The notes under the pieces are model-generated. The model made no database searches. It was not told the DNA's origin and was given only the letters and a program-made list of their open reading frames with translations. From positions 1-64,000 of the forward strand of contig JAENXC010000004.1 in NCBI GenBank assembly GCA_016649715.1: a DNA stretch of 64,000 nt, read 5' to 3'. Position 1 is the first letter of the stretch. Each line of letters starts with the position of its first letter. The position numbers and the translations under genes were made by a program. Source of the stretch: Flavobacteriaceae bacterium. Lineage in GTDB: Bacteria > Bacteroidota > Bacteroidia > Flavobacteriales > Flavobacteriaceae. This document shows, one piece after another, positions 1 through 64,000 of this stretch.

Positions 1-3000
1 AGCCAACAGTGGCTGATGTGGCTCCGCTAATGTCATAAACAGCAGATAGCAACGATACGTTACTTGCCGGTGCGCCACTGCCGCAGGCGTCGTCATCAAA
101 CAACATCGCCAGGGTTGGGAAATCATCGCCAGTAGGCATATTACTACTGTTTATCCAGTTGCAAGTACCTGTGTTCATAATTGTTGACCAGCCTGCAGGG
201 AGCCCAGACTCAAAGTCTTCCGTTTCAGTTGTTGTTACCGTAGGGTTTCCACAAGTAATAACAGGCGCAATGTTGTCTATCACATTTACTGTGGCCATAC
301 AGGTGGAAACGTTGCCGCTTGCATCCGTAACGGTTACCTCAACAAGGTTTACACCAAGGTCCGCACAAGTGAAGTCAAGACCGCCGCCGCCGCCGCCGGT
401 TATGTAATGGATTGCTCCATTGAATACCCGTGGGCTGAAAGTTGGAGCGGTAAAAGGTACGTTTGAAGCAGAACCCAAAGCCATTGACATATCGGCGTTT
501 GAGTAGTTCTGGTTGCTTCCGTTGCCATTGGTATAATAATGACCGTGAGTTCCATCAAGAACCAATGCCATACCATAAGTGGTATTTGCGCTCAATATAA
601 TTGAGGACGCCAACACAGCATTGGATGGGGTATCAATACCTGCACCTGTTCCCGACGCGGTTGCAACTGCGGCACCCCAGGCACCTGGATTGGACTCGTT
701 GCCCACATAAGTGCCCACCAAGGTGTATATATTCATTGTGAACGAACCTGGATCGGCTGTGTTTATATCGATATCTGTTACTTCCAAATCGCTTGGACCA
801 ACAGTTATGTCAAAATAAACAGCACCACCTTGGGAACCATTATTCCCAGAGGCGAACAATGTGGTCAATGACCCTGTTGTTCCTCCACCACCGCCACCGG
901 CGGTAACAGTGTAACCACAGGCTTCGTTAACGGTAACCAAAAGGTTAGGGTCCACAGTGGCCAATCCGTTTGCGTCAAGATAAACGTCAAGACCGCCACC
1001 GGCTGCTACTTCGTAGTTCAACAGGAAGTTGTCCACGCCTGCGCCCCAGTTCCAGCCTGTTTCGTCGTCCCAAGTAAATTTTACCTGGAAGGCAGCATTG
1101 GCGTATGGCAGTACATCGATGACCCCGGTGTTCACAGGGGGAATATCGGCATTGTCTGCCAAGAGGATCTGTTGCCAAGCTGCTCCGTCCCATACTTCGG
1201 CAAGTAATAATCCTAAACCACCAATGTCCTGTAATGAATAATCAAAAGATAGTTCGGCAGTGGTAGCTCCAGAAAGATCATAAACGGGGGACAATAATTC
1301 GGCAACGTTGTTATTTCCTATCCCGGCAGCATCATCGTCAAAGATGGCAGCATTGGTAGGGAAATCAGGTCCGCCTGGCATCGCGCCAGAACCAAAGGTC
1401 CAGTCCCAACTGCCCACAAGGATATTGGTAGTCCAACCAGTTGGAATAGTTGCACCTTCAAAATCTTCCGATTCGGTAACGTTTGCTACTCCACCTATAC
1501 AGGTGATATCGGGAGCGGTAACGTCCTGAACGGTAACGGTAGAAGTACAAGTTGAAGAGTTTCCAGAGTTGTCTGTAACAGTCAAAATTACTGTGTTCGC
1601 ACCCACATCAGCGCAATCGAACGAGGAAACGTTCAGGCTCATAGAGGCAATGCCACAGTTGTCTGTGGAAGCGTTGTTCACTTGTGCGGCGGTAATGGTC
1701 GCCATTCCGCTTGCATCAAGATCTACGGTAATGTCCTGGCATATTGCCACGGGAGCTTCAGTGTCCTGAACAGTAACCGTAAAGGAACAGGTAGCTGTGT
1801 TGCCGTCGCTGTCGGTTACAGAGAGGGTTACTAGGGTGTCGCCAACAGGGAACACACTGCCGCTGGGCGGGGTGGCAATGATACTGCCGGAAATATTGCC
1901 GTCTTCCACGTCAAAGGCTGCACCCGCAAAGTTTACGACCGCAGAGCAAAGCCCAGGGCTGTTGCTTGCAATGGTAGGGTCTGCTGGGCAGGCTATAACT
2001 GGTGGGTTGCCAATAACTATGGGAATTTGACTAAAGTTTATACAATAGCTTAATAGAGTTCCACTATCACCTCCTGCATCGTCGCAAATGCTAAGGGTCC
2101 AGTTTCCATTAATTGATTGTCCAGCAAATTTAGCGGCAAATGTTCCGCCTTCGGCTTGGAAAGTGCCAGTAAAAGGAGGAGTGCCAGTAGTGATGCTTGG
2201 AAAGCCATCCATAAATACTGTATTTGTATAATTATCTCCACTTCCCCCATTGTCGCTGGAAAGATCAAGAGTAGTACCCAACGGGGAGATCAAAGAAATG
2301 TCCAAATCGCTATCCCAAGTATGGGTAAGGTTTATTTGAACACTGTCCAAGGTATAATCTCCAGGGTTTGTCCCAATATTTCCGGTTGCAGTAACATTGG
2401 CTGGGGATATGGTTTTAAAATTACAAGCAGAGTTTCCAGTTCCAGATGCAGGAATGGGTTGTGGGTTGCCAGTGCCGCATTCGGCGACTGGACCTCCGCC
2501 AACTGCATTAAAGCTAATGTCCATCAATAAATCGGCTGCTCCAGAAAGTCCACAAACGTTATGAGGACTCCATGTAGCGCAACCTGTTCCAAAGCCCCCG
2601 CCGGGATTTTGAAAGGCGTAGGGACTGTCGCTTCCATCCGATGAGGTGTCCCAGAACCATTGTCCACTCGTGCCAAAATTCATTTGTGCCTGAATGTTCA
2701 ACCAATATTTGGTGCCAGCAGTAAGGTCCGGAACTCCGGTAGGATCCAGAATAAAATCGCCGTCGTTGTTTGCGTCCAGCGACCCAGGGAATGATTCGGT
2801 AAATATTTGAGCCCCGGGAACCCCTCCAGCATCATCGTATATTCGCATAACGATAAGAGTAGCAGGATCCGCAGGCAATCCCGCTCCGGTACTGATACCG
2901 ATTATTGAAATTTGACAAATTGTGGAATTCCCCCCTGCCGGGGCAATGAAGTCATCGGCGGCAAAGCTGTCGTAAGCATTATTTGCTGTTTCAAAATCCT

Positions 3001-3235
3001 GGGAGGTAACACCTCCTAAACCATCTGGGGTAAGATTGTTGTAGTTTGGTAAAACTCCATCACAGACTACCAAATTTTGGCGATCTAGATTAAAATAGTC
3101 CGACTTTGAATCCACTGGGTTTACCCAGGGTGTAAATACCGACAAATCACTACTACTGCTAGTAGTAATTTGTTGGCTCTTTGCATTTAAGGAAAACAGC
3201 AAAGACAAAACAATTAAAAAAGTAATTCTTTTCAT
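1..3235 (-). CDS. Large exported HYR-repeat protein, N-terminal part (gene continues past the window edge)
   Basis: An open frame of 1078 codons runs from ATG at 3235 to the left edge without a stop. The first ~21 residues (MKRITFLIVLSLLFSLNAKSQ) are a signal peptide. Residues ~268-400 resemble a proprotein-convertase P domain (LSICDDAGGDSG near its end). From ~405 come HYR-like (hyalin) Ig-type repeats, with TVQDTEAP and TVQDVTAPDITC linkers. A module containing EDFEG...TGW...LLSPVYDLSGAT (about 1250-1505) is repeated as EDFESGLPAGW...LLSAVYDISGAT at the left edge. HYR proteins are typically surface or secreted adhesins; a T9SS sorting domain would be expected at the unseen C-terminus. The exact ligand or role is unknown. 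The start is preceded by an A/T-rich stretch with no clear promoter. Confidence 0.85.
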   Translation of the reverse strand, partial: MKRITFLIVLSLLFSLNAKSQQITTSSSSDLSVFTPWVNPVDSKSDYFNLDRQNLVVCDGVLPNYNNLTPDGLGGVTSQDFETANNAYDSFAADDFIAPAGGNSTICQISIIGISTGAGLPADPATLIVMRIYDDAGGVPGAQIFTESFPGSLDANNDGDFILDPTGVPDLTAGTKYWLNIQAQMNFGTSGQWFWDTSSDGSDSPYAFQNPGGGFGTGCATWSPHNVCGLSGAADLLMDISFNAVGGGPVAECGTGNPQPIPASGTGNSACNFKTISPANVTATGNIGTNPGDYTLDSVQINLTHTWDSDLDISLISPLGTTLDLSSDNGGSGDNYTNTVFMDGFPSITTGTPPFTGTFQAEGGTFAAKFAGQSINGNWTLSICDDAGGDSGTLLSYCINFSQIPIVIGNPPVIACPADPTIASNSPGLCSAVVNFAGAAFDVEDGNISGSIIATPPSGSVFPVGDTLVTLSVTDSDGNTATCSFTVTVQDTEAPVAICQDITVDLDASGMATITAAQVNNASTDNCGIASMSLNVSSFDCADVGANTVILTVTDNSGNSSTCTSTVTVQDVTAPDITCIGGVANVTESEDFEGATIPTGWTTNILVGSWDWTFGSGAMPGGPDFPTNAAIFDDDAAGIGNNNVAELLSPVYDLSGATTAELSFDYSLQDIGGLGLLLAEVWDGAAWQQILLADNADIPPVNTGVIDVLPYANAAFQVKFTWDDETGWNWGAGVDNFLLNYEVAAGGGLDVYLDANGLATVDPNLLVTVNEACGYTVTAGGGGGGTTGSLTTLFASGNNGSQGGAVYFDITVGPSDLEVTDIDINTADPGSFTMNIYTLVGTYVGNESNPGAWGAAVATASGTGAGIDTPSNAVLASSIILSANTTYGMALVLDGTHGHYYTNGNGSNQNYSNADMSMALGSASNVPFTAPTFSPRVFNGAIHYITGGGGGGLDFTCADLGVNLVEVTVTDASGNVSTCMATVNVIDNIAPVITCGNPTVTTTETEDFESGLPAGWSTIMNTGTCNWINSSNMPTGDDFPTLAMLFDDDACGSGAPASNVSLLSAVYDISGATSATVG

Positions 3236-3363
3236 AATATATATATTTATAGTTAGAACTATAAATATATATTAAATCATTCACTTTTAAGTCATTAATC
3301 AAAATTTTATGTTAAAAAAATCAATGAAGTTATTTTATTGTGAAACATCGTGCAAATGCCATA

Positions 3364-3400
3364 AAAAAAGCCATTCCGTATTTATTGGAATGGCTTTTTT
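3364..3400 (-). terminator. Intrinsic terminator after htpG
   Basis: A perfect 14-bp stem (AAAAAAGCCATTCC / GGAATGGCTTTTTT) with a 9-nt loop lies 23 nt past the htpG stop. A and T tracts on the two sides would let it work in both directions, but only htpG points into it. Confidence 0.85.
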
Positions 3401-3422
3401 GGAACTGAAAAATTGTGAAAAT

Positions 3423-5351
3423 TTACTTAATCATCTCATAACTACGCTTTATGAACGCTGTAAGCTCTTCTCCTTTGAGTAAATTCTTGCTCAATCTTGC
3501 CAAATCTAGCGCTTGGTTTACCAAACGTTCTTTCTTCTTTTCGGTTTTGGTTTTTATAATTTCGCCCACCAATTCGTGATTGGTGTTTACGATTAAATTG
3601 TACATTTCGGGGAAGCCTCCCATCCCAAACATTCCACCGCCGCCGCCGGTTTTCTGCATATCCTTCATTCTTCGCATAAATTCGGGCTCGGTGATGATGA
3701 ACGGATTGGCATTGCTGTCCAAGGCTTCCAACTGTACGCTGAATTTTTCCTTCGGAATAACGCCGTTCAAAAAGGTTTTCAAACTTTCTTTTTCTTCATC
3801 GGAAAGTTTTGAAATTTGCGCGTCGTCTTTTTTGATGAGGTTTTCCGCATGGTCGCTGTCCACGCGAACAAAGGAGACTTTTTCTTCTTTGCTTTCCACT
3901 TTTTGAAGCAAATGGGTAACGATTGGCGAATCCAAAAGCAAAACTTCATACCCTTTTTCTTTGGCAGCTTCTATATAGGAATGTTGTTCCTCTTTATTTG
4001 AAGCGTACAGAATTACAAGGTTTCCGTCTTTATCGGTCTGCACGTCTTTTATTTTCTCTTTCAATTCTGAAAAAGTGTAAAAAGCATTGTCAACCGTTGG
4101 ATAAAGTGCAAAGTCCTGTGATTTTTCAAAGAATTTGTCTTCGGTCAACATTCCGTATTCGATGACGATTTTAATGTCGTTCCATTTCTTTTCAAAACCT
4201 TCGCGGTCGCTGTTGAAAAGACTTTTCAACTTATCGGCAACTTTTCTTGTGATGTAGCTCGAAATCTTTTTCACCGCACCATCTGCCTGCAGATAGCTTC
4301 GCGAAACGTTCAGCGGAATGTCTGGGCTGTCAATAACGCCGCGGAGCATCGTTAAAAATTCGGGTACAATTCCTTCCACATTATCGGTGACGAAAACCTG
4401 GTTTTGATAGAGCTGGATTTTGTCCTTTTGAATACTCATATCGTTCGTCATCTTTGGGAAATAAAGGATTCCGGTAAGATTGAACGGATAGTCAACATTT
4501 AAGTGAATGTGGAAAAGTGGCTCTTCAAACTGCATGGGGTACAATTCCCTGTAAAAAGAGTTGTAATCTTTGTCCTCAAGTTCCGTGGGTTGCTTTGTCC
4601 AAGCAGGATTTGGGTTGTTTATGATGGTATCAACTTCCTGTGTAGGTACTTTGCCTTCGCCCGATGTAGCTTCCGCGGAGTCTAGGTCTTCCTCTTTAGC
4701 CCCTTCAGGTTTTGGAAGTGTTTCAGTGTGAGTTCCAAACTTAATTGGGATAGGCATAAACTTGTTGTACTTCACCAACAGTTCGCGGATGCGGCTTTCT
4801 TCCAAAAACTCTTTGGAATCATCGGCTATGTGAAGGATTATCTCCGTGCCCCTTTCTTTTTTATCGGCCTTTTTCAAGGTGAATTCAGGCGAGCCATCGC
4901 ACGCCCAATGTACCGCCGGTTCGTCTTTATAGCTTTTGGTGATGATTTCAACCTTTTTGGCAACCATAAAAGCAGAATAAAAACCAAGTCCGAAATGCCC
5001 AATAATACCGGCATCTTTCCCGTCTTTATCTTTGTATTTTTCAAGAAATTCCTCGGCACCGGAAAAGGCAATTTCGTTGATGTATTTTTCAACCTCTTCT
5101 TTGGTCATCCCAATTCCTTGGTCAATAATGCGGAGTTCTTTTTTCTTTTTGTCCAGCTTCACTTCAATTATTGGGTTTCCGTATTCGGCACCTTCGGTTT
5201 CTCCAATATTGGACAAATGCTTCATTTTTAAGGTTGCATCCGTGGCGTTCGAGATCAATTCACGAAGAAAAATCTCGTGGTCGCTGTACAAAAACTTTTT
5301 GATCAGCGGAAAAATATTGTCAACTGATACATTGATTGTTCCTTTACTCAT
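3423..5351 (-). CDS. htpG: Molecular chaperone HtpG (Hsp90)
   Basis: Cytosolic ATP-dependent dimeric chaperone of 642 residues, the normal length for bacterial Hsp90. The GHKL ATPase motifs are intact: ELISNATDA (residues 31-39, with the catalytic Glu and Mg-binding Asn), IDQGIGM (~76-82) and GHFGLGFYSAF (~118-128). The middle domain has the NVSRSYLQ motif. A glycine/methionine-rich stretch (GGGGGMFGMGG) sits near residue 570 in the C-terminal domain; such loops are seen in Bacteroidota HtpG. It is monocistronic, ends at a strong terminator, and has a dyad upstream that may mediate stress control. Confidence 0.97.
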   Translation of the reverse strand: MSKGTINVSVDNIFPLIKKFLYSDHEIFLRELISNATDATLKMKHLSNIGETEGAEYGNPIIEVKLDKKKKELRIIDQGIGMTKEEVEKYINEIAFSGAEEFLEKYKDKDGKDAGIIGHFGLGFYSAFMVAKKVEIITKSYKDEPAVHWACDGSPEFTLKKADKKERGTEIILHIADDSKEFLEESRIRELLVKYNKFMPIPIKFGTHTETLPKPEGAKEEDLDSAEATSGEGKVPTQEVDTIINNPNPAWTKQPTELEDKDYNSFYRELYPMQFEEPLFHIHLNVDYPFNLTGILYFPKMTNDMSIQKDKIQLYQNQVFVTDNVEGIVPEFLTMLRGVIDSPDIPLNVSRSYLQADGAVKKISSYITRKVADKLKSLFNSDREGFEKKWNDIKIVIEYGMLTEDKFFEKSQDFALYPTVDNAFYTFSELKEKIKDVQTDKDGNLVILYASNKEEQHSYIEAAKEKGYEVLLLDSPIVTHLLQKVESKEEKVSFVRVDSDHAENLIKKDDAQISKLSDEEKESLKTFLNGVIPKEKFSVQLEALDSNANPFIITEPEFMRRMKDMQKTGGGGGMFGMGGFPEMYNLIVNTNHELVGEIIKTKTEKKKERLVNQALDLARLSKNLLKGEELTAFIKRSYEMIK

Positions 5352-5413
5352 CTTATTTATTGTTTATTTCTAATTGTTATTTTTTATTGCTGTGCTATTG
5401 GTTTGATAGTAGT

Positions 5414-5453
5414 CAAATAAAATACCAAGCATCAAAATGCTGACACGATGTCA
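5414..5453 (-). promoter_or_regulatory. Candidate htpG promoter with TGACA-CGA-TGTCA dyad
   Basis: On the minus strand a -7-like box TTTATTTG (one mismatch to TAnnTTTG) lies at 5414-5421. A perfect 5-bp inverted repeat TGACA/TGTCA with a 3-nt spacer lies at 5441-5453, centred 26 nt upstream of that box. Position and symmetry fit a regulator site for the heat-shock gene. The identity of the regulator is inference. Confidence 0.45.
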
Positions 5454-5616
5454 CGCAGAAACTTTTTAAAGCACCCTTTAAAATTTTAACAAAACTTTGT
5501 TTAACCCTTTAACAATTCCACTAAACAAAGAGTGGTATATTTACCATCAAATAATGGGATATAAAATTGCTATGAAAAAGTAAAAATATTCTATTATTTA
5601 ATTGGTTAGGTTGTTT

Positions 5617-5650
5617 AAGAAGGGCGCATCTTATGCGCCCTTCTTTTTTT
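5617..5650 (+). terminator. Orphan intrinsic terminator between divergent htpG and fabH
   Basis: A perfect 13-bp stem AAGAAGGGCGCAT / ATGCGCCCTTCTT with a 3-nt loop is followed on the plus strand by a T tract (5644-5650). No gene lies upstream on that strand; htpG runs away on the other strand. Either a short untranslated RNA from about 5520-5650 ends here, or it insulates fabH. The only reading frame seen just upstream is a three-codon MKK. Confidence 0.7.
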
Positions 5651-5771
5651 GGGTTTTTAAAGAGTTGTGCAAATACTTTATTTTTTATGCTCACATGCGA
5701 TATAAACCGCAATTTGTTTCCTTAAAAAGCCGTATATACTTATCTTTCCCGTCTATTTAAAATTGAATTAA

Positions 5772-6800
5772 ATGTACACTTCAAAAATTACTGGTTTGGG
5801 ATATTACGTACCCGAAAATGTGGTCACTAACGACGACCTTTCAAAATTGATGGACACCAACGATGCGTGGATTCAAGAACGCACGGGCATCAAGGAGCGA
5901 AGGCATATAAAAAAGGGCGATGGCAACTCCACTTCTGTAATGGCCGTAAAAGCTTCAACCATCGCTTTGGAACGCGCCAACCTTAAACCGAAGGATATAG
6001 ATATGATTGTCTTTGCCACGCTGAGCCCCGATATGTATTTTCCCGGCGGTGGGGTAGAGGTGCAGGAAGCAATGGGGATGCGCACTATTCCTGCATTAGA
6101 CGTCCGCAACCAGTGCAGCGGCTTTGTGTATGCCCTTTCGGTGGCCGATCAGTTTGTGAAAACGGGTATGTATAAAAACATATTGGTAATTGGCAGCGAA
6201 AACCACAGCGGCGGCCTCGATTTTACAACACGAAGCAGAAATGTTACCGTGATTTTTGGCGATGGCGCTGGCGCGGCGGTGGTTTCCAGAAACGAAACGG
6301 GAAAAGGTGGGATTCTTTCCACACACCTTCACAGCGAGGGTAAGCACAAAAATGAGCTTTCGCTGAAAGGACCGAGCACCGAATATTGGGTACCACAAAT
6401 CATTGCCGAAAACCTGCGCAAGGGGCAGACAGACCAGCAGGAAAATATTCCGTACTATCCAGTGATGAACGGGCAGTTTGTTTTTAAACACGCCATTGTG
6501 CGTTTTTCTGAAGTTATAAAGGAAGGTTTGGAAGCCAACAATCTGGAAGTGAAAGATATTGATATGTTGATTCCGCATCAAGCTAATTTGAGGATTTCTC
6601 AGTTCGTCCAACATAAATTGAAATTGACGGACGACCAGGTTTTCAACAACATCCAAAAATATGGAAACACAACTGCGGCATCTATCCCCATTGCGTTAAC
6701 AGAGGCTTGGGAAGAAGGAAAAATAAAAGAGGGCGATCTGGTCGTTTTGGCTGCTTTTGGAAGTGGTTTTACTTGGGGGAGCGCAATTATTAGATGGTAA
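5772..6800 (+). CDS. fabH: 3-oxoacyl-ACP synthase III family protein (FabH-type)
   Basis: Condensing enzyme that joins acetyl-CoA or another primer to malonyl-ACP to start fatty acid synthesis; cytosolic. 342 residues. The Cys-His-Asn triad is visible: Cys115 in RNQCSGF, His269 in PHQANLR and Asn299 in YGNTTAAS. The GDGAGA motif lies at ~163-168. No other fatty acid genes flank it, so it could be one of several FabH paralogues with a different primer, and the symbol is given on family grounds. A weak -7-like sequence TATCTTTC lies at 5741-5748. A terminator follows at 6824. Confidence 0.88.
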   Translation: MYTSKITGLGYYVPENVVTNDDLSKLMDTNDAWIQERTGIKERRHIKKGDGNSTSVMAVKASTIALERANLKPKDIDMIVFATLSPDMYFPGGGVEVQEAMGMRTIPALDVRNQCSGFVYALSVADQFVKTGMYKNILVIGSENHSGGLDFTTRSRNVTVIFGDGAGAAVVSRNETGKGGILSTHLHSEGKHKNELSLKGPSTEYWVPQIIAENLRKGQTDQQENIPYYPVMNGQFVFKHAIVRFSEVIKEGLEANNLEVKDIDMLIPHQANLRISQFVQHKLKLTDDQVFNNIQKYGNTTAASIPIALTEAWEEGKIKEGDLVVLAAFGSGFTWGSAIIRW

Positions 6801-6823
6801 TTTGCTTCGGAAGAAAAAAATGA

Positions 6824-6855
6824 AAAAGCCTTTCAATTTCTGTTGAAAGGCTTTT
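6824..6855 (+). terminator. Intrinsic terminator after fabH
   Basis: A 13-bp perfect stem AAAAGCCTTTCAA / TTGAAAGGCTTTT with a 6-nt loop, 24 nt past the stop codon. Confidence 0.85.
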
Positions 6856-6889
6856 CTTTACCTAAAAAAGGTATAATTCGTTAAAGGCT

Positions 6890-6939
6890 AACCTGCCTGC
6901 CAGCAGGCAGGTTCAAACCCGCCTGCCGGACGGGCAGGT
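6890..6939. repeat. Pair of GC-rich CCTGCC/GGCAGG palindromes
   Basis: Two adjacent palindromes, the first near-perfect over 24 bp (6890-6913), the second (6917-6939) of the form ACC(C/T)GCC...GGCAGGT. Related palindromes recur at 27595, 29832, 31948, 39001 and 40121, all intergenic. They contrast with the A/T-rich spacers around them and behave like a REP-type dispersed family. The rest of the 6801-7258 gap holds only hairpins. Confidence 0.7.
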
Positions 6940-7053
6940 AAATTATAAAATGAAATTTTAGGTATTTATAGTATAGACGAAGAAAGGGTTCCATTAGTTT
7001 CACTGCAAATCGCTAATTTAACAGAACAATAACACTACTGGCCTAAAACAAGC

Positions 7054-7079
7054 AAACCCGAAGCGAAGGCTTCGGGTTT
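7054..7079. terminator. Isolated hairpin in the fabH / CoA-binding gene gap
   Basis: Perfect 11-bp stem AAACCCGAAGC / GCTTCGGGTTT with a GAAG loop. The following sequence has only a short T stretch, so terminator strength is uncertain. No gene lies between it and the fabH terminator, so it may end a short RNA or be a structural repeat. Confidence 0.4.
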
Positions 7080-7258
7080 GGATCTTTACTACAATAATTA
7101 ACACTAACCATCAACGTAAAAAATATAGCAGTAAAGAATTAATTTCTACTACTTATATAGACGTCCAAATTTCAATAATGTTTCATCGCGTGTTTCTTTT
7201 TAACGAACATTTATGAAATCTTGTAAAGTAGTTGTATTTTTCCTGAAAATTATTAATA

Positions 7259-7618
7259 ATGAAAAAGACATTAGTACTTGGAGCCAGCTTGAATCCCAGT
7301 CGTTATTCAAACCTTGCAATCAAACGGTTGGTGAATCACGGACATACCGTTGAAGCTATTGGCCTTAAAAAAGGAACATTTGCGGGAGTTTCTATTTCAA
7401 CTGAAAAGAAACATTTTGAAAATATTGATACGGTTACGCTCTACTTAAATCCGAAGCGTCAGGAAGAGTATTACGATTACATCGTTTCGTTGAAACCGAA
7501 ACGGGTCATTTTCAATCCCGGAACTGAGAATCCTGAATTTTACGAACTACTTCAGAAAAACAATATTGAAACGGAAGTTGCCTGTACCTTAGTTCTTTTG
7601 GGTACGAATCAATATTAA
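7259..7618 (+). CDS. CoA-binding domain protein (YccU-like)
   Basis: Small cytosolic Rossmann-fold protein of 119 residues, the whole of it a CoA_binding_2 domain. The N-terminal TLVLGASLNPSRYSN is the nucleotide-binding loop of this family, and FNPGTENPEF and the C-terminal EVACTLVLL also fit. Family members bind CoA, but their cellular function is largely undefined. The 3' end overlaps the symporter gene on the opposite strand by 30 nt. Confidence 0.85.
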   Translation: MKKTLVLGASLNPSRYSNLAIKRLVNHGHTVEAIGLKKGTFAGVSISTEKKHFENIDTVTLYLNPKRQEEYYDYIVSLKPKRVIFNPGTENPEFYELLQKNNIETEVACTLVLLGTNQY

Positions 7619-9034
7619 GCCGAAGAAGGTTAAGGCCCCATTCAATATTAAGATGAAAAACCCGAATTCGAAATTCAAATATTCCGCAGCAAGATAGCTT
7701 AGGGCGTATCCCAAAAAGGGCGTCAATACAGCAACTGCGGGAACCAATTTGTCCTTTACGTTCCATTTTGTGAAAAGTCCATAGGCGTACAATCCCAAAA
7801 GTGGGCCGTAGGTATAACCCGCAAACACGAAGAGTTTTGCAATTACGGAATCATCTGCAATTACATATTTAAAAATGACGATAACCGCAATCAATACGAA
7901 CGAAACCAATATATGAATTAGTTTACGGACGCGCACTTGCTTTTTTTCTTCGTATCTTTTTTCAATTTCCAAAATATCAATGCTGAAAGAAGTCGTGAGT
8001 GCCGTCAAAGCGCTATCAGCACTGCTGTAGGCCGCGGCAATCAACCCTAAAATGAAAAGCACCGCAACGCCAATTCCGAATTCATTCCGCATAGCAAGCA
8101 TTGGGTACAATTGGTCTTTGTGGGCGTCTATTCCATTTTGTTGTGCGTAAACCGTCAATAAAAGTCCCAAAACCAAAAACACGAAGTTAACGATGGTCAA
8201 AACAATGGTGAACCAGAACATGTTTTTTTGTGCGTCCTTTAAGTTGCGGCAGGTCAGGTTTTTCTGCATCATGTCTTGATCCAGACCTGTCATTACAATT
8301 GCTATAAATGCGCCACTGATGAACTGTTTCACAAAAAAGTCGCTCGATTTCCAATCGTCAAAGAAGAAGATTTGGCTCATATCGCTGTCCGCAATAAAAT
8401 TGAAGAGATTGCTTCCCGAAAGCCCTAAATTTGTAGAAACATAATATACCGAAACCCCCACAGCCACAAGCATAAAGAGGGTTTGTAGTGTATCGGTCCA
8501 CACGATGGTTTTTATTCCGCTTTTGAAGGTGTAAAGCCAAATTAGCAAAATAGTGAGGGTTACCGTTACCCAAAAAGGGATATTCATTTCGTCAAAAATT
8601 AGACTTTGCAAAACAACTGCTACCAAATAAAGCCGAAAGCTCGCGCCGACAACACGTGAAAGCAGAAAAAACGAAGCCCCCGTTTTATAGGAAGCTTTTC
8701 CGAATCTTCCTTCCAAATAGGTGTAGATTGAAGTAAGATTCAACCGATAATACAGCGGAAGCAGTACCGTGCCAATAACCGCATACCCCACAATATACCC
8801 AAGAACCACTTGAAAATAACTGAATTTTGAAGCCTCCACCCAGCCCGGTACGGAAATAAAAGTTACTCCGCTTAGCGAGGCACCAATCATCCCGAAAGCT
8901 ACCAAATACCAAGGCGACTGCTTTCCCGCTTTAAAGAAATCGGCATTGCTGCCACCTCGGTTTGTTAAAAAAGAAACGAGTATCAAAACCAAAAAATAAC
9001 CGACAATTAAAAGCAGTATATGTAAGGGTTGCAT
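7589..9034 (-). CDS. Sodium:solute symporter family (SSS) membrane protein
   Basis: Inner-membrane Na+-coupled transporter of 481 residues with about 13 predicted membrane segments, the fold of the SSF/LeuT superfamily. Family motifs include the GGSNADFFKAGKQSPWYL region after helix 1, a glycine-rich GASLSGVTF segment, and the SSADSALTALTTSFSIDI segment that resembles the Na+ site region. The substrate cannot be told. The ATG at 9034 (MQPLHILLLIVGYF) is preferred over an upstream ATG at 9103 because it places the first membrane helix at the N-terminus. The 3' end overlaps the CoA-binding gene tail to tail. Confidence 0.87.
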   Translation of the reverse strand: MQPLHILLLIVGYFLVLILVSFLTNRGGSNADFFKAGKQSPWYLVAFGMIGASLSGVTFISVPGWVEASKFSYFQVVLGYIVGYAVIGTVLLPLYYRLNLTSIYTYLEGRFGKASYKTGASFFLLSRVVGASFRLYLVAVVLQSLIFDEMNIPFWVTVTLTILLIWLYTFKSGIKTIVWTDTLQTLFMLVAVGVSVYYVSTNLGLSGSNLFNFIADSDMSQIFFFDDWKSSDFFVKQFISGAFIAIVMTGLDQDMMQKNLTCRNLKDAQKNMFWFTIVLTIVNFVFLVLGLLLTVYAQQNGIDAHKDQLYPMLAMRNEFGIGVAVLFILGLIAAAYSSADSALTALTTSFSIDILEIEKRYEEKKQVRVRKLIHILVSFVLIAVIVIFKYVIADDSVIAKLFVFAGYTYGPLLGLYAYGLFTKWNVKDKLVPAVAVLTPFLGYALSYLAAEYLNFEFGFFILILNGALTFFGLILIRTQKN

Positions 9035-9168
9035 AAAATTTTTGACGTTAGGGATTAGGAAATACTTTTTTGGTAAAAATACAAAGTTTGATTTCCCCAC
9101 CATTTTTATTTTTGATACATTTGGGGACTTCGAATAAATAGTATTATAACTCCTTAAAAATTAAAACG

Positions 9169-11661
9169 ATGCGTTTCAAATTACTTCTACTTATTGCGTT
9201 ATTTTTTGGTTCTTTTGCCAGTCAGGCTCAAGAATATCTTCAGATGATTGATGCCGGAACTTATAAAGTTCAGGATGTTATTGACAGTGCCGAAGCTTAC
9301 TTTGCCAACAGGGACAAAGGAAGAGGCACTGGTTACAAACCATATAAAAGGTGGGAGTACAACGCCCTTAGAATGGTTAAAGAGGATGGTTACTTACCCA
9401 CCACCGAGGAACGTTTAAATGAATTGGAACTTTGGAATGCATATATGAACAGCACAGCCCAAAACCGTTTGGTTCTTCCCGACAACTGGCAAGAACTTGG
9501 CCCAAAGGCTTGGAATGCCACTTCAGGGTGGAATCCTGGGGTTGGTAGAATTACGGGTCTTGCAATTGAAGAAGGGAATATCAACAATATGATTATCGGT
9601 GCTAATACCGGTGGTGTATGGAAAACCACAGACGCTGCGCAAACATGGACTCCATTATGTGATTATTTTTCAAACCTTTCAGTATATTCAGTTGCTATTG
9701 ACCCTACAAATTCCGACACCTATTTTTTTGGTTCTACAAATGGAAAAATATTTAAATCTATTGATGCAGGTGCAACTTGGAATTTACAGGGAACAATCGG
9801 AAACAGTATTGTGAATAGAATTCTCATAAACCCCACTAATACAAACATGATGTTTGCAACTGCCGAAAATGCAGGAATATATAGATCTACTGATGGCGGG
9901 ACAAACTGGGTAAACGTTATTTCAGGTGACAACAAAGGTTTTGATGTTGAATTCAAACCAGGAGATCTTTCAGTAGTTTATGCTTCGGGAGGTGGTTTTC
10001 ATAAATCAACTGATGGAGGTGCTACTTTTACCACTATAGGCGGTTTCACAAGCGGCCCCAAAATGATTGGGGTTTCTGCTGCCGACGCAAGTGTTGTCTA
10101 TGTTTTGGAAGCTGCGGGAGGCAAATTTGGAGCTTTATATACCTCTAATGACAGCGGGGCCAGTTTTACAAAGCTGAACCACGGAGGCCTTAACTTTTTT
10201 GGTTATAGCACCAGCGGTAACGATAATAATGGTCAAGCTCCCCGCGATATGGCCATAGCTGTAAATCCTACTGACGCAAATGAAGTACATATTGCAGGAA
10301 TCCTTACTTGGCGCTCCATGAACGCGGGGGTCAATTTTACCTGCACCTCAGATTGGGTTCCAGGAAATGCAGGCTCACAAAATATTGGCTATTGTCATGC
10401 AGATGTTGATGATTTGATGTTCTACGGAACAACGCTTTTCGCTATATCCGATGGTGGTATTTATAAAGCTGCGGATACTGGCAATTTAAATGCAAACTAT
10501 TACGAAGACCTTACCACTGGCTTGGGAATTCGTCAATTTTATAAAATTGGGGTTTCCCAAACCGCAGATGTAATTGTTTCTGGAGGTGCCCAAGATAACG
10601 GAACTTCCTGGTACAAACCAGCTGTTGGATGGAGGGATTGGTTGGGTGCTGACGGAATGGAATCATTCATTGATAAAACCAATAGCAATACTTTTTATGG
10701 AACAAGCCAAAATGGTCAATTGTACCGCACTAACAACGGGGGAAATTCCTATTCAGATCTTAATGAGCCAGGTAGTGGCTCAGGAAATTGGGTGACACCT
10801 TTCGAACAGGATCCCGTGATCGCCAATACAATTTATGTGGGGTATAATACTGTCTATAAATCTTCTAATTCTGGAGGTTCTTGGTCAGCCATTTCACAGA
10901 ATTTTGGCTCCAATTTGAATAACTTGAAGATTTCCCCTTCAAACAATCAAATTATGTACGCTTCAAGATCACCATTTATTTATAGAACCACAGATGCCGG
11001 AGCCACAGATTGGACGCAGATGACAGTACCCGGCGGAACAATTAACTCCATTGCCATCAATCCCACAAACCCGAACAAAGTGGCGGTAGCGACAACTGGA
11101 AACGACCGCGTTTTTGTCTCAAACGATGGTGGTGTTACTTGGACAAGCTATAAAATGAACCTACCAAATTTCAGCGCATTGGCGGTTATTTGGGACAATA
11201 ACGGGAAAGATGGACTGTACTTGGGAATGGATTATGGAATCTATTACATAGACAATACTTTTACCGAATGGCAACCGTACAGCAATCTTTTGCCAAACGT
11301 AATAATTAACGAACTGGATATAAACAACACCACCAACACCCTCTATGCCGGCACCTACGGAAGAGGTCTTTGGGCTTCCCCCTTGGTGGATAGCTCTGCG
11401 GGAGTGGAAGATGTAATTTCAGAAAGCAGCGTAAGCATATATCCAAACCCTGCAACTTCAGAAATAACAATCGCTTTGCCGAAATCGATGAATGCTGAAA
11501 TACGGATTTTTGACGTTACCGGAAAACTTTTGGCTTACAAACCCCAGGCATTGATAGAAAGCAAGCATACAATGAATGTTTCAGCGCTTCATTCGGGAGT
11601 GTATTTTGTTCGTATCAATAGCGAAGAAGGCACCGCCACTAAAAAATTGCTTATAAACTAA
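9169..11661 (+). CDS. T9SS-secreted beta-propeller protein with Asp-box repeats
   Basis: Exported protein of 830 residues with signal peptide MRFKLLLLIALFFGSFASQAQ. Repeated S/T-x-D-x-G-x-T-W Asp boxes (KTTDAAQTW, KSIDAGATW, RSTDGGTNW, KSTDGGATF, VSNDGGVTW) mark VPS10/BNR-like propeller blades, covering residues ~120-740. The last ~75 residues (SIYPNPATSE ... GVYFVRIN) are a T9SS type A sorting domain, so the protein should reach the cell surface or medium. Similar proteins are glycosidases, adhesins or of unknown role. No catalytic assignment is possible. It stands alone and ends at a terminator. Confidence 0.9.
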   Translation: MRFKLLLLIALFFGSFASQAQEYLQMIDAGTYKVQDVIDSAEAYFANRDKGRGTGYKPYKRWEYNALRMVKEDGYLPTTEERLNELELWNAYMNSTAQNRLVLPDNWQELGPKAWNATSGWNPGVGRITGLAIEEGNINNMIIGANTGGVWKTTDAAQTWTPLCDYFSNLSVYSVAIDPTNSDTYFFGSTNGKIFKSIDAGATWNLQGTIGNSIVNRILINPTNTNMMFATAENAGIYRSTDGGTNWVNVISGDNKGFDVEFKPGDLSVVYASGGGFHKSTDGGATFTTIGGFTSGPKMIGVSAADASVVYVLEAAGGKFGALYTSNDSGASFTKLNHGGLNFFGYSTSGNDNNGQAPRDMAIAVNPTDANEVHIAGILTWRSMNAGVNFTCTSDWVPGNAGSQNIGYCHADVDDLMFYGTTLFAISDGGIYKAADTGNLNANYYEDLTTGLGIRQFYKIGVSQTADVIVSGGAQDNGTSWYKPAVGWRDWLGADGMESFIDKTNSNTFYGTSQNGQLYRTNNGGNSYSDLNEPGSGSGNWVTPFEQDPVIANTIYVGYNTVYKSSNSGGSWSAISQNFGSNLNNLKISPSNNQIMYASRSPFIYRTTDAGATDWTQMTVPGGTINSIAINPTNPNKVAVATTGNDRVFVSNDGGVTWTSYKMNLPNFSALAVIWDNNGKDGLYLGMDYGIYYIDNTFTEWQPYSNLLPNVIINELDINNTTNTLYAGTYGRGLWASPLVDSSAGVEDVISESSVSIYPNPATSEITIALPKSMNAEIRIFDVTGKLLAYKPQALIESKHTMNVSALHSGVYFVRINSEEGTATKKLLIN

Positions 11662-11680
11662 GAATCATTTTTATAGTAGG

Positions 11681-11722
11681 AATGCTTCAGGGAAAATCTC
11701 CTTTTTCTGAAGCATTTTTTTT
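11681..11722 (+). terminator. Intrinsic terminator after the propeller gene
   Basis: Stem AATGCTTCAG (11681-11690) with CTGAAGCATT (11707-11716), followed by a T run to 11722; 20 nt past the stop codon. Confidence 0.8.
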
Positions 11723-11745
11723 ATCTTGGCAGCAGGAAAAATGCT

Positions 11746-12366
11746 ATGGAATTTTCTTCAAAACTTCTTGAAAATGCGGTAAACGAAATGTCCCAACTTC
11801 CCGGAATTGGCAAGCGGACCGCCCTGCGTTTGGTGCTTCATTTACTGAAACAGCCCAAGGAGCAATCGCAAAAATTGGCGGCCAGTTTGGTAAAGATGCG
11901 CGAGGAAATAAATTTTTGCGACAACTGCCACAACATCAGCGATACGAAGCTTTGCGAAATCTGCGCCAACCCGCGCCGCGATGAGCAATTGGTATGCGTG
12001 GTTGAAGACATTCGCGACGTGATGGCAATAGAAAACACCAGCCAATATCGCGGCCATTATCATGTTTTGGGAGGAAAAATCTCGCCAATGGACGGCGTTG
12101 GCCCTGGCGATTTGACCATTCCCTCACTTGTTGAAAAAGTAAAAGCAGGAAACGTCCGCGAACTTATTTTTGCACTCAGCTCAACTATGGAAGGCGATAC
12201 TACAAATTTCTATATATACAGACAGATAGAGGCTTACAATATAATCACCACAACGATTGCCCGTGGCATTTCGGTGGGCGATGAACTGGAATATGCCGAT
12301 GAAGTTACCTTGGGCAGAAGTATTTTGCACCGTATTCCGTTTGAATCTTCACTAAAAAGTCTGTAG
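11746..12366 (+). CDS. recR: Recombination protein RecR
   Basis: Acts with RecO (and RecF) to load RecA at gaps in single-stranded DNA. 206 residues, normal length. The N-terminal helix-hairpin-helix ([12 protein letters not shown], 18-29) is followed by a four-Cys zinc finger (C58, C61, C70, C73) and a Toprim domain starting at [13 protein letters not shown], with the C-terminal [21 protein letters not shown] signature. The recR stop is followed after only 2 nt by the repeated leader element that precedes the next gene, so the two may be co-transcribed. Confidence 0.97.
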
Positions 12367-12368
12367 TT

Positions 12369-12453
12369 TGAAATGCCCAAATGCAATTAGCTAACCAATC
12401 AAAGATGTATATTAGGGCATTACAACTTCCTATATCTAAAATATTTAATACTG
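12369..12453 (+). repeat. Dispersed leader element, copy A (short form, no central palindrome)
   Basis: 85 bp filling nearly the whole gap between the recR stop and the glycosyltransferase ATG. It shares with copies at 27541, 38947 and 56847 the 5' TGAAATGCCC, the central AAGATGTATATT and GGGCATT, and the 3' CTTCCTAT...AAATATT...AC(A/T)GATGAA, which runs into the start codon. Arms AATGCCC (12372-12378) and GGGCATT (12415-12421) can pair. The GC-rich centre of copies B and C is absent. A reading frame TTG AAA TGC stops after eight codons. Confidence 0.8.
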
Positions 12454-13575
12454 ATGAAGCTTTCCGTTGTTATCCTTAATTATAATGTGCGCTATTTTTT
12501 GGAACAGTGTATTCTTTCTGTCCAAAAGGCAATCGAAAATCTGGATGCCGAAATCATTGTGATAGACAATGATTCCAAGGACGGGAGTTGCCAAATGGTC
12601 AAGACCCTTTTTCCAAATGTTGTTTTAATTGAAAACAAAGAAAATGTGGGTTTTAGCAGAGCGAACAATCAAGCAGTTGCCGTTGCGAAAGGGGAGTACA
12701 TTTGTATTTTAAACCCCGATACAGCAGTTGCCGAAGACACCTTTAAACAAGCGATTAAATATTCTGAAAGCGTTGAGAACATCGGTGCTTTGGGTGTTTA
12801 TTTAATGGATGGTACGGGAAATTTTTTGCCCGAAAGCAAGCGCAATCTTCCCACGCCAAAAGTCTCATTGTTGAAACTTACGGGCTTTACCCAGAAATAT
12901 TACGCAAACCAGTTACCAGAAACTTCCAGTGGCGAAACAGCGGTTTTGGTCGGCGCATTTATGCTGCTCAAACGAAGTATTTACAATGAAGTGGGCGGTT
13001 TTGACGAAGACTATTTTATGTATGGCGAAGACATAGACCTATCCTATAAAATTACGCAGGCGGGTTATAAAAACCATTATTTGGGAAGCACTACAATCCT
13101 GCACTACAAAGGCGAAAGCACTAAAAAGGACGAAGCCTATTTTGAGCGGTTTTACGGTGCGATGCAGATTTTTTACAAGAAACATTTCCGCAGAAATTTT
13201 CTGTTGGAAGGTTCGGTTTCCGCTGGGGTTGCTTTGGCTAAAAAAGCACGAAAATTTTCTTCGGAAACGAAAAACAAGAAGTCCCAAAAAGTTGAAAGAA
13301 ACTATTTTTTTACAGAAAATATCGAGTTGCTCGAAAAACTTTCGGAAGCAACCGAAGCGGTTTTTCAAATAGCTTCAAAAAATGTACACTCCCAGATTAC
13401 GCTTAAAAACAGTTTGTTGGTCTTTGATGCCGAATACATTTCCTATAAAGAAATTTTCCAACTGATGAAACAGTTGAAGGGAAATAACAATCTTTTTCGC
13501 ATTCGCCCTCCCGGCTGCAATTTCATTATAGGAAGCGACCAAAGTGACGAAAAGGGCGGGGTAGTCGTTTTTTAA
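12454..13575 (+). CDS. Family 2 glycosyltransferase
   Basis: Cytosolic or membrane-associated GT-A enzyme of 373 residues. The N-terminus LSVVILNYNVRYFLEQC and IIVIDNDSKDGS are the nucleotide-sugar binding region. LNPDTAV carries the metal-binding DxD-like residue, and GGFDEDYFMYGEDIDLSYK is the acceptor-site ED motif. It resembles rhamnosyltransferase-like GT2 proteins; the sugar and acceptor are unknown. The C-terminal ~110 residues beyond the GT domain end with FRIRPPGCNFIIG and have no recognised domain. Its start codon lies at the end of leader element copy A. Confidence 0.88.
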   Translation: MKLSVVILNYNVRYFLEQCILSVQKAIENLDAEIIVIDNDSKDGSCQMVKTLFPNVVLIENKENVGFSRANNQAVAVAKGEYICILNPDTAVAEDTFKQAIKYSESVENIGALGVYLMDGTGNFLPESKRNLPTPKVSLLKLTGFTQKYYANQLPETSSGETAVLVGAFMLLKRSIYNEVGGFDEDYFMYGEDIDLSYKITQAGYKNHYLGSTTILHYKGESTKKDEAYFERFYGAMQIFYKKHFRRNFLLEGSVSAGVALAKKARKFSSETKNKKSQKVERNYFFTENIELLEKLSEATEAVFQIASKNVHSQITLKNSLLVFDAEYISYKEIFQLMKQLKGNNNLFRIRPPGCNFIIGSDQSDEKGGVVVF

Positions 13576-13632
13576 GTAATTTGAAACCCAAAACGAACAA
13601 ATTTTAACTAATTTTGCAGACTTAACTTGACA

Positions 13633-13652
13633 CCCTGAGCGCAGTCGAAGGG
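13633..13652. repeat. Short dispersed motif with GAGCGCAGTCGAAG core
   Basis: CCCTGAGCGCAGTCGAAGGG is a 20-bp imperfect palindrome just before the E2 gene. Its core GAGCGCAGTCGAAG recurs inside leader element copy D (56847-56956), where it replaces the CCTGCC-type centre. Confidence 0.55.
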
Positions 13653-13669
13653 TTGAATTTTGAATCCTT

Positions 13670-15031
13670 ATGGCAAAATTTGAATTGAAACTACCCAAAA
13701 TGGGCGAAAGCGTTGCAGAAGCAACCCTTACCAACTGGCTAAAAGAAGTGGGCGACACCATTGAAGCCGATGAAGCTGTGCTTGAAATAGCCACCGATAA
13801 AGTGGACAGCGAAGTGCCAAGCGAGGTGGATGGGGTTTTGTTGGAAAAACTTTTCAACGTCGATGATGTGGTGCAAGTGGGTCAAACCATAGCTATAATT
13901 GAAATCAAAGGCGGAAGCAACGGAACAGAAAAAACCGTAACCGAAAGCACGCCTTCCCCCGAAGAAGCCCTAACCTCCGCTAAAGCTTTGGAGGGCACGG
14001 GAAAAGAAGTTGAAAAGCATGTTGAAACTGCCAAACAAGCAACACAAGCGCCTATTGAAAATAATGGCGATCGTTTCTATTCCCCATTGGTAAAAAACAT
14101 TGCCACAGCCGAAAGTATTTCGCAAGCAGAACTCGACGGAATTTCGGGTACGGGAAAAGATGGCCGCGTAACCAAAAACGATATTTTAACGTATGTGGAA
14201 AACCGTTCTTCGGTAAAAACACAACCGCAACCGCAAACGATTGTTGAAGCCAAAGGCCCTGAAACAGTGAAAGAACAGCCTTCAGAGCCAACAAAACCGA
14301 AAGCTTCGGTTTTAGTAAACAGCGAAGACGAAGTAATAGAAATGACACGAATGGGCAAACTCATTGCCCACCACATGGTTGAAAGTACCCAAACTTCGGC
14401 ACATGTTCAATCTTTTGTGGAGTGTGATGTTACCAACGTTTGGAACTGGAGAAATAAAGTGAAAGGCGCTTTTGCAAAACGCGAAGGCGAGAACCTGACC
14501 TTTACCCCAATATTTATGGAAGCAGTGGCAAAAGCGCTGAAAGACTTCCCAATGATGAATATTGCGGTTGATGGCAACAATATCATTAAGCGTAAAAACA
14601 TAAACCTGGGAATGGCCGCTTCCTTGCCCGATGGCAATTTAATTGTCCCCGTAATCAAAAACGCAGACCGATTGAACTTGTTGGGAATGAGCAAAGCCGT
14701 AAACGATCTTGCAAACCGAGCTCGCGAAAACAAGCTGAAACCGGACGAAATACAAGGCGGAACTTACACCGTTACAAACGTTGGAACCTTCGGAAGCATT
14801 ATGGGCACACCTATAATAAACCAACCTCAAGTAGGTATTCTGGCTTTGGGTGCTATTCGCAAAGTACCTGCCGTTATTGAAACCCCTGAAGGCGATTTCA
14901 TCGGTATCCGTTTCAAAATGTTCCTCTCGCACAGTTATGACCACAGGGTTGTAAATGGCGCTTTGGGTGGACAATTCGTAAAACGAGTTGCGGATTATTT
15001 GGAAGCTTGGGACGTTAATAGAGAGATATAA
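13670..15031 (+). CDS. Dihydrolipoamide acyltransferase, 2-oxoacid dehydrogenase E2
   Basis: Core E2 subunit that transfers acyl groups from lipoamide to CoA; cytosolic. 453 residues. A lipoyl domain at 1-80 has EIATDKVDSEVPS with the lipoylated Lys44. A peripheral-subunit-binding domain (YSPLVKNIATAESIS ... GRVTKNDILTYV) sits at ~138-180 after a charged linker. The catalytic domain ends with SHSYDHRVVNGALGG, holding the active-site His. The DKVDSEVPS and linker style fit branched-chain or generic E2 rather than the pyruvate E2 with its own operon. No E1 or E3 gene is nearby, so the substrate is unresolved. Confidence 0.9.
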   Translation: MAKFELKLPKMGESVAEATLTNWLKEVGDTIEADEAVLEIATDKVDSEVPSEVDGVLLEKLFNVDDVVQVGQTIAIIEIKGGSNGTEKTVTESTPSPEEALTSAKALEGTGKEVEKHVETAKQATQAPIENNGDRFYSPLVKNIATAESISQAELDGISGTGKDGRVTKNDILTYVENRSSVKTQPQPQTIVEAKGPETVKEQPSEPTKPKASVLVNSEDEVIEMTRMGKLIAHHMVESTQTSAHVQSFVECDVTNVWNWRNKVKGAFAKREGENLTFTPIFMEAVAKALKDFPMMNIAVDGNNIIKRKNINLGMAASLPDGNLIVPVIKNADRLNLLGMSKAVNDLANRARENKLKPDEIQGGTYTVTNVGTFGSIMGTPIINQPQVGILALGAIRKVPAVIETPEGDFIGIRFKMFLSHSYDHRVVNGALGGQFVKRVADYLEAWDVNREI

Positions 15032-15051
15032 TTTCAAAATAACATAATTTA

Positions 15052-15083
15052 AAAAGGGGATTTTGAATTCAAAGTCCCCTTTT
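15052..15083 (+). terminator. Intrinsic terminator after the E2 gene
   Basis: A long hairpin, AAAAGGGGA paired with TCCCCTTTT around a near-palindromic TTTTGAATTCAAAG core, followed by TCTTTTTA. It begins 20 nt after the E2 stop. Confidence 0.85.
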
Positions 15084-15118
15084 CTTTTTATATCTTCTTT
15101 CAAAACTTCAATAAAAAG

Positions 15119-15126
15119 TATCTTTG
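15119..15126 (+). promoter_or_regulatory. -7 box TATCTTTG for the exonuclease gene
   Basis: Perfect match to the Bacteroidota -7 consensus TAnnTTTG, 17 nt before ATG 15144. It lies inside the longer possible reading frame from 15063, which argues for the later start codon. Confidence 0.7.
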
Positions 15127-15143
15127 CACGACAAAACAAAACA

Positions 15144-15917
15144 ATGGAACTCAACTTAAAAAAACCGATCTGTTTTTTCGACCTTGAAACCACGGGAATA
15201 AATGTGGCAACAGACAGAATTGTGGAAATTGCAATCTTGAAAGTATTCCCAAACGGGAACAAGGAAAGCCACACTTGGCGCGTAAACCCAGAAATGCCCA
15301 TTCCCGAAGGGGCTTCCGCAATTCACGGAATTACCGATGAAATGGTCGCCAATGAGCCCACTTTTAAAGAACTGGCCACAAAAGTGTACGCTTTGATTAA
15401 GGATAGCGACCTTGGCGGGTTCAACTCCAACCGTTTTGATATTCCGTTGCTTGCCGAAGAACTGCTCCGTGCCGAAATTGATTTCGATTTAAAAAAGGCA
15501 CTCTCGGTGGACGTTCAAACTATTTTTCACAAAATGGAAAAACGCACCTTGGAAGCCGCTTATAAATTCTACTGCGATAAAGATTTAAAAGATGCACACA
15601 GCGCAGCGGCTGATACAAATGCGACTTATGAAGTTTTAAAGGCACAGTTGGAAAGATACGGCGAATTGGAAAACGACATCAACTTTTTGGCAGATTTCAG
15701 CTCGCACAGGGACCATGCAGATTTTGCGGGTTTCATCAGTTATAACGAAGAGGGCATTGAGGTTTTTTCTTTCGGAAAATACAAAGGGAGTTTGGTTACG
15801 GAAATTATGGAGAAGGATTCCGGTTATTTCGGATGGTTGCTACACGCTGATTTTCCGCTTTATACCAAAAAAGTATTGACGCGAATCCGACTTCAAAAGT
15901 TGAACACAAAGCTTTAA
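15144..15917 (+). CDS. DnaQ-like 3'-5' exonuclease
   Basis: 257-residue DEDD-family nuclease. Exo I is ICFFDLETTGI (Asp and Glu metal ligands), exo II is GGFNSNRFDIPLL, and exo III is DAHSAAADTNATYEVL, with a His five residues before the final Asp (DEDDh type). The C-terminal ~70 residues (VFSFGKYKGSLVTEIM ... FPLYTKKVL) match the extension often found on such exonucleases in this phylum. It may be a polymerase III epsilon-like proofreader or a general exonuclease. The ATG at 15144 was chosen over 15063 because of the promoter box. Seven nt separate it from the next gene. Confidence 0.9.
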   Translation: MELNLKKPICFFDLETTGINVATDRIVEIAILKVFPNGNKESHTWRVNPEMPIPEGASAIHGITDEMVANEPTFKELATKVYALIKDSDLGGFNSNRFDIPLLAEELLRAEIDFDLKKALSVDVQTIFHKMEKRTLEAAYKFYCDKDLKDAHSAAADTNATYEVLKAQLERYGELENDINFLADFSSHRDHADFAGFISYNEEGIEVFSFGKYKGSLVTEIMEKDSGYFGWLLHADFPLYTKKVLTRIRLQKLNTKL

Positions 15918-15924
15918 CCTCAAA

Positions 15925-16536
15925 ATGAAAATAATCTGCATAGGTCGAAATTATGCCGACCATATAAGCGAGCTGAAAAGCGCCACCCCAACCGAGCCTG
16001 TTATTTTTTTGAAGCCGGACACAGCACTATTATTAAAAAAACAGGCGTTTTTTATTCCCGAGTTTTCCAATGATGTACACCACGAAGTGGAATTGTTGGT
16101 CCGTATCAATAAAATAGGAAAGCATATTGACCAAAGATTTGCACATAAATATTATGACGAGATTGGATTGGGAATTGACTTCACTGCAAGGGATTTACAA
16201 ACGGAATTAAAGGCAAAAGGTTTACCTTGGGAAAAGGCAAAAGCCTTTGACGGTGCTGCGGTTGTGGGAAATTTCATAAAAAAAGACGAGTTTTTTGACT
16301 TAAATAACATAGAATTCAGCTTAAAACGGAATGAAAAAACGGTTCAAAAGGGCAATTCTATGCTGATGATATGGAAAATTGATGCTTTAATCGAATATGT
16401 TTCAAAATATTTTACCCTGAAAATAGGAGATATTATCTTTACCGGAACTCCCGCAGGTGTTAGCAAGGTTGAAGCTAATGATGTTTTGACGGGGTTTATT
16501 GGAAAAACCGAAATGTTTTCCATAAAAGTAAAGTAG
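15925..16536 (+). CDS. Fumarylacetoacetate hydrolase family protein
   Basis: 203-residue metal-dependent FAH-fold enzyme, possibly an acylpyruvase or 2-keto acid hydratase/decarboxylase type. Visible family features are KIICIGRNYADHISELK at the N-terminus, FLKPDTALL, the metal ligands in HHEVELLV, GIDFTARDLQ, KAFDGAAVVG and the C-terminal GDIIFTGTPAGV. The short single-domain length fits the YcgM-like group rather than true fumarylacetoacetase. Likely in one transcript with the genes on both sides (7 nt and 1 nt spacing). The substrate is unknown. Confidence 0.9.
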   Translation: MKIICIGRNYADHISELKSATPTEPVIFLKPDTALLLKKQAFFIPEFSNDVHHEVELLVRINKIGKHIDQRFAHKYYDEIGLGIDFTARDLQTELKAKGLPWEKAKAFDGAAVVGNFIKKDEFFDLNNIEFSLKRNEKTVQKGNSMLMIWKIDALIEYVSKYFTLKIGDIIFTGTPAGVSKVEANDVLTGFIGKTEMFSIKVK

Positions 16537-16537
16537 A

Positions 16538-16879
16538 ATGATAAAGTATTATACAAAAGAAAGCCTTAATGAAATCGCCGATGGCGATCAGGATTTTTTA
16601 AAAATATTGGCACAGACTTTTTTGGATGAAATCTCTCCTGATTTACGTTCAATGGAAGAGGCCATTGTTAATGAAAATAGGGAATTGGCCTATCAATTTG
16701 CCCATAAAATGAAACCCAATTTTGAGATGTTTGGCATAGACGTGCTAAAGGATATTACCAATATTGAAACTTGGACTAAAACCTCTAAAAATACAGCTTC
16801 AGTTCTTCCATCACTGGAAAACGTAATTATTACATTAAACCACGTTTTTGACGAGCTGAGAGAAGACTTCCAATTATAA
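16538..16879 (+). CDS. Hpt-domain (histidine phosphotransfer) protein
   Basis: 113-residue helical protein. QFAHKMKPNFEMFGID holds the phosphoacceptor His in the H-K-x-K-P pattern of Hpt domains. It has no kinase or receiver domain, so it should relay phosphate between a hybrid kinase and a response regulator encoded elsewhere. It starts 1 nt after the FAH-family stop and ends 1 nt before cinA, so it is embedded in a tight operon. Confidence 0.82.
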   Translation: MIKYYTKESLNEIADGDQDFLKILAQTFLDEISPDLRSMEEAIVNENRELAYQFAHKMKPNFEMFGIDVLKDITNIETWTKTSKNTASVLPSLENVIITLNHVFDELREDFQL

Positions 16880-16880
16880 C

Positions 16881-18128
16881 ATGTTTGCAGAAATTATTAC
16901 CATAGGCGATGAGATTCTCATAGGCCAAATTGTTGATACAAATTCAGCCTATATTTCAAAAGAGCTGAACAAAATAGGGGTAAAGGTTTATCAAATTACC
17001 TCTGTTCAAGATGACCGCACTCATATTTTGCAAGCTTTTGAAGCTGCGAAAAATCACGCAGACCTCGTTATTGTCACGGGCGGATTGGGCCCTACCAAAG
17101 ACGATATAACCAAACAGACATTCTGTGATTTTTTTGACGATACTTTGGTTGAAGACCAAACTGTGGTTGAAAATGTAAAAGAACTTTTCAAAAAATACCA
17201 GCTCAACAAACCGTTGCCCGCAAATTTCCTGCAAGCGATGGTACCTTCCAAAGCAACAGTCTTGATGAACTTGCAAGGCACCGCGCCAGGAATGTGGATG
17301 GAGAAAGACGAAACCGTTTTTGTTTCCCTGCCCGGAGTGCCCTATGAAATGAAGCATTTGTTGCAGGAAGAAGTTTTGCCGAGAGTGGTAAAACGTTTCA
17401 ACAGACCTTTTATATACCACAAAACGCTTTTAACCTACGGTTTGGGCGAAAGCGCAATTGCAGAAAGGATTGCCGATTGGGAGGACAGTTTGCCGGAAAA
17501 TATAAAACTCGCTTATCTGCCTTCTTTGGGAAAAGTCCGGTTACGATTGTCATCAAGCGGCAATAATGAAAAAAATTTAAGGGAAAGCATAGATTTGCGA
17601 ATGGTAGTTTTAAGAGAGCTGCTTTCGGATGTCGCAATAGGATATGAAGCCGAAACGACTATTATTAGTAGGATTGCTCATATTCTCAATCAAAAAAAAC
17701 AAACATTGAGTTTGGCGGAAAGTTGTACGGGTGGAGCTTTGGTGAAAGAAATAACCACTGAAGCAGGCGCTTCTTCCTTTTTCTTGGGAAGCATTGTTCC
17801 CTACAAAACGGAACTAAAAACCAAATTATTGAGCGTCCCAGCTTCCTTGATTGAAAAATATACTGTGATAAGTATTGAAGTGGCGGAAAGTATGGCAACA
17901 AATTGCTGTAAACTTTTCAGTACAGATTATGCCATTGCCACCACGGGAATTGCGGGCCCCACAAAAGGCGATGGAGAAGACGAAGTGGGCACGGTATGTA
18001 TTGCTATTGCTTCGCCAAGCGGTGTTGTTTCGGAAAAATTCAGCTTTGGGAATGACCGATATCGCGTGATTGAAAAGACCACAAACAAAGCCTTCGAAAT
18101 GCTTTTGAAAGAAATTTCAAAAAACTGA
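16881..18128 (+). CDS. cinA: CinA-family nicotinamide-nucleotide amidase
   Basis: 415 residues, the full two-domain CinA. The N-terminal MoCF/COG1058 domain has AEIITIGDEILIGQIVDTNS and VTGGLGPTKDDIT (ADP-ribose pyrophosphatase activity in characterised members). The C-terminal PncC amidase domain has LSLAESCTGGALVKEIT with the catalytic Ser and ATTGIAGPTKGDGEDEVGTV. PncC hydrolyses NMN to recycle NAD. It is the last gene of the exonuclease-FAH-Hpt-cinA run and 77 nt before rpmB. Confidence 0.95.
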   Translation: MFAEIITIGDEILIGQIVDTNSAYISKELNKIGVKVYQITSVQDDRTHILQAFEAAKNHADLVIVTGGLGPTKDDITKQTFCDFFDDTLVEDQTVVENVKELFKKYQLNKPLPANFLQAMVPSKATVLMNLQGTAPGMWMEKDETVFVSLPGVPYEMKHLLQEEVLPRVVKRFNRPFIYHKTLLTYGLGESAIAERIADWEDSLPENIKLAYLPSLGKVRLRLSSSGNNEKNLRESIDLRMVVLRELLSDVAIGYEAETTIISRIAHILNQKKQTLSLAESCTGGALVKEITTEAGASSFFLGSIVPYKTELKTKLLSVPASLIEKYTVISIEVAESMATNCCKLFSTDYAIATTGIAGPTKGDGEDEVGTVCIAIASPSGVVSEKFSFGNDRYRVIEKTTNKAFEMLLKEISKN

Positions 18129-18205
18129 TTTTCTTTTGTTGTACATCACAAAAGAATTACTTAAATTTGCACCCTGTTTTAAAATAACTTAAAAAAGTTA
18201 AGGAA

Positions 18206-18445
18206 ATGTCAAGAGTTTGTGAACTTACCGGAAAGAAAGCGATGGTTGGAAACAACGTGTCGCACGCGATGAATAAAACCAAACGTAAGTTTGATGTAAA
18301 TTTGCTTAAAAAGCGTTTTTACATTCCTGAAGAAGACAAGTGGGTAACCCTTCGTGTTTCGGCTTCAGCAATAAAAAACATCAATAAAAAAGGAATTTCT
18401 GCGGTTATGAAAGAGGCCCGTGAAAAAGGCTTTTTAACTAAATAA
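18206..18445 (+). CDS. rpmB: 50S ribosomal protein L28
   Basis: 79-residue basic protein. MSRVCELTGKKAMVGNNVSHA is the L28 N-terminus, followed by TKRKFDVNL and ASAIKNINKKGI. It is part of a ribosomal-protein run with rpmG (28 nt) and the DUF4295 gene. Confidence 0.97.
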   Translation: MSRVCELTGKKAMVGNNVSHAMNKTKRKFDVNLLKKRFYIPEEDKWVTLRVSASAIKNINKKGISAVMKEAREKGFLTK

Positions 18446-18473
18446 TTGCAATAATCAATAAAGTCCGTTTACA

Positions 18474-18656
18474 ATGGCTAAAAAAGGAAATAGAGTACAA
18501 GTAATTTTGGAGTGCACAGAGCACAAGGAGTCAGGGCAGCCTGGAACTTCGCGTTACATCACTACCAAAAATAAAAAGAATACACCGGACAGAATGGAGT
18601 TGAAGAAATTCAACCCAATCCTTAAGAAAATGACGGTTCATAAAGAGATTAAATAA
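18474..18656 (+). CDS. rpmG: 50S ribosomal protein L33
   Basis: 60 residues. [17 protein letters not shown] and [21 protein letters not shown] are L33. Only one Cys is present, so this is a zinc-free form lacking the CxxC pairs. Confidence 0.97.
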
Positions 18657-18664
18657 TATAGGTC

Positions 18665-18817
18665 ATGGCAAAGAAATCAATAGCATCTTTACAAACAGGT
18701 TCAAAGCGTTTAACCAAAGTGATAAAAATGGTTAAATCGCCTAAATCAGGCGCATATACATTTTCTGAGTCTATCATGGCTCCAGAAATGGTAAGCGACT
18801 GGTTAAACAAAAAATAA
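18665..18817 (+). CDS. DUF4295 small basic protein, probable phylum-specific ribosomal protein
   Basis: 50 codons starting MAKKSIASLQTGSKRLTKV and ending VSDWLNKK. It is lysine-rich and lies 8 nt after rpmG. DUF4295 proteins are found in Bacteroidota right after rpmG. It may correspond to bL38, the extra protein reported in the Flavobacterium johnsoniae ribosome, but I cannot confirm that equivalence here. It ends 19 nt before a terminator. Confidence 0.85.
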   Translation: MAKKSIASLQTGSKRLTKVIKMVKSPKSGAYTFSESIMAPEMVSDWLNKK

Positions 18818-18836
18818 CCAGCTTAAAATATTGAGA

Positions 18837-18866
18837 AAAAGCCACTTTTTTACGAAGGTGGCTTTT
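18837..18866 (+). terminator. Intrinsic terminator of the rpmB-rpmG-DUF4295 operon
   Basis: 9-bp stem AAAAGCCAC / GTGGCTTTT with a 12-nt loop, followed by CGTATTTTTATCTTTTC. Confidence 0.75.
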
Positions 18867-19003
18867 CGTATTTTTATCTTTTCACCAAAATAGCTTTTAC
18901 AAGTTTTGAAATTTACCCCTTCCGTCTTTTAAATCGCCTTAGGGCGTTTTAAAATCTACCTTCCCCTGAAAAAGGAGAAAGAGTAAAAATAATATAACTA
19001 ATT

Positions 19004-19066
19004 TTACTGATTACTGATTACTGATTACTGATTACTGACCACTGACCACTGATTACTGACCACTGA
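19004..19066. repeat. Heptamer tandem repeat upstream of ftsY
   Basis: Nine successive 7-bp units of TTACTGA or CCACTGA end 3 nt before the ftsY ATG. The two unit types are intermingled, so slippage plus point change is likely. Other operon spacers in the window show unrelated 6-8 bp repeats. Confidence 0.9.
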
Positions 19067-19069
19067 AAC

Positions 19070-20023
19070 ATGAGTTTATTTAAAAAAATATTTTCAAAAG
19101 AGAAAAAGGAAACGCTTGATAAAGGACTGGAAAAATCGAAAACTTCTTTTTTTGATAAACTGAGCAAAGCCGTTGCTGGAAAGAGCAAAGTTGACGATGA
19201 TGTGTTGGACAATCTTGAGGAAATCCTCGTTTCCAGTGATGTGGGCGTAAATACAACCCTAAAAATAATAGGCAGAATAGAGGGCCGCGTTTCCAAAGAC
19301 AAATACTTGGGAACGGATGAGTTGAACCAGATTCTTCGCGAAGAAATCGCCGGACTTTTAAGCGAAGTGGATTCCGGAAACGCCACCGAGTTTGAAGTTC
19401 CCGAAAACAAAAAACCGTATGTAATTATGGTAGTTGGCGTAAACGGCGTTGGAAAAACAACAACCATTGGGAAGTTGGCTTATCAATTCAAAAAAGCAGG
19501 GAAGAAAGTAGTTTTGGGCGCTGCGGATACTTTTCGTGCAGCCGCAATAGATCAATTGCAGATTTGGGCAGACCGAACGGATGTTGCCATCGTAAAACAA
19601 AATATGGGCAGCGACCCCGCCAGCGTTGCTTTTGACACTCTGCAAAGTGCGGTGAACCAAAATGCTGACGTTGTTATTATTGACACTGCCGGTCGCCTAC
19701 ACAACAAGGTAAACTTAATGAACGAGCTTACAAAAGTGAAGCGCGTAATGCAAAAGGTGATCCCAGATGCGCCACACGATGTGCTATTAGTGTTGGATGG
19801 CTCTACTGGACAAAACGCCTTTGAACAGGCAAAACAATTTACCGCCGCAACCGAAGTAACTTCGCTTGCCGTTACAAAACTTGATGGTACAGCCAAAGGC
19901 GGTGTGGTAATTGGCATCAGCGATCAATTTAAAATCCCAGTGAAATATATTGGCGTGGGCGAGGGAATGGAAGACCTTCAGGTTTTCAACAAATTTGAAT
20001 TTGTGGATTCGTTTTTTAAATAA
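19070..20023 (+). CDS. ftsY: Signal recognition particle receptor FtsY
   Basis: GTPase that docks ribosome-SRP complexes at the inner membrane. 317 residues; the acidic A domain is short. NG domain motifs are GVNGVGKTTTIGKLA (P-loop), AADTFRAAAIDQL, DTAGRLHNKVNLMNEL and TKLDGTAKGG, with the C-terminal GVGEGMEDLQVFN. The ATG directly follows a heptamer repeat tract, which probably sets the spacing of its ribosome-binding region. Confidence 0.97.
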   Translation: MSLFKKIFSKEKKETLDKGLEKSKTSFFDKLSKAVAGKSKVDDDVLDNLEEILVSSDVGVNTTLKIIGRIEGRVSKDKYLGTDELNQILREEIAGLLSEVDSGNATEFEVPENKKPYVIMVVGVNGVGKTTTIGKLAYQFKKAGKKVVLGAADTFRAAAIDQLQIWADRTDVAIVKQNMGSDPASVAFDTLQSAVNQNADVVIIDTAGRLHNKVNLMNELTKVKRVMQKVIPDAPHDVLLVLDGSTGQNAFEQAKQFTAATEVTSLAVTKLDGTAKGGVVIGISDQFKIPVKYIGVGEGMEDLQVFNKFEFVDSFFK

Positions 20024-20073
20024 TTTTAAAAAATTAGGTTACGCAATTCTAAACAGATCAAACTGCATAATTG

Positions 20074-20625
20074 CTACAAGGAAGATTCAATAATTCGGAA
20101 AGGATACGCCTCCTGCACTTTTTTCAATTCTTCTTCTGTAATTTTAGATGTCTCCTTTTTTAAAACTTCAGAAACATAGTTTTCTCGTAATTCAAAATAC
20201 GCCTTTGCAATTTCATCCTGAGCCGAAATAAAAGTCTGGTAGGGTGCTTCGCGATGGATTGATAAAGAAATGGAAGCTTTTCGCGGATTGTCTGAAGCTT
20301 CTGCAAGTTCTTCGCCATTGCAGTAAGCGCAGGATTTATCGGCATTGTTGTCGATAAAATTTTTCAAGGAAGCTTTTAATTCTCTAATATTGGTGAGCGT
20401 TTCATTCGCCATAATTTCACCTTTTTCATTCACACTAATTGTAAAAATATTATTCTTTTTTAGCGGAATATTGCAATCCGCTCCAGGCGGGCAAGCTTGG
20501 GGAAGATCTCGTGCAATGCCTTTGTCGTTAGGAATCATAGAGGTTACCAAAAAGAAAATCAAAAGCAGAAAAGCGATGTCGGCCATGCTGCCGGCATTTA
20601 CGGAGGGCATATTGGAGTTTCTCAT
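20074..20625 (-). CDS. ExbD/TolR-family biopolymer transport protein
   Basis: 183 residues from the ATG at 20625 (MRNSNMPSVNAGSMADIAFLLLIFFLVTSMI); an upstream in-frame ATG at 20676 would add residues before the cytoplasmic stub. The single membrane segment carries the conserved Asp of ExbD (MADIAFLLLIFF), which serves in proton flow. The periplasmic part is enlarged and has CPPGADC and CAYC cysteine pairs, unusual for ExbD. No exbB or second exbD is adjacent, so its partner must be encoded elsewhere. Confidence 0.87.
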   Translation of the reverse strand: MRNSNMPSVNAGSMADIAFLLLIFFLVTSMIPNDKGIARDLPQACPPGADCNIPLKKNNIFTISVNEKGEIMANETLTNIRELKASLKNFIDNNADKSCAYCNGEELAEASDNPRKASISLSIHREAPYQTFISAQDEIAKAYFELRENYVSEVLKKETSKITEEELKKVQEAYPFRIIESSL

Positions 20626-20752
20626 AATTGAAAATGGTTTTAGAGTTCCATTTTTCAGAAACAAAAAAAGTGCCACGAGTTTATTTATAGGAAGAAGTGT
20701 GGCTTTCGTAAGAATACCGTAATTTTAAAACTACATTTCAATTCTATCAAAG

Positions 20753-21370
20753 ATGATTACAGAAAAAAAAGAAACAGAACCATTTGGGTTCCTTTCCTAT
20801 TTAATAAAAACTGCGGGATTAGCCGAAGATGAGGGGGCTCTAATTGTTGCAGGGTTGAAACATTTAAAATTTTTGAAAGGCGACGTTCTTTTGAAAAGTG
20901 GCGACCTTTGCCAACATTCGTTTTTTGTGGAAAAAGGTTTGTTGCGATCCTATATGCTTGATGAATCTGGAAAGGAACACGTAATACAATTTGCTCCTGA
21001 AAACTGGTTTATTGTAGACAGGAGCAGTGTGTATTTTAACGACCCTTCCGAAAGCTATATTGAAGCAATTGAAGACACCGAAGTAGTTTTAGTTAGAGAA
21101 GATTTTCTCTGCAAAGCGAATGAAACAAGCTCTGTTTTCAGCAAGTTTAACGAAAAGTTGCTCCATAACCATATTCGGCAAATGCAGAAGCGAATCAACC
21201 TTTTGCTAGGCGCTACGGCAGAAAAACGTTATTTGAGTTTTATTGAAATGTACCCAGATTTATTGCTTCGCGTTCCGCAATGGATGATCGCTTCCTATTT
21301 GGGAATTACGCCCGAAAGCTTGAGCCGTGTTAGGAAAGAACTGGCTCATAGAAACTTTAAGCCGAGTTAA
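20753..21370 (+). CDS. Crp/Fnr-family transcriptional regulator
   Basis: 205 residues. A cNMP-binding-like beta barrel (KGDVLLKSGDLCQHSFFVEKG ... EHVIQFAPENW) leads to a C-terminal winged helix, with recognition helix region TPESLSRVRKEL. The Glu-x-x-Ser-Arg spacing matches the TTGAT-reading helix of Fnr. The four Fe-S cysteines of Fnr are missing, so it is not a classical oxygen sensor. It is convergent with the pirin gene (2 nt apart), and TTGAT-type dyads occur before the pirin and yceI genes, so it is a plausible regulator of both. Confidence 0.88.
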   Translation: MITEKKETEPFGFLSYLIKTAGLAEDEGALIVAGLKHLKFLKGDVLLKSGDLCQHSFFVEKGLLRSYMLDESGKEHVIQFAPENWFIVDRSSVYFNDPSESYIEAIEDTEVVLVREDFLCKANETSSVFSKFNEKLLHNHIRQMQKRINLLLGATAEKRYLSFIEMYPDLLLRVPQWMIASYLGITPESLSRVRKELAHRNFKPS

Positions 21371-21372
21371 AA

Positions 21373-22248
21373 TTATTCCAAATACCCAAACTTTCCCATA
21401 TTGAAATCGCTCATTGCTTGCATCAATTCCGCACGGGTGTTCATAACGAACGGACCTTGGGCGGCAATATGTTCATTAATGGGTTCACCGCTCAATATTA
21501 AAACTACGGCATCATCGCTGGCCTCGATGGTAAATTCTTCTCCTTCGTTTTTAAAAAGTCCCAAACCGTCAGTTTTTATTGCATCGGAATTGTTCACTTT
21601 TATGTTTCCTTCAATCACCAAAACCGCTGTGTTGTAATTTTCAGGAAAATTGAACGTGGCTTTTCCGCCTTTGTTCAACTTTGCATTTAAAAGATGTAAA
21701 GGCGTAAACGTTGATGCGGAACCTTTTTCACCGTTGAATTCTCCGGCGATTACTTCCACAACGCCGGCATTAGCAGGCAATTTCACTTTCTTCATCTCGG
21801 CATTTGAGATTCCCTGATATTTTGGGGAGCTCATTTTGTCTTTTGCGGGAAGATTTACCCAAAGTTGCACCATTTGGAAATCGCCTCCAGCTTTACTGAA
21901 ATTTTCTTCGTGATATTCTTTGTGAAGAACACCCGAAGCGGCCGTCATCCATTGCACGTCCCCTTCCTTAATAACGCCACTGTTTCCGGCGCTGTCGTGG
22001 TGGGCAACACTTCCTTTATAGGCAATAGTAACCGTTTCAAAACCACGGTGCGGATGCACGCCTACGCCACGAGGTTGATCTGTGGGAGAGAAGTAAAATT
22101 TGCTGTTATAGTCCATTAATATAAATGGATCCATTCGTTCAAAACCAACACCCAAACCAGAGGGGATGTAGTTGTGGACCCTAAAACCATCACCAACCAT
22201 ATGTGGTGGCGGAGGTGTTAATACGCGTTCTATTTGTTTTGTTTTCAT
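21373..22248 (-). CDS. Pirin family protein
   Basis: 291-residue bicupin. HPHRGFETVTIAYKGSVAHHDS carries the metal-binding His residues of the N-terminal cupin, with GDVQWMTAASGVLHKEYHE completing it. The C-terminal cupin is degenerate, as in other pirins. Some bacterial pirins have quercetin dioxygenase activity; others modulate enzymes or transcription. The role here is unknown. Its promoter has a Crp/Fnr-type dyad shared with the next gene upstream, yceI, suggesting one regulon. Confidence 0.92.
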   Translation of the reverse strand: MKTKQIERVLTPPPPHMVGDGFRVHNYIPSGLGVGFERMDPFILMDYNSKFYFSPTDQPRGVGVHPHRGFETVTIAYKGSVAHHDSAGNSGVIKEGDVQWMTAASGVLHKEYHEENFSKAGGDFQMVQLWVNLPAKDKMSSPKYQGISNAEMKKVKLPANAGVVEVIAGEFNGEKGSASTFTPLHLLNAKLNKGGKATFNFPENYNTAVLVIEGNIKVNNSDAIKTDGLGLFKNEGEEFTIEASDDAVVLILSGEPINEHIAAQGPFVMNTRAELMQAMSDFNMGKFGYLE

Positions 22249-22273
22249 GGTAAATTACATTTATTTTATACTG

Positions 22274-22317
22274 TAAAATTACATCGTAGATTACTGTTTT
22301 ACATTGATGTATGTTAA
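22274..22317 (-). promoter_or_regulatory. Pirin-gene promoter with Crp/Fnr-type dyad
   Basis: Dyad TTGATGTATGTTAA at 22304-22317, inside the wider shared motif CATTGATGTATGTTAAGAA (22302-22320). On the minus strand a -7-like box TAATTTTA (one mismatch) is at 22274-22281. The dyad centre (22310.5) is 29.5 nt upstream of the box. Confidence 0.6.
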
Positions 22318-22444
22318 GAACTGCTTTTAACGAACAGGAATCAGCGAAGAGTTGATACACCTTCAAAAATGCAAATCGAGAACTCTATTTGCAATAAATA
22401 AGGCTCTCGATTCTTAATAAAGGGAACAGTAAAATCTTGAAAAA

Positions 22445-22969
22445 TTATTGTTTTATGAATTGAAGCGAAGCAATTAACTTCACTTTGTCACTTACCACAA
22501 CACTTCCGGCTTCGGTTACGGCATTCCAGGTCAGTCCGAAATCTTTACGGCTTACTTGTCCTTCAAATTCAAAACCGGCTTTGGTTTGTCCGTATGGATC
22601 TACGGCGGTTCCGTTGTATTCAGTTTCAAATGTTACTTCTTTGGTTACTCCTTTTATGGTTAAATCGCCCACTATTTTTTCGCCGTCAAATGATTTTGAG
22701 GTGAATGTAAGTTTTGGAAATTTGTCTGCTCCAAAAAAATCATCAGATTTCAAATGGGTATCCCGGTCGTTATTGTTTGTGTTTACGGAATCAATTTCCG
22801 CGGAAAAAGAAAAGTTTGCATTTTTGAAATCTTTATTTGTAGTTTCTACATCTCCTCCAAATTTTTCAAAACTGCCCGTTACGGTAGAAATCATCATATG
22901 TTTCACCTTAAAATTGATTTCTGAATGTGTTCCATCAATTTTCCAAGTTGAATTTAAAGTGTTGTCCAT
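22445..22969 (-). CDS. YceI family lipocalin-like protein
   Basis: 174 residues with no evident signal peptide. MDNTLNSTWKIDGTHSEINFKVKHM, the S-x-F-x-K core and KFPKLTFTSKSF are the YceI beta-barrel pattern that binds isoprenoid-like ligands. Homologues in this phylum are induced in stress and often sit beside pirin genes. Its promoter has nearly the same 19-bp motif as the pirin promoter. Confidence 0.93.
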   Translation of the reverse strand: MDNTLNSTWKIDGTHSEINFKVKHMMISTVTGSFEKFGGDVETTNKDFKNANFSFSAEIDSVNTNNNDRDTHLKSDDFFGADKFPKLTFTSKSFDGEKIVGDLTIKGVTKEVTFETEYNGTAVDPYGQTKAGFEFEGQVSRKDFGLTWNAVTEAGSVVVSDKVKLIASLQFIKQ

Positions 22970-23003
22970 TGTTATAAGTTTTAGTTATTAATTATTTATA
23001 GGA

Positions 23004-23047
23004 CAAATTTAGGGCGATCAGTGAACCCTTGCATTGATGTATGATAA
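23004..23047 (-). promoter_or_regulatory. yceI promoter with Crp/Fnr-type dyad
   Basis: Dyad TTGATGTATGATAA at 23034-23047 (wider motif CATTGATGTATGATAAGAA, 18 of 19 identical to the pirin site). The minus-strand -7 box TAAATTTG is a perfect TAnnTTTG at 23004-23011. Centre-to-box distance is 29.5 nt, the same as for the pirin gene. Confidence 0.68.
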
Positions 23048-23084
23048 GAAATCTATTTTAAGGGAAATAAAACTGAAGTTGAAG

Positions 23085-23696
23085 TTATTTATTCAGTTCT
23101 TCCAATAATTGTTCGTAATCTTCAATTTTCACATAAAGCACACCGCCCAGACTTATAATTGGCGTAGTGACCGAATCAATTTGCACTGTAGAATTTATAA
23201 AAGCGGGGGCCAATTGGTCTTTCAGTTCGGGCTTTTCAGAAAAACGATACGCGGTAAATAAATAACGGCTTTTTTCGAGATCGGAAACAAGACTGTCGCA
23301 ACTTGTGCAGTTTTCTGGAATGTAAACAGTTACTTTTTTTCGAGGTTCAATTTTGATGGATTCGTATTCCCTTCGCAGGGCGCGGCGCGAAAGACTGTCG
23401 CTTACTTTTAACTCATAGGTGTAATTTGCTCTTTTCCCTCTTTCAACAATCAAGTTGGTGAGCAACACTTTTGAAGCTGCTGGAACACGGACAGCCCTTG
23501 GCACACCTTTACTCTGCCTAAAATTGGTGCCTTCAACGGTAATGGAAACATCCAAATCCTTTTCATTCTTGTTAAGGGCATATAGAAAAAGCCGGTTGGC
23601 TTTGGCTTCTTCAACAATTTCTATGGGTTTTTCCTGTGAAAATAGGGAAGTGAAGCTTAATATCACCACAAGAATGAGGAGTATTTTTTTAATCAT
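23085..23696 (-). CDS. Exported protein with C-terminal glutaredoxin-like domain
   Basis: 203 residues from the ATG at 23696, which gives signal peptide MIKKILLILVVILSFTSLFSQ. Residues ~25-120 resemble a beta-sandwich of unknown role. From ~122 a thioredoxin-fold stretch follows: TVYIPENCTSCDSL supplies a CxxC, TTPIISLGG supplies a cis-proline loop, and EQLLEELNK ends it. It could be a periplasmic or outer-membrane thiol-disulfide protein. It is divergent from msrB, an exported methionine sulfoxide reductase, which fits a role in redox repair of envelope proteins. Confidence 0.72.
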   Translation of the reverse strand: MIKKILLILVVILSFTSLFSQEKPIEIVEEAKANRLFLYALNKNEKDLDVSITVEGTNFRQSKGVPRAVRVPAASKVLLTNLIVERGKRANYTYELKVSDSLSRRALRREYESIKIEPRKKVTVYIPENCTSCDSLVSDLEKSRYLFTAYRFSEKPELKDQLAPAFINSTVQIDSVTTPIISLGGVLYVKIEDYEQLLEELNK

Positions 23697-23929
23697 TGGG
23701 ACTGTTTTTATAGGTTTTCCGAAGGTATAAATTTCCGTGGGAATTATAAAAAAGAATCGCAATTTAAACTGAAATATTTAAAACATTGAAAAGTATTGAA
23801 TCAAAAAGCTGACAGTTTTAAAATTAAATTAACCTTCCAACTTTGTGAAACTTTTAAGTAAGCATTCGCAAACCGTCCCGACTTAGTTTGCGTATATTTT
23901 AATAGTAAATCATTTAAAAATACAAACAG

Positions 23930-24484
23930 ATGAAAACCTATTTTTTAAAAACACTTGCGCTTACTTTCGGATTATTTTTGGTTCTTTCACAAGTTTCTTG
24001 TCAAAACAGTGCAAAACAAAACGCTGACAAAGCGATGAAAACTACTGAGAAAACAATGGATACTTCCAAAGATTTGGCTATGGAGAAGCAATTTCCAGGA
24101 GCTAAATCGGATGCCGAATGGAAAAAAATACTAACTACACAGCAGTATGGAATTATGGTAAAAAAAGGAACCGAAACACCTTTCAACAATGAGTACAATG
24201 ACAACCACGAAAAAGGGATTTATGTGAGTGCCGCAACGGGTGAGCCATTGTTCAGCAGTGAAGATAAATTTGAATCGGGAACAGGATGGCCATCGTTCAC
24301 AAAGCCAATCAATGACGATGCGGTTGTTTGGGTAAAAGATAACACTCTTGGAATGAGCCGTGATGAAATTGTTGAAAAATCAACAGGATTGCACCTTGGC
24401 CACGTTTTTAATGATGGGCCAAAACCTACGGGATTGAGATATTGTATGAATTCTGCGGCACTAAAATTTGTAAAGCAGGACTAA
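23930..24484 (+). CDS. msrB: Peptide-methionine (R)-S-oxide reductase, exported lipoprotein form
   Basis: 184 residues. The N-terminus MKTYFLKTLALTFGLFLVLSQVSC is a lipoprotein-like signal with Cys24. The MsrB domain spans ~55-184: FESGTGWPSF, LHLGHVFNDGPKPTGLRYCMNSAALKF, with the catalytic Cys172. The four zinc-binding cysteines of many MsrB proteins are absent: VSAATGEPLF replaces the usual CxxC region, and STGLHLGHVF replaces the second pair. It should reduce Met-R-sulfoxide in the periplasm, drawing electrons from an unknown partner; the neighbouring glutaredoxin-like protein is a candidate. Confidence 0.93.
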   Translation: MKTYFLKTLALTFGLFLVLSQVSCQNSAKQNADKAMKTTEKTMDTSKDLAMEKQFPGAKSDAEWKKILTTQQYGIMVKKGTETPFNNEYNDNHEKGIYVSAATGEPLFSSEDKFESGTGWPSFTKPINDDAVVWVKDNTLGMSRDEIVEKSTGLHLGHVFNDGPKPTGLRYCMNSAALKFVKQD

Positions 24485-24607
24485 ATTCCCCAATTATGGT
24501 TATGCTTGGAAAGCCTCCTTAGGGAGGTTTTATTTAAGGGTTGAATTTTGAATCTTGAATTCTTTAACCTTTAACCCTTTTTATGACTTTAACCATTTAT
24601 TTTAATG

Positions 24608-24722
24608 TACCTTTGCGCCACTAGGACAATGAACATTAAACCCCAGTAAGGTAAACTAATAACAAAACAAGTTTCATATAACTAATTTAAAAGTCATCTG
24701 CCCTCAGCGGATGGCTTTTTTT
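24608..24722 (+). promoter_or_regulatory. Promoter and terminator-bearing leader of the cold-shock-domain gene
   Basis: A perfect -7 box TACCTTTG at 24608-24615 predicts transcription from about 24621. The ~75-nt leader ends in a hairpin AAGTCATCTGC / GCGGATGGCTT (24691-24717) with a T run to 24722, just 15 nt before the ATG at 24738. The hairpin has the form of an intrinsic terminator. It could end a small RNA of about 100 nt, or act as an attenuator for the gene. Confidence 0.6.
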
Positions 24723-24737
24723 ATTCCAAAAACACAA

Positions 24738-25184
24738 ATGGCAAAATCGCAACAAACATACAGCAAGAAAGAAAAGGAAAAGGCAAAACTGAAAAAACGG
24801 GAAGACAAGCAAAAGAAAAGGGAAGTCCGTAAATTGGAAAAAACGCCGGGTATAGATTTCGTTTATGTAGATTACAACGGAAACTTGGTTGATACTCCCC
24901 CAGATCCATCAATGAAAGTTGAAATAGATGCGGAAGACATTATTCTGGGTATTCCCCCAAAAGAAGAAGGCGACCGCGAAGCTTTTAACCCTGTTAGAAA
25001 AGGAACAGTTTCTTTCTATGATTCTTCCAAAGGTTTCGGTTTTATTATCGATAATGAAAACAGCGAGAAATACTTTACACATGTGAGCGGGATTATTGAC
25101 GAAATTACCGAAAATGACAATGTTTCCTTCGAGCTCGAAAAAGGCCAGCGCGGGATGAACGCTGTGAAAGTTACTAAAATCTAA
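24738..25184 (+). CDS. Cold-shock-domain RNA-binding protein with charged N-terminal region
   Basis: 148 residues. The first ~35 are very rich in Lys/Glu (KKEKEKAKLKKREDKQKKRE), probably helical. The C-terminal ~65 form a cold-shock domain: KGTVSFYDSSKGFGFI (RNP1-like), KYFTHVSGI (RNP2-like) and VSFELEKGQRGMNAVKV. It likely binds single-stranded RNA or DNA as a chaperone. ATG 24738 is preferred to 24711, which lies inside the terminator T run. Confidence 0.9.
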   Translation: MAKSQQTYSKKEKEKAKLKKREDKQKKREVRKLEKTPGIDFVYVDYNGNLVDTPPDPSMKVEIDAEDIILGIPPKEEGDREAFNPVRKGTVSFYDSSKGFGFIIDNENSEKYFTHVSGIIDEITENDNVSFELEKGQRGMNAVKVTKI

Positions 25185-25210
25185 TTCGTATAAAAGATAA
25201 GCATAAAAAA

Positions 25211-25230
25211 CCCCGCTAATTGCGGGATTT
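25211..25230. terminator. Hairpin between convergent cold-shock and YtxH-like genes
   Basis: CCCGC (25212-25216) pairs with GCGGG (25222-25226), extended by flanking A and T tracts. It lies between two genes ending toward each other, so it may serve both. Confidence 0.65.
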
Positions 25231-25252
25231 TCCTTTTTTAATAACCAGAGTA

Positions 25253-25486
25253 TTAATCGGTCACATCTTTTGCTTCTCTTTTGGCTGCATTTTTAAGCTG
25301 CTCATATTTCTCAGAGATAGTATCTTCAACTTCTCCTGCCTTCTCTTTTATTTTTCTGCCTGTTTCGGTAGCTTTATCCTTTAGTTTTTGTTTTTCTTCG
25401 GGCGTCATGTTTTTGTATTTCCAAAATGCAAATGCGCCAGCTGCTACTCCTAGCAATGCTAATAATCCTTTTCCTTTATTGTTCAT
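25253..25486 (-). CDS. YtxH-like small membrane-anchored protein
   Basis: 77 residues: an N-terminal hydrophobic segment (GLLALLGVAAGAFAFWKY) followed by a highly charged helical tail (EEKQKLKDKATETGRKIKEKAGEVEDTISEKYEQL). This matches the general shape of YtxH / general-stress proteins. Function unknown; usually a stress-linked membrane-anchored coiled coil. The gap to the next gene (25487-25734) holds no feature other than the upstream part of that gene. Confidence 0.72.
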   Translation of the reverse strand: MNNKGKGLLALLGVAAGAFAFWKYKNMTPEEKQKLKDKATETGRKIKEKAGEVEDTISEKYEQLKNAAKREAKDVTD

Positions 25487-25734
25487 GTTGTTTTTTTTTG
25501 TTTGAGTGAAGATACGGCTTTAGCAGCTGTTCCAATAATTATAAACCGACTTTAATATATTTTTAGGACTAAAGCATTCAATATTGAAAAATAATCCTAA
25601 TTTTTTTGACGAAGTTACTTTTCAATTTATTTATTCGTACGTATATTTTTTCTAATCAAAATATTGTAATTTTAAAAACGCTCCCTTAATTTTTCAAAAA
25701 TGATATTTTCTCTACAAAATTTAAAATTGAATTC

Positions 25735-27411
25735 TTGCTTTTCACTTTTGCTATTCTAGTGTTCCACACTGCTGTTTTTTCCCAAAACATTTCAAAACAA
25801 GCTTTGCGCGAAAGGCATCACGAAGTACAGGACGACCCCTATATTCCAGTTTCCCGAGCGGCGATGCAACGAAGCCCAGCCTATAATGTAACCGCACCAA
25901 ACTATTTTACAAGGCAAGTGAATGTGGATGAAAACGACGAAAATATAGTTGGTGATGCGGGCAATGAACCTTCCATAGCCGTGGATCCCACAAACCCAAA
26001 CAGGATGGTTATTGGTTGGCGCCAATTTAACACCATAAGCAGTAATTTCCGTCAAGCGGGAAATGGTTACTCGCTGGATGGCGGATTGACTTGGACTTTT
26101 CAGGAAGTGCTGGAACCTGGTGTTTTCCGTTCAGATCCCGTTTTAGATTTTGATGCCGACGGCAATTTCTATTACAATTCCTTGACTAACACTCCGGATT
26201 ATTTTTGCTCCGTCTTCAAAATAACTGATGGAGGCCAAGATTGGGGAGCATCATTTCCCGCAAAAGGCGGAGACAAACAGTGGATGCGTCTTGACCGTTC
26301 TGGCGGGATCGGAGATGGGAATAATTATTCTTTTTGGACTTCTTATTTTTCAACCTGTTCGGGTCAGTTTACCCGTTCCACGGATGGCAGCAATACTTTT
26401 GAAGACTGTATATATGTAGATGACGATCCCTTTTGGGGAACCTTGGCCGTGGATGCGGAAGGAACGCTGTATGTAACAGGAACTGCAAATACCGGAATTG
26501 TGGTTGTAAAATCCACAACGGCGAAAGACCCTTCTTTAAGCGTAACTTGGGATAGCGCGACCCCTGTTGATTTGGATGGCGACCTTAATATGGGCACACC
26601 AATAAATCCTGAAGGATTGATGGGCCAGGCTTGGGTAGATGTTGATATTTCCAACGGCCCCGGACGGGGGAATGTTTATGTAGCCGCTTCGGTATTTCGT
26701 TTTTCAAATAGCGATCCGGGAGATGTTATGTTTGCAAAAAGCACGGATGGGGGAAATACTTTTCAACCTCCCATAAGAATAAATACCGACTCCGGAACGA
26801 CTGCCCATCAATGGTTTGGAACTATGTCCGTCGCGCCCAACGGCCGCATTGATGTAGTTTGGTTAGACACGCGTGACGCTACAAACGGAATTGATTCAGT
26901 TCTCTATTATTCCTTTTCCGAGGACGAAGGAGAAACTTGGTCTGATAACACCGCGATTTCAGAATCTTTTAACCCTTCTATCGGGTATCCGCAACAGGAC
27001 AAAATGGGCGATTATTTTCACATGGTAAGCGATAATGATTTCGCTCATCTGGCTTGGGCCAACACGCTTAATGGCGGCCAGGATGTTTATTACACCCGTA
27101 TTTCTCCCGATGGCATTTTGAATGTTGGGAATATTGCTACGAATAGTTTTAAACTGATCTGCTATCCCAATCCTTTCAGTAACGAGACATCTTTGGAATT
27201 TACCATTGATGGAACTGAAAATGTGAAATTGGAAGTATTCGATATTCAGGGCAGAAAACTCAACACCTTGCTGGATGGAACCGTTTCCGGAAAACAAAAA
27301 ATTAATTGGAATGGCAACAGCCAAAAGGGTGCGAAACTTGTATCGGGACTTTATTTCATCACCTTAAAATCTGAAACGAAAAGTGCAAATCTGAAAGTTT
27401 TATTGAATTAA
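25735..27411 (+). CDS. T9SS-secreted sialidase-fold protein, probable frameshift at its 5' end
   Basis: 558 codons counting from the TTG at 25735. Asp-box-like repeats (SLDGGLTW, KITDGGQDW, KSTDGGNTF, SEDEGETW) mark a six-bladed sialidase-type propeller. The last ~85 residues (ICYPNPFSN ... GLYFITLK) are a T9SS sorting domain. The TTG start gives a signal peptide with no basic residue. ATG 25700 lies in another frame. Restoring one T in the T4 run at 25706-25709 would join it in frame and give MIFFSTKFKIEFLLFTFAI, a much better signal peptide. The catalytic role is unknown. Confidence 0.85.
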   Translation: MLFTFAILVFHTAVFSQNISKQALRERHHEVQDDPYIPVSRAAMQRSPAYNVTAPNYFTRQVNVDENDENIVGDAGNEPSIAVDPTNPNRMVIGWRQFNTISSNFRQAGNGYSLDGGLTWTFQEVLEPGVFRSDPVLDFDADGNFYYNSLTNTPDYFCSVFKITDGGQDWGASFPAKGGDKQWMRLDRSGGIGDGNNYSFWTSYFSTCSGQFTRSTDGSNTFEDCIYVDDDPFWGTLAVDAEGTLYVTGTANTGIVVVKSTTAKDPSLSVTWDSATPVDLDGDLNMGTPINPEGLMGQAWVDVDISNGPGRGNVYVAASVFRFSNSDPGDVMFAKSTDGGNTFQPPIRINTDSGTTAHQWFGTMSVAPNGRIDVVWLDTRDATNGIDSVLYYSFSEDEGETWSDNTAISESFNPSIGYPQQDKMGDYFHMVSDNDFAHLAWANTLNGGQDVYYTRISPDGILNVGNIATNSFKLICYPNPFSNETSLEFTIDGTENVKLEVFDIQGRKLNTLLDGTVSGKQKINWNGNSQKGAKLVSGLYFITLKSETKSANLKVLLN

Positions 27412-27540
27412 TTTCATATATTTAAGAGTCTAAAAACACAAAGCCACAGTATGATTTACAGAAAATAAGCAAGTCCAAACTACAAAAAACCGTTTGGCTC
27501 ATTGCATCTAAAAAAAATACTAACCAAAAATTTATACAGT

Positions 27541-27646
27541 TGAAATGCCCATTGACTAATTATAAACCAAATGAAGATGTATATTGGGGCATTCCCTGCC
27601 CGTCCGGCAGGCGGGCATCTTCCTATTTCTCAAATATTTTGTACAG
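27541..27646 (+). repeat. Dispersed leader element, copy B
   Basis: 106 bp ending at the EF-G paralogue ATG. It is 80-90% identical by eye to copy C (38947). Pairing arms are AATGCCC (27544-27550) with GGGCATT (27587-27593), or GAAGATG (27573-27579) with CATCTTC (27616-27622). A CCTGCC/GGCAGG palindrome lies at 27595-27615. A TTG-initiated frame of 36 codons (MKCPLTNYK...) ends in TGA overlapping the downstream ATG. Confidence 0.85.
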
Positions 27647-29755
27647 ATGAAAATATACGACGACAAATACATAAAAAATGTAGTTTTTGTGGGTGCACAC
27701 AACAGCGGAAAAACGACACTTGCCGAAACCATGCTTTTTGAAGCAGGTCTCCTAAACCGCCGCGGCACGGTTGAAAACAAAAACACCGTTTCCGATTATC
27801 ACGACATTGAGCACGAGCGCGGCAATTCCATCTTTGCCACCCCGCTGCACACTGAATGGCGCAATTACAAAATCAACATCATAGACACCCCCGGCTTGGA
27901 CGATTTTATAGGCGAAATCATCTCTTCCATCCGCGTTGCTGATACTATTGTTACGGTGTTGAGCGCGCAACAGGGCGTGGAAGTGGGCACAGAGATTATT
28001 TGGAATTACGTAGATAAATACCACAAACCCACCCTTTTTGTGATAAACCAAATTGACCACGTAAATGCAAAGTTTGACGAGAGTTTTAAGAGTATAAAAA
28101 ACTTGGTGGGCAACAATGCCGTGAAAATCCAATACCCTTTAATTGTGGATGGCGCTCAATGCATCATTGACGTGCTGAAGATGAAATTGTACAAATTCTC
28201 CCCCGATGGAGGAAAGCCCGAAAAGTTGGAAATTCCCGATAATCAAAAGGAATTGGCCAACGAACTAAACAATGAATTGATAGAAAAAGCTGCAGAAAAT
28301 GATGAAACATTGATGGAGCTTTTTTTTGATAAAGGCACTTTGAACGAAGACGAAATGCGCGTTGGTATTAAAGCTGGAATGTTGAACAATGAGCTTTTTC
28401 CAGTGTTTTGTGTTTCCGCACTGAACGATATGGGTACGGGCAGATTGATGGGTTTCATAGACAATGTGGCACCCGCAGCAGCCGATTTAAAACCCGAGCA
28501 AAGTGTGGAAGGGAAAGAAGTGATGGCTAAAAAGGAAAGTCCAACGGCATTGTTCGTTTTTAAAACGGTCTATCAGCCCAATTTGGGCCAAATCACTTTC
28601 TTTAAGGTGATGAGCGGAGAAGTTCGCCTGAACGACAAACTCATCAATTCCCGAAATGACGAAACAGAGATAATAAACCAACTTTTTATAATGGACGGAA
28701 AAGAGCGGCAACCCGTTACCAAGTTGACCGTGGGCGATATTGGCGCCACTTTGAAACTGAAGTTTACGGAAACCAATGATACCTTGGCTTCATCAAAGAA
28801 CAAAGTTGAGATCAAGCCCATTAAATTTCCGCAGGCAAGAGTAAAAAAGGCTGTTTTTGCAGTAAACACCAAAGACGAAGAAAAACTCAGTGAGTCCTTA
28901 AGGAAAATTCACAGCCAAGACCCCACAGTGGATATTTCCTTTTCAAAAGAGGGCAAACAGCTTATACTTTCCTGTCAGGGCGATCTGCATCTGGCTACGA
29001 TAGATTGGATATTGAAAAATGTTTACAACGTGGAAGCAAGTTTCGAAAAACCAAAAATTGCTTTCCGAGAAACCATTCAACGCTCTTCATCTTCAAATTA
29101 TAGGCATAAAAAGCAGTCAGGCGGTTCCGGGCAGTTTGCGGAGGTTCACTTAAAAATTGAACCTTGGTATGAAGGTATGGAAGAGCCACAAGGTTTCAAT
29201 ATCCGCGGAAAGGAAGAAGTGGATCTTGCTTGGGGCGGAAAATTGGTTTTCTACAACTGTATTGTGGGCGGGGTGATAGATCAGCGCTATTTGCCGTCAA
29301 TAATGAAAGGTGTTTTGGAAGTGATGGAAGAAGGCCCGTTGGTTAATTCATACATCCGCGATATACGCGTTATGGTTTATGACGGCAAAATGCACTCTGT
29401 AGATTCAAATGATATTTCCTTTAAAATTGCGGGAGCACACGCGTTCAAAGAAGCTTTTTTGAATGCCAATCCAAAACTTTTGGAACCCGTTTTGGAGCTA
29501 ACCGTGAAAGTGCCTGAAGAAATGGTGGGAAACGTGATGACCGATCTGCAAGCGCGCCGCTCGATGATTCAAGGGATAGAAAGCAACAACAACTATCAAG
29601 TGTTAAAATGTCTCACACCAGAGGCCGAACTCTATGGTTTTTCAACAGATTTGCGGTCGTTGACGCAGGGCAGAGCGACGTTTAAATCTGCATTTTCGTC
29701 CTATCAGCCTGTTCCGGCGAATGTTCAAAAGGAATTGGTCCGTCAATCAGAATAA
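27647..29755 (+). CDS. EF-G family protein, probable EF-G2-type paralogue
   Basis: 702 residues with all five EF-G domains. G1 is GAHNSGKT (16-23), switch region ERGNSIFATP, G4 is NQID and G5 SALN. The G3 motif reads DTPGLDD, so the catalytic His of the usual DTPGH is Leu84. Domain IV has QSGGSGQFAEV in place of a fully standard sequence. Loss of that His fits an EF-G paralogue with little or no GTPase activity, as described for Bacteroides EF-G2. It is probably not the main EF-G. ATG 27647 was chosen because upstream sequence belongs to leader copy B. Confidence 0.87.
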   Translation: MKIYDDKYIKNVVFVGAHNSGKTTLAETMLFEAGLLNRRGTVENKNTVSDYHDIEHERGNSIFATPLHTEWRNYKINIIDTPGLDDFIGEIISSIRVADTIVTVLSAQQGVEVGTEIIWNYVDKYHKPTLFVINQIDHVNAKFDESFKSIKNLVGNNAVKIQYPLIVDGAQCIIDVLKMKLYKFSPDGGKPEKLEIPDNQKELANELNNELIEKAAENDETLMELFFDKGTLNEDEMRVGIKAGMLNNELFPVFCVSALNDMGTGRLMGFIDNVAPAAADLKPEQSVEGKEVMAKKESPTALFVFKTVYQPNLGQITFFKVMSGEVRLNDKLINSRNDETEIINQLFIMDGKERQPVTKLTVGDIGATLKLKFTETNDTLASSKNKVEIKPIKFPQARVKKAVFAVNTKDEEKLSESLRKIHSQDPTVDISFSKEGKQLILSCQGDLHLATIDWILKNVYNVEASFEKPKIAFRETIQRSSSSNYRHKKQSGGSGQFAEVHLKIEPWYEGMEEPQGFNIRGKEEVDLAWGGKLVFYNCIVGGVIDQRYLPSIMKGVLEVMEEGPLVNSYIRDIRVMVYDGKMHSVDSNDISFKIAGAHAFKEAFLNANPKLLEPVLELTVKVPEEMVGNVMTDLQARRSMIQGIESNNNYQVLKCLTPEAELYGFSTDLRSLTQGRATFKSAFSSYQPVPANVQKELVRQSE

Positions 29756-29831
29756 TTTGGAATAAAGAGGGTTGTACGTTCAAACTGTCAGTACAAACGC
29801 TATAGAACCAACAGTCCTATTTTTAGCCACG

Positions 29832-29855
29832 AACCTGCCTGCCGGCAGACTGGTT
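29832..29855. repeat. GC-rich palindrome, single copy
   Basis: AACCTGCCTGCCGGCAGACTGGTT, a 24-bp palindrome with mismatches, in the gap between the EF-G paralogue and the SDR gene. Same family as 6890 and 31948. Confidence 0.65.
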
Positions 29856-29974
29856 TCACTAATTAACACGAATAAACGAGCCTTGCACATCTAAAATTCG
29901 TGAAATTCATGGTTTTATAGGTTTAATGCGTTTTCCCTGTTCAAACTGTAACTATATTTACCGAAAATTAATTT

Positions 29975-31600
29975 ATGTCGCAGCGGCTTTCAGAAATGGA
30001 AACTTCCACAAAAGAAAAAATGGAAGAAATGGAAAATTTGAGCAAAACTGTTTCTGGCATTGAAAACATCCAAGAAATAAATGCAGAAGAAATAGCGAAG
30101 TGTGTCGCTATTCTTGAATATCTGAACAGCAATACAGATCAAATATTCGAAATCCCAAAAGCGCAGCGTACTGCATTGATAAAAGCTTCAGGTAAATTTT
30201 CTCGTCCAAACCGCGATGAATTTTCCCGAAGAAAAAAAGACGCAAAGAAAGCCGAAAAACGCAAGCAAGCCAACAAAGACAGGACTGCTCGAAAAGAAAC
30301 CGGAATTAGAAGTGCTCGCGAAAACATAGTGTTTGTAGCCCCAAAACTTTTACAAACAGCCGATTTGTCTTCCAAAAAAGAATTAGAGCTCGAAACTCCC
30401 CGCAACTGTTACGTCTGCAAGACCCTTTACACAAAATTGCACCATTTTTACGATACTATGTGTATCGAGTGTGGTGATTTTAATTATGCGAAACGTTTCC
30501 AAACTACTGATTTAACTGGGCAAATTGCAGTTATGACGGGTTCCCGTTTAAAAATTGGTTATCATATTTCTTTGATGCTCCTCCGTGCTGGCGCAACGGT
30601 TGTGGCCACCACCAGATTTCCTGCTGATTCCGCATATCGTTTTGCGCAGGAAGAAGATTTCCATCGATGGGCGGACCGTTTAAAAATTCACGGATTGGAT
30701 CTTCGGCATATTCCAAGCGTTGAAATTTTCTGCAATTATATTGAACAGAAATATGAGAACCTTGATATTCTCATCAATAACGCGGCTCAAACCGTTCGCA
30801 GACCAGCCGGCTTTTATCAACATTTAATGGCGAAGGAGGAAATGCCTTTTGAAGAACATCCGCAATTTGTGAAAGCTTTGTTGCAGGACCATATGAATTG
30901 TTTGCAGGAACTCAAAACACTTACGGCCGATATTGGCAAAAACCCAAACAAGAACTTACCCGTAACTTGGCATGGTTCCGAGCCGGGAATTGGGATTCGC
31001 GCTTCCGCAAAGCTTTCGCAGATACCTTATAGTTTTGATAACTCTTTGAGCGCAAAAGAAGTTTTTCCCGAAGGAAAATTGGACGCCGATTTGCAACAAG
31101 TAGATTTGCGAAAAACAAACAGTTGGCGTTTAAGGCTTGGGGAGATTGAAACCACTGAAATGATCGAGGTTCAATTGGTAAACTCAATTGCTCCTTTTGT
31201 GCTTTGCAACCGTTTGGGAGAAATTATGAAAAAGGAAAACACAGGCAAAAAACACATTATAAATGTTTCGGCGATGGAAGGAAAATTCCACCGCTTTTTT
31301 AAGGAAGACCGCCATCCGCATACCAATATGGCAAAGGCTGCGCTCAATATGTTGACCCATACCGCTGCTGGAAGTCTTGCAAAAGAAGGAATCTATATTA
31401 ATGCAGTTGATACTGGTTGGGTTACCGATGAAGATCCCGCGGAATTGGCAAAACGAAAAATGGAACTGCACGATTTTCAACCACCTTTGGATATTGTTGA
31501 CGGTGCAGCCCGAGTGATGGATCCATTGATTGATGGCATAAACACGGGAAAACACTGGAGCGGAAAGTTTTTGAAAGATTACAGGCCGATTGAGTGGTAG
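29975..31600 (+). CDS. Atypical SDR protein with N-terminal coiled coil and zinc-ribbon-like motif
   Basis: 541 residues, about twice a normal SDR. Residues 1-120 are charged and helical. C145-x2-C148 ... C163-x2-C166 looks like a zinc ribbon. A Rossmann fold follows: [14 protein letters not shown] (187-200) and LINNAAQ. The active-site Ser432 is in NVSAMEG, but the Tyr of YxxxK is Thr450 (T-N-M-A-K454). That makes classical oxidoreductase chemistry doubtful. The C-terminus has [11 protein letters not shown]. Function unknown. Confidence 0.8.
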
Positions 31601-31698
31601 ATTTTTTTAGAACAAAGAATAGAGAATAAAGAAAAAAGACTTTTTGAACCAAGACGGTTTGACTCAAGACTAAATATGTACGCTGCAACGCAAACAAT

Positions 31699-31920
31699 AT
31701 GACTAACGAACAACCCAACAACCCACTACACGGAATCAAACTCGCTGATATTATGGAATATCTCGTGGAGTATTACGGTTGGGAAGTTTTGGGTGAAAAA
31801 ATAAAAATCAACTCTTTCAACAGCAACCCTTCTATTAAATCGAGTCTCACATTTCTTCGGAAAACCCCTTGGGCGCGGGAAAAAGTGGAACAACTTTATT
31901 TGAAGTCTAAATTCAAATAA
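31699..31920 (+). CDS. VF530 family DNA-binding-like protein
   Basis: 73 residues. [29 protein letters not shown] and [26 protein letters not shown] match the VF530/DUF2132 fold. A structure from the family suggested DNA binding; the role is unknown. Confidence 0.85.
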
Positions 31921-31947
31921 AAAAATATAAGTATAGCCTTTGTGCCC

Positions 31948-31967
31948 CCTGCCTGCCGGCAGGCAGG
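31948..31967. repeat. Perfect GC-rich palindrome
   Basis: CCTGCCTGCCGGCAGGCAGG, a perfect 20-bp palindrome in the VF530 / helicase gap. Confidence 0.75.
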
Positions 31968-32098
31968 TTTGTGTAAATCCTTTGCGCACTTTCTGGTAAA
32001 AAACCCCTAGCTACTTCATCATAAATACAATTTTAAAAATTTATTTTTTCCGAATAAATAAATCTGCCATTTTTTCGTCCAAAACCTATAAAAGGATG

Positions 32099-32106
32099 TA
32101 ATTTTG
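32099..32106 (+). promoter_or_regulatory. -7 box TAATTTTG for the helicase gene
   Basis: Perfect TAnnTTTG, 24 nt before the ATG at 32131. It overlaps an in-frame TTG at 32104, which therefore cannot be the start. Confidence 0.68.
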
Positions 32107-32130
32107 CAAACCTGCACAAATGAGGATTTT

Positions 32131-33684
32131 ATGACTGAGATTCAAGACGCAATTCAAGAGAAAAAGACCGACAAAGAACTGTATAGCTACCAAAAAGGGG
32201 CTATTGACAGAATATTTGAAAAATTTGAAACCGCTCCGGACGATTATCATTTGCTTTACCAATTGCCCACGGGCGGCGGTAAAACGGTTATCTTTTCTGA
32301 AATTGTGCGTCAATACTTAAAGCATCACAACAGAAAAGTGCTGGTAATGACCCACCGCGTGGAGCTTTGCAAGCAAACTTCGGAAATGTTGACTGCCTTC
32401 GGGGTGGTGAACAAAGTGGTGAACAGCACCGCAAACCTTTCCGATCAAGCCAAGTACAGTTGCTTTGTGGCAATGGTTGAAACCTTGAACAACCGTTTGA
32501 ACGACAACAAACTCGATATTTCAGACATCGGTTTGGTCATTATTGACGAAGCACATTACAATTCGTTTACAAAACTTTTTAAGTTCTTCGAAAAGTCTTT
32601 TATTCTTGGAGTTACCGCAACGCCGCTGAGTTCCAACAGAGACCTTCCAATGAAGGACAATTACCAGGAATTGATTGTTGGCGAAAGCATTCAGTCATTG
32701 ATTGATAATGAGTTTTTGGCGCAGGTTGAGGTTTTTCAATACAATATGGGATTGACTTCCTTGGAAATTGGTTCCAATGGCGATTACACCGTGAAATCTT
32801 CCGATGATTTGTATTCCGCAGTGGGAATGTTGGACCAGCTGTATCAAGCTTATTTAAACCATTCCAAAGGAAAAAAAACCTTGATTTTCAACAACGGGAT
32901 AAATACTTCCATTCAAGTGTATTATCATTTGAAAGCGGAAGGTTTGCCCATTATGCACTTGGACAATACCGCCACCAAAAAGCAACGAAGACAGATTTTG
33001 CGCTGGTTTCACGAAACGCCTGACGCTATTCTTACTTCTGTAAGTATCTTGACCACCGGTTTTGACGAACCAACTATAGACACCATTATTCTGAACAGGG
33101 CCACCCGTTCGCTGACGCTTTATTTTCAAATGATTGGCCGTGGTTCGCGGATTTTGAACAACAAATCAAAATTCTCCGTAATCGATTTGGGGAACAATTA
33201 CCAGCGTTTTGGCCCTTGGGAATCGCCGTTGGATTGGCAAGCAATTTTCCGATCGCCAGAATATTATATGGACCGTCTGTTGAGCGATGATGAATTGGAA
33301 AGTCATTTTAGGTATGAAATGCCGGAAGAGCTTCGCGCAGAATTCGCAAACAGCAAAGAGGTTTATTTCGATATAAAAGGGACTTATCAAGATGCTACTT
33401 TTAAGGGTGAATCCTCCAAAGTAGTTTTGGAACGCTCCATTGCACAGCACGCCTATATTTGTATTGAAAACAGCGAAGATGTTTACGACGCGCTGGGTTT
33501 GGCAAAAATGCTGGGCGACGATATTGACCACCGCATCGAGAAATATTCGCAGTGTATCAGCAAAAGCACGCACAATTTCATCAGTTGGTTAAAAGACGAT
33601 TACCGCCTAAAACTACGAAGTTATCTACGCGAATATTTCGATACGGTTTTTGAGGAAATTCACGGCCATCCTCCAGAAGATTAA
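32131..33684 (+). CDS. Superfamily 2 DEAD/DEAH-type helicase
   Basis: 517 residues. Motif I is PTGGGKT, motif Ia VLVMTHRVEL, motif II DEAH (VIIDEAHY), motif III GVTATP, motif V SILTTGFDEP and motif VI MIGRGSR. The C-terminal ~170 residues beyond the helicase core have no recognised domain. It resembles the RAD25/UvrB-like SSL2 group, acting on DNA, but the pathway is unknown. It stands alone under its own promoter. The following gap carries the ccoI promoter. Confidence 0.92.
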   Translation: MTEIQDAIQEKKTDKELYSYQKGAIDRIFEKFETAPDDYHLLYQLPTGGGKTVIFSEIVRQYLKHHNRKVLVMTHRVELCKQTSEMLTAFGVVNKVVNSTANLSDQAKYSCFVAMVETLNNRLNDNKLDISDIGLVIIDEAHYNSFTKLFKFFEKSFILGVTATPLSSNRDLPMKDNYQELIVGESIQSLIDNEFLAQVEVFQYNMGLTSLEIGSNGDYTVKSSDDLYSAVGMLDQLYQAYLNHSKGKKTLIFNNGINTSIQVYYHLKAEGLPIMHLDNTATKKQRRQILRWFHETPDAILTSVSILTTGFDEPTIDTIILNRATRSLTLYFQMIGRGSRILNNKSKFSVIDLGNNYQRFGPWESPLDWQAIFRSPEYYMDRLLSDDELESHFRYEMPEELRAEFANSKEVYFDIKGTYQDATFKGESSKVVLERSIAQHAYICIENSEDVYDALGLAKMLGDDIDHRIEKYSQCISKSTHNFISWLKDDYRLKLRSYLREYFDTVFEEIHGHPPED

Positions 33685-33730
33685 ATGATGTGATCAGTAA
33701 CCTCATAGCTCACAGTTTATAGTCCACATC

Positions 33731-33774
33731 TGATATTTATCATTTTTTTATACCCCCATTTTTTCCAATCTTTG
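33731..33774 (+). promoter_or_regulatory. ccoI promoter with Fnr-type dyad
   Basis: Dyad TGATATTTATCA at 33731-33742, identical to the hemN site read in gene orientation. A -7-like box AATCTTTG (one mismatch) is at 33767-33774. The dyad centre is 30.5 nt upstream of the box, close to the -41.5 position of class II Crp/Fnr activation. Confidence 0.7.
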
Positions 33775-33804
33775 CAACAGGTATAAAGAGCAAATTTTAG
33801 GTTG

Positions 33805-36249
33805 ATGGCAAACTGTTTCCACTGTGGTGATGCGTGTTTAGACATAGAGATAAAGCATGAGGAGAAATCCTTCTGTTGCCATGGCTGCAAAACGGTTTTC
33901 GATATTCTGCACGACAACGATTTAAGTTATTATTACGATCTTGAAAAAACACCGGGCATTTCCCCAAAAGAAATTGCTGGCAAATACGACTTTCTCGACA
34001 ATGAAACCATTGTTGAAAAACTACTCGAATTCAATGACGGAAGCACCCAGATTGTTTCTTTTTTAATTCCTTCCATTCATTGCAGCAGCTGTATTTGGAT
34101 TTTGGAAAACCTCAATAAGCTCAATTCTGCCGTAAAATCTTCTCAAGTAAATTTTCCTGAAAAAACGGTTCGCATAACTTTTAATGGCTCCTCCGCTGAA
34201 GCTTTAGGCGGCACGCGGGCGAAGGAGAATTCGTTGAAAAACTTGGTTATTCTTTTAAGCCGAATAGGTTACGAACCCTATATTTCATTGGACGATTCCG
34301 AAAGAAAAGAGAAATATATCAACCGAAGCATTATCTACAAATTGGGCATCGCGGGTTTTGCCTTTGGAAACGTGATGTTCCTTTCGTTCCCCGAATATTT
34401 TGAACATTCCGAATTTTGGTTGGACCAATTCAAACCCTTTTTCCGTTGGTTGATGTTTGCGTTTTCGCTTCCCGTGGTTCTCTATTCCGGAAGTGGTTAT
34501 TTCACTTCGGCGTACAAAGGCTTGCGATCTAAAATTTTGAATATTGACGTTCCCATCGCTATTGGGATTGCAGTTCTTTTTATAAGAAGCACGATAGATA
34601 TTGTGATGGATTGGGGCACGGGCTACTTTGACAGTCTTACCGGGCTTATTTTCTTTTTATTGCTTGGGAAATTTTTTCAACAGAAAACCTATTCATATCT
34701 TTCATTTGAAAGGGATTACAAATCGTACTTTCCAATTGCCGTTACACGACTTTTTAAAAATCCCGAAGGAAAAACTTTGGAAGAACAAGCAGAGGTTTAC
34801 ACCGTTAAAAAGGGAGACAGATTGCTTATTCGCAACAATGAAATAATTCCGGTGGATGCTATTTTAATCAAAGGAAACGCACTAATAGACTACAGTTTTG
34901 TTACGGGTGAAGCGGAACCCATTTCCAAACAAAGCGGCGATAAACTCTTTGCTGGTGGAAAACAGCAAGCTGGAATTTTGGAAGTGGAAGTTCTGAAACC
35001 AGTGGCGCAAAGCTATTTAACGCAACTGTGGAGCAACGACGTTTTCAGTAAAGACAAAACGGGAGTTTTTGAGAATATAACTGATAGCATCAGCAAGCGT
35101 TTTACCGTAATCCTTCTTTCAATAGCTTTTATTTCCACCATTTTTTGGTTGATGGTAGATCCTTCCAAAGCGTTCAATGTGTTCACTTCTGTTTTGATTG
35201 TTGCCTGTCCGTGTGCCATTGCCTTGGCGGCGCCATTCACTTTGGGGAATGTGTTGCGCATCTTCGGAAGGGAAAAATTATATTTAAAGGAAGCTTCCGT
35301 AATTGAACAAATGGCGAAGGTGGACGCCGTGGTTTTTGACAAAACAGGAACGCTGACCACCAATCAAAAAAACCTGATAACCTATGAAGGCATTGCGCTT
35401 TCTGCGGAAGAAAAGAAATTGCTCACCAGCACACTTCGCGCTTCCAGCCATCCGCTGAGCCGCTCACTCTACAATATTTTGGATAAAAACGACATCCAAA
35501 CCTTGGACGATTTTGAAGAAGAAATAGGGAAGGGAATTTCCGCAACTTTCAATGACAATTCCATCAAAGTTGGTTCGTATGAATTTGTGGGTTTTTATGA
35601 ATGGTTGGATTCTGAATTAAAAAACAGAACCACCGTTCATATCAGCGCCAATAAGGTTTATAAAGGGTGTTATATTTTCAACAGCGAATACAGAAAAGGC
35701 GTTGCCGAAATTTTTGAACAACTTGGGAATGATAAAGATGTAATCGTACTTTCCGGAGACAATGAAGGCGAACGCGAACGGTTGGAAACGTTGCTTCCTA
35801 AAGGCACAAAACTCTATTTCAACCAAAAACCGGACGACAAGCTCGATTTTATAAAAAACCTTCAGCAAAACGGAAAAAAAGTATTGATGATCGGTGATGG
35901 GCTCAATGATGCGGGAGCTTTGAAACAGAGTGATGTCGGTTTCGTTATTTCAGAAAACACCAACGTTTTTTCGCCCGCCTCCGATGGAATTTTGGATGCT
36001 TCCCAGTTCAAAAAAATAGCTGATTATTTAAACTTTTCAAAAAAAGGAGTGAAAATTATAAAATGGGCATTCCTGCTTTCGTTGCTATACAATTTGGTTG
36101 GACTTTCCTTTGCGGTTACGGGACATTTACGACCTGTGGTGGCGGCTATTTTGATGCCTTTGAGTTCCATAAGTATCGTTGTTTTTACGACCATCGCAAC
36201 GCAATATATAGGGAAGAAATTAAGAATGGATATAAATAAGGAAATTTGA
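33805..36249 (+). CDS. ccoI: Copper-translocating P-type ATPase CcoI/FixI
   Basis: 814 residues. The N-terminus has a CFHC ... SFCCHGC cysteine cluster, then an HMA-type metal site HCSSC. About eight membrane helices are visible, with the Cys468-Pro-Cys470 transport motif (ACPCAIALAAP), the phosphorylation site DKTGT (Asp512) and GDGLNDAGAL. FixI/CcoI exports copper for cbb3 oxidase assembly. The gene starts ATG 33805 and its TGA stop (36247-36249) is part of the ccoS promoter dyad. Confidence 0.96.
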   Translation: MANCFHCGDACLDIEIKHEEKSFCCHGCKTVFDILHDNDLSYYYDLEKTPGISPKEIAGKYDFLDNETIVEKLLEFNDGSTQIVSFLIPSIHCSSCIWILENLNKLNSAVKSSQVNFPEKTVRITFNGSSAEALGGTRAKENSLKNLVILLSRIGYEPYISLDDSERKEKYINRSIIYKLGIAGFAFGNVMFLSFPEYFEHSEFWLDQFKPFFRWLMFAFSLPVVLYSGSGYFTSAYKGLRSKILNIDVPIAIGIAVLFIRSTIDIVMDWGTGYFDSLTGLIFFLLLGKFFQQKTYSYLSFERDYKSYFPIAVTRLFKNPEGKTLEEQAEVYTVKKGDRLLIRNNEIIPVDAILIKGNALIDYSFVTGEAEPISKQSGDKLFAGGKQQAGILEVEVLKPVAQSYLTQLWSNDVFSKDKTGVFENITDSISKRFTVILLSIAFISTIFWLMVDPSKAFNVFTSVLIVACPCAIALAAPFTLGNVLRIFGREKLYLKEASVIEQMAKVDAVVFDKTGTLTTNQKNLITYEGIALSAEEKKLLTSTLRASSHPLSRSLYNILDKNDIQTLDDFEEEIGKGISATFNDNSIKVGSYEFVGFYEWLDSELKNRTTVHISANKVYKGCYIFNSEYRKGVAEIFEQLGNDKDVIVLSGDNEGERERLETLLPKGTKLYFNQKPDDKLDFIKNLQQNGKKVLMIGDGLNDAGALKQSDVGFVISENTNVFSPASDGILDASQFKKIADYLNFSKKGVKIIKWAFLLSLLYNLVGLSFAVTGHLRPVVAAILMPLSSISIVVFTTIATQYIGKKLRMDINKEI

Positions 36250-36289
36250 CAAATGTCATATATTTAAGGTATTTTCGACGATATTTTTG
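36247..36289 (+). promoter_or_regulatory. ccoS-ccoNO promoter with Crp/Fnr-type dyad
   Basis: Perfect inverted repeat TGACAAATGTCA at 36247-36258 (5-bp arms, 2-nt spacer) and a perfect -7 box TATTTTTG at 36282-36289; the centre is 29.5 nt upstream of the box. The first three bases are the ccoI stop codon. This gives the operon an internal promoter. Confidence 0.75.
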
Positions 36290-36306
36290 AACTTTAAATT
36301 TCAGAT

Positions 36307-36534
36307 ATGAACATCATTTATATGCTACTGGCAATCAGTGTTTTTGTGGCACTCATCTTTTTTGCGCTGTTTATTTATTCGGTAAAAAAAGGACAATACG
36401 ATGATACTTATACCCCTTCCGTCCGTATGCTTTTTGAAGATGAACTTGTAAAAGAGGATGCTTCAAGGAAAAATAAAACTTCAAATAAAACAGTAACCAA
36501 ACCAGAAACCGAACCTGTCATAGCGCAGGAATAA
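36307..36534 (+). CDS. ccoS: Cbb3-type oxidase assembly protein CcoS
   Basis: 75 residues with one N-terminal membrane helix (LLAISVFVALIFFALFIYSVKKGQYDD) and YTPSVRMLFEDE. CcoS is needed for metal/haem cofactor insertion into the cbb3 catalytic subunit. It follows the copper ATPase, as is usual, and ends 13 nt before the ccoNO ATG. Confidence 0.95.
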   Translation: MNIIYMLLAISVFVALIFFALFIYSVKKGQYDDTYTPSVRMLFEDELVKEDASRKNKTSNKTVTKPETEPVIAQE

Positions 36535-36547
36535 ATTGACGAACACT

Positions 36548-38749
36548 ATGCAAACAGAACAGTTTTATTACGACAACCAGATTGTCAAAAAATTCGTCCA
36601 CGCCACTATATTTTGGGGGCTCATAGGTATGAGCGTCGGCTTGCTGCTGGCATTTATGTTTTTGTTTCCCAATATGACTGAGGGCATTTCGTGGCTCAGT
36701 TTTGGTCGTTTGCGACCATTGCACACCAACGCCGTTGTTTTCGCTTTTGTGGGGAATGCAATATTTGCAGGTGTATATTACTCCTCCCAGCGTTTGCTGA
36801 AAGCGCGAATGTGGAGCGACTTTCTCAGTAACCTAAACTTTTGGGGGTGGCAGGCCATTATTGTTGGTGCCGCCATCACGCTTCCTTTGGGATACACAAC
36901 TTCAAAGGAATACGCCGAACTGGAATGGCCTTTTGATATTGCCATCGCAATAATTTGGGTTGCATTTGGTGTCAACTTAATAATGACAATGGTGAAAAGA
37001 CGCCAGCGCCATTTGTACGTGGCGCTTTGGTTCTATTTGGGAACCTGGGTAACCGTTGCCGTTCTGCATATTGTGAACAGTATGGAAATTCCTGTAACCG
37101 CTTTGAAGAGTTATTCAATGTACGCCGGCGTGCAGGATGCACTGGTGCAATGGTGGTACGGGCATAATGCGGTGGCGTTTTTCCTTACCACACCTTTCCT
37201 TGGTTTGATGTATTATTTTGTGCCGAAAGCTGCGAACAGACCGGTGTATTCCTATAAGCTTTCTATCGTTCACTTTTGGTCTTTGATCTTCATCTATATC
37301 TGGGCGGGACCACACCACTTGCTGTATTCCGCGCTACCGGAATGGGCGCAGAACTTGGGGGTTGCTTTTTCAGTAATGCTTTTGGCTCCATCTTGGGGCG
37401 GGATGATAAACGGACTTTTGACGCTTCGTGGCGCGTGGGACAAAGTGCGGGTGGATCCAGTTTTAAAATTTATGGTTGTGGCAATCACGGGCTACGGGAT
37501 GGCAACTTTTGAAGGCCCTATGCTTTCGCTTAAAAACGTAAACGCCATTGCCCACTTTAGCGACTGGATTATTGCGCACGTACACGTTGGTGCGCTTGCC
37601 TGGAACGGGTTCCTCACTTTTGGGATGATCTATTGGATGGTGCCGCGCCTTTTCAAAACAAAACTGTATTCCATTAAATTGGCGAACGCACATTTCTGGA
37701 TTGGTACTTTGGGTATCATTATGTATGCGTTGCCTATGTATGTTGCAGGATTTATGCAGGCTTCCATGTGGAACCAGTTCAATCCTGACGGAACACTTAC
37801 TTATGGAAACTTCTTAGAAACGGTTACTCAAATTATGCCAATGTACTGGATGCGTGCCATTGGAGGAACGTTATACATTACGGGAGCATTTATTTTACTT
37901 TACAACATCGTGATGACTGCCAGACACGGTAGCAAAGTTACCGATGAACTTGCCGAAGCTGCACCATTATCACCAGTAACAAAAAGACAAACTTCGGGCG
38001 AAGGCTATCACACTTGGTTGGAACGCCGCCCTATTAAATTGACCATCTATGCAACCATAGCTATTTTGATTGGTGGAATGGTACAAATTATTCCTTCCTT
38101 GATGGTTGATGATTATGTGCCGGTTATTTCCAGTGTGAAACCATATACGCCGCTTGAATTGGAAGGCCGTGATATTTACATCCGCGAAGGCTGCGTTGGC
38201 TGCCACTCGCAGATGATACGCCCTTTTAGAAGTGAAGTGGCGCGTTATGGCGAATATTCAAAATCGGGTGAATATGTTTACGACCATCCATTCCTTTGGG
38301 GAAGTAAACGCACCGGACCGGACTTGCACCGCATTGGCGGAAAATATTCAGATAACTGGCACTTGAACCATATGTACGATCCGCAGAGCACGTCTTCCGG
38401 TTCCATTATGCCTTCCTATAAATGGTTGATAAATTCAGAATTGGACAAATCAAACACCGAAGCAAAAATGCGAGCTCTGGTTTTCCTTGGAGTGCCCTAT
38501 TCAGAAGAAGAAATAGCCAACGCCCAAAAATGGATGGACGAGCAGGGAACCAAAATTGAGAAGAATCTTTACAGCGACCCCGATTTTGTGAGTTCTTATG
38601 AAGCCAGTAAAAAATATGCACAGGAAAACGGCGAAGATTTCACAGAGATGAAAAACCGTGAAATCGTGGCAGTGATTGCTTATTTACAACGACTGGGAAC
38701 CGATATTAAAGTAGAAAACACTGAAAACGCTTCATCCAAAAACCAATAG
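36548..38749 (+). CDS. ccoN: Cbb3-type cytochrome c oxidase fused subunits I and II (CcoN-CcoO)
   Basis: 733 residues in one polypeptide. The N-terminal ~480 residues are the 12-helix haem-copper subunit CcoN, with HTNAVVFAFVGNA, the WWYGHNAVAFFLTTPF haem/copper ligand helix, GPHHLLY and HFSDWIIAHVHVGALAWNG. The C-terminal part is CcoO, a membrane-anchored c-type cytochrome with REGCVGCHSQMIRPFRSEV and a Met ligand in IMPSYKWL. The CcoN-CcoO fusion is known in Bacteroidota. It is the catalytic terminal oxidase at low oxygen. ATG 36548 (MQTEQFYYDNQIVKKF) was chosen over TTG 36536. ccoQ begins 2 nt after the stop. Confidence 0.97.
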   Translation: MQTEQFYYDNQIVKKFVHATIFWGLIGMSVGLLLAFMFLFPNMTEGISWLSFGRLRPLHTNAVVFAFVGNAIFAGVYYSSQRLLKARMWSDFLSNLNFWGWQAIIVGAAITLPLGYTTSKEYAELEWPFDIAIAIIWVAFGVNLIMTMVKRRQRHLYVALWFYLGTWVTVAVLHIVNSMEIPVTALKSYSMYAGVQDALVQWWYGHNAVAFFLTTPFLGLMYYFVPKAANRPVYSYKLSIVHFWSLIFIYIWAGPHHLLYSALPEWAQNLGVAFSVMLLAPSWGGMINGLLTLRGAWDKVRVDPVLKFMVVAITGYGMATFEGPMLSLKNVNAIAHFSDWIIAHVHVGALAWNGFLTFGMIYWMVPRLFKTKLYSIKLANAHFWIGTLGIIMYALPMYVAGFMQASMWNQFNPDGTLTYGNFLETVTQIMPMYWMRAIGGTLYITGAFILLYNIVMTARHGSKVTDELAEAAPLSPVTKRQTSGEGYHTWLERRPIKLTIYATIAILIGGMVQIIPSLMVDDYVPVISSVKPYTPLELEGRDIYIREGCVGCHSQMIRPFRSEVARYGEYSKSGEYVYDHPFLWGSKRTGPDLHRIGGKYSDNWHLNHMYDPQSTSSGSIMPSYKWLINSELDKSNTEAKMRALVFLGVPYSEEEIANAQKWMDEQGTKIEKNLYSDPDFVSSYEASKKYAQENGEDFTEMKNREIVAVIAYLQRLGTDIKVENTENASSKNQ

Positions 38750-38751
38750 TT

Positions 38752-38949
38752 ATGTTGAGATTTATAAAAGGAAACCTCGAAAACATTGATGATGTTCAAA
38801 TATATCCAATGATTTCACTTATAATATTCTTCGTCTTCTTTGTGGTGCTTTTTTATTGGGTATTCACAGCAAAGAAAGAGCACATTGACGAAGTGAGCAA
38901 TATTCCTTTGGAGGATGATACAAACAACCAAAACGAAAATCAGTTATGA
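38752..38949 (+). CDS. ccoQ: Cbb3 oxidase subunit CcoQ (FixQ)
   Basis: 65 residues with one membrane helix (ISLIIFFVFFVVLFYWVF) and a charged tail (AKKEHIDEVSNIPLEDD), the CcoQ pattern. It stabilises the oxidase. Its TGA stop is also the first three bases of leader copy C, and ATG 38946 overlaps the stop as ATGA, so any leader reading frame would be translationally coupled to it. Confidence 0.93.
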   Translation: MLRFIKGNLENIDDVQIYPMISLIIFFVFFVVLFYWVFTAKKEHIDEVSNIPLEDDTNNQNENQL

Positions 38950-39052
38950 AATGTCCATTAACAAATTGTAAACTAACCGAAGATGTATATTGGGGCATTC
39001 CCTGCCCGACCGACAGGCGGGCATCTTCCTATTTATCAAATATTATATACAG
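38947..39052 (+). repeat. Dispersed leader element, copy C, filling the ccoQ-ccoP junction
   Basis: 106 bp running exactly from the ccoQ stop (TGA) to the ccoP start (ATG 39053). It includes the central palindrome CCTGCCCGACCGACAGGCGGG-like (39001-39021) and the same pairing arms as copy B. A 36-codon frame from ATG 38946 (MKCPLTNCKLTED...) ends with TGA at 39054-39056, overlapping the ccoP ATG. Both ends are thus ATGA junctions. Confidence 0.85.
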
Positions 39053-40030
39053 ATGAAAACCACAAACTCATATTTAAGGGTCATCGGCTTTATGATCCTT
39101 GCCTTTTTTTTAATGGAACTCATCATTGATTCCGGCGAAGCGTGGGCAATCGTGAAATATCCAGTTATTTGGGTAGTCTTGGGAATGGTGTTTTTCTTCG
39201 CCATTGCTTTGGAAATAATTGTCGCAGCACTGCAACGCATTCTTTTTTCGGGATTGACTCCTGAAGCAAAAGAAAACTATTTGGCTGCGGAAAAAGTGAG
39301 GGAACAAAATCGTTTTGGTTGGATAAAAAGAAAATACGTAGAAATGCTCGGGGCCAAACCAATGTCGAAGGAAAGCGAAATTGTATTGGACCACAATTAT
39401 GACGGCATCCGCGAGCTGGACAACAAACTTCCGCCGTGGTGGACATACCTATTCTATGTTTCCATTGTTTTTGGAGTAGCTTATTTTGTGTATTATGAAG
39501 TATTTGATGGCCCAAGCCAAATTGACGAATACGAAACCGATGTTGCAGAAGCACAGGTAGCCATTGCCGAATTCAAGAAAAACAACAAAGATCTGATAGA
39601 TGCTGAATCTGTTGAACAATTGACAGATCCTGCTGATATTGCTGCTGGAAAAACCATTTTTACCGAGAACTGCGTGGCTTGTCATAAAGATGGCGGTGCA
39701 GGTGGAATTGGTCCAAACCTTACCGATGACAACTGGATTTTGGGTGGTGGTATTAAAAACGTTTTCCACACTGTTAGTGAAGGTGGCCGAGCCGGAAAAG
39801 GGATGATTGCCTGGAAATCCGATTTAAAACCAAGCGAAATTGCACAAGTGGCGAGCTATGTTTTGAGTCTCCACGGAACAAACCCTCCAGATGCCAAGGC
39901 CCCTGAAGGAGATATTTGGACCGATGGAAACACTCCGGTTGATGTAAATGCGAAAACGGTTGATTCTACACAAACAAATGTTGAAACCACAAATGCTGCT
40001 GTTACTGACAGCATAAAACCAGGGAATTAA
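39053..40030 (+). CDS. ccoP: Cbb3 oxidase subunit III, monohaem CcoP
   Basis: 325 residues. The N-terminus has two membrane helices (VIGFMILAFFLMELI, VIWVVLGMVFFFAIALEIIVAAL), then a linker and a third helix (TYLFYVSIVFGVAYFVYY). The periplasmic domain has a single haem c motif, CVACH, with Met ligand in KGMIAWKSDL. Proteobacterial CcoP has two haems. The C-terminal ~50 residues are low-complexity. ATG 39053 is at the end of leader copy C; any longer form would contain the repeat. Confidence 0.93.
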   Translation: MKTTNSYLRVIGFMILAFFLMELIIDSGEAWAIVKYPVIWVVLGMVFFFAIALEIIVAALQRILFSGLTPEAKENYLAAEKVREQNRFGWIKRKYVEMLGAKPMSKESEIVLDHNYDGIRELDNKLPPWWTYLFYVSIVFGVAYFVYYEVFDGPSQIDEYETDVAEAQVAIAEFKKNNKDLIDAESVEQLTDPADIAAGKTIFTENCVACHKDGGAGGIGPNLTDDNWILGGGIKNVFHTVSEGGRAGKGMIAWKSDLKPSEIAQVASYVLSLHGTNPPDAKAPEGDIWTDGNTPVDVNAKTVDSTQTNVETTNAAVTDSIKPGN

Positions 40031-40037
40031 TATTTTT

Positions 40038-40160
40038 CAATATTCAATATTCAATATTCAATATTCAATATTCGAAATTTAATTTCAATAACGATCTTAA
40101 GACATAAGTCTAAAATCTAACGCCTGCCAGCCAGTGGCAGGTCTAAAATCTAAAATCTAA
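40038..40160. repeat. Tandem repeats and palindrome between ccoP and ccoG
   Basis: CAATATT is repeated five times at 40038-40072. TCTAAAA-type 7-mers lie at 40109-40120 and 40142-40160, on both sides of a CCTGCC/GGCAGG-type palindrome (40121-40142). The TTG start of ccoG is at 40162, so the repeats end right at it. Confidence 0.85.
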
Positions 40161-40161
40161 A

Positions 40162-41583
40162 TTGGATACTCCAGAAAATGAAAGGTTCCGAGACAGTATA
40201 GGAACCATAAATGAAGAAGGCAAAAGAGCGTGGGTATATCCCAAGAAACCCTCGGGCCGATTGTATCAGTACCGCAAATATGTGAGTTATATTCTGCTTG
40301 CGTTTTTGTTTGCCGCACCTTTTGTGAAAATAAATGGCAACCAGTTTTTGTTGTTTAATGTGCTAGAGCGGCGGTTCAATATTTTTGGATTTCCTTTTTG
40401 GCCACAGGATTTTTACCTGTTTGTGATAATGATGATTATTGGCGTGGTTTTCATCATCTTTTTTACCGCTGCCTTTGGTAGAATTTTTTGTGGGTGGATC
40501 TGTCCGCAGACCATTTTTATGGAAATGGTTTTCCGAAGAATAGAATATTGGATAGATGGCGATCGGGGCGCACAGATACGTTTGGCCAAACAGAAATGGA
40601 ATGCTGAAAAAATAAGGAAACGCGTCTTGAAATGGATCGTATTCTTTATCATTTCATTTTTGATTGCGAATATATTTCTCGCCTATTTCATTGGCAGCGA
40701 TAGACTGATTCAATACGTTTTTGAAGGACCTTTGGAACACATCAGCACGCTTATTTCACTGTTTATTTTTACGGGCGTCTTCTATTTCGTTTTTGCGTGG
40801 TTCCGCGAGCAAGTATGTATTATAGCCTGCCCCTACGGAAGGTTGCAGAGTGTTTTGCTCGACAACAAATCCATCGTGGTGGCTTATGACCATAAACGTG
40901 GCGAAAAGGAAGTTGGGAGGGCCAAATTCAAGAAAAACGAAGACCGCGAAGCTTCCGGAAAAGGCGATTGCATTGATTGTTTTCAATGTGTAAACGTTTG
41001 TCCAACTGGAATAGACATTCGCAACGGAACGCAATTGGAATGTGTGAATTGCACAGCCTGTATTGATGAGTGCGACAGTATTATGGAAGCTGTGAACCTT
41101 CCGAAAGGATTGATCCGCTACGCCAGTGAAGAGAATATTGAGAAGAAAGCACCTTTCAAATTCACGCCACGACTGAAAGGTTACACCGCCGTTTTGGTTA
41201 TTTTAATTGGTGTGCTTTCTGGGTTGCTCTTTTTAAGAAGCGATGTGGAAGCAAACATTCTTCGTTTGCCGGGACAGCTTTATGAACACAAGGCAGATAA
41301 TATTATCAGCAATGTTTTCACCTATAAATTATTGAATAAAACCACGAAGAATATCGAGAATATTCACTTTAAACTGAAATCGCCCAAGGGAACAATCCAC
41401 ACCGTAAAACAAGGGGAAATTGTAGTTCCGGCTCAGGATTTGGCAGAAGGAACCCTCTTTATTGAAATAAACAATGCTGCACTTAGTGGTGATAAAAACC
41501 GGGCGGTCATTGAAGTTTACAGCGGTGATGATTTAATTGAAACCACGAGCGTTACCTTTTTGGGACCGCGGAGTTATAAATAG
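40162..41583 (+). CDS. ccoG: Cytochrome c oxidase accessory protein CcoG
   Basis: 473 residues. About five membrane helices and two 4Fe-4S ferredoxin-like clusters: CGWICPQTIF, CIIACPYGRLQSV, and CIDCFQCVNVCPTGIDIRN plus CVNCTACIDECD. The C-terminal part is an Ig-like domain (SRNAA-type end). CcoG reduces copper for delivery to the oxidase. It begins with TTG 40162; the MDTPENERFRDSIG start and its position after tandem repeats support that. ccoH follows 70 nt later. Confidence 0.93.
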   Translation: MDTPENERFRDSIGTINEEGKRAWVYPKKPSGRLYQYRKYVSYILLAFLFAAPFVKINGNQFLLFNVLERRFNIFGFPFWPQDFYLFVIMMIIGVVFIIFFTAAFGRIFCGWICPQTIFMEMVFRRIEYWIDGDRGAQIRLAKQKWNAEKIRKRVLKWIVFFIISFLIANIFLAYFIGSDRLIQYVFEGPLEHISTLISLFIFTGVFYFVFAWFREQVCIIACPYGRLQSVLLDNKSIVVAYDHKRGEKEVGRAKFKKNEDREASGKGDCIDCFQCVNVCPTGIDIRNGTQLECVNCTACIDECDSIMEAVNLPKGLIRYASEENIEKKAPFKFTPRLKGYTAVLVILIGVLSGLLFLRSDVEANILRLPGQLYEHKADNIISNVFTYKLLNKTTKNIENIHFKLKSPKGTIHTVKQGEIVVPAQDLAEGTLFIEINNAALSGDKNRAVIEVYSGDDLIETTSVTFLGPRSYK

Positions 41584-41653
41584 CTGGGTGCTGGGAGGCA
41601 GATGCTGGATGGCGGAAAATAAACAATAAAAATAATCAATAAATAACAGTGCG

Positions 41654-42100
41654 ATGAAAATAAACTGGGGTTGGGGATTGGCGATTGTGATGGTGCTTTT
41701 TATTGCGTTCATTATGTATTTCGTAATTAAAATTAGCACCGACAAAAAGTATGATTATGATTTGGTGACCGAAGAATACTATAAAAAGGAAATGGTTTAC
41801 CAAAAAGAAATTGATGCAGAAGAAAATTCTAATTCTTTAGAAGGAAGCATTTCAGGTGAAAAGACGCCCGAAGGTTGGATGCTCACTTTTCCAAAAAATA
41901 TTGATTACTCAAAAATAGAAGGTACGGTACTCCTTTACAGGCCATCCAACAAACAATTGGATTTTGAATTGCCTTTGAAGCTCTCAGACCCAAACTTGCT
42001 TATCCCGGACGAACGTTTGGTGGCGGGCCGTTGGAACACTATTGTTCGATGGAAGTATAACGGGGAGGATTATTTGTATAAAGAGGAAATTACATATTAG
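41654..42100 (+). CDS. ccoH: FixH family protein (CcoH)
   Basis: 148 residues with one membrane helix (WGLAIVMVLFIAFIMYFVI) and YDLVTEEYYKKEMVYQKEID, the CcoH/FixH signature. It helps assembly of cbb3 oxidase. A hexamer repeat follows the stop. Confidence 0.9.
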   Translation: MKINWGWGLAIVMVLFIAFIMYFVIKISTDKKYDYDLVTEEYYKKEMVYQKEIDAEENSNSLEGSISGEKTPEGWMLTFPKNIDYSKIEGTVLLYRPSNKQLDFELPLKLSDPNLLIPDERLVAGRWNTIVRWKYNGEDYLYKEEITY

Positions 42101-42105
42101 AAATA

Positions 42106-42176
42106 GAAATCGAAATCGAAATCGAAATCGAAATCGAAATCGAAATCGAAATTGAACATTGAAAATTGAAAATTGA
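42106..42176. repeat. GAAATC hexamer and GAAAATT heptamer tandem repeat
   Basis: Seven GAAATC units and one GAAATT unit at 42106-42153, then three 7-bp GAACATT/GAAAATT units. It ends at the ATG of the next gene (42177). The array fills the ccoH to SafE-like gap. Confidence 0.92.
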
Positions 42177-42914
42177 ATGCTGTACACCGCTCTCATATTC
42201 GGATTACTCGGAAGCTTCCACTGCGTGGGAATGTGTGGGCCTATAGCGTTTTTGTTGCCAGTTGAAAGGAATAACAACTTTAAAAAAGTTGGGCAGATAT
42301 TTCTGTATCATTTCGGAAGGATTTTAGCGTATAGCATTCTTGGATTGGTTTTTGGGCTGGTTGGAAAAAGTTTAAACCTGTTCGGGATTCAACAGCAGCT
42401 TTCAATAATTATTGGAGTTTTGATGTTGTTGGTTATTTTTCTTCCGCAGAAAACTTTTAACAAATACAACTTTTCAAAACCTATTTATAAAATTGTTTCT
42501 AAAGTGAAATCTGCCTTGGGAAAGGAACTCAAAAAGAAAACTCCGGACACATTTTTAACCATCGGTTTTTTAAACGGCTTTCTTCCGTGCGGCTTGGTTT
42601 ATATGGCTGTGTTTGGTGCTATTGCTTCGGGCAACGCTTTACAGGGAAGTTTGTATATGGCGCTATTTGGATTGGGGACCATTCCGCTGATGACTTCGGC
42701 TATTTATTTGGGTAATTTTTTGAACGGACAGGTGCGGCAAAGAATTCGTCGTGCCATTCCAGTGCTTATAGTAATCATAGGCTGCCTTTTTATTGTTCGT
42801 GGTTTAGGCTTGGGAATTCCATATATTTCACCCAAACCAATGACTGAAACCGTTGATGCTAATCAAAATTGTGCCCCGATAGTTTCAGAAATTAAAACAA
42901 TCAATAACCATTAA
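42177..42914 (+). CDS. Sulfite-exporter TauE/SafE-like (UreH-type) membrane protein
   Basis: 245 residues with about six membrane helices. The N-terminal motif GLLGSFHCVGMCGPIAF and the middle GFLNGFLPCGLVYMA hold the conserved Cys of the UreH-type group, often found in cbb3 operons and linked to metal (copper) handling. The C-terminal part has GIIGCLFIVRGLGLGIPYIS-like features. The transport substrate is not established. It is next to a tandem repeat on its 5' side. Confidence 0.85.
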   Translation: MLYTALIFGLLGSFHCVGMCGPIAFLLPVERNNNFKKVGQIFLYHFGRILAYSILGLVFGLVGKSLNLFGIQQQLSIIIGVLMLLVIFLPQKTFNKYNFSKPIYKIVSKVKSALGKELKKKTPDTFLTIGFLNGFLPCGLVYMAVFGAIASGNALQGSLYMALFGLGTIPLMTSAIYLGNFLNGQVRQRIRRAIPVLIVIIGCLFIVRGLGLGIPYISPKPMTETVDANQNCAPIVSEIKTINNH

Positions 42915-42926
42915 AATATATAGACT

Positions 42927-43079
42927 ATGATAAATTCAATTTTACCACTCGCAAATTGGGGTATGGGAACTGCATTGATTATTTTCTTCGCAGTATTATG
43001 TGTAGTGCTTTCTGCCATCGTGCTTAACTTTGTTTTTGGTGGCAAAAAGAAGGACGACAATCCAGAGGATAGAGGGTAG
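42927..43079 (+). CDS. Small single-pass membrane protein in the cbb3 locus
   Basis: 50 codons: MINSILPLANWGMGTALII, then a hydrophobic helix (FFAVLCVVLSAIVLNFVF) and a charged tail GGKKKDDNPEDRG. It starts 12 nt after the SafE-like stop and is the last plus-strand gene before the convergent SCO gene. Not recognised as a named family; size and position suggest an accessory of the oxidase or copper-delivery system. Confidence 0.7.
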   Translation: MINSILPLANWGMGTALIIFFAVLCVVLSAIVLNFVFGGKKKDDNPEDRG

Positions 43080-43189
43080 TTTTTAATTGGTAGAAGACTG
43101 GGGATGGGATTTAAATAACAAGCATATAATTGAAAATTTTCATTCGTCACTAAATTTAAACCTACAAACTACCCTCTACCTACTTTTTA

Positions 43190-43807
43190 TTATTTCGCCA
43201 AATCAATAATAGCCTGAACTGTTTCTTTATTGTCCACGCCAAGGCCTTCCTGTTGGTGGGCAAGTTCGCCACCTTGATCAAAAACACTGATAATGTTTGA
43301 ATGCGAAAAATCCATAGGTGAAATCTGTTTGTAGTTTACGGCCAAAACGGCTGCGAATTCACGGGTATCGTCTTCCGTCCCGCGCAGGAAGAGCCATTTG
43401 TTATCTTCCATTTTGTTTTCTTTAGCAAAGGCGGTCAAACGTTCTGGCGTATCGGTTTTGGGATCGATACTTACGAAAACGTATTGCACAAAATCCTTTT
43501 TGTCTTCGGGAATTTGTTTTTCAATATTGCGCATATCCGCCACCAAACGTGGGCAGGCGGCTTGGCAAGAAGTGTAGATCATAACCATTACCACTACTTT
43601 CCCCTGGAGTTCCTTAAGTTCAATTTCATTGCCGTCTTGGGTGGTCCAGTGGGAGGGAAGGTTGTAGATGGACATATCTGAAATTTTCTTGCTTTCCGTA
43701 TTTTCCACGGTATTTGCAGCAACTGTTTCAGCGTCTTTTTTTGAAGAATTATTGCAGGATATTGCAACCAATGAAAGGGTAAGTAAAATATATTTGAAGT
43801 TTTTCAT
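43190..43807 (-). CDS. SCO1/SenC family copper-thiol protein
   Basis: 205 residues with a lipoprotein signal (LLTLSLVAISCNNSS). The thioredoxin fold has TSCQAACP (CxxxC) and FSHSN (copper-binding His). SCO proteins deliver copper or reduce thiols for cytochrome oxidases and copper nitrite reductases. Here it ends the nirK-nirV run on the minus strand, facing the cbb3 genes. Confidence 0.93.
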   Translation of the reverse strand: MKNFKYILLTLSLVAISCNNSSKKDAETVAANTVENTESKKISDMSIYNLPSHWTTQDGNEIELKELQGKVVVMVMIYTSCQAACPRLVADMRNIEKQIPEDKKDFVQYVFVSIDPKTDTPERLTAFAKENKMEDNKWLFLRGTEDDTREFAAVLAVNYKQISPMDFSHSNIISVFDQGGELAHQQEGLGVDNKETVQAIIDLAK

Positions 43808-43818
43808 AACAATGATTT

Positions 43819-44595
43819 TTAGTTTTCTAAATCTTTAGCGCATCTAAACCCTAAATTTTGGGAGGAATAGCGCGCTTTCATACTTCCGCGGAATGCGTAG
43901 CGCATAAAGGCGGCATAATTCATTAAATCGGAAGCACCGATGGCGGCACTTCCGCAGAAAAGATTGGAATCTTTATCCACATCTTTTCGCGATTCCCCAG
44001 AAATTAAAACACTGTTAAAATCCTGGGTCCATTCCCACACCAAACCGTGAAGGTCATAAATGCCCCAATAATTCTTGAAGGTTTGCCCAATTGGATTATT
44101 GAAGGTTTTGGGTGTTTCGTACCAACCGAGGATATATTGGTTGTAAGCCTCTACTTTTCTGGCATCGGGTACATTTTCATTCGCCATTGCGGCAAATTCC
44201 CATTCGTCCATTTTTGGTAAACGTTTGCCTTGGCATTCGCAATATTTTTTTGCAGCGAACCACGAAACGTTTGTTGCAGGGGCATTTGGAAGCCCACTGA
44301 AACTTTCATCATTTTTCCACTTCGCCAAATAACTTTTATCTGCAAACAAACTTATTATTTTGCTTTTTTTCCATTGCGGATTTTCTTCCACAAAGTTCAA
44401 ATAATCTTCATTGGTTACGGGATAAACATCCATCATAAAGGATTCCACTTTTACGGTTTTATTGGCCGCACCGTACAATGGAAGATAAGCACCGCCCTTT
44501 ACTATGGACATTTTATTATTTTGGGCTGTTACCTCACAAAACAATAAAGAAAAGACTAAGAAAAGGGCGGTGCTATAAAATTTCAATTTAAACAA
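43819..44595 (-). CDS. nirV: Formylglycine-generating-enzyme-like protein (NirV type)
   Basis: 258 residues from the TTG at 44595. SUMF1-like features: SIVKGGAYLPL, DVYPVTNEDYLNFV, APATNVSWFAAKKYCECQGKRLPKMDEWEFAA, GLVWEWTQDFN and LGFRCAKD. It has a signal peptide (FYSTALFLVFSLLFCEVTAQ) and follows nirK directly, the NirV position. The TTG start gives this signal peptide without overlap; an ATG at 44661 would lie inside nirK. Its precise role is unknown. Confidence 0.85.
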   Translation of the reverse strand: MFKLKFYSTALFLVFSLLFCEVTAQNNKMSIVKGGAYLPLYGAANKTVKVESFMMDVYPVTNEDYLNFVEENPQWKKSKIISLFADKSYLAKWKNDESFSGLPNAPATNVSWFAAKKYCECQGKRLPKMDEWEFAAMANENVPDARKVEAYNQYILGWYETPKTFNNPIGQTFKNYWGIYDLHGLVWEWTQDFNSVLISGESRKDVDKDSNLFCGSAAIGASDLMNYAAFMRYAFRGSMKARYSSQNLGFRCAKDLEN

Positions 44596-44597
44596 TA

Positions 44598-46067
44598 TTA
44601 CTGTTGGTTTCTGATAGCTTCCACCATTTCTGGGGTAACTTCTTTTTTGGAATTGCCCCAACTGTTATAAACGTAGGTAAGTACATTGGACACTTCCTCA
44701 TTACTGAGTGCCTGGGCAGTCATAACGCTGTTGTATTTTTTTCCGTTTACCGTTATTTCACCAGTTTTTCCGTGTAGCACAATACTGATGGCTCGGTCAA
44801 CATCGGCGTTCAGGTAATCAGATTTTGCCAAGGGAGGAAAAGCTGATTCAATCCCCTGTCCGTTGGCTTGGTGACAGGCAACACAAGTGGCCATAAATTT
44901 GTCTTTACCAAATTTCATTTTTTCTTCAAAACTCAAAGCTTTCACTTCTTCTTTTGGTTCCTTACTTTTTCCGTTAGGCATAGACTGGATTACGCTACCT
45001 TCGGGAAGATAGATACCATCGCGTATCTCGCCGGAATAGATTACTTTGTTTTCTTCGCCTTCCACTTTTAGCATTGCCAAAGCACCTTTATTGAATGCCC
45101 TGAAAATAGAGTGGTCAACAAGTATAAAAGTTCCCGGGACATCCACACGGAATTCCACAATCGCGGCTCCTCCGGCAGGTATTAGCGTTGTTTGAACATT
45201 TTCGTTAATCAGATCTCCACCATCAACATGAACTTTGTCAAAAATCTCCCCAATTACGTGGAAGGATGAAACTAGACCTGGTCCACCATTACCCACAAAG
45301 AGGCGTATTTTTTCACCCACTTTTGCAGTAAGGGCATTATCGCCGGTCATGGCGCCAACGTGACCGTTGAAAACCACATAATCTGGAGTTTCGTTAATGG
45401 CTTTTTGCATATCGAACGCTTGCAGACCCCTCGCGCCATACTTGCCTTCGGTATAGAAATCGCCTTGCATAATGTAATATTCCCTATCAACTGGGGGTAA
45501 ACCACCTACGGGCTCTACCAAAATAAGGCCGTACATTCCGTTGGCAATATGCATACCTACGGGTGCGGTGGCACAATGGTAAACAAAGAGTCCAGGGTTA
45601 AGCACTTTGAAAGAAAATACTTTTTCGTGACCTGGAGCCACAAAAGAAGATTCCGCCCCACCACCAGGACCATTCACGGCGTGAAGGTCAATGTTGTGCG
45701 GCAGTTTGTTATCCGGGTGATTTTTTAGGTGAAATTCTACCTCATCGCCCACGCGTGTTCTTATGAAGCTTCCAGGAACGGTTCCACCGAAAGTCCAGTA
45801 AATGTATTTTGTGCCGCCTGTCATTTCGCCTTCCCGTTCTTGGATTTCCAAGTCAACGATTAATTTTTTCGCTTTTCTTCTTCCAACTGGGGTTGGTACG
45901 TTTGGCGGGGAGGTAAGCTCCGCAATCATTTCTTGGCTCACGGGAATATCTACCGTCCGATTGTATATTCTATCGGATTTTTCGTTCACGCAGCTCGAAA
46001 GAAATGCCGCTGCGCCTAGACACAGCATCATTTTGGGAATAAAAGTGTTGTTGATGCTCAATTTCAT
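44598..46067 (-). CDS. nirK: Copper nitrite reductase with C-terminal cytochrome c domain
   Basis: 489 residues. The lipoprotein signal ends at FLSSC. Two cupredoxin domains: [10 protein letters not shown] and [21 protein letters not shown] (type 1 and type 2 Cu ligands His, Cys, His, Met), SSFHVIG and [15 protein letters not shown]-terminal haem c domain has [11 protein letters not shown] and a Met ligand in the [14 protein letters not shown] region. It reduces nitrite to NO in the periplasm. No clear own promoter was found, so it may be read from hemN. Confidence 0.96.
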
Positions 46068-46091
46068 ATGTTGATTTTTTAAAATTTGGTT

Positions 46092-46376
46092 TTATTTATT
46101 TTGCTTATTTTCAATATCTTGTTTTTGGAAAGTGAACAAAACCGGATCAATGGTAAGCATGACCCACGCCCAGTTATTGGTATTGCCGTCAAAATTGTTT
46201 TTTACGAATTTAATACCTTTTGATGCGAAATATTGCGAATACCCAGCTTGGATATCCACGTATTCACTTATTTTTTGCGAAGTTACTAAATCAATTTCAA
46301 AACCCAAGTTTTTTGAAACACCATCGTCAATTTAAGAAACAGCAAAAAATTGATGAAAATCGGGCTTTATACTTAA
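46092..46376 (-). pseudogene. C-terminal remnant of an outer-membrane beta-barrel (alginate-export-like) protein
   Basis: About 95 codons on the nirK strand, read as LSIKPDFHQFFAVS, a TAA at 46332-46334, then IDDGVSKNLGFEIDLV...NWAWVMLTIDPVLFTFQ to the stop at 46092. The in-frame stop and missing N-terminal part mark decay. The strand pattern and the NNWAWVMLTI ending resemble the C-terminus of alginate-export-family porins, which sit near denitrification genes in related bacteria. No intact upstream part was found between here and hemN. Confidence 0.6.
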
Positions 46377-46516
46377 TTTTTTTTTGAAGGCATTTTGAAA
46401 AATTAATGATTAGCGGTAGGTAAGGTTCTGATACAAGGGGTCTTGTTGTGATTTTTCTGAAAATAGGACTGTTATCAGTATCGAAAAAATTTTTGTGATT
46501 TTTTAAGAATGGATAA

Positions 46517-47881
46517 CTAAACCGTCATTGAAAACAATTGTGTTTCCGGCTTGCTTCGTTGCAAAAGAACATCAAAAGCCATGCAGACATTGCGAACAAA
46601 CGGACGGCCTTTTTCAGTGATTTGAAGTTTTGTGGAACCGATTTTAATTAAACCATCATCTTCCATTTCTTTCAGTTTAAGAAGTGTGTTGGGCAATTCC
46701 TTAAATTGTAGTGATGCGTCTTCCCACGAAGTTTCCAAACGACACATCATATTCAGGATATGCTTGCGAATTAATAGGTCTTCTTCAGTGAGCAAATGAC
46801 CGCGATAAACGGGAAGGATTCCCTGTTCCACCAATTCCTGATATTCCTCCACATTTTTTGAATTTTGACCAAAACTGTACCAACTGTCGCCTATGGCCGA
46901 AACGCCAAGACCAAGCATTAACTGGGTTTTGCTGTCTGTATAGCCCATAAAGTTGCGATGCAGTTTTTTGCCTTCCACAGCTTTGTATAAACTATCGGTT
47001 TTTAGGGCGAAGTGGTCCATCCCGATTTCAATATAACCAGCTTCTTCCAACATCCTTTTGCCGGTTTCGTACATTTCGCGCTTTTCTGCGGCACTTGGCA
47101 GATCTTCATCTTTAAAACCGCGTTGGCCGTTGCCTTTTATCCACGGCACGTGGGCGTAACTGTAAAAGGCGATTCGGTCTGGCATCAATTCCTTCGTTTT
47201 TTCAATGGAATAAACTACGTGTTCCTTTTTCTGAAAGGGAAGCCCGAAAATAAGGTCGTGGCCTACGGAAGTATAGCCAATTTCACGCGCAGTTTCTGTT
47301 ACCCGCTTCACATTTACAAAAGGCTGAAGTCTGTGGATTGCAATCTGAACTGCGGAGTTATAATCCTGCACGCCGTAGCTAACCCGTGTAAAACCACAAT
47401 CAAAAAGCGTTTGCAAATGGTCGCCTTTGGTATTGTTGGGATGCCCCTCAAAACTAAATGAAGGATTTTCGGCCATCGTTGCACCGTGAAAAATTCCTTT
47501 TAAAAGCAAACGTAAATTTTCTGCGGAAAAAAAAGTGGGCGTGCCGCCGCCGAGATGTAATTCTTTTATAATCGGCCGTTCGGGGAACATTTCCAAATAA
47601 AGCTGCCATTCTTTTAAAACAGAATCCAGATAGGGCGTTTCCACTCCGTGGTTTTTTGTGATTCGTTTGTTGCAGCCACAGAAGGTGCAGAGGCTTTCGC
47701 AAAACGGCAAGTGAATATAAAGACTAATTCCTTCGGTGGAATTGCTTTCTAAAAAACTTTGAACCACGTTTTTTTTCCATTCGCTCAGCGAAAAATCTTC
47801 ATTGTTCCAGTATGGAACTGTGGGATAACTGGTGTAGCGTGGGCCAGGGACGTTGTATTTTGAAACTAAACTATTTTGCAT
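46517..47881 (-). CDS. hemN: Oxygen-independent coproporphyrinogen III oxidase
   Basis: 454 residues. The radical-SAM cluster motif is CESLCTFCGC; LHLGGGTPTF and GVQDYN follow, with the C-terminal HemN domain. It makes protoporphyrinogen for haem without oxygen. An Fnr-type dyad and a perfect -7 box lie upstream, consistent with induction at low oxygen along with cbb3 and nirK. Confidence 0.96.
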   Translation of the reverse strand: MQNSLVSKYNVPGPRYTSYPTVPYWNNEDFSLSEWKKNVVQSFLESNSTEGISLYIHLPFCESLCTFCGCNKRITKNHGVETPYLDSVLKEWQLYLEMFPERPIIKELHLGGGTPTFFSAENLRLLLKGIFHGATMAENPSFSFEGHPNNTKGDHLQTLFDCGFTRVSYGVQDYNSAVQIAIHRLQPFVNVKRVTETAREIGYTSVGHDLIFGLPFQKKEHVVYSIEKTKELMPDRIAFYSYAHVPWIKGNGQRGFKDEDLPSAAEKREMYETGKRMLEEAGYIEIGMDHFALKTDSLYKAVEGKKLHRNFMGYTDSKTQLMLGLGVSAIGDSWYSFGQNSKNVEEYQELVEQGILPVYRGHLLTEEDLLIRKHILNMMCRLETSWEDASLQFKELPNTLLKLKEMEDDGLIKIGSTKLQITEKGRPFVRNVCMAFDVLLQRSKPETQLFSMTV

Positions 47882-47898
47882 TTTTTTTAATTCTGGTT

Positions 47899-47941
47899 CA
47901 AAATTACCTTTGCTGAAAAAACTATAAAATGATAAATATCA
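47899..47941 (-). promoter_or_regulatory. hemN promoter with Fnr-type dyad
   Basis: Dyad TGATAAATATCA at 47930-47941 (TGATATTTATCA in gene orientation, identical to the ccoI site) and a perfect minus-strand -7 box TAATTTTG at 47899-47906, 17 nt before the ATG. The centre is 29.5 nt upstream of the box. Confidence 0.75.
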
Positions 47942-48123
47942 GTTAGGGTCAAAGAATTTATATTCCATAGCTTTTTTTAACAAATCCGGATTTTCGAAAT
48001 TGATTATCCGAAATCTGGATTTTTTTTTCAGAAATTTGCAGATCAGCAATATTAGGTGTAAAACTATAATATTTTAATAAAGAATAAGAAGTCGTAGCTA
48101 TTTCTTCTTAATTTTGAAAGTAT

Positions 48124-48900
48124 ATGATAGCAGCAATAACCTTATTTTTAGTAGTAGCCCTTTCGGCATTGATCACAAAAATTGCCACAATTGCGCTAAA
48201 GTATACCGGATTATCTACCCAAAGTGCAAGATTTCAAGCACGTTCTGCATATACTGGCGCTGGTTTTACCACAACGGAATCTGAAAAAATAATGAATCAC
48301 CCTGTTCGTAGAAAAATTATATTTAATTTGATGCTAATTGGGAATGCGGGGATTGTAACCGTAATGTCATCGTTGATTTTGACTTTTGTCCTGCCGGATA
48401 CATTATCATCCAAATTGTACGGTTTGGTTATCGTAGTTACTGGTTTGAGCTTGGTTTGGTGGGCGGTAGAAAGTAAATGGGTGGATCGCGGTCTTTCCAA
48501 ACTTATAAACAGAATGCTTAAAAAATATACAGATTTGGAAGTACAGGATTATGCGGCAGTTCTCCATTTGAAGGACGACTATAAAATTAGCGAGAAAAAA
48601 GTGGGGGAAGAAGACTGGATGGCCAACAAAACCTTACAAGAACTGGATTTGCGTCACGAAGGCATCACCATTTTGGGGATAGATCGAAAGGAGTGCGATT
48701 ATATTGGTTCGCCCACAGGCAGTTTTGAAATTCATCCGGAAGATGTGATCACAATTTACGGAAAAGCGGAGGTCATTAAAAATCTGTATTCCCGTAAAAA
48801 AGATTTTGTGGCTTCCATGGCGCACCAAGAATACGTTGAGAAAGAGAACAAAAGAATTAAAGAACAGGAAGCGGATAGGAATAAATCTAAAGATATATAG
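48124..48900 (+). CDS. Membrane protein with C-terminal TrkA-C (RCK_C) domain
   Basis: 258 residues. Three membrane segments (MIAAITLFLVVALSALI, KIIFNLMLIGNAGIVTVMSSLIL, LYGLVIVVTGLSLVWW) precede a soluble TrkA-C domain (LQELDLRHEGITILGIDRKECDYIGSPTGSFEIHPEDVITIYG, residues ~170-220) that binds a ligand in K+ channels and transporters. The C-terminus is charged. Transport activity is unproven. Confidence 0.8.
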   Translation: MIAAITLFLVVALSALITKIATIALKYTGLSTQSARFQARSAYTGAGFTTTESEKIMNHPVRRKIIFNLMLIGNAGIVTVMSSLILTFVLPDTLSSKLYGLVIVVTGLSLVWWAVESKWVDRGLSKLINRMLKKYTDLEVQDYAAVLHLKDDYKISEKKVGEEDWMANKTLQELDLRHEGITILGIDRKECDYIGSPTGSFEIHPEDVITIYGKAEVIKNLYSRKKDFVASMAHQEYVEKENKRIKEQEADRNKSKDI

Positions 48901-48925
48901 TGTTGGTTTTATATATTTTTGAACT

Positions 48926-49825
48926 ATGGTAAAAATTTTAGAAAACCGATGGTTTCTACTTATCATTATTGGGCTTACTTGGGGAAGTTCATTTATCCTA
49001 ATAAAAAGATCGCTAGTTGTATTCACACCCTATGAAATAGGTGCTTTTCGCGTGGGTATTTCGGGGATTATTTTAGCTTATATCGGTATTCCCGTACTAA
49101 GAAAAATGACGAAGAAAACCTTGTTCTGGGTTGCACTGACGGGTTTTTTTGGTAACTTCTTGCCAATGTATCTTTTTCCAATTGCACAAACGCGGGTAAG
49201 CAGTTCGCTGGCGGGGATTTTAGATTCACTGGTACCCGTTTTCGTTTTGGTATTCGGTTTTTTTCTCTTCGGAATAAAAAGCAAATGGCTACAGGCTTTG
49301 GGCGCTATTTTAGGCTTTGCCGGTGCAGCGATGCTAATGTATTTTTCTGAAACCACTTCCGAGGAATCAAAATTAGGCTACGCACTTTTGGTAGTATTGG
49401 CAACAGCCTGTTATGCCATCGCTGCCCTGATTATCAAAGAAAAATTGCAAGATGTACCTTCAATAAAACTTTCGGGAGCAGTGTTCTCGGTTTGGTTGGT
49501 TCCTTCTTTATTAATATTGGTTTTCTCAGGATTTTTTAGTGATTTTAAAGCGAATCCACAAACCTGGCATGCGTTGGGATATTTAAGTATTTTGACCGTT
49601 ATGGGAACAGCGATCGCCATGATTTTGTACTATAAATTGATACAGAATACTTCCGCTGTTTTTGCAAGCACTGTAACCTATTTATTACCTTTGGTTGCCG
49701 TGGTTTGGGGTTTGCTGGACGGTGAAAAATTTAGTATTTGGTATGTAATTGGCGGATTGCTTATCTTGTGGGGAATTTATTTGATACGGGAGAAAAAGAA
49801 ATACATTCAGCCGGTCCCAAGGTAA
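48926..49825 (+). CDS. EamA/DMT family transporter
   Basis: 299 residues with ten predicted membrane helices in two EamA repeats. GLTWGSSFILIKRSL starts the first and ALLVVLATACYAIAALIIKEKL the second. A drug/metabolite exporter of unknown substrate. It starts 25 nt after the TrkA-C gene. Confidence 0.9.
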   Translation: MVKILENRWFLLIIIGLTWGSSFILIKRSLVVFTPYEIGAFRVGISGIILAYIGIPVLRKMTKKTLFWVALTGFFGNFLPMYLFPIAQTRVSSSLAGILDSLVPVFVLVFGFFLFGIKSKWLQALGAILGFAGAAMLMYFSETTSEESKLGYALLVVLATACYAIAALIIKEKLQDVPSIKLSGAVFSVWLVPSLLILVFSGFFSDFKANPQTWHALGYLSILTVMGTAIAMILYYKLIQNTSAVFASTVTYLLPLVAVVWGLLDGEKFSIWYVIGGLLILWGIYLIREKKKYIQPVPR

Positions 49826-49870
49826 TTCTGGTTTGAATAGAGATTGAAATAACAAATATTTTTGGAGTTT

Positions 49871-50986
49871 ATGATTGATTTTTTTGAAACATATAAAACC
49901 GAACTTCTTTACGCTGTATTAGTAGTAGTAGGGGTATTATCACTTAGGTACTTAACAAATCTCTTATACAAATGGTTAATTAGAAAAGGGCTAAAGAGGT
50001 CGCCAGAAAGACAGCCAACGGCAATAAATTTGGTAAAACGAATTTTAAATGCCCTGTGGTTGGTAATAGGATTTATGGCCCTTGTTTTCTTGTTTTTTGG
50101 AGATGCGTATCAGAAATTGAAACACGAATTCCAGGTGTTTTTATATTTAGGGATTGTATCGGTGATTACCATTGTAATTGCATCTTCAGTGCACATTTGG
50201 TTTAGGAAAAGTATAAAACGTAAAATAATAGATAAGGAAGACCCAACTGCCTTTAAATTTTTACGTTATATAGCGGTCTTTGCAGTATATACAATTGGCG
50301 TGTTAATTGGTCTTCTGGCGTTTCCTTCTTTAAAGGGAGTTGCGCAGGCTGCTCTTGGTGGAGCAGGGGTTATTGCACTGATTGCTGGGGTTGCTTCGCA
50401 GGAAGCGCTTGCAAATTTGGTGGGGGGCGTATTTATCATTTCCTTTAAACCTTTCAAAATTGGCGACATTATAAAAATCTCCGATTCAATGGTTGGTACT
50501 GTAGTAGATATTACCTTTCGGCATACGGTGATCCGCAATTTTGAAAACAAAATGATTGTCATTCCCAATGCAATCATAAACAAAGAGAAACTGATCAATT
50601 ACGATTTGGGCGAACTGAAAATCTGCGAACGCATAGAATTTGAAATATCATACGAGAGCGATCTGGATTTGGCCAAAAAAATAATGCGAGAAGAAAGTGA
50701 AAAACATCCGTTGATTATTGACAATCGCTCGGAAACTGATGTTTCGGACGGAAAACCTATGGTGCGAACGGCGCTTATTTCAATTAATGAATCCACCCTA
50801 ACGGTCCGCGCGTGGACGTGGACGCGAAATTATAACGATGCTTTCAACATGCGCTGCGATCTTTTGGAAAGCGTAAAAAAACGTTTCGACAAGGAAGGAA
50901 TTGACTTGGCATATCCGCACCGGACGATTGTTTTTAAGGATGAAGATTTATTCCAAAGAAAGGAAACCCCAAATCCCAAACAATAA
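49871..50986 (+). CDS. Mechanosensitive ion channel, MscS family
   Basis: 371 residues: four N-terminal membrane helices, then the pore helix with GLLAFPSLKGVAQAALGGAGVIALIAGVASQEALANLVGG and the MscS beta domain (KIGDIIKISDSMVGTVVDITFRHTVIRNFENKMIVIPNA). It opens on osmotic downshock. A -7 box TATTTTTG (49857-49864) lies only 6 nt before ATG 49871, so the mRNA may be nearly leaderless. Confidence 0.92.
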   Translation: MIDFFETYKTELLYAVLVVVGVLSLRYLTNLLYKWLIRKGLKRSPERQPTAINLVKRILNALWLVIGFMALVFLFFGDAYQKLKHEFQVFLYLGIVSVITIVIASSVHIWFRKSIKRKIIDKEDPTAFKFLRYIAVFAVYTIGVLIGLLAFPSLKGVAQAALGGAGVIALIAGVASQEALANLVGGVFIISFKPFKIGDIIKISDSMVGTVVDITFRHTVIRNFENKMIVIPNAIINKEKLINYDLGELKICERIEFEISYESDLDLAKKIMREESEKHPLIIDNRSETDVSDGKPMVRTALISINESTLTVRAWTWTRNYNDAFNMRCDLLESVKKRFDKEGIDLAYPHRTIVFKDEDLFQRKETPNPKQ

Positions 50987-51065
50987 CTCTTAAACTCCAA
51001 ACGAGAATTCTTATCAAATGAAAATTGTTTTGAATCTTTACGCATAAAATAACAATCGGTCTATA

Positions 51066-52007
51066 ATGAAAAAGGCTATTAAAGATAAAGAAACCCTTAT
51101 AAAAGTTCTTTTTATAATCTGTATGGTGCTGTGCATTTCGGGCTATGTAAGTAGCCCAATAGCTTTGGTGGGAGGGTTTTTGTTCTCCTATTTTTTGGGA
51201 CATCCTTTCTTGACGCTCAATAGCAAAGCGGTAAACTGGCTTTTAAAAATTGCCGTAGTTGGTTTGGGCTTTGGTATGAATTTAAAAGAAACCTTGGCAG
51301 CGGGAAAAGACGGGTTTATTTTAACCGTGTTTTCAATTTCCATAACCTTGATTCTCGGCTATTTTTTTGGAAGATGGTTGAAAATGAACCGCAAAAGCAG
51401 CCACCTTATCAGTTCTGGGACCGCCATTTGCGGAGGTAGCGCCATTGCCGCCGTTGCGCCGGTTATCAATGCTTCGGAAAAAGATATTTCAATTTCCTTG
51501 GGTGTAATATTTCTTCTGAATTCTATCGCCCTTATCGTTTTTCCACCCTTGGGCCATTTGTTTGGGTTGAGCCAACATCAATTCGGACTGTGGTGCGCCA
51601 TTGCCATACACGACACCAGTTCAGTGGTTGGTGCGGCCTATACTTTTGGGGAAGAGGCACTGAAAGTGGCAACAACAGTTAAATTGGCCAGAGCACTTTG
51701 GATCATTCCACTTTCAATTCTTTCCGTATTTCTATTTAAGGGAAAAGGAAAAAGCATAAAAATACCTTATTTCATCTTTCTCTTTATTTTGACAATTGTT
51801 ATGAACAGCTACCTTGCCATCCCAGAAATTATTACAGGAAGCATTACTAGCATTTCAAAATCGCTGTTGGTGCTTACGTTGTTCCTTATTGGTGCTGGAC
51901 TTTCCGTTGACAAAATAAAATCCGCTGGTTGGAAGCCGATGATTCTTGGGGTTTCGCTTTGGATTTTTATTTCTATAAGCTCGATTTTGGTTATAATTTC
52001 GTTGTAA
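51066..52007 (+). CDS. YeiH-family (UPF0324) putative sulfate exporter
   Basis: 313 residues with about ten membrane helices. SSGTAICGGSAIAAVAPVI and AIAIHDTSSVVGAAY match the YeiH family. Some members have been annotated as sulfate exporters; direct evidence is scarce. It ends just upstream of the tRNA-tail array. Confidence 0.9.
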   Translation: MKKAIKDKETLIKVLFIICMVLCISGYVSSPIALVGGFLFSYFLGHPFLTLNSKAVNWLLKIAVVGLGFGMNLKETLAAGKDGFILTVFSISITLILGYFFGRWLKMNRKSSHLISSGTAICGGSAIAAVAPVINASEKDISISLGVIFLLNSIALIVFPPLGHLFGLSQHQFGLWCAIAIHDTSSVVGAAYTFGEEALKVATTVKLARALWIIPLSILSVFLFKGKGKSIKIPYFIFLFILTIVMNSYLAIPEIITGSITSISKSLLVLTLFLIGAGLSVDKIKSAGWKPMILGVSLWIFISISSILVIISL

Positions 52008-52025
52008 AAAACTTCATCATTATTA

Positions 52026-52283
52026 TAAAAAAAGATACCACGAATAATGTCTTTTTTAAGTCGGGATGAACTTGCATGGGTCGTGGGAACGGCACAACAA
52101 AACCACTTCCGTGGTGGTTTTGTTGCACCACCCCAAAAAAAAAAAGAAGACACCGTAAAAGATGTCTTCTTTAAAGTCGGGATGAACTTGCTTGGGGTTC
52201 GCCGTACGCCATTGCCCTTTTGGCTGCGCCAAAGGACAATGCCACCCCAAAAAAAAAGAAGACACCTGAAAGATGTCTTCTTT
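52026..52283 (-). repeat. Tandem array of tRNA-Pro 3' tails and terminator hairpins
   Basis: Downstream of tRNA-Pro on the minus strand are three terminator-like hairpins (52255-52283, 52143-52172, ~52026-52057) of AAAGAAGACA / TGTCTTCTTT type; the third is diverged. Two degraded tRNA ends follow the second and third: AAGTCGGGATGAACTTGC at 52174-52191 and 52058-52075, both lacking the same 9-10 bp of the T arm. Each unit also holds its own hairpin, with stems CATTG/CAATG near 52210-52240 and CAACAAAACCAC/GTGGTTTTGTTG near 52095-52125. Confidence 0.75.
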
Positions 52284-52287
52284 AAAG

Positions 52288-52361
52288 TCGGGATGACAAG
52301 ATTTGAACTTGCGACCCCACGCCCCCCAGACGTGTACGCTACCAGGCTGCGCTACATCCCG
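52288..52361 (-). tRNA. tRNA-Pro (anticodon GGG)
   Basis: 74 nt, all four arms pair. Acceptor CGGGATG / CATCCCG, D arm GCGC / GCGT, anticodon stem CACGT / GCGTG with loop CTGGGGG (anticodon GGG), T arm GCAAG / CTTGT with loop TTCAAAT, discriminator A. CCA is not encoded. A minus-strand box TATTTTTG (52374-52381) lies 12 nt upstream of the 5' end. Confidence 0.92.
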
Positions 52362-52402
52362 AAATATGAAAGGCAAAAATAACCAAATTATAAAGCTAGG
52401 CA

Positions 52403-52957
52403 AGTTGCTTTAGCACTAAATTTTTAAAGCAGGGTTCGTTTTTAGATCTTTTCAAAAGTATTAAATGGGACAATATTCCCTCCATGTGGGGCGTGTTTTG
52501 GCATAATATCCCGCTCACAAAATATTTGATTGAAGAAGTGCGGATGGGCCATGAGGATAGGATGGAGGCACTTCGAAAGTTTGTGAAGGAAGCAAAGAGC
52601 TCTGATTGGGACTTAAAAATTGCCGGGCAGCGTGTCCAAATCATTAAACGCGACGAAGAGGAGGGAGGCATCCTAGAATTTGGGACCGAAGTGGTCCACA
52701 GCAAAGATGGCCGCATCACAGCACTTTTGGGCGCATCGCCTGGAGCTTCGGTAGCAGTGGATATTATGATTGAACTATTGCACTTTGCCTTTCCAGAAAA
52801 AGCAAAATCGAAGGAGTGGAAGCAGAAACTTTCTGAAATGGTTCCCTTTTGGAAGAAAGAGATTGAAAAGAACAAAGAAGAATTCAAAAATCTTCGCTAC
52901 AAATGTTCGGAAACACTTCAAATCAATCTTCCGAAGAAAGGCAATAACGGCAAGTAA
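52403..52957 (+). pseudogene. 3' fragment of malate:quinone oxidoreductase (mqo)
   Basis: Residues matching only the last third of Mqo: FSTKFLKQGSFLDLF, then WHNIPLTKYLIEEV, DWDLKIAGQRVQIIKRDEEEGG, FGTEVV and LLGASPGASVAVDIM. The frame meets a TAG at 52397-52399, only 4 nt before conserved sequence, next to the tRNA-Pro gene. The FAD-binding N-terminal two-thirds (over 300 residues) is missing, so it is inactive. The internal ATG at 52484 would encode 157 residues. The break lies between 52362 and 52402. Confidence 0.85.
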
Positions 52958-53047
52958 TGGATATGTGGCAATTCTTCATAACTTTTAAGGGACATTCCTT
53001 TGAAAGTTGTTATTTTTGCCGTTCGAAATAATGTTGAAAAAAATATC

Positions 53048-54010
53048 ATGAGCGAAACAATTGAAAGAATAAAATGCCTAATTATCGGCTCAGGCCCAGC
53101 CGGATATACCGCAGCCATTTATGCCGCGCGTGCCGATTTAAAACCCGTTCTCTACACAGGAATGGAGCCTGGCGGACAGTTGACAACCACTACCGAAGTT
53201 GACAATTTTCCCGGTTATCCAGATGGCGTGGACGGCCCAACAATGATGGTGCAACTACAACAACAAGCCGAACGTTTTGGAACGCAAGTAAGAATCGGGA
53301 TGGTTACCAACGTTGAGTTCAGCAGTGAAGTGGGCGGAATCCATAAAGTTACTGTGGATAATTCTACCAAACTTGAAGCCGAAACGGTTATTATTTCAAC
53401 GGGCGCAACAGCAAAATACTTGGGAATCCCCAGTGAGCAAAAATTGCGTGGCGGCGGAGTTTCTGCCTGTGCGGTTTGTGATGGGTTTTTCTATAAAAAC
53501 CAAGATGTGGCTATTGTAGGTGCTGGAGATACTGCTGCCGAAGAAGCAACATACCTTGCAAATATTTGCAATAAAGTTACAATGTTGGTTCGTAAAGATT
53601 TCATGCGTGCTTCAAAAGCGATGCAACACCGAGTGGATAATACAAAAAATCTGGAAGTACGTTACAACACTGAAGTTGATGAGGTTTTGGGCGACACAGT
53701 TGTGGAAGGTCTGCGAATGGTAAACAACCAAACGGGCGAAAAGGAAGAAATAAAAATCACGGGACTTTTCATTGCAATTGGACATAAACCAAATACTGAA
53801 ATCTTTAAAGGCCAGTTGGATATGGACGACACTGGTTATCTAATTACCAAAGGAAAAACCACCAAAACCAACAAGCCCGGCGTGTTTGCCAGTGGCGATG
53901 TGCAGGACAAGGAATACCGCCAAGCTGTAACCGCTGCGGGAACAGGCTGTATGGCTGCTCTTGATGCTGAGCGTTATCTTGCAACTGTTGAAACTGAGGT
54001 TACGGCTTAG
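53048..54010 (+). CDS. trxB: Thioredoxin reductase
   Basis: 320 residues. FAD motif LIIGSGPAGYTAAIYAARA, the redox-active CAVC (Cys141, Cys144), NADP motif VAIVGAGDTAAEEA and C-terminal TNKPGVFASGDVQDKEYRQ. It keeps thioredoxin reduced. ATG 53048 was chosen because the longer frame starts inside the promoter: a -7 box TATTTTTG lies at 53011-53018. Confidence 0.97.
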   Translation: MSETIERIKCLIIGSGPAGYTAAIYAARADLKPVLYTGMEPGGQLTTTTEVDNFPGYPDGVDGPTMMVQLQQQAERFGTQVRIGMVTNVEFSSEVGGIHKVTVDNSTKLEAETVIISTGATAKYLGIPSEQKLRGGGVSACAVCDGFFYKNQDVAIVGAGDTAAEEATYLANICNKVTMLVRKDFMRASKAMQHRVDNTKNLEVRYNTEVDEVLGDTVVEGLRMVNNQTGEKEEIKITGLFIAIGHKPNTEIFKGQLDMDDTGYLITKGKTTKTNKPGVFASGDVQDKEYRQAVTAAGTGCMAALDAERYLATVETEVTA

Positions 54011-54032
54011 GTTTTCAAAAATAATTATTATC

Positions 54033-54061
54033 AAAAATGCCGCTTTTTTTGCGGCATTTTT
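54033..54061 (+). terminator. Intrinsic terminator after trxB
   Basis: Perfect 11-bp stem AAAAATGCCGC / GCGGCATTTTT with a 7-nt T loop. No gene is seen between it and 54242. Confidence 0.85.
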
Positions 54062-54242
54062 GATTTAGAATGGGATATAGTTTTACAAAGATTTGGTGCC
54101 ACCCCGCACCAATTTCATCTATTTGGTGAAGAAATATTATTTTGATGAAATCTTTTTCCATCACGTAGTTCCAAATAAATTTCAAAAATCAAAATCAAAG
54201 ACCTTAGACAATTCCTTATATTTGTTATAAAAAAATTTTAAA

Positions 54243-54470
54243 ATGACTAAAGAAGCGCTAATTCAAAAAACAATAAAAAAGCTTTCCCAATTACCAAAAG
54301 AGAGAATAAACGAAGTACTTGACTTTGCTGATTTTATTGCCAAAAAGTATGAAGAGGAAATTCTCCAAAAAGGAATTACGACTTTGGCAACTAAGTCAAA
54401 GACCTATGAATTCCTAAAAGATGAAGAGGATTTGTATTCGGTAAATGATTTAAAGGCTATTTACAAATGA
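54243..54470 (+). CDS. Antitoxin of a MazF/PemK-type toxin-antitoxin pair
   Basis: 75 residues, DUF2281-like: LIQKTIKKLSQLPKERINEVLDFADFIAKKYEEEIL, then a flexible tail. It overlaps the toxin by 4 nt (ATGA at 54467-54470), the usual antitoxin-first arrangement. Antitoxin assignment rests mostly on that linkage. Confidence 0.75.
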   Translation: MTKEALIQKTIKKLSQLPKERINEVLDFADFIAKKYEEEILQKGITTLATKSKTYEFLKDEEDLYSVNDLKAIYK

Positions 54471-54787
54471 AAAAAGGCGATATTGTTCTTATCCCTTTCC
54501 CTTTCACAGACTTATCTGGAAGTAAAAATCGTCCTGCGATAATCTTAGTTGCGTCCCCATTAGACATAACAGTTGCTTTTGTTTCAACACAATTAAAATG
54601 GAAAGAAGCAACGGATGTGGAAATTCAACCAAATTTAAAAAACGGTTTGAAGAAAGCTTCACTTATTCGTTTATCCAAATTGGCTACTTTGGATAAAACC
54701 CTTGCTCTCGGTTTACTTGGAAATGTGGACAATACCATTTTGAAGGAAATTGACAAAAACCTCATCAATATTTTTGGGTTAGTTTAA
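54467..54787 (+). CDS. PemK/MazF family toxin (mRNA endoribonuclease)
   Basis: 106 residues. KKGDIVLIPFPFTDLSGSKNRPAIILV and VAFVSTQLKW, with KKASLIRLSKLATLDKTLALG, match the MazF fold: a basic residue and an Arg near the N-terminal loops probably cleave RNA. It ends 8 nt before the convergent leucine-rich-repeat gene. Confidence 0.85.
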   Translation: MKKGDIVLIPFPFTDLSGSKNRPAIILVASPLDITVAFVSTQLKWKEATDVEIQPNLKNGLKKASLIRLSKLATLDKTLALGLLGNVDNTILKEIDKNLINIFGLV

Positions 54788-54795
54788 TCATTTTT

Positions 54796-56134
54796 TTAAA
54801 GTTTTATAAACTTCTTCGTAAAACCTTTCCCTTCAACATAAATTTTCACAAAATACATTCCCGCACTCAACTGCGAAACATCAACGGTTTTTGAAGAATC
54901 TTCTTTTACCAAAATCCCTTGTGTGGAATAGATTTTTACGTTTTCAATATTCTCTTTTGATTGGATGTTTAAAATGTTTTCTGTTGGATTGGGGTACAAT
55001 TGAAAATCGGTAATTGTGAAATCTTCAGTTCCTAATTCACAAAACTCGCTATAAGATGCCGTTGAATCTTTACACCAGCCATCAAACTGAAAACACTCTG
55101 GATAGATTGCGTTCTCATCGTCAACCATAATACAACTAAGTTCTGGATTATTAAAAGCAAACATTGTAAACATGTTTACATTGTTTCCATTTTTTAAATT
55201 TAGATTCATCAAAAGATTTGAATTACATTTAAGATTAACCAAATTAATATTTGTAGATAAATCTAATATGACAAATTCATTCTCATAGCAAGAAAACTCT
55301 TTTAAGTCTAAATTATCTGCAAGATTTATACTGGTCAAAACCATTTTTGTGGCAACTTAATATGATTAATTCCAAATTTTGTGAAACATCTAATGTTGTC
55401 AACTGATTTTGATTACAAAAAAGATATTTTAAATTTACATTGTTTGTAACATCTATATTTGTAAAAAGATTTCCTCCTTCGGCCAAAAATTCCAAATTCG
55501 TATTTTGTGAAACATCGATACTTGACAATAAATTTCCCCCACAATTGAGTTCGACTAAATTTGGATTTTGTGACACGTCAATAACTGTAAGAAGATTTTG
55601 CCAACAACTTACGTGAGTAAGAGTTGGAGTGGGGGGTAATAGCAAGTTGGTCATTGAGTTATTGTAACCTCTATAAGATTCAAGATTCATATTCGCTGTC
55701 ATATCCAAACTTGATATTTCATTGTTTTCACAAGTCAAAATTTTTAAAATAAGATTTTGTGTCAAATCCAACGAAAAAATATTGTTTTGTTGAATTAATA
55801 AGTATTGAAGATCTACACATTGGGATAAATCGATACTTGATAAATCATTAAAAGTACAATCTAAAAACTTTAAATTAACAAAGTTTTGGATACCCTCTAA
55901 AGATTCGATTTCCCTGCCGTAAACAAACAGTCCTTTAACCGCAACTGCTTCACTCACTTGAATTTCGCCATCATTATTAGTATCAGCATCTGTATCGGGG
56001 TATCCATCCCCATCGAAATCAGCTACTAATTCATAAATTAATGCATGCTTAAAATTAGCATCCGGAATATTCACAATCTGCGCATTGGCAAACCCACAGA
56101 TTGAAAGAAAAAGCAAAAAGTAAATATTTTTCAT
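54796..56134 (-). pseudogene. Leucine-rich-repeat T9SS surface protein, interrupted by a one-base frameshift
   Basis: Begins at ATG 56134 with signal peptide MKNIYFLLFLSICGFANAQ, then a Ca-binding-like DFDGDGYPDTDADTNNDG, then ~20-residue repeats of the type NLxxLxCxxNxLxxLDVSQN. After SCHK the frame shifts at a T5 run on the plus strand (A5 on the coding strand, 55344-55348). Dropping one A restores CHKMVLTSINLADN, which matches the repeat register. The C-terminus (FQLYPNPTEN ... AGMYFVKIYV) is a T9SS sorting domain. The two frames are 54796-55344 and 55313-56134. Confidence 0.85.
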
Positions 56135-56182
56135 ATAAAAGATTTTAAGACAAAATAGTTTTTGCAGCAATATATAATATTT

Positions 56183-56222
56183 TTCTAAACTTCTAAACTT
56201 CTAAACTTCTAAACTCATAAAC
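56183..56222. repeat. TTCTAAAC octamer tandem repeat
   Basis: Four TTCTAAAC units (56183-56214) and a variant TCATAAAC end against the stop codon of the TRIC-type gene on the minus strand. Confidence 0.88.
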
Positions 56223-56846
56223 TCATCGACTTTCCATCTCATCCTTCCTATAAATACTAGGCAAAGAAAGATTGAAATAAACCGCGAGCAACCGAACAAT
56301 AAATACAATTGCGCCGGAAATGATAACAATAAAAGTTTCTGTAATCGGGGTAAAGTGAAGCAAGAAGTAGGCAGAGCCACCCAAAATACAAGCTGTTGCA
56401 TAAATTTCCTTTCTAAAGATTATGGGGATTTCATTACAGAGTATATCACGAAGCACACCTCCAAAACAAGCCGTTATCGTTCCCAAAGCGATGCAAATTA
56501 TAGGCGGAAAACCAGCGGCAATGCCTTTCTCAACCCCAACGATTGTGTAAAGCGCAATCCCAATGGTATCAAATAAAAGCAGCGAACGGCGGATATAATT
56601 CAACCTTCTTCTGAAAATGACCGCCAACACCGTGGAACCGAAAATAACGTAAACAAAAGTTAGGTTCCGCATCCATGCTACGGGAACATCAATAAGCATA
56701 TCCCGCAAAGTTCCACCACCAACTGCAGTTACAAAAGCGATTATCAGAATGCCAAATGGATCCAATCGTTTGTTGAGAGCCGTTAGCACTCCCGAAATGG
56801 CGAATGCGATGGTCCCTAGAATATCTATTAAAAGTATCAGTTTCAT
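56223..56846 (-). CDS. TRIC-type / UPF0126 membrane protein
   Basis: 207 residues with about six or seven membrane helices in two repeats: GTIAFAISGVLTALNKRLDPFGILIIAFVTAVGGGTLRDML and IGIALYTIVGVEKGIAAG...ITACFGGVLRDILCNEIP, with the paired GGGTLRD / FGGVLRD motif. Prokaryotic TRIC channels conduct K+. ATG 56846 is at the end of leader copy D; the ORF can be read further upstream into that repeat, but it is not part of this family. Confidence 0.9.
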   Translation of the reverse strand: MKLILLIDILGTIAFAISGVLTALNKRLDPFGILIIAFVTAVGGGTLRDMLIDVPVAWMRNLTFVYVIFGSTVLAVIFRRRLNYIRRSLLLFDTIGIALYTIVGVEKGIAAGFPPIICIALGTITACFGGVLRDILCNEIPIIFRKEIYATACILGGSAYFLLHFTPITETFIVIISGAIVFIVRLLAVYFNLSLPSIYRKDEMESR

Positions 56847-56956
56847 CTGTATATAATATTTGATAAAGCGGAATGCTTCGACTGCGCTCTGCACAGGAAT
56901 GGAATGCCCAAATTATACATCTTCGTTTGGTTTATCAATTTTCAATAGGTATTTCA
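56847..56956 (-). repeat. Dispersed leader element, copy D, with a different central insert
   Basis: 110 bp running from the RDD-gene stop TGA (56954-56956) to the TRIC-type ATG. It shares the 5' TGAAATACCTATTGA, AAACCAAACGAAGATGTAT, GGGCATTCC and 3' TATCAAATATTATATACAG. The GC-rich centre of copies B and C is replaced by a GAGCGCAGTCGAAG-type core. A GTG-initiated frame stops after 14 codons (MKYLLKIDKPNEDV). Confidence 0.82.
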
Positions 56957-57679
56957 CATGTTCTGGGTAAAATGGTTATAATCGCGTAAAATGGTATCTA
57001 TATATTGTTTATCATATAAATCGGAAGAAGTTTCCAAAACACTTTCCACTTTTTTCCGAAGTGCATTCAAGGTTTTAAAATCATTGGATTTCATGGCAAT
57101 AAGATAGGTTTCTTTAATAAGCCGCGCATCTTTGTCGGTCAGTTTGGTCACGTTCAAAAACTTCGGTTGGTAATCTTCTGCTATTTCTTCTAAAATAGTG
57201 TGGCTTATTTTCACTGTGCTTTTTGTGCTTATAACAACCGTGCCCGCGGCGTGGTCGCCTACGCGTTGCCGTTTATCCGAAAAAATAATGGAGAGCAAGC
57301 CGATGGAGCCCAAAAAGATCCAAATATCAACCAAACGGAGCAACCACAAAACCATATAATCGCTCCAACGGGCTGGGCTTCCATCTACTTTTACCACTCG
57401 GGTTTTCATCGCCATTTTGCCCACTGTTCTTCCGTTGAAAAGTATGTGCATATAAAGCGAATAGAACATTACGGGCAAAAGCAATAATTGCTGCAAGCCG
57501 AAAACGGTCCAATGGTCGCTAAAAGCCATATTCATAGTTTCCGTGGCCAATTCAACCAAATAGAAATACACAAAAAAGAGAAAGAAATCTATTAAAAAAG
57601 CGAGAATACGCTCGCCCACACTTACTATTTTGTAGTCTAGGTTTACGTTTTGAGTTGTATTGATTTCTAAGTTTGCCAT
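56954..57679 (-). CDS. RDD family membrane protein
   Basis: 241 residues from ATG 57679. The RDD domain: VSVGERILAFLIDFFLFFVYF (motif near the N-terminus), then LFNGRTVGKMAMKTRVV and a second helix pair, QRVGDHAAGTVVIS. The C-terminal ~70 residues are soluble. Its neighbours suggest it is tied to the MoxR/DUF58 cluster read in the other direction, with only 39 nt between the start codons. The TGA stop is shared with leader copy D. Confidence 0.9.
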   Translation of the reverse strand: MANLEINTTQNVNLDYKIVSVGERILAFLIDFFLFFVYFYLVELATETMNMAFSDHWTVFGLQQLLLLPVMFYSLYMHILFNGRTVGKMAMKTRVVKVDGSPARWSDYMVLWLLRLVDIWIFLGSIGLLSIIFSDKRQRVGDHAAGTVVISTKSTVKISHTILEEIAEDYQPKFLNVTKLTDKDARLIKETYLIAMKSNDFKTLNALRKKVESVLETSSDLYDKQYIDTILRDYNHFTQNM

Positions 57680-57718
57680 GTAAAAGCAAGTGGTTATATT
57701 TATCGAAAATTTCAGCAG

Positions 57719-58693
57719 ATGCGCGAAGCGGCATTCGTCAAGCAAAATAAGGAAAAATGGATTGCATTTGAAAAGGCAATCACACTTAATTCAAAAATAA
57801 GTCCAGACCAGCTTGCCGACCATTACATCCAACTTACCAACGACCTTGCCTATGCGCAAACTTATTATCCTGATAGCAAGGCACTTCTATACTTAAATTC
57901 GCTTGCTTCACAGGCGCACCAAAAGATTTATAGAAACAAAAAAGAATCAAAAAACCGCATTGTAAGTTTTTGGAAATATGAGTTTCCGCTGTTTTTCCGT
58001 CAGCACCAACGTATGCTTTTGTTTTCTTTTCTGATTTTTGCAATAGCAACCGCAATCGGGGCATTATCAGCGCTGAACGATGATTCCTTCGTTCGGTTGA
58101 TCCTTGGCGACAGCTACGTAAACGAAACCTTAAACAACATTGACAAAGGCGACCCAACCGCCATTTATAAAAGCGGCAGTGAAATCGGCACCTTTTTGGG
58201 AATAACCATCAACAACATCCGCGTAGCGTTTTTGGCTTATGCTTTTGGAGTAATTACTTCTTTGGGAACGGCCTATTTACTGTTCAGCAACGGGGTGATG
58301 CTCGGTGCTTTTTTCACGTTTTTCTACACTCGCGACTTGCTTTTTGAAGCTTCAAAAAGTATTTGGTTGCACGGAACCATTGAAATTTCGGTAATCGTTA
58401 TTGCGGGCTGTGCGGGAATGGTGATGGGGAACAGCATTCTTTTCCCAAAAACATATTCGCGGAAAGTTTCATTTCTGAAAGGCGCGAAGGACGGCCTTAA
58501 GATTGTGGTGAGCACCATTCCGTTTTTCATCATTGCCGGGTTTATTGAAGGGTTCATAACTCGCTACAGCAATATGCCCGTTTGGTTGGCAATGACCATT
58601 ATTTTTAGTTCCTTGGCACTTGTTATTTTTTATTACGTTATTTATCCAATTATCCTCAACAAAAAGCATGCAACACAAACACATACAGCTTAA
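57719..58693 (+). CDS. SpoIIM family membrane protein
   Basis: 324 residues. A soluble N-terminus (~1-95), then membrane helices with the SpoIIM core: FLGITINNIRVAFLAYAFGVITSLGTAYLLFSNGVMLGAF and WLHGTIEISVIVIAGCAGM (conserved HGxIE). In this bacterium it has no role in sporulation; it is the first gene of a MoxR-linked membrane-protein cluster. The next gene overlaps its 3' end by 26 nt. Confidence 0.87.
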   Translation: MREAAFVKQNKEKWIAFEKAITLNSKISPDQLADHYIQLTNDLAYAQTYYPDSKALLYLNSLASQAHQKIYRNKKESKNRIVSFWKYEFPLFFRQHQRMLLFSFLIFAIATAIGALSALNDDSFVRLILGDSYVNETLNNIDKGDPTAIYKSGSEIGTFLGITINNIRVAFLAYAFGVITSLGTAYLLFSNGVMLGAFFTFFYTRDLLFEASKSIWLHGTIEISVIVIAGCAGMVMGNSILFPKTYSRKVSFLKGAKDGLKIVVSTIPFFIIAGFIEGFITRYSNMPVWLAMTIIFSSLALVIFYYVIYPIILNKKHATQTHTA

Positions 58694-59594
58694 ACAGCAA
58701 CGCGATGTAGGCGAAATGATCACTACCTATTTCGAGTTTTTTAAACAGAATTTCAAGCCATTTTTAAATATTTTCATCAGTTACAACGGAATTTTTATTC
58801 TGGGATTTCTGGGTGTCAGTTACCTTTTGGTCACTGGTTTTGTAGGTGCATTTTCAGCGCCAACGGGTTTTGGAATTGAGAACGACCCATCCAATTATAT
58901 TGCTTTTCTCGTTGCAGGATCCCTCGGTTTTTTGTTGCTTTTTCTTATCACTGCAATACTAAATTACAGTCTTGCCGCGGTTTATATGATTCAATACGAA
59001 GCGAATAAAGGCGAAGCGGTAGATAAAAGAAAAGTTTGGGAAGTGGTGAAACAAAACCTTGGGAAAATTGCACTTTTTATCGTTTTAATGATGCTCATGT
59101 ACATTGGGGTAATGGTTGTTGGCGTGATAATCTCCTTTATTCCACTGTTGGGAACTTTCGCCTATTATATAATGATTTTGGCCTACACCAGCTGGATGGG
59201 CCTGTCGTTTATGGCGATGATAAACGACAATAAAGAAGTAACCGACGCATTCGGCGAAGGCTGGAAACTGCTGAGAAAATTCTTTTGGAAAAGCGTGCTC
59301 TCAAATTTGGTGATTGGCATGTTGCTCGGCATTTTAATGATGGTCGTTTTGATGGTTCCCGGAATTTTGATAGGTATTTACGCCTTCCATTCGTTGGACA
59401 CAGGCGTGGATCTTGCCAATTCGCCCGTGTCAAACGTGGTTTGGACGCTTGCACTTTCACTGGTTTTGATACTTTATACCATTAACCAATCGCTGGCGCA
59501 GTTTGTGAACGGCATTCTTTATTATTCCCTTCACGAAGAAACTTATAACGAAGCCACTCGCGAACGCATTGATAACATTGGCGCGGGTGAATAG
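58668..59594 (+). CDS. Multi-pass membrane protein of the MoxR cluster
   Basis: 308 residues with about six membrane helices (for example FLLLFLITAILNYSLAAVYMIQYEA, MLLGILMMVVLMVPGILIGIYAF). It resembles the DUF4013/glycerophosphodiesterase-like membrane domains seen in such clusters, but the family is not fixed. ATG 58668 is preferred over 58620, which would read far into spoIIM. It overlaps the next start by 8 nt. Confidence 0.8.
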   Translation: MQHKHIQLKQQRDVGEMITTYFEFFKQNFKPFLNIFISYNGIFILGFLGVSYLLVTGFVGAFSAPTGFGIENDPSNYIAFLVAGSLGFLLLFLITAILNYSLAAVYMIQYEANKGEAVDKRKVWEVVKQNLGKIALFIVLMMLMYIGVMVVGVIISFIPLLGTFAYYIMILAYTSWMGLSFMAMINDNKEVTDAFGEGWKLLRKFFWKSVLSNLVIGMLLGILMMVVLMVPGILIGIYAFHSLDTGVDLANSPVSNVVWTLALSLVLILYTINQSLAQFVNGILYYSLHEETYNEATRERIDNIGAGE

Positions 59595-60312
59595 ATTCTT
59601 TTTCATATTATTTTTTCTTTTGAATTCACTCACAGCAATAGCTTCTGTGAAGGACAGTCTCACCGTTTCTGTTGATAGCAATGCGGTTGTGCAAAAACAT
59701 TTTTCAGAAAATTTATTCGAAAAATATTCTGGAAGTGATTTTGATTACGATACCGTGGAAGGTGAGGCCGAAAACTTTTTGGGGCGGGCCATACAGTGGT
59801 TTTTCAACAAACTTGGAGAACTTTTCGGCATCCATCTTTCGCCCGAAATGTATCAGCTTATAAAAATTATTGTGTACATACTGCTCATCGTTTTCGCAAT
59901 ATATATTTTGGTGAAACTGCTCGTCGGTGATAATGCTTCGTCGTTTTTCAGCAGACAAAGCAAGATGGTGTCACCGCTCAATATCCAAGAGGAACATATT
60001 GAAAATGTGGATTTGGATAGCTACATAAAAAACGCTTTTAAGGAAGAAAATTACCGATTGGCTATTCGGTATATGTATCTAAAATCGTTGAAATCACTGT
60101 CACTGAACAATATTATTGAATGGCATTTTGAAAAAACGAATAGCGATTATTACCGCGAAATTGAAAATGAAGGTTTGAAGGAAAACTTCAAAAAGACGTC
60201 CTATTTGTACGACAATATTTGGTACGGCGAATTTGCGCTGGACAAAGCGGGTTTTGAAAACGCCGAAAAAGATTTTGAACGACTAAACCAAAACTTGAAA
60301 AATGCTGGATAA
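59587..60312 (+). CDS. DUF4129 domain-containing protein
   Basis: 241 residues from the GTG at 59587, which gives signal peptide MNRFFFILFFLLNSLTAIAS. One membrane helix (IIVYILLIVFAIYILVKLL) is followed by the soluble DUF4129 domain: NVDLDSYIKNAFKEENYRLAIRYMYLKSLKSLSLNNIIEW. Function unknown; found with transglutaminase-like or MoxR/DUF58 genes. Confidence 0.82.
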   Translation: MNRFFFILFFLLNSLTAIASVKDSLTVSVDSNAVVQKHFSENLFEKYSGSDFDYDTVEGEAENFLGRAIQWFFNKLGELFGIHLSPEMYQLIKIIVYILLIVFAIYILVKLLVGDNASSFFSRQSKMVSPLNIQEEHIENVDLDSYIKNAFKEENYRLAIRYMYLKSLKSLSLNNIIEWHFEKTNSDYYREIENEGLKENFKKTSYLYDNIWYGEFALDKAGFENAEKDFERLNQNLKNAG

Positions 60313-61489
60313 ACGTTCAAAAAGAGTGCTTTGGATTTTCGGAATTGCGTTGCTCGGCATCGTAATTACGGAGCTCGTGCGCCCAAAACCAATAGATTGG
60401 CGCGCCAGTTATACTTCTACGGACAAAATTCCATTTGGTGGGTTTGTGCTTTTTGAGGAAGTATCTTCACTTTTCAAAAATGCTAAAATAGAAAAAATTG
60501 ATAAAGACCCGTATATTTTTTTTACGGACAGTACCTATGCACAAAATTCGGCTTATGTTTTCATAAACGATGATGTGTTGTTTGATGAAAGACAAGTAGA
60601 TGAAATTTTAAAATATGTTGAAAACGGAAACACCGTGTTTATCTCTTCGCGAAGCATCAGCAATATTTTGCGCGATTCGTTGCATATAGATTCATCGACC
60701 AATTACAATATTCTCGAGGAAGAACTTCATCCAAAATTTTTCTCCCCATCGTTAAAACAGGATTCGCTTCCCGCTTTCAAAAAAGGGGTTTTTAAAACTT
60801 ATTTTGTTGAAATAGACACTTTGAAAACCATGGCTTTGGGGTATTACAAATCCGAAAAATCGAAATTGGAAGAACTAAATTATGTAAAAGTGAACTATGG
60901 AAAAGGTAAGTTTCTTTTACACAATTTACCCGAAGCATTTTCAAATTATTATTTGTTAAAAGGCAACGAACAATACGCCGCCAACGTGCTTTCATATATT
61001 GATGCGGACAAAATTTACTGGGACGAGTATCTCAAATCTGGCCGAAAAGTGGTCACTTCGCCAATGCGGTTTATTTTGGATCAAGCGCCGCTCACTTGGG
61101 CGTATTATGTTTTGATTGGGGGATTGTTGATTTTTGTACTTTTCAAAGGAAAAAGGGAGCAGCGCATAGTGGAAGTTATGGAACCGTTAGAAAATACTTC
61201 GGTTGAATTTACTAAAACCATTGGCGATTTGTATTTTCAGCATAAAGATTACAGCAATATCATTGCGAAGAAAATCACTTATTTTATGGAATCCCTTCGT
61301 TCAAAATACTATTTGAACACGAATGATATTACAGAAGATTTCATCAAAAAATTGGCTTTGAAAAGCGGGAACACTTTTGAAAAAAGCCAGAAATTGATGC
61401 ATTTAATAATACACTTAAAAGAAAAATCTGTTCACAGCGAAGCTGATTTGCTGGAACTGAACAAGCAAATAGAAGCATTTAGACTATAA
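60302..61489 (+). CDS. DUF4350 domain-containing protein
   Basis: 395 residues. An N-terminal membrane helix (VLWIFGIALLGIVITELV), a DUF4350-like domain (GGFVLFEEVSSLF, VFINDDVLFDERQVDEILKYVENGNTVFISS), a second helix near 275 (LTWAYYVLIGGLLIFVLF) and a helical C-terminus. It overlaps the DUF4129 stop by 11 nt and ends 4 nt before the MoxR ATG, so the three are one operon. Confidence 0.85.
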   Translation: MLDKRSKRVLWIFGIALLGIVITELVRPKPIDWRASYTSTDKIPFGGFVLFEEVSSLFKNAKIEKIDKDPYIFFTDSTYAQNSAYVFINDDVLFDERQVDEILKYVENGNTVFISSRSISNILRDSLHIDSSTNYNILEEELHPKFFSPSLKQDSLPAFKKGVFKTYFVEIDTLKTMALGYYKSEKSKLEELNYVKVNYGKGKFLLHNLPEAFSNYYLLKGNEQYAANVLSYIDADKIYWDEYLKSGRKVVTSPMRFILDQAPLTWAYYVLIGGLLIFVLFKGKREQRIVEVMEPLENTSVEFTKTIGDLYFQHKDYSNIIAKKITYFMESLRSKYYLNTNDITEDFIKKLALKSGNTFEKSQKLMHLIIHLKEKSVHSEADLLELNKQIEAFRL

Positions 61490-61493
61490 AATT

Positions 61494-62486
61494 ATGGAAG
61501 AAACACAGGACAATCCGTTGGAATTCAATTCGCGAATCGATTTAAAAAATCTGCAGGAAGCGACAGAAAGAATAAAAACTGAACTCGGCAAAGTAATCGT
61601 TGGGCAACACGATATGCTGGAAATGCTTATCATTTCAATTTTGACCAACGGCCATTCGTTGATAGAAGGCGTGCCGGGCGTTGCGAAAACGTTGACCGCA
61701 AAACTATTGGCAAAGACTTTGGATGTTGATTTCAGCAGGATTCAATTCACGCCCGATTTGATGCCGAGTGATATTTTGGGAACGTCAATTTTTAATGTGA
61801 AAAGCAGTGAGTTCGAATTCAAAAAAGGCCCCATTTTTTCAAACATCGTTTTGATTGACGAAATTAACCGTGCGCCCGCGAAAACGCAAGCCGCACTTTT
61901 TGAAATTATGGAGGAACGGCAGGTAACCATGGATGGCACCGAATATAAAATGCAACCTCCATTTTTGGTTTTCGCCACCCAAAACCCTGTGGAGCAGGAG
62001 GGAACCTACGCCTTGCCCGAAGCGCAATTGGACCGTTTTCTTTTCAAAATAAACGTGCCTTACCCAAGTTTGGAAGAGGAAATCCACATACTTGAAAACG
62101 AACACAATCGAAAAGACGCTTTCGTTTTGGATAGTGTAGTTCGGGTTTTGGATGCACAACAAATCGCAGAATACCAGCACACGATAAAACAAATAATCAT
62201 TGAGAGCAATCTGCTGAAATACATTGCAGCAATTGTGGATAATACGCGAACAAACGCCAACTTGTTTTTAGGAGCCTCGCCACGGGCATCCTTGGCAATT
62301 ATGAACGCTTCCAAAGCCTTGGCAGCAATGAACGGCCGCGATTTTGTAACACCGGACGATATTAAAAAAATAGCTCCTTCAGTTTTAAGACATAGGATTA
62401 TGCTTACGCCAGAACGCGAAATGGAAGGAATAACGGCTGATAAAGTAGTGCAACAAATTCTTGAAACCATCGAAATTCCGAGATAA
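61494..62486 (+). CDS. MoxR-family AAA+ ATPase
   Basis: 330 residues. Walker A GVPGVAKT (residues ~60), Walker B VLIDEINRAP, sensor 1 FATQNP and ALPEAQLDRF follow the MoxR pattern. Chaperone-like ATPases of this family help fold or insert partner proteins with von Willebrand A domains; the DUF58 protein next to it is the probable partner. A tandem-repeat array separates it from the next gene. Confidence 0.96.
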   Translation: MEETQDNPLEFNSRIDLKNLQEATERIKTELGKVIVGQHDMLEMLIISILTNGHSLIEGVPGVAKTLTAKLLAKTLDVDFSRIQFTPDLMPSDILGTSIFNVKSSEFEFKKGPIFSNIVLIDEINRAPAKTQAALFEIMEERQVTMDGTEYKMQPPFLVFATQNPVEQEGTYALPEAQLDRFLFKINVPYPSLEEEIHILENEHNRKDAFVLDSVVRVLDAQQIAEYQHTIKQIIIESNLLKYIAAIVDNTRTNANLFLGASPRASLAIMNASKALAAMNGRDFVTPDDIKKIAPSVLRHRIMLTPEREMEGITADKVVQQILETIEIPR

Positions 62487-62521
62487 GGGTGCTGGATGAT
62501 GGATGCTAAAAAATTGACCGG

Positions 62522-62575
62522 AAACCTGAAACTTGCAACTTGAAACCTGAAACCTGAAACCTGAAACCTGAAACA
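62522..62575. repeat. ACCTGAAA octamer tandem repeat
   Basis: About six 8-bp units of ACCTGAAA / AACTTGAA, the most regular at 62543-62575, between moxR and the DUF58 gene. They end 9 nt before its GTG start. Confidence 0.88.
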
Positions 62576-62583
62576 AATTTAAA

Positions 62584-63918
62584 GTGAAAGAATTCCTCAA
62601 AAGCCTATACCTGAAAAAGCGATTTTTTATCGTGCTGTTCTCGCTTGCGGTTCTGTTTGTGGTTTCGTACTTCTTTCAGGAATTGTTTGGGGTGGTCAGG
62701 CTATTTTTCTATTTGCTTTTAGTGGGGTTGATTTTCGACGTTTTATTGCTCTATCGAAATAAAACTGGAATACAGGCGGAACGGATTTTACCCGAAAAGC
62801 TTTCGAATGGCGATGATAATTCCATTGAAATTAAAATTGTAAACAGATTTCAATTTAAAACTTCCGTGAAAATCATTGACGAATTGCCCATTCAATGGCA
62901 GATTCGCGATTTTAAGATTGAAGCTCTTTTGAATTCTTCCGAAGAAAAGAAATTTACCTATCAAGTCCGGCCTACGGAGCGGGGCGAGTATCATTTTGGA
63001 AATCTGAACGTTTTTTCTTCTTCTGTTTTGGGATTGATAGCTCGAAAGCAACAGTTTTCCGCGGAAGCGATGGTTCCAAATTATCCGTCGTTTCTTCAGC
63101 TTAAAAAGTACGATTTCATTGCTTTTACCAATAGATTGAAGCTTTTCGGTCTTAAAAAGATTCGAAGAATTGGCAACACAATGGAGTTTGAGCAAATTAA
63201 GGATTACACTTCGGGCGACGACGTTCGAAACATAAACTGGAAAGCCACCGCGAAACGAAGCAGCTTGATGGTGAACCAATTTCAGGACGAAAAATCGCAG
63301 CCCGTTTATTCTGTTATCGACAAAGGAAGGGTGATGAAAATGCCTTTCAACAATCTCAGTCTGTTGGATTACGCCATAAACGCAACGCTTGTAATTTCAA
63401 ACATAGTGTTGAAAAAACACGACAAAGCGGGAATGTTTACCTTTTCCCGAAAAGTTGGCGACCGCGTGATTGCCCAGAGGCGAAGCGCCCAAATGCACCT
63501 TATTTTGGAAACACTTTACAATGTGGAAACCGATTTTTCGGAAAGTGATTTTTCGCGTTTGTATGTAGATGTGAAGCGGCATATCAAGCAAAGAAGTTTG
63601 TTATTGTTGTTTACAAATTTTGAAACGATGGACGCTTTGCACCGTCAGTTGGCATATTTGCAAGCAATCAACAAAACCCATCTTTTGGTGGTCATCTTTT
63701 TTGAAAACACCGAACTGAAATCATTTCTGAACAAAAAGGCAACCACAACACATCAGATCTTTGAAAAGACAATCGCAGAAAAATTCATTTATGAAAAGAA
63801 ACTGATTGTAAACGAACTTCACAAATACGGCATTCAATCCATACTTACCGCTCCGGAAAATCTTACGGTGAACACTATAAACAAGTATTTAGAAATAAAG
63901 GCGAGAGGATTGCTATAG
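62584..63918 (+). CDS. DUF58 domain-containing protein
   Basis: 444 residues from GTG 62584. Two N-terminal membrane helices (FIVLFSLAVLFVVSYFF, LFFYLLLVGLIFDVLLLY), then the DUF58 region with TSGDDVRNINWKATAKRSSLMVNQFQDE and a degenerate von Willebrand A fold. It typically works with the MoxR ATPase. The 82 bp after it hold no recognisable gene. Confidence 0.92.
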   Translation: MKEFLKSLYLKKRFFIVLFSLAVLFVVSYFFQELFGVVRLFFYLLLVGLIFDVLLLYRNKTGIQAERILPEKLSNGDDNSIEIKIVNRFQFKTSVKIIDELPIQWQIRDFKIEALLNSSEEKKFTYQVRPTERGEYHFGNLNVFSSSVLGLIARKQQFSAEAMVPNYPSFLQLKKYDFIAFTNRLKLFGLKKIRRIGNTMEFEQIKDYTSGDDVRNINWKATAKRSSLMVNQFQDEKSQPVYSVIDKGRVMKMPFNNLSLLDYAINATLVISNIVLKKHDKAGMFTFSRKVGDRVIAQRRSAQMHLILETLYNVETDFSESDFSRLYVDVKRHIKQRSLLLLFTNFETMDALHRQLAYLQAINKTHLLVVIFFENTELKSFLNKKATTTHQIFEKTIAEKFIYEKKLIVNELHKYGIQSILTAPENLTVNTINKYLEIKARGLL

Positions 63919-64000
63919 GCCCTCTAACCCCAAAGGGGGAACTCTTTCTCAATAAAAAAGTAGTAAATCGTGATTCCAATTGGTCGTGGTTCACTTTAGT

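Follow-up and report, generated by a model that had tools for sequence, protein, structure and literature searches.

A short DNA element of about 86–90 nt (later inserts excluded) stands directly before unrelated genes in the window, by which is meant the whole 64,000 nt stretch of Flavobacteriaceae DNA analysed here. The element is real, abundant and mobile, and apparently uncatalogued. It is probably a short, non-autonomous transposable element that moves in a single-strand mode driven in trans, with a guide sequence placing the cut and with preferential retention of copies at start codons. The element, which is abundant in Bacteroidota and docks on start codons, is absent from the family libraries and the literature searched. 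It rewrites the 5′ leaders of unrelated genes in a phylum that initiates translation without Shine-Dalgarno sequences, so that filled and empty alleles provide ready-made initiation experiments.

Sequence and Structure of the Element

The unit reads ATGCCC–loop–GGGCATTCCATNTG–A-rich loop–CANATGAA and is inserted directly 3′ of a site ending in GAA, usually ATGAA. Across genera the consensus is (NTGAA) ATGCCC–loop–GGGCATTCC ATNTG–A-rich loop–CAN ATGAA, and the right end is ATGAA or, rarely, GTGAA (L086, L332). The first helix (stem 1) has the main form AATGCCC/GGGCATT in 63 cases, the other forms being TACCC/GGGTA (5), TCGCC/GGCGA (1) and imperfect TCGAGC-like stems (7). In helix 2, a guide (CCATNTG) pairs with the start codon and its three preceding bases, i.e., the right boundary CANATGAA, and this helix occurs in the versions CATCTG/CAGATG, CATGTG/CACATG, CATATG/CATATG and CATTAG/CTAATG.

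The copies compared derive from 119 pattern matches. Twelve were dropped because no NTGAA lay 25–90 nt beyond the pattern or the sequence was too short; these include true copies (e.g., L083, L092, L110, L118 and L150) as well as chance matches. Removal of two further chance matches (L072 and L074) left 105 copies. Of 100 copies, 67 formed all three variable pairs between guide and boundary, whereas 10,000 shuffles averaged 30.4 and never exceeded 46, the 100 being those of 107 with a guide that starts with A and contains no N (L072 and L074 out), a selection that favours the common guide. Changes on both sides were seen at four of the six pairs of helix 2 (39 sequences). A guide together with its matching boundary occurred 79 times in 1.81 Mb and not at all in shuffled DNA, a control that preserved base composition only. 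Rather than helix 2, RNAalifold favours a longer stem 1 in which the left ATG pairs with CCAT; one guide can face either boundary. As the guide varies in step with the boundary, guide-directed choice of a single-strand target is directly testable.

Copies in the Window

Four copies had been recorded in an earlier note on this DNA, and all four were found where it placed them. They match the covariance model of the wider family with scores of 61.6 (copy A), 42.3 (B), 44.1 (C) and 39.4 bits (D), the model having been built from 39 rows with copy A among them. Their limits, however, needed to be redrawn, as the element proper begins with the ATGCCC that follows the left NTGAA and ends with the right ATGAA. 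Copy A (12373–12458, plus strand) is 86 nt long, has no REP-like insert, and follows TTGAA at 12368–12372, with a GT2 gene (PF00535) downstream. Copy B (27545–27651, plus strand) follows TTGAA at 27540–27544 and lies before an EF-G-like gene, having inserted where an older leader of another kind ends. Copy C (38951–39057, plus strand; ATGTCC...CAGATGAA) is inserted after ATGAA at 38946–38950 (plus strand), the old start codon of the gene, and its right ATGAA (39053–39057, plus strand) is the present start of ccoP (FixP/CcoP family). Copy D (56842–56952, minus strand) follows GTGAA at 56957–56953 and precedes a PF03458 gene, the start of which has changed from GTG to ATG; the Pfam name of this family is 'Glycine transporter', 'TRIC-type' being the earlier wording. 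The downstream genes are unrelated, as had been noted, and it is likewise correct that in copies C and D the upstream frame terminates at the left TGA and that the stop upstream of copy A ends 2 nt ahead of the copy.

Copies B, C and D carry REP-like hairpins of 20–26 nt after GGGCATTCC, which are missing from the other copies. Those of B (27596–27615, plus strand) and C (39002–39021, plus strand) are GC-rich, and the latter forms the gap separating the two conserved halves of its copy. The hairpin of D (56875–56900, minus strand) is of a different kind but sits at the same point. This one point, between GGGCATTCC and ATCTTCC, has received REP-like hairpins of at least three kinds (the window; L017, L019 and L020) and looks like a preferred target of REP-like repeats.

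No curated Rfam family matched the window copies or 16 further loci at gathering thresholds. Literature searches found no paper on the element, nor any that combined 'Bacteroidetes' with ATGAAATGCCC, in agreement with the previous statement that no named element has this sequence. The only Rfam match in the window is a tRNA gene at 52288–52361 on the minus strand.

Empty Sites in Related Genomes

Empty sites were sought at 56 fetched places, covering copies B, C and D and two further genes of the window's genome (copy A and two other genes were left out). Of 14 relatives compared at the site of copy C, 12 are empty, with ATGAAA present once (...GTT|ATGAAAACC...), one is filled and one is unclear. 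At the site of copy D, 10 of 11 relatives have a GTGAA start, while the remaining one carries a degraded copy. The site is empty in 8 of 11 relatives for one of the two further genes and in 10 of 10 for the other.

Since copy D keeps GTGAA on its left and has ATGAA on its right, the latter is part of the element, and a gene struck at its start retains an ATGAA start. A target of NTGAA also accounts for the stop-to-start placement, since insertion at an overlapping stop and start (ATGA) leaves the stop on the left while the element gives a new start. Left flanks other than NTGAA exist (CAGGAA in G048; AAGAA and ACGAA in G043), and together with the differing ends of copy D they argue against plain target duplication. 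Judging from these sequences, the right start codon is carried by the element, and insertion 3′ of NTGAA creates no true target duplication. An insertion element landing from stop to start had been the second idea of the earlier note, and it is borne out by the empty sites and by the identical dispersed copies and tandem arrays described below. The contrary case, in which the copies would be parts of a degenerate transposon with terminal repeats, found no counterpart, as neither terminal inverted repeats nor a true target duplication was present in the element.

Abundance and Distribution

The previous total of four copies was too low, and the repeats are not a product of chance. BLAST with copy C gave 15 matches in the window's genome, corresponding to 14 places (two rows being halves of one copy, and copy A being absent), while the covariance model search proposed earlier gave at least 27 matches there at E ≤ 0.01 and further copies in related genomes. 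At the same threshold there are at least 121 in Algoriphagus alkaliphilus (G043), at least 118 in Pleomorphovibrio marinus (G044), at least 55 in A. aquaeductus (G048), and at least 47, at least 33, at least 21 and at least 9 in four other genomes, all of these counts being drawn from at most 150 scored candidates per genome.

Among relatives, matches were found in 19 of 39 genomes (own included), that is, in 19 of 24 genomes of the same genus and in none of the 15 others. In an even sample of the phylum (395 genomes, own included), 19 matched at E ≤ 1e-4 under stricter filters. An exact-pattern scan of GTDB genomes found at least 118 stretches, and the 80 with titles come mostly from Aequorivita, Algoriphagus, Pleomorphovibrio, Sinomicrobium and other Bacteroidota. 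The few GTDB matches from other phyla have no right boundary of the element's kind and look like chance. Plasmid and phage records contained no match to the element. One copy in Aequorivita aquimaris (L066) is identical in sequence to a copy from the window's genus (L035). At L134, a copy apparently lies inside a reading frame that looks Fic-like from its motif.

Recent Movement and Possible Loss

Ten copies at different places in A. aquaeductus (G048) are identical over 89 nt, and four more, of another subtype, are identical to one another, a count that covers 16 of the 27 places. The left flanks of the ten recent copies are CATGAA (five), TATGAA (two), GATGAA (two) and CAGGAA (one), and at least three of them stand directly behind another unit. 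Neighbouring units in tandem have one TGAA in common. Tandem arrays of differing stem 1 types lie before one gene in Algoriphagus alkaliphilus (L052, L127), with identical 89 nt units of the TACCC type in succession.

The site before the MKQL gene (25 loci, L347–L371) is filled in 8 loci, empty in 12 and not anchored in 5. A tree built from 1150 bases of DNA downstream of this site pairs G012 (empty) with G022 (filled) as sisters, with a support of 1.0, in an otherwise filled group. The element may have been lost exactly here, the alternative reading of the G012/G022 pair being allele replacement, which we counted against the transposition model. G017 and G022 have nearly the same copy, yet are apart in the tree, which makes allele exchange at this locus probable. 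The empty alleles have, some 10 nt upstream of the ATG, a TAACTTGC box that we take to be promoter-like. With the box so near the ATG, the mRNA of the empty alleles may be nearly leaderless, and the element would give it an 86 nt leader.

Association with Start Codons

A copy was scored as lying at a start if an open frame of at least 60 codons ran from its right ATG, which places the leading unit of a tandem among the non-starts. By this measure 79 of the 105 copies are at starts, against a background of 165 gene starts among 589 non-coding ATGAA sites (28%) in 106 of the same loci (binomial probability 1.5e-23). A frame follows 14 of the 15 copies inspected in the window's genome, L012 being the exception. 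The ten recent copies show no such excess: four are at starts (p = 0.30 relative to expectation), a lower share than that of the full set (Fisher p = 0.027, the sets overlapping). Retention rather than aiming may therefore explain the association, and we read this as an enzyme that selects ATGAA and a host that retains the copies at start codons. In Flavobacterium johnsoniae, adenines at −3 and −12/−13 favour initiation, according to the excerpted text of that study (PMC6847099). The 3′ part of the element is A-rich, and by analogy it may be tied to this preference for adenine.

It is conceivable, if rather doubtful, that the start codon itself is what is read. The guide would pair with NATGAA, so that the transposition machinery would recognise the start-codon sequence; insertion would swap the start and leader of a gene while leaving its protein unchanged, and excision would be scarless. 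If true, this would be a natural, base-pairing-guided exchange of translation initiation regions across a genome. Less weight was given to it because of the lack of a start excess among recent copies and the allele exchange in the MKQL tree. Splicing or ribosome bypass, considered because of the ATGAA at both ends, should make copies within genes common and was set aside on that reasoning.

Comparison with Known Systems

As far as the sources consulted describe them, elements of the IS200/IS605 family (IS608, ISDra2) and the non-autonomous PATEs also have no inverted repeats, insert 3′ of a short target that is retained, and use an internal guide that pairs with the target. They share with the present element subterminal hairpins, here stem 1 and helix 2, which show changes on both sides and are worn in the window copies. 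For IS608, the portion of the account available (PMC5934647) describes a short target retained in the left flank, a guide that pairs with the target, and exact excision; the resemblance lies in insertion 3′ of a retained target, hairpins and a pairing guide. There are also differences. IS200/IS605 guides lie 5′ of each hairpin, whereas the element has a single guide 3′ of hairpin 1, and unlike that of IS608 it pairs antiparallel with the right boundary and can also pair with the left; this arrangement was counted against the transposition model. The boundary of the element, unlike those of IS200/IS605, is a start-codon sequence.

REP sequences and their RAYT enzymes offer a second parallel, being short hairpin repeats in high copy number that a Y1 enzyme presumably mobilises in trans (PMC6006769, in the parts seen). 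They have a GT[AG]G foot and a 20–40 nt palindrome flanking the transposase gene, whereas the consensus of the element has no such foot, and the element is larger, has two hairpins and is placed at gene starts. The same parts of that paper report that Bacteroidetes TnpA-REP (RAYT) genes of subclass 2.6 are flanked by 'atypical secondary structures' with copies elsewhere; the element may be identical with some of these. MITEs of DDE transposons are likewise short, non-autonomous and dispersed, but the element is without their terminal inverted repeats and true target duplication. In Beggiatoaceae, TAACTGA repeats are dispersed directly before the start codons of unrelated genes (PMC4679880, from the sections available); unlike the element, these are seven-base tandem repeats of another sequence and, in those sections, form no defined insertion unit.

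On the preferred transposition model, the element would move in single-stranded form, the DNA being cut in trans by an enzyme that, by analogy with IS200/IS605, would most likely be a Y1 HUH transposase. The guide after hairpin 1 would pair with the boundary and so place the cut, and excision would be exact. Copies at start codons would be retained, since translation could continue with the new start codon and the A-rich stretch preceding it, whereas other copies would be lost.

Search for the Driver Enzyme

Unlike the situation in IS200/IS605, no Y1 transposase gene with the element's ends was found among the Y1 loci scanned, and this counts against the Y1 model. Model scans of 16 and 30 PF01797 loci found none flanked by the element on both sides; elements lie near such loci at L237, L310 and L312, with weak matches at L227, L238 and L308. 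PF01797 has no match in the copy-bearing genomes G046, G047, G049 (incomplete) and G234, also counted against the model, and G046 and G234 have weak matches to a second Y1 profile. Subclass-2.6-like Y1 genes gave matches in 9 of 11 genomes at E ≤ 0.001, several of them weak or fragmentary, and none of the 20 loci scanned with the model, out of 22, had the element on both sides (L394 and L396, which overlap L391, were left out).

The element was found inside subclass-2.6-like transposase genes. A copy at 1659–1744 of L237 (L237/L391) interrupts one Y1 gene, and in G242 a copy lies inside a related Y1 gene, at two contig ends with the same junctions (L388/L395). One of the interrupted-Y1 junctions is at the gene's own GAA|ATGCCC, letters that match the left junction of the element. 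The Y1 genes inspected carry other palindromes. No autonomous copy was seen: all 27 GGGCATTCCATNTG sites in G048 and all 46 in G043 lie within units with a left arm nearby, the arms having been located by pattern at 25 and 40 sites and by reading or a full-length model match at the remaining 2 and 6, with the right boundary in G043 not confirmed site by site.

As the element's ends are on no Y1 gene scanned, other drivers come into view, namely a site-specific recombinase whose core is TGAA, a reverse transcriptase that uses mRNA close to start codons, or an IS91-like HUH enzyme; together these seem rather unlikely. The short TGAA common to both ends would suit a recombinase, but left flanks other than TGAA exist. 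Sense orientation at starts would fit the mRNA route, but the recent copies, with 4 of 10 at starts (p = 0.30), do not share the excess. Against non-Y1 enzymes in general, the pairing guide and hairpins have a precedent in IS200/IS605.

Folding and Regulatory Readings

The start codon lies within helix 2, which covaries across the family, and the element might thus be a structured 5′ leader controlling translation, in which the start codon is masked by helix 2 and released by another pairing, transposition being secondary. We consider this unlikely. Stem 1 agrees with it, being 97.7% paired in 25 copies of the window's genus, with changes on both sides in these old copies and a CCG/CGG paired change within one orthologous site (before the MKQL gene) in G017 and G022. 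One Pleomorphovibrio copy folds better than 200 of 200 shuffles (z −3.57), and the four window copies resemble shuffles in their folding (z −1.06, 0.04, −0.94 and 0.60). Helix 2, however, is worn in the same 25 copies (80% of cells paired, the outermost pair in 7 of 25), and such wear in old gene-start copies is the opposite of what control of the start codon needs; it was counted against the transposition model as well. In addition, presence is patchy among close relatives, and 6 of the 10 recent copies have no 60-codon frame behind them.

The lack of covariation in the alternative stem counts against such a leader as well. An attenuator with two mutually exclusive stems was the first idea of the earlier note, and it fell with the patchy presence and the absence of covariation in the second stem: GAAGATG/CATCTTC scored 0.080 in the 25 copies of the window's genus against 0.075 when shuffled, with 167 of 500 as high, so that of the two stems proposed for a covariation check only stem 1 covaries. 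One resident copy (G003, at the MKQL site) has a paired change in the GAAGATG/CATCTTC stem. Both stems had been assigned to copies B and C; copy C has TGTCC, so stem 1 requires a G-U pair there, and copy D forms neither stem without a mismatch. On the sequence comparisons, resident copies may have a role in regulation.

A conserved leader peptide (MKCPLTN...SNILYR), read from the left ATG in many Aequorivita copies with its TGA overlapping the gene's ATG, is highly improbable and was rejected for want of a coding signal: the frame is open to the overlapping TGA in 14 of 43 copies and of fitting length in 28 of 43, but an earlier stop occurs in 25 of 43, divergence is equal at the three codon positions (0.276, 0.296 and 0.269; 16 copies), and codon 5 is a stop in 54 of the 105 copies of the broad set, whose lengths are spread over the three frames as 42/32/31.

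The older leader before the EF-G-like gene (CCAAAC...GTTTGG, then CATCTG...CAGATGAAA) lies at 27490–27539 and is worn in the window. It is present in all ten relatives fetched (L192–L201), where it carries CATCTG/CAGATG, and the element itself is in none of the ten. It may be distantly related to the element, or else be a conserved leader in its own right.
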